DNA from: Fusobacteriales bacterium
GTDB taxonomy: Bacteria; Fusobacteriota; Fusobacteriia; Fusobacteriales; Leptotrichiaceae
Length of the DNA stretch: 11,425 bases
Assembly (NCBI GenBank): GCA_031285605.1
Contig: JAITVW010000211.1
Location: 1 to 11,425 of the forward strand
Reading direction: 5' to 3'
Below, one piece after another: positions 1 to 11,425 of the stretch; position 1 is the stretch's first letter, and each line of letters begins with the position of its first letter. The position numbers were made by a program, and so were the translations under genes. Below the pieces are notes generated by a model. That model saw only the letters and a program-made list of their open reading frames with translations. It ran no database searches and was not told where the DNA came from.

Positions 1-48
1 GATTTCTCTAATCTCATTAAGATCGGCTGTGTCTAATAAATATTCCAT
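1..48 (-). CDS. fsa: Fructose-6-phosphate aldolase / transaldolase-like protein, N-terminal 16 codons only
   Basis: Only the start of a leftward gene is present; it runs off the left edge. The visible residues are MEYLLDTADLNEIREI. The LDTAD segment, with Asp at position 6, matches the first beta strand of the fructose-6-phosphate aldolase/TalC family, where Asp6 is an active-site residue (E. coli FsaA begins MELYLDTSD). FSA enzymes split fructose-6-P into dihydroxyacetone and glyceraldehyde-3-P; close relatives are transaldolases, and 16 residues cannot separate the two. The ATG is preceded by AGGAGG at 53-58 with 4 bases between. It is divergent from gldA, whose enzyme acts on dihydroxyacetone. 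In E. coli a fsa paralogue (fsaB/talC) is also next to gldA, which supports the call. Confidence 0.62.
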   Translation of the reverse strand, partial: MEYLLDTADLNEIREI

Positions 49-97
49 TTTTCCTCCTGTTATTTTATTTTATTTTAAATTTTTAATTTCATTTATG

Positions 98-107
98 CAC
101 ATATGTG
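98..107. promoter_or_regulatory. Candidate operator palindrome in the fsa leader
   Basis: CACATATGTG is a perfect 10-bp palindrome within TGCACATATGTGTA (96-109). It lies about 20-30 bases downstream of the expected start point of the leftward promoter, a usual place for a repressor site. The 14-mer agrees at 10 of 14 positions with TGCAATTTTGTGCA (1863-1876) in the srl leader, suggesting one regulator for both. The regulator is not in the window. Confidence 0.4.
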
Positions 108-134
108 TACTAAAAACACATTCTTATATTTTAT

Positions 135-163
135 GTTATACTTTTATTTTTTAAAATTGTCAA
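135..163 (-). promoter_or_regulatory. Sigma70-type promoter for the fsa-like gene
   Basis: Read on the minus strand: -35 TTGACA (163-158), a spacer of exactly 17 bases, and -10 TATAAC (140-135). The first hexamer is a perfect match and the second differs at one base. Transcription would start near 128, giving a leader of about 80 bases before the ATG at 48. Confidence 0.7.
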
Positions 164-377
164 GTCTTTATTTAACAAAATAAATTTATATGACTGTTAA
201 GCTCGTATCGGCGTATTTCTATATTTTCATCTGTGCTGTTTTTCCTGCATCTTCTGCTGATAAAATCTTTAGACTGCGTATTTAACCTGTATTTTACCTG
301 CTTAATTCTATACAGCAGCTATTTTCCCGGTCTTTCAATATCTATATTTCGATTAATAAAATATTTAAAAATATAAT

Positions 378-406
378 TTGATAATTTAAAAATAAAATGT
401 TAGAAT
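378..406 (+). promoter_or_regulatory. Sigma70-type promoter for gldA, extended -10
   Basis: TTGATA (378-383), a 17-base spacer, and TAGAAT (401-406), preceded by TGT at 398-400, which gives the TGn of an extended -10 element. Transcription would start near 412, leaving a short leader of about 30 bases before the gldA ATG at 441. Confidence 0.62.
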
Positions 407-440
407 TAAACAATTTAAATTATACGAGGAGGGAACACAA

Positions 441-1535
441 ATGGACAAAATAATTTTATCGCCTTCAAAATACGTTCAAGGATATAACACTATTGAAAGA
501 CTTGAAGTTTATACCTCAAGTTTAGGAAAAAATTCACTTATCATTGCTGATGATTTTATTACAAAAATTATTAAAAAACCTGTTTCAAACAGTTACCAAA
601 ACAGCAACAGCACCATATTATTTGAAAAATTCAACGGTGAATGCTCAAGAACAGAAATTAACAGACTTACGGAAATAGTAAAACAGAACAAAATAGATTC
701 CATTGCGGGAATCGGCGGGGGAAAAACTCTGGATACAGCAAAAGCAGTATCATACTATGCGAAGATCCCTGTTGTGATAGTACCTACCATTGCTTCTACC
801 GATGCTCCGTGCAGTGCTTTGTCTGTAATATATACCGATGAAGGTATTTTCAGCGAGTATCTGTTCCTTTCAAAAAATCCTGATCTTGTTATTATGGATA
901 CAAAAATTATAGCTGATGCTCCGGTAAGATTACTGGCTGCAGGAATGGGAGATGCTTTGGCAACTTATTTTGAAGCACGTGCCTGTACTGCCGCCAATAA
1001 GAAGACTATGGCCGGCGGAACTGCTACTAAGGCATCTGCTGCTCTTGCCGAATTATGCTATAATACACTTCTGTCTGACGGATATCTTGCTAAATTATCT
1101 GTTGAAAACAAAGCTGTCACTAAATCCCTTGAAAATATAATTGAAGCAAATACTTATCTGAGCGGAGTTGGTTTTGAAAGCGGCGGACTTGCAGCAGCGC
1201 ATGCTGTACATAACGGACTTACAGCTATAGAAGAACTGCATCATTTATACCACGGGGAAAAAGTAACTTTCGGCGTACTGGTGCAGCTGGTTTTGGAAAA
1301 TGCACCGAAAAATGAAATAGAAGATGTTTTGTCATTCTGTAAAAAAATCAATCTTCCGGTTTGTTTTAAAGATATGGGAATCGCAAATATAAATAAAGAA
1401 AAAATTTACGAAGCAGCCAAACTTGCATGTGCAGAAGGCGAAACTATTTATAATATGCCTTTTGAAGTAACTGTTGATGATGTATATTCGGCAATTCTTA
1501 CGGCAAATTCACTTGGCGAAAATTTTGGTTCTTAA
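441..1535 (+). CDS. gldA: Glycerol dehydrogenase (NAD-dependent, Zn-containing)
   Basis: A 364-residue cytoplasmic enzyme of the iron/zinc alcohol dehydrogenase superfamily that interconverts glycerol and dihydroxyacetone with NAD+/NADH. Length and sequence follow E. coli GldA closely along the whole chain. Visible are the nucleotide-binding loop GIGGGKTLDTAK (90-101), the segment PTIASTDAPCSALSVIYTDEG (split around 115-135), and the zinc ligands Asp171, His254 and His271 in GDALAT, AAAHAVHNG and YHGEK. The start is fixed by AGGAGG at 427-432, eight bases before the ATG. It has its own promoter and a terminator at 1575-1603, so it appears monocistronic. The partner enzyme of dihydroxyacetone metabolism, the fsa-like gene, is divergent. 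With a sorbitol operon downstream, a role in reducing dihydroxyacetone to glycerol is plausible, but oxidation of glycerol is equally compatible with the sequence. Confidence 0.95.
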   Translation: MDKIILSPSKYVQGYNTIERLEVYTSSLGKNSLIIADDFITKIIKKPVSNSYQNSNSTILFEKFNGECSRTEINRLTEIVKQNKIDSIAGIGGGKTLDTAKAVSYYAKIPVVIVPTIASTDAPCSALSVIYTDEGIFSEYLFLSKNPDLVIMDTKIIADAPVRLLAAGMGDALATYFEARACTAANKKTMAGGTATKASAALAELCYNTLLSDGYLAKLSVENKAVTKSLENIIEANTYLSGVGFESGGLAAAHAVHNGLTAIEELHHLYHGEKVTFGVLVQLVLENAPKNEIEDVLSFCKKINLPVCFKDMGIANINKEKIYEAAKLACAEGETIYNMPFEVTVDDVYSAILTANSLGENFGS

Positions 1536-1574
1536 TTTTATTGAATTTTAAATGCTGATTTTCATTTTAGATAT

Positions 1575-1603
1575 AAAAAACCTGGCTTTTTGTCAGGTTT
1601 TTT
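1575..1603 (+). terminator. Intrinsic terminator after gldA
   Basis: AAAAAACCTGGC pairs with GTCAGGTTTTTT around a five-T loop: a 12-bp stem with one G-U pair, ending in a T run. It lies 40 bases after the gldA stop and separates gldA from the srl operon. Confidence 0.88.
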
Positions 1604-1643
1604 CCGGTACTTTTTGACTTTTACAACTATTTTTTTTAATTGG

Positions 1644-1655
1644 AAAACCGGTTTT
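1644..1655. promoter_or_regulatory. Palindrome upstream of the srl promoter, candidate activator site
   Basis: AAAACCGGTTTT is a perfect 12-bp palindrome whose right edge is 45 bases before the -35 hexamer at 1701. That distance fits an activator site or a distal operator. It is followed by a T/C-rich run, so a weak back-up terminator is an alternative reading. Confidence 0.35.
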
Positions 1656-1700
1656 TCTCTCTTCTAAAAAATATAAGTTCAAAAAATTATTTTTCTTCTA

Positions 1701-1729
1701 TTGACAAAACCATAAATTAGGGTTATATA
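1701..1729 (+). promoter_or_regulatory. Likely promoter of gutM-srlA-srlE-srlD
   Basis: TTGACA (1701-1706) is a perfect -35; 17 bases later lies TATATA (1724-1729), a 4 of 6 match to the -10. The weaker -10 fits an activated promoter. The predicted start is near 1736, leaving a leader of about 175 bases before gutM. Confidence 0.55.
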
Positions 1730-1758
1730 TTATTATAAGCAATTTTTTTCTCAGATAA

Positions 1759-1770
1759 CACAAAATTGCA
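1759..1770. promoter_or_regulatory. Upstream arm of inverted operator pair in the srl leader
   Basis: CACAAAATTGCA is the exact reverse complement of TGCAATTTTGTG at 1863-1874, 92 bases away. It sits just downstream of the predicted start point. It could be a second binding site for the same regulator, allowing DNA looping, or could pair with the other arm in the RNA leader. Confidence 0.4.
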
Positions 1771-1860
1771 TTTTTTAAAACTTTTTATGATTTTACACAA
1801 TATAAGCATAAAATTTCAAAACACTGTAAAAAATGTTAATTCAAATTTTTTTTAGGTTTT

Positions 1861-1878
1861 TTTGCAATTTTGTGCAAA
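1861..1878. promoter_or_regulatory. Candidate operator just upstream of gutM
   Basis: TTTGCA-ATTTTG-TGCAAA: perfect 6-bp inverted arms around a 6-base spacer, the layout of a site for a dimeric helix-turn-helix regulator. It contains the downstream copy of the 12-bp element and ends 19 bases before the AGGAGG of gutM. It does not match the CcpA, CRP or FNR consensus. Confidence 0.45.
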
Positions 1879-1911
1879 GTATATACAAAATTTCAAGAGG
1901 AGGTGGCAAAA

Positions 1912-2298
1912 GTGATTCAACTAATAATATTAATTATCTTAGTATGGGCTCTGCAGTGTGTTTTTACTCTATTTCAGCTGAAATATTTTAACAGGGAATA
2001 TATAAATCTGCGAAAAAAAGGATTTGTCCTTATCGGAAAACAACGTTACAGAATCAGCAGAGGCTGTGTAATACTTCTTCTTATCACAAGAGACGGAGAA
2101 ATTCTGGACGGCAAAGTTATGAACGGTTATACAGTATTCACAAGATTCAAAACCTTAACTTCCGTTAAAAACAGAAATATTATGGAAAACTGGAAAGATG
2201 AGAAGATAGATACTGTTATCAAAAAAGCATTGTATAATGCGCAATCTAACTATATCAAAGAGCTGGAAATGTTAAATGCACAAAATATCCCTGCATAA
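1912..2298 (+). CDS. gutM: Glucitol operon activator protein family (GutM)
   Basis: A 128-residue protein of the GutM/SrlM family, described in E. coli as an activator of the glucitol operon. A single hydrophobic segment at residues 2-22 suggests a membrane-anchored N-terminus with the rest facing the cytoplasm. The family pattern is visible in FNREY (26-30), the basic patch [14 protein letters not shown], and the segment [20 protein letters not shown] (61-80), which parallels the E. coli stretch ending in KGLTVFARP. The start chosen is GTG at 1912, eight bases after AGGAGG (1898-1903); an in-frame ATG at 1870 lacks a ribosome site and lies in the operator palindrome. Here it is first in the operon, ahead of srlA, while in E. 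coli it follows srlD. How GutM works mechanistically is not shown by the sequence. Confidence 0.88.
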
Positions 2299-2333
2299 TC
2301 ATTCAGCTAAAAATAAATTTTAGGAGGAACTAT

Positions 2334-2879
2334 ATGGAATTTTTATCAAAACTGGCCACAGGATTTATTGGTCTGTTTCAGGAAGGCGGAACTGTTTTTG
2401 TAGGTTTGGTAACAGGAATACTTCCCCTTTTAATATGTCTGCTTGTGGCAATGAATGCGCTCATTAAATTTGTCGGTGAGGACAAAATAGAAAGATTGGC
2501 ACAAAAATCTGCTATTCACCCGTTATTAAGATATCTTGTACTGCCGACAGTGGGTACATTCTTCTTTATCAATCCTATGACTATGTCTCTGGGAAGATTT
2601 CTTCCGGAAAAATATAAGCCGAGTTACTATTCTGCCTGTACATATGCATGTCATACAATGAACGGATTATTTCCTCATATTAATCCCGGTGAATTATTTG
2701 TTTTTCTCGGAGTAGCAAATGGTATTACACAGCTGGGACTTCCCATTTCGGATCTGGCACTCAGATATTTTCTTGTAGGGGTAGTTACTAATTTTTTCAG
2801 AGGATGGGTAACAGACTTCACTACTTCCTATGTGGAAAAACAGCAGGGTGTAAAACTTCCTGCAGAAATAAAATTATAG
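2334..2879 (+). CDS. srlA: PTS glucitol/sorbitol transporter, EIIC2 subunit
   Basis: A 181-residue integral membrane protein, one of the two membrane subunits of the glucitol/sorbitol PTS permease, which imports sorbitol and releases it as sorbitol-6-phosphate. It follows E. coli SrlA (187 residues) over its full length. Conserved blocks include [12 protein letters not shown] (22-33), [10 protein letters not shown] with PEKYKPSYY (80-99), the [16 protein letters not shown] block (106-122) and [15 protein letters not shown] (147-161). Hydrophobic segments are near 20-46, 66-80, 120-135 and 142-158. AGGAGG at 2322-2327 is six bases before the ATG. It lies 35 bases after gutM and 12 bases before srlE, so the three are co-transcribed. 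Confidence 0.95.
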
Positions 2880-2891
2880 AGGAGGATATTT

Positions 2892-3893
2892 ATGTATAAA
2901 AAAGTAATAGTTCATGCCGGTGACGGAGGTTTCGGAGGTCCGCTGATAATTGCCCCGGATGAGAAGAAAAACGTTATTCTTTATGTGACAGGAGGACATA
3001 TTCCCGAAGTAGCAAAAGTTCTTGCCGAAAAAACCGGCGGTGAACTGGTTGACGGTTTTAAGACAAAAGTAGAAGATGAACAGATTGCAGCTGTAATAAT
3101 AGACTGCGGAGGTAATCTCAGATGCGGAATTTATCCGAAAAAAAGAGTGCCTACTATAAATATCATGGCAACAGGTAAAAGCGGAGCTCTTGCTCAGTAT
3201 ATAACAGAAGATATTTATGTTTCGGCTGTTAAGCCGTCTAATATAGCAGAATACACCGGTGAAGAAAGTACAGCCGTGGCAGCTCCGGCCGCTGTAAAAG
3301 ATACCGCTGCAAAAAATAAGCAGCCAAAATATTCCACTGACAAAAAAATCAGTCAGCAGTCTTCGGGATTAATGGGAAAAATCGGTATGGGAATGGGAAA
3401 TCTGGTAAGTACTCTTTATCAGGCAGGAAGAGAAACTATAGAGACTGTAATAAAAACAATCCTTCCTTTTATGGCATTTGTTGCTATGCTTATAGGTGTT
3501 ATACTGAAATCAGGAATCGGAGATGTTATCGCCAAGGCTCTTACTCCTCTGGCAAGTACTCTGCCGGGTCTGCTTATAATTTCACTGATATGTTCTTTCC
3601 CTCTTTTATCGCCGTTTTTAGGGCCGGGAGCTGTAATAGCACAGGTAATAGGAGTCCTTGTAGGTGTAGAAATAGGAAAAGGAAGTATACCAGCACAGTT
3701 TGCACTGCCGGCATTGTTTGCAATTAATTCACAGGCTGCATGTGACTTTATTCCTGTTGGTCTGGGACTGTCAGAAGCAGAAGTGGAAACTGTGGAAGTC
3801 GGGGTTCCGTCAGTATTATATGCACGTTTCCTTACAGGGGCACCTACTGTATTCATAGCATGGCTTGCAAGTTTTGGTATGTATTCAAAATAA
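2892..3893 (+). CDS. srlE: PTS glucitol/sorbitol transporter, EIIB and second EIIC domain
   Basis: A 333-residue permease subunit that takes a phosphoryl group from EIIA on a cysteine and passes it to sorbitol during transport. Residues 1-115 are the soluble EIIB domain; the phosphocysteine must be one of Cys72 or Cys78 in the [20 protein letters not shown] block (71-90). Residues about 120-155 form an Ala- and Lys-rich linker that is longer than the one in E. coli SrlE (319 residues in all). Residues 160-330 are the membrane domain, with [41 protein letters not shown] (236-254) and [11 protein letters not shown] (281-291) nearly unchanged from E. coli. AGGAGG at 2880-2885 abuts the srlA stop. 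The EIIA gene expected next is missing. Confidence 0.95.
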
Positions 3894-3915
3894 TTACAAC
3901 ACTAGTGTACTGTAA
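3894..3915. promoter_or_regulatory. Imperfect palindrome in the srlE-srlD gap
   Basis: TTACA and TGTAA flank a perfect 10-bp palindrome ACACTAGTGT (3899-3908), with two extra bases on the right side. It begins directly after the srlE stop. It could be an RNA hairpin that sets the relative level of srlD, or a protein site. It has no T run, so it is not a normal terminator. Confidence 0.4.
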
Positions 3916-3979
3916 TGTTCAGCTGAGAACAAATATAACAATACACTGAATCCGATACAAACGAAAGGGATGATTTAAA

Positions 3980-4756
3980 TTGGAAAAACAAGCCGCAATA
4001 GTAATAGGAGGCGGACAAACCCTCGGGGAGTTTCTTTCCAAAGGGTTGGCCGAAGCCGGTTATGATGTACTGACAGCAGATATAAACGGAGAAAATGCCG
4101 AAAAAGTAAAAAATGAAATTAACAGCAAATATCAGGGGAACTTTCAAAGCTTTCAAGTAAATGCCGCCAATGAAGAGGAAGTTATAAACCTGAGAAAATT
4201 TGCAGAACAAAATTACAAGCATATTGATCTTCTTGTATATAATGCCGGAGTTGCCAGAAGTTCAAAAATTGACAGTTTTGATCTCAAAGACTGGGATATT
4301 TCTGTATCTGTGAATCTTACCGGATATTTTCTGTGTGCAAGGGAAATATCAAAAATCATGATAAAACAAGGTTTTGGAAATATTATACAGATTAATACAA
4401 AATCCGGTAAAGTAGGAAGCAAACATAATTCAGCATACTCTGCTTCAAAATTCGGCGGTGTGGGGTTGACCCAGTCACTTGCTTTGGATCTTGCAGAACA
4501 TAATATTCGTGTAAACAGCCTTATGCTGGGAAATTTGCTAAAATCTCCTATGTTTCAGAGTCTTCTGCCGCAATATGCCAAAAAACTCGGAGTTTCTGAA
4601 GATCAGGTAGAGAAAATCTACAGAGATAAAGTACCATTAAAAAGAGGCTGTGAATATCAGGATGTTCTTAACATCCTCCTGTTTTATGCTTCTGACAAAG
4701 CTTCTTACTGCACAGGTCAGTCTATTAATATTACAGGCGGACAGGTTATGTTTTAG
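3980..4756 (+). CDS. srlD: Sorbitol-6-phosphate 2-dehydrogenase (SDR family)
   Basis: A 258-residue cytoplasmic short-chain dehydrogenase that oxidises sorbitol-6-phosphate to fructose-6-phosphate with NAD+, the step after PTS import. It aligns without large gaps to E. coli SrlD. Visible are the nucleotide-binding motif VIGGGQTLG (8-16), NAG (88-90), Asn112, the catalytic YSASK (Tyr153, Lys157), the near-invariant GKVGSKHNSAYSASKFGGVG stretch (143-162) and the C-terminal CTGQSINITGGQVMF. The serine expected 13 residues before Tyr153 is Thr140 here (INTKSG against INSKSG in E. coli). Translation starts at TTG, nine bases after AAAGGGA (3964-3970); no in-frame ATG or GTG is available nearby, and this start restores the E. 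coli N-terminus. It lies 86 bases after srlE. Confidence 0.93.
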   Translation: MEKQAAIVIGGGQTLGEFLSKGLAEAGYDVLTADINGENAEKVKNEINSKYQGNFQSFQVNAANEEEVINLRKFAEQNYKHIDLLVYNAGVARSSKIDSFDLKDWDISVSVNLTGYFLCAREISKIMIKQGFGNIIQINTKSGKVGSKHNSAYSASKFGGVGLTQSLALDLAEHNIRVNSLMLGNLLKSPMFQSLLPQYAKKLGVSEDQVEKIYRDKVPLKRGCEYQDVLNILLFYASDKASYCTGQSINITGGQVMF

Positions 4757-4875
4757 TTTTTTAAATACAAATTTTTTAAAGGGACTGTATCAAAGAGTCT
4801 CTTAATACCAGAACTAAAAACAATATATTTGCTAAATAAAGATTAGTTTATAGAGAATTTCGCACACTCTCTACT

Positions 4876-4901
4876 AAAAAAGAGGCAGCTGCCTCTTTTT
4901 T
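4876..4901. terminator. Bidirectional terminator between srlD and the barrel gene
   Basis: A perfect 26-bp palindrome: six A, then GAGGCAG and its complement CTGCCTC, then six T. Having A and T runs on opposite sides, it can stop transcription from both directions. It lies 120 bases after srlD, and its right end contains two bases of the stop codon (4902-4900) of the leftward gene. Confidence 0.92.
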
Positions 4902-7900
4902 AAAACTTTCCTATTATATTTATAAACCATCCTTGAGCATTTATATCTGTATCTCTCAGATCGTCCTGAAAATTTGAAAAATTATATCCTACACCTATTT
5001 TCAAATTTTCTCCTATATGCTTGTACACTCCTGCTAATGCTCCGTGTTTTAAATTTTCCGTATTATTGTTTTTTCCTATATCAGCAAGAAATCTGTATTC
5101 CGCCATCAAATCCCAGTCCTTTATTACTTCATATTCCTGTCTGAATCCCAGCAGCGCAAAGTTTTTTTCTACTTTTATATTTCTCCTGTCTGAAGTTTTA
5201 TAATAGTCATTTTCAAATTTTACCGCTGTTTTCATACCTGTTGTAAACCTTTTGGTAATTTTATAATTTCCCTCTGCTTCAAATATGTGTTTAAATTCCT
5301 CAAGATAAGAAGTTTCCCTGTCAGAATCATTTTCTCTGTTTAATATATAACTGTATCTGCCCAGCATATTAAATCTGTTATTGTATACAGGCCTGTAAGC
5401 TATTCCTATTCCTGCTTCCGCATACTCATTAACAATTCTGTTCGTTCTTTTATCTTTGGAAACAGTATAATCACCTTTGGCAAGAAATCTCAAAGACTCT
5501 GTTACTTTATAGCCTGCCGAATTCAGCAATACATATTGGACTTCATCTGTAGCATCTCCTTTATCCATTCTGTACTCTAATTTATTCTGAAGCTGAAAAT
5601 TCGACTTTACAAAACTTGATAACAGACTTACAGCTGTTCTGTCATAAGAAGGTCCATTGTTGGGATTTACCTTTCCATACTGATATGAAACTCCTGCTCT
5701 GTAATTATCAGTAAGACTGTAGTCAGCTCCATATGATTCCAGATAACTTTTTTCATCTCTTTCTTTTAAAAACTGATTTTCCGCATATACTGAAAACTTG
5801 TCTGTTATTCTTGCTCTCTGACCTATCACTACTTTATCAGAATTTTTTGAGATACTGTTCCATAAATCATATCCCGTATAAATGCTGTAATTATTGGTTA
5901 TTTTATAATCAGCAGTAATTTCCGCTCCTGATGTATTATTATCCCCGAGCTTGCCTTCTGCTTTTACAGTCAGTCTGTTATTCCATCTGCTTTCCACTCC
6001 CAGTCTGTAAAGTGATCTGTTATCATAATTCTTCTGCTTTACAGCTTCCTGAATTATTCCGTAAATATCCAGATTGGAAGTTACTTTATAATCGGCTCTT
6101 ACTGCAAGAATGAGAGCTTCTTTATCCTCTTCATTTGTCATTTTTTCTGTTTTATTTTCCATTGCTGCCGATAATCTCAGTTTTTCACTTACTGCATACT
6201 CTGTCTGCCCGGTTATAGATTCTTTATTTTCTATCCTTCCGTCTAAATAATTCTCTTTTGCCGTGCTTTCATATTTTGTACGAAAATATAACCCGTCTGC
6301 GGGATTCAGCTTTATTTCCCAGCCATAAGCCTCCAGAGCATAATCATTACTGTACTGTCCTCCGGAAAAATCGTTTCCTACATTTAAATACCAGCCGTTC
6401 ACTTCATTTCCATACGGCTTAAATAAATTCTTATTCAAATCATAAAGATTTAATACTCCCCTGAGTGAATAGGCTCTTCCTCTGCTTTTTTCAGGAGGAT
6501 TGCTGTTTTTATCAGTAAATTCCAAACCTCCGTTATAAGATATAAAATAATTATCTATATTTCTTGATTTGGACTCACTGTATTCTCCTCTTAAATATGT
6601 ACCATCCGAATATCTTAAAACAGCGTCTCCACCATAAATTTCATAATCAGAACTGTTATCCTTTTCTTCTTTTATGTAAGTACCGCCTATTCGCAGATGT
6701 TCACCTATCCACGCACTTCCTCTTCCTCCATAAGTCATATTGTTCAGTGATTCTGATGTTCTCGGTTCATAATCATATTCTGCCACGAGATATAATTCAC
6801 TTCCGGATTTTCCGTCTTCCTGTATCAAATCATTGTATGAATCTGCTGCATGATCTTTAAGCGGTTTTCTCAGAGTAATCCTTCCCTGATAATTATCTAT
6901 TTCATAATCTTTTCCTTCTGCGAGATAAACTACTTTTTCTGTAATCCCTGAGTTTTTATTCCTTACTTCTACACTTATTTTTTCAGTATCTCTGATAACT
7001 TCACCGTTTTTTAGAAAATAAAGGCTTCCTCCTGTTCCTAAAAATTCATTTTTTGCGTGAATTGTTTCAGCTTCTGAGCCAAAAGCCGTAATATTATATT
7101 TATCTTCACCGAAGCTCGTGGTCTTAGAGCTTATAAGTTCTCCTTTAGCTCCGTACAATGTTCTGTTCACCTGTGAAAATTCCGGACCGCTCAGCCCTGT
7201 TCCATAAGTTCCCCACATTATACCGGACTTTTTATACTCCAGCTGACCAAATATTTTCCCTTGTTGTAAATAGCTGTTTGCATTTGTTATTATAGAATCA
7301 TCACCGTATGTGGGATAAAAATTATCTTCTCTTATTCTAAAAAATACATCTTCTCTGTCTCTTTTGAAAAAATCATCAAACAAATCTTTTATCTCGCTGT
7401 CTTTAGTATCAAACTGCAGTCTTCCTCTCAGATTATCATTAAACTTTGCTTCTCCGTCAAAAGCTATCCTTCCCTGTTTAAAAAGTTTCCCGTTCATTTC
7501 ATTGCCGTCGATATCTTTATATTCACCGGTATTGGAATATTGCCCTATTGTAAAGTCGGCTATTCCTACACCAAAGAAATATCTGCTGTCTATTTCTACT
7601 TTCAGATTATATTCTTCTGTATTTCCATTTTTATCTATTGCCTGTATCAAAAGGTCACTCTCTCCCGAAGGGATTAATCTTTCCGCTTTTACGGCACCTG
7701 TTTCTTTATCTATTGAATAATTATCACCGTTTATCTTCAAGGTTTGGATATTGGTAAGATTATTTCCCGAGATAATTACTTTTCCAAAAGTGCTTTTTAT
7801 ATTTCTTATTCTTAATTCAGCATTACTGTATACCTGTTCATTATACTCTTTTCCAAAATCATATGTATTTTCTTTTGATTTTCTGCTTATCAAATCTATT

Positions 7901-8568
7901 ATTCCCAGATTTGTTTCATCAAAATCTCCTGATTTATCATATACTTTTAATTTATATGTAAGCTGGTTTCCCGGAATAAAATAGTCGGAACTTTTTGGTT
8001 TCCAGCTTATTGTATCTTCATTTTTCAATTCTTTGCCTTTAATCACAGCTACAGGGTTTAGCGTATTTTTATCTTCTCCTCTGTAAATTTTTAATTCATA
8101 TCCTGTAATATAATCGCTGTAATTAAGTTTTACCCTGAAATTCAGTTCTTCTTCAGTAAATTTTCTTCTGTTTACTACCGGACTGGTAAGCAGTTCCACA
8201 TTCATTTCAGGATCTGCTTTTATAACCTCGGCAGAAGTCCATATAGTTCCATTTCCCATATTTATTCTGTGGTTTTCTCTGTTTAACCGGGTTTCGTCAA
8301 ATTTATTATCCGATTCACTTTTATATAAAACTTCCTCTGTTTTTATTGTATCTGTTGCCAAACTTTCAGTATCCGGTACTACTTCATCAGAATCATCTGA
8401 CCCGTCAGTATTTTCAGTTTTACTTTTTTCATTTTCTCTGCTGTTTTTTATCCCAAATCCTTCAGAGTGATCAGGGATAGAGCTGTTTAAGCCCTTCCCC
8501 ATCACTATAAGTGAGTTTAGACACATCAAAAAAAGCAACAGAGATTTTTTATTTTTAAGATTCAACAT
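4900..8568 (-). CDS. Predicted outer-membrane beta-barrel protein of a DUF11-associated surface family
   Basis: A 1222-residue secreted protein. Residues 1-26 look like a signal peptide (Lys-rich start, hydrophobic 10-23). An acidic, Ser/Thr/Asp-rich linker follows (about 30-80), then two Ig-like beta domains (about 137-226 and 248-326). From about 330 comes a segment I recognise from proteobacterial DUF11-linked barrel proteins: FFGVGIADFTIG (331-342), FYPTYGDDS (417-425), EFLGTGGSLYFLK (508-520), ISVEVRNKNSG (531-541), GKDYEIDNYQGRITLRKPL (552-570) and ELYLVAEYDYEP (591-602). Residues 600-1222 are alternating polar/aromatic strands ending in Phe, the usual C-terminal sign of an outer-membrane barrel. 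The start is ATG at 8568, six bases after AGGTGAGG (8575-8582); an earlier ATG at 8616 would put 16 charged residues before the signal peptide. It starts one base after the upstream stop, so translation is probably coupled. Substrate and function are unknown. Confidence 0.82.
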   Translation of the reverse strand: MLNLKNKKSLLLFLMCLNSLIVMGKGLNSSIPDHSEGFGIKNSRENEKSKTENTDGSDDSDEVVPDTESLATDTIKTEEVLYKSESDNKFDETRLNRENHRINMGNGTIWTSAEVIKADPEMNVELLTSPVVNRRKFTEEELNFRVKLNYSDYITGYELKIYRGEDKNTLNPVAVIKGKELKNEDTISWKPKSSDYFIPGNQLTYKLKVYDKSGDFDETNLGIIDLISRKSKENTYDFGKEYNEQVYSNAELRIRNIKSTFGKVIISGNNLTNIQTLKINGDNYSIDKETGAVKAERLIPSGESDLLIQAIDKNGNTEEYNLKVEIDSRYFFGVGIADFTIGQYSNTGEYKDIDGNEMNGKLFKQGRIAFDGEAKFNDNLRGRLQFDTKDSEIKDLFDDFFKRDREDVFFRIREDNFYPTYGDDSIITNANSYLQQGKIFGQLEYKKSGIMWGTYGTGLSGPEFSQVNRTLYGAKGELISSKTTSFGEDKYNITAFGSEAETIHAKNEFLGTGGSLYFLKNGEVIRDTEKISVEVRNKNSGITEKVVYLAEGKDYEIDNYQGRITLRKPLKDHAADSYNDLIQEDGKSGSELYLVAEYDYEPRTSESLNNMTYGGRGSAWIGEHLRIGGTYIKEEKDNSSDYEIYGGDAVLRYSDGTYLRGEYSESKSRNIDNYFISYNGGLEFTDKNSNPPEKSRGRAYSLRGVLNLYDLNKNLFKPYGNEVNGWYLNVGNDFSGGQYSNDYALEAYGWEIKLNPADGLYFRTKYESTAKENYLDGRIENKESITGQTEYAVSEKLRLSAAMENKTEKMTNEEDKEALILAVRADYKVTSNLDIYGIIQEAVKQKNYDNRSLYRLGVESRWNNRLTVKAEGKLGDNNTSGAEITADYKITNNYSIYTGYDLWNSISKNSDKVVIGQRARITDKFSVYAENQFLKERDEKSYLESYGADYSLTDNYRAGVSYQYGKVNPNNGPSYDRTAVSLLSSFVKSNFQLQNKLEYRMDKGDATDEVQYVLLNSAGYKVTESLRFLAKGDYTVSKDKRTNRIVNEYAEAGIGIAYRPVYNNRFNMLGRYSYILNRENDSDRETSYLEEFKHIFEAEGNYKITKRFTTGMKTAVKFENDYYKTSDRRNIKVEKNFALLGFRQEYEVIKDWDLMAEYRFLADIGKNNNTENLKHGALAGVYKHIGENLKIGVGYNFSNFQDDLRDTDINAQGWFINIIGKF

Positions 8569-8569
8569 G

Positions 8570-9370
8570 CTATTCCTCACCTCTTTTCTTTGATTGTACT
8601 CCAAAGTTGAATTCATTTAATCCATATTGTGTTATTAATTTTACTCTGGGATTTTCGCTAATTACTTTCATTCCTTTCGGCAGTGATGCTTCATCTACTT
8701 TTATTATGAAATTTTTTCCTCTTTCCTTTTCTGCATATTCGTCAGAAATGTGATATCTTCCGTATTCATCTGTAGTTACAGTTATTCCGGTCGGAGTTTT
8801 TAATTTTGCACCTGCTATTCCCTCTTCCTGAATTCCGGCATTCTCTATTGTAATTTCCTGAATATACTTAGTACCGCTTCTTTTTATTTCTTTGCTTATA
8901 TAGAATTCCTGTGATGATATTCCTGACTTCATATTTCCCTTACTTTCCAGAGTACTTATTATTCCTTTATTATATATAAGATTCATTCCTTCTTTTGTCG
9001 TAATTGTCATGAATGTTTCCCGTATCTCGGAAGTTTTTATTTCTGTTCTCACAATTACTTTATTTACTCCTTTTAAAGTCTTGTTTAATGATTTCCCTTC
9101 CATTTTTTCTATCTTTATACCGTTAAAAATCAAATCATTATTATTAACCTTCTTTCTTGATATTTCTTTGCCTGATGCGTCCAGCATAATTAATTCTGCT
9201 GTATCATCGACATAATCTGATTCGTTTACCACATCTTTAATTATTATATTATTTGCTCCCGCATCATTTTGTATTCCGTCTCCATTTACATCTTCAAAGA
9301 CTTTTCCTATTATACTTGCACTATTCGCAATACTGTTACCTGAATCGTTGCACTTGCAGCGCCGGTCACT
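8570..9370 (-). CDS. 3' part of frameshifted DUF11 / SdrD-B surface protein gene
   Basis: This frame is open from 9370 to the TAG at 8572-8570 but has no ribosome site. It reads NSASIIGKVFEDVNGDGIQ from about 9330, the typical start of an SdrD-B-like domain, with the calcium-loop-like DVNGDGIQND (9292-9263). After a beta-rich middle comes IAGAKLKTPTGITVTTDEYG, then KNFIIKVDEASLPKGMKVI, SENPRVKL and LNEFNFGVQ. This order is what I know from proteobacterial DUF11 proteins, where it follows the DUF11 repeats in the same chain (TTDxxGRxH, NFILKLDxxTLPTGY, TENPRV, NFG). It should therefore be the C-terminal part of the upstream protein, placed in another frame by a one-base change in 9312-9370. 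A GTG at 9232 could open a 220-residue reading frame, but it lies inside the domain and has no Shine-Dalgarno sequence. Confidence 0.78.
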   Translation of the reverse strand, partial: SDRRCKCNDSGNSIANSASIIGKVFEDVNGDGIQNDAGANNIIIKDVVNESDYVDDTAELIMLDASGKEISRKKVNNNDLIFNGIKIEKMEGKSLNKTLKGVNKVIVRTEIKTSEIRETFMTITTKEGMNLIYNKGIISTLESKGNMKSGISSQEFYISKEIKRSGTKYIQEITIENAGIQEEGIAGAKLKTPTGITVTTDEYGRYHISDEYAEKERGKNFIIKVDEASLPKGMKVISENPRVKLITQYGLNEFNFGVQSKKRGEE

Positions 9371-11425
9371 TCACGGCTGTCTTCTCTGACAATTGCAGAT
9401 GTTTTGTATTTCCCCGTCTGTATTGCAGTTCCTATTTTAGCAGCATAAGTTATTATTATTTCTTCTTTAGGATTCAGATCGAAAGTACTGAAAATCACAT
9501 CTCCTGTATTAGATACCGATAGTCCGCCGCTTGCCTCCGATGTTGTTCTTAATTTTGAACTGTCCTTTTTATATGCCGCTGTCTCATCAATATAACCGAA
9601 TCCCACAGGCAGTATATTTTTAACATTTAATCCTGTTCTTGCCACTCTTCCCTTGTTATAAATCCTTACAGTATATTCTACCGTTTCTCCCAGCTCTGCT
9701 ATATTTTTTGAAGCTGTGATACTTACAGTCAGATCTGCCGCTTCAGGTTTTGCTTTTATGGATGCTGTTTTTAGCTCCGCTCCATTCAGATAACCGGTAT
9801 TTATAATATCATTATAAGCAGCTTTATGTATAACAGCAGAAACAATATATTCTACTTTTGAATTCGGTCCCAGATTAATAGTATCATTCAGATCGGAAGA
9901 TGTGGTTCCCGTTACACCATAAGCCTGACCGCTTACTACTTTTCCGCTTACTGTCCAGCCTTCAAAGGCATTTATTGTATTTCCGTCAAAATCAAAAGTT
10001 TCCTGTTCGAGCCTTATATCCTTTACTACATTTCCTTTAGCAATTGCATTCCCTTTATTCTCAACAGTAATTTTGTATTCTACTTTATCACCGGCAGTAT
10101 ATCCGTTTTCAAAGTTTGTGATTATTTCTTTTACTGCTGTTACTTTACTGTTATCCGTTACAGGATCTACAGATGGTGTTGACGGTTCTACGCTGTTTCC
10201 GTCGGCTAATCCTGTATTTGTGACTTTTCCTGCTGCATTTATATTTACTACTGCGCTTACTGTATATTCTACTACAGCTCCCGGTGACAATGCCAGTATA
10301 TCATTCAAATCACCCGCAGTGCTGCCAGTCACTCCTATACCTGTTCCGGCTGTAACAGCTCCTGTTATTGTCCAGCTTGTAAATGATTCTATGCTGTTTC
10401 CAAGTAAATCAGTCGTTTTCTGATCCGCTCTTATGTCTTTAATGCTATAATTATTTACAGGTAAAACTCCTGTATTTTTTAAAGTAATTCTGTATTCTAT
10501 AGTTTGACCCGGCATGTAGCCATTTAGCAAGTTTGTAACTAATTCTTTTTTTACTGTTACTTTACTTTTGTCATTTACAGGCTCTGCAGGCGGTGTTGAC
10601 GGTTCTATTCCGTTTCCGTCGGCTAATCCTGCATTCGTGATTTTTCCTGCCGCATCTGTATTTATTACCGCCGATATTGTATACTCTATCTTTCCTCCGG
10701 CAGATAATGATACAGTGTCATTTAAATCATCTGTAGTATTTGGTGTCACTCCTGTCCCTGTTCCATTTGTAACAGTACCTGTTATTGTCCATCCTGTAAA
10801 TGAATCTATTCTGTTTCCGCTTATATCTGTAGTTTTTTGATTGGTTCTTATATCCTTTATTTCGTAGCTGCTTACCAGTGTAGCACCTGTATTTTCCAGC
10901 AGTATTTTATACTGTACTGCCTGACCCGGTGTATAACCGTTTGATAAATCTGTTATCAATTCTTTTTTAGCTGAAATATTACTTTTATTATTTTCAGGAT
11001 TAACAGGAGGTGTTGATGGTTCTACAGGATTTCCATTTCCTACACCTTTATTAGTAATTTTACCTGCTGCATTAGTATTTATTACTGCTGTTATCAGATA
11101 TTCCGCTTTTCCACCCGAAGAAAGTGAAATTATATCATTTAAATCACCTGTAGTATTTAAAGTTATTCCCGTTGCCGAACCAGATATTACAGTTCCCGTT
11201 ATCTGCCAGCTTGTAAATGCATCTATTACTGTCCCATTCATATCTGTAGTTTTCTGATCTGTTCTTATATCTTTGACATTATATCCCAATGCTAAGACAG
11301 CACCTTGATTTTCAACTGTTATTTTGTATTGTACTGTCTGACCCGGTATATAGCCGTTTGATAAATCTGTTATCAGCTCTTTATTTATTCTGATATTATT
11401 TATATTATTTTCAGGCTCCTTCGGT
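9310..11425 (-). CDS. DUF11-repeat surface protein, partial, frameshifted at its C-terminal end
   Basis: The frame is open from the right edge (first full codon at 11424) to a TAA at 9312-9310, about 704 residues; the true start lies outside the window. It consists of four tandem 139-residue repeats, then a more ordinary DUF11 domain (about 9714-9330) with the typical LGETVEYTVRIYNKG, NVKNILPVGFGY and FDLNPKEEIIITYAAK pattern. DUF11 domains are extracellular beta sandwiches forming stalks of surface proteins. Linkers between repeats carry EPSTPP-type motifs. The last DUF11 strand ends SATIQVTV, after which the frame gives only LRIVQV and a stop, while the -1 frame continues into an SdrD-B-like domain. 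It is therefore probably one gene with the segment 9370-8570. A TTG at 11289 lies within the first repeat and is not a real start. Confidence 0.85.
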   Translation of the reverse strand, partial: PKEPENNINNIRINKELITDLSNGYIPGQTVQYKITVENQGAVLALGYNVKDIRTDQKTTDMNGTVIDAFTSWQITGTVISGSATGITLNTTGDLNDIISLSSGGKAEYLITAVINTNAAGKITNKGVGNGNPVEPSTPPVNPENNKSNISAKKELITDLSNGYTPGQAVQYKILLENTGATLVSSYEIKDIRTNQKTTDISGNRIDSFTGWTITGTVTNGTGTGVTPNTTDDLNDTVSLSAGGKIEYTISAVINTDAAGKITNAGLADGNGIEPSTPPAEPVNDKSKVTVKKELVTNLLNGYMPGQTIEYRITLKNTGVLPVNNYSIKDIRADQKTTDLLGNSIESFTSWTITGAVTAGTGIGVTGSTAGDLNDILALSPGAVVEYTVSAVVNINAAGKVTNTGLADGNSVEPSTPSVDPVTDNSKVTAVKEIITNFENGYTAGDKVEYKITVENKGNAIAKGNVVKDIRLEQETFDFDGNTINAFEGWTVSGKVVSGQAYGVTGTTSSDLNDTINLGPNSKVEYIVSAVIHKAAYNDIINTGYLNGAELKTASIKAKPEAADLTVSITASKNIAELGETVEYTVRIYNKGRVARTGLNVKNILPVGFGYIDETAAYKKDSSKLRTTSEASGGLSVSNTGDVIFSTFDLNPKEEIIITYAAKIGTAIQTGKYKTSAIVREDSREVTGAASATIQVTVLRIVQV
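9312..9370 (-). other. Zone of the reading-frame shift in the DUF11 protein gene
   Basis: The upstream frame is open down to TAA at 9312-9310; the downstream frame is open from 9370, just after a TGA at 9373-9371. Both are open only between, so the shift must lie here. Going from CAG GTA ACA GTA to an in-frame ATT GCG AAT AGT needs a -1 shift, as if one base had been lost. I see no homopolymer run or X-XXY-YYZ slippery heptamer in this zone. Confidence 0.75.
9715..11382 (-). repeat. Four tandem 417-bp (139-residue) DUF11-like coding repeats
   Basis: Units at 11382-10966, 10965-10549, 10548-10132 and 10131-9715 have exactly the same spacing: the Tyr codon of the NGY motif falls at 11352, 10935, 10518 and 10101, each 417 bases apart. 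Each unit has the order KEL(I/V)T-NGY-PGQ, Y-I/L-NTG, KDIR-QKTTD, SWTITG, DLND, EYTISAVINT-AAGKITN, DGN-EPSTPP, NDKSKV. The first three are most alike; the fourth is diverged (DFDGNTI, no EPSTPP linker). The array may continue beyond the right edge. Confidence 0.9.

Follow-up and report, generated by a model that had tools for sequence, protein, structure and literature searches.

The DUF11 stalk protein and the large predicted outer-membrane barrel encoded side by side in this Fusobacteriales contig are almost certainly partners working as one unit, as judged by sequence comparison. In the genomes compared the partnership spans several bacterial phyla, where the two are encoded as a separate pair, as a swapped pair or as a fusion. 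We lean towards the reading that the barrel both exports the stalk encoded beside it and retains the stalk's foot, the two genes forming one surface-fibre unit. We found no account of how Gram-negative DUF11 fibres cross the outer membrane and stay in it, and a dedicated, conserved barrel partner makes this question testable by the deletion of one gene.

Stalk and barrel genes in the window

The window, i.e. the whole stretch of 11,425 nucleotides that was analysed, is an entire contig (C317) of a fragmentary genome (1.94 Mb in 322 contigs). On its minus strand the stalk gene enters from the contig end and stops at TAG 8572-8570; since the window is the whole contig, the 5' end of this gene lies off it. 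A single base (C) separates the stop from the ATG of the barrel gene at 8568, so that the TAGCATG junction reported in the first-pass annotation was confirmed, as was the 1222-residue protein ending in phenylalanine, which comprises 1222 codons from this ATG to ...INIIGKF. A ribosome-binding-like AGGTGAGG was seen by eye directly 5' of the ATG, within the stalk gene; a longer start at 8616 is also open, giving 1238 codons and overlapping the stalk. The features are collected in Table 1.

Table 1. Features of the window, with their strand and the basis on which they were placed
Feature	Position	Strand	Basis or remark
DUF11/DUF7507 repeats of the stalk	9310..11425	-	frame stop 9312-9310; gene runs off the contig at its 5' end
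Stalk C-terminal part, in the second frame	8570..9307	-	listed ORF from GTG 9232; end TAG 8572-8570
SdrD-type motif GKVFEDVNGDGIQND	9263..9307	-	second stalk frame, by eye; continuous with the DUF11 frame in G026
Conserved adaptor domain of the stalk, about 90 residues	8591..8863	-	alignments; E 8.1e-39 in own genome
Outer-membrane barrel partner (predicted), 1222 residues	4900..8568	-	ATG 8568; C-terminus ...INIIGKF
Ig-like region near the barrel protein's N-terminus, residues ~101-326	7591..8268	-	AlphaFold secondary structure
Barrel domain (predicted), residues ~330-1222, ~42 strands	4903..7581	-	AlphaFold strand list, counted by hand
Insert following barrel strand 8, residues ~511-588	6805..7038	-	AlphaFold
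Perfect 26-base palindrome AAAAAAGAGGCAGCTGCCTCTTTTTT, flanked by A/T runs	4876..4901	.	between the barrel gene and srlD, by eye

By eye, the repeat part of the stalk held in the window comprises four regular repeats and a final DUF11 domain, and the profile matches over 9310-11424 were to DUF11 (PF01345, 2.8e-15), DUF7507 (1e-14) and TIGR01451 (4.4e-29). Tandem DUF11/DUF7507 repeats are thus present, as in the DUF11/CLIPPER fibrillar adhesins. The earlier description of the stalk as a DUF11/SdrD-B protein therefore holds for DUF11, while the SdrD-type part was recognised by eye only, in a motif lying outside both stalk pieces given to Pfam in the window; among 68 related C-terminal pieces, 10 matched SdrD_B in Pfam. 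Nor is the stalk a single open frame here: it is broken at 9305-9350 of the minus strand, and its final ~245 codons lie in another frame. As the same stretch is one open frame in a genome of the same genus (G026, loci L002 and L004), the break should be either an assembly error or a strain mutation. That assembly consists of three contigs (4.5 Mb), and its stalk gene encodes 4902 residues with 25 regular repeats, spaced mostly by 137 residues. No Pfam family was matched at E<=0.01 by residues 1-936 of this stalk, in which an adhesive tip domain and a TPS domain were sought; a tip of some unknown type may be present.

The barrel proteins of G026 and of the window are 93% identical. The barrel read from sequence in the first-pass annotation was recovered by AlphaFold, which predicts an outer-membrane barrel domain of about 42 strands both in the window protein (pLDDT 72) and in a natural fusion (pLDDT 82). 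Many structural alignments to porins begin near residue 301 and extend to the C-terminal residue, which would be expected of a barrel whose ends meet. The insert that follows strand 8 is plug-like by position and might act as a plug. As for the Ig-like N-terminal domains also claimed in the first-pass annotation, the region is beta-rich in the model; Big_13 was weakly matched in 2 of 25 barrel-family members, and Glucodextran_B overlaps the region of P0041 that matches the Ig-like part. In structural comparisons FimD ranked at the top for both models, tying with maltoporin for the better one; SprA was listed for the first model and fell outside the top 50 for the better one. For the first model, the Foldseek matches were generic barrels with low TM, headed by an apolipoprotein. 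No PDB relative was found by sequence for the barrel at E<=1 or for the window stalk piece at E<=0.1.

The plus strand of the window carries an ordinary sorbitol operon (GutM, SrlA, SrlE, SrlD) and a glycerol dehydrogenase. The palindrome of Table 1, which was absent from the output of the consensus scan, is likely a two-way terminator, judging by its sequence. Two neighbours in G026 are worth recording. A 208-residue ORF lies between the barrel gene and srlD (L004:15744-16370, minus strand) and has no counterpart in the window, where 143 bases (4756-4900) run from the barrel gene to srlD. At L006:13514-16585, a 1023-residue classical autotransporter (PF03797, AC_1) is encoded immediately 5' of the stalk gene.

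Distribution of the barrel family and its linkage to the adaptor

The first-pass annotation had placed the system in Fusobacteriota, a scope that proved too narrow. A protein search, in which only the 8000 candidates sharing most words were scored, found 42 barrel relatives, including proteins of Vibrio, Leucothrix, Microbulbifer, Geotalea and Cetobacterium. A scan of genome contigs with the window protein alone gave no relative; with the barrel alignment it gave at least 578 loci, the best 80 of which were kept. According to the record names, about 70 of these 80 belong to Pseudomonadota (Vibrionaceae, Luteimonas, Pseudoxanthomonas, Stenotrophomonas, Kangiella, Leucothrix, Acinetobacter, Comamonas and others), three to Fusobacteriota and three to Campylobacterota, with single loci from Myxococcales or other Deltaproteobacteria, Nitrospirae and Desulfobulbaceae. 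Such barrels are labelled 'hypothetical', 'OmpA family' or 'TonB-dependent receptor' in the records. In a tree of 47 barrels, midpoint-rooted for drawing only, the Vibrionaceae proteins fell inside a Fusobacteriota-rich clade (100/98) that also includes three proteins of unknown origin, and this nesting suggests lateral transfer. One locus (L005, genome G004) holds a barrel fragment that lacks the N-terminal third and lies beside cdd- and deoD-like genes with no adaptor; it is either a decayed gene or a chimeric contig.

The end of the upstream ORF carries the adaptor, a domain of about 90 residues with the consensus E-x-G-I-P-G...T-D-x-x-G-R-Y-H...N-P...F-N-F-G-V, which may be a specialised SdrD_B/CnaB-type domain. 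The neighbourhood survey proposed beforehand found the adaptor beside the barrel in 74 of the best 80 of at least 578 loci, one copy each, so the two genes do occur together; 67 copies lie in a distinct ORF upstream of the barrel and on its strand, and seven in the barrel's own ORF. Five of the six misses are contig-cut: at L028, L042, L070 and L077 the contig starts inside or nearly at the barrel gene, and at L076 merely 0.4 kb upstream of it. The sixth, L041, showed no adaptor in 9.8 kb upstream of the barrel. As the first adaptor model had been built from 66 of the same loci and the window, the scan was repeated with a model made from 18 Vibrionaceae sequences only, which matched 55 of the 61 other loci and left the same six misses. 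Taking the nearest possible barrel start, stop and start overlap in 30 of the 67 separate pairs (by 4 bases in 26, by 1 base in three and by 8 bases in one), and in the remainder the barrel starts at most 20 bases after the stalk in 20, at most 60 in nine and further away in eight. Three Photobacterium loci (L018, L019 and L021) have a stalk-barrel gap of 0.7-0.8 kb with no listed plus-strand ORF of at least 90 codons.

Whole genomes gave the same association. Among 98 Fusobacteriota genomes the barrel was found in 28 (two of them marginal, E ~3e-4 and ~4e-4) and the adaptor in 25, all 25 of which also have the barrel (Fisher p = 1.9e-22, with the two marginal barrels scored absent). Of four genomes belonging to the window's genus, two (one of these 87% complete) show neither gene, from which we take the unit to be accessory. 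In 299 Pseudomonadota genomes drawn evenly, the barrel occurred in at least 53, with a clear match (E<=1e-20) in at least 45 and a full-length-type match (E<=1e-250) in at least 14; these counts are lower bounds, with at most 2 barrel and 17 adaptor candidates scored per genome. The adaptor was found in at least 40 genomes of this sample, and all 40 also had the barrel (Fisher p 9.9e-39), and conversely the adaptor was present in 39 of the 45 genomes with a barrel at E<=1e-20 and in all 14 at E<=1e-250.

Gene order in Fusobacteriota was counted on 49 of the 65 barrel match rows; the other 16 rows were additional pieces of a gene already represented, apart from two 41-codon fragments and two marginal matches. 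Among the 31 full-length barrels, 18 are encoded after a separate stalk ORF and four lie within the stalk ORF; the order is swapped in four that directly precede the stalk ORF, one more is located ~3.3 kb before it, and the other four have no adaptor on their own contig and strand. One swapped case (G056:C15:358-34242, minus strand) has the barrel gene followed by a stalk frame of 10,057 codons. Another eight proteins, 1855-1916 codons long, are compact fusions, in which the barrel match begins after the Ig-like part; in G040 the parts of such a fusion are split over two frames. Stalk, adaptor and barrel thus exist as single polypeptides, some of them devoid of the barrel's N-terminal Ig part, which implies that the adaptor can be joined directly to the barrel. 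Nine weaker matches form a distant barrel subfamily, one member of which has the adaptor in its ORF, and four Fusobacteriota adaptors were unpaired with any barrel. An alignment with adaptor rows (A5) was left unused, as signal peptides had been lined up against the adaptor.

That the two products act together, as the first-pass annotation had supposed, is strongly supported by adjacency, fusion, gene-order swap and genome co-occurrence. The genomes of the window's genus that lack both genes would suit a view of stalk and barrel as unrelated neighbours; that view is already contradicted by the co-occurrence in both samples, the fusions and the swaps, and we find it scarcely credible.

Proposed anchoring of the foot and passage of the fibre

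OmpA-type domains are periplasmic and bind peptidoglycan. In 81 loci scanned with a home-made model, such a module follows the adaptor within the stalk in 41, separates adaptor from barrel in three fusions, and sits in the barrel ORF at the cut contig L028. In a further 19, which are all 19 Vibrionaceae loci (L007-L016, L018-L024, L030 and L062), the module was not found in the stalk, and an OmpA-type, lipoprotein-like third gene comes right after the barrel, that of L007 matching PF00691 at 3.5e-34. No OmpA module was found with this model at 17 of the 81 loci, including L004 of G026. Pfam recognised OmpA (PF00691) in 42 of 68 C-terminal stalk pieces, a set that omits L016 (a near copy of L013) and includes the window piece and the upstream ORF of the adaptor-less L041. 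At L045 and L049 the OmpA model also matched the barrel ORF.

Since this peptidoglycan-binding module adjoins the adaptor, the adaptor should be periplasmic. The stalk itself should lie at the surface, because frames of up to 10,057 codons seem too long for the periplasm. With the adaptor foot inside and the stalk outside, the chain would have to cross the outer membrane. A stalk confined to the periplasm, reaching from the outer membrane to the cell wall as a ruler or tether, would also account for an OmpA-type domain next to the adaptor. Yet stalks of 4902 residues to 10,057 codons would far exceed the width of the periplasm, and the consulted parts of PMC12617251 and PMC9210967 describe DUF11 proteins as surface fibres, the former reporting the domain as widespread in such fibres, including Gram-negative ones; we regard the tether as highly improbable.

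One stalk of the family is a published fibrillar adhesin. The DUF11 domain of B9T28_05395 from Acinetobacter silvestris was crystallised with an isopeptide bond (9IFR; PMC12617251, in the part consulted). Locus L045 is from that strain: its upstream ORF, 2129 residues from the ATG, is this adhesin, 9IFR maps to residues 708-828, and the protein ends in an adaptor and an OmpA module. A barrel gene of the same family starts 12 bases after it. PMC12617251 treats the OmpA-like domain of the adhesin as its anchor; the barrel partner is absent from section 8, and searching the main text by word start gave 0 matches for 'outer membrane' and 'barrel'. In comparison, the G026 stalk (4902 residues) is far longer than the A. 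silvestris adhesin, and its locus yielded no OmpA module; by eye, Lys, Asp and Asn, the isopeptide triad given in the consulted part of PMC12617251, stand at matching places in its 25 repeats. DUF11 fibres and the OmpA-like anchor were already known from that source; of the barrel partner and of the stalk-barrel pair we found no description in the open-licence PMC literature searched. The DUF11 counts in a T11SS paper (PMC12282271) were mostly prefix matches such as DUF1194, and those in PMC3206015, PMC3751524, PMC6329079 and PMC6304850 were likewise prefix matches, in the portions consulted.

Sequence comparison establishes the partnership, the conservation of the adaptor, the positions of the OmpA module and the natural fusions; on these we base the following proposal. 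The stalk would consist of a signal peptide, an N-terminal region without known domain and many DUF11 domains, each of which internal isopeptide bonding probably locks. It would cross the outer membrane through the very wide neighbouring barrel, and the adaptor would stay at the periplasmic mouth, docking on the Ig-like N-terminal domains of the barrel and preventing the loss of the fibre; at loci that encode an OmpA-type module, the foot would also be tied to peptidoglycan. The fibre may be adhesive. Domains locked by isopeptide bonds would be hard to unfold and would need a wide pore or another route, and the predicted size of the barrel would fit the former. The Ig-less fusions, in which the adaptor is joined straight to the barrel, suggest the Ig-like part as the docking site of the two-gene form. 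We also counted in favour of export the top structural rank of FimD, an usher that passes proteins.

The barrel might instead merely anchor or display a stalk brought to the surface by a separate exporter. The OmpA-type module and the adaptor do resemble anchoring parts, and an OmpA-like anchoring domain is ascribed to the published homologue (PMC12617251, in the part consulted). A periplasmic foot with an outside fibre nevertheless requires passage through the membrane, for which the dedicated adjoining barrel offers the simplest path, and by eye no exporter-like cluster was seen among the 14 that recur most often in the neighbourhood, drawn from ORFs of 90-900 residues. We therefore consider a purely anchoring role rather unlikely, and favour export by the barrel.

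Relation to known secretion and barrel systems

The likeness to two-partner systems drawn in the first-pass annotation stands as an analogy: as in type Vb secretion, a large exoprotein gene adjoins the gene of its own outer-membrane barrel. It does not extend to the domains that define type Vb, none of which was found; no POTRA or ShlB domain was matched in Pfam by the window barrel at E<=1 or by 25 family members at E<=0.01, nor was a TPS domain found in residues 1-936 of the G026 stalk (E<=0.01), and the present system differs further in its larger predicted barrel, its natural fusions and a foot that is presumably retained. With type Va it shares, in the fused forms, an N-terminal passenger preceding a C-terminal barrel. 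However, about 42 strands are predicted here, against 12 in the classical autotransporter barrel (PMC3206015, in the part consulted), PF03797 was absent from the window barrel and the 25 members, and many fused forms have periplasmic-type OmpA or Ig-like domains between passenger and barrel.

The barrel could also be a nutrient transporter, with the DUF11 protein as its capturing arm. The label 'TonB-dependent receptor' on 6 of 15 listed plasmid matches would agree with this, and one protein so labelled shares an operon with a DUF11 gene. But no TonB plug or receptor family was found in the window barrel (E<=1) or in 25 members (E<=0.01), and stalks this long, at thousands of residues, would not resemble capture lipoproteins, which leaves this reading improbable. 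The same barrels showed no DUF560 (Slam, type 11) barrel and no usher family, and hhalign gave a probability of 1.3% against four K-12 ushers. No sequence kinship of this barrel with the usher FimD was found, and no pilus chaperone-like cluster was seen by eye among the 14 most recurrent neighbour clusters (ORFs of 90-900 residues). By Pfam and hhalign, membership in type V, usher, TonB or Slam families was rejected.

SprA, the type 9 translocon, serves many substrates, in contrast to the present barrel with its one neighbouring partner. As a tentative further step beyond export by the barrel, this system could represent an unrecognised class of translocon, in which a single-chain barrel of ~40 strands, wider than SprA, would pass one pre-folded, isopeptide-locked DUF11 fibre and then hold its adaptor foot, encoded in several phyla as a split pair, a swapped pair, a fusion or the three-gene set of Vibrionaceae.
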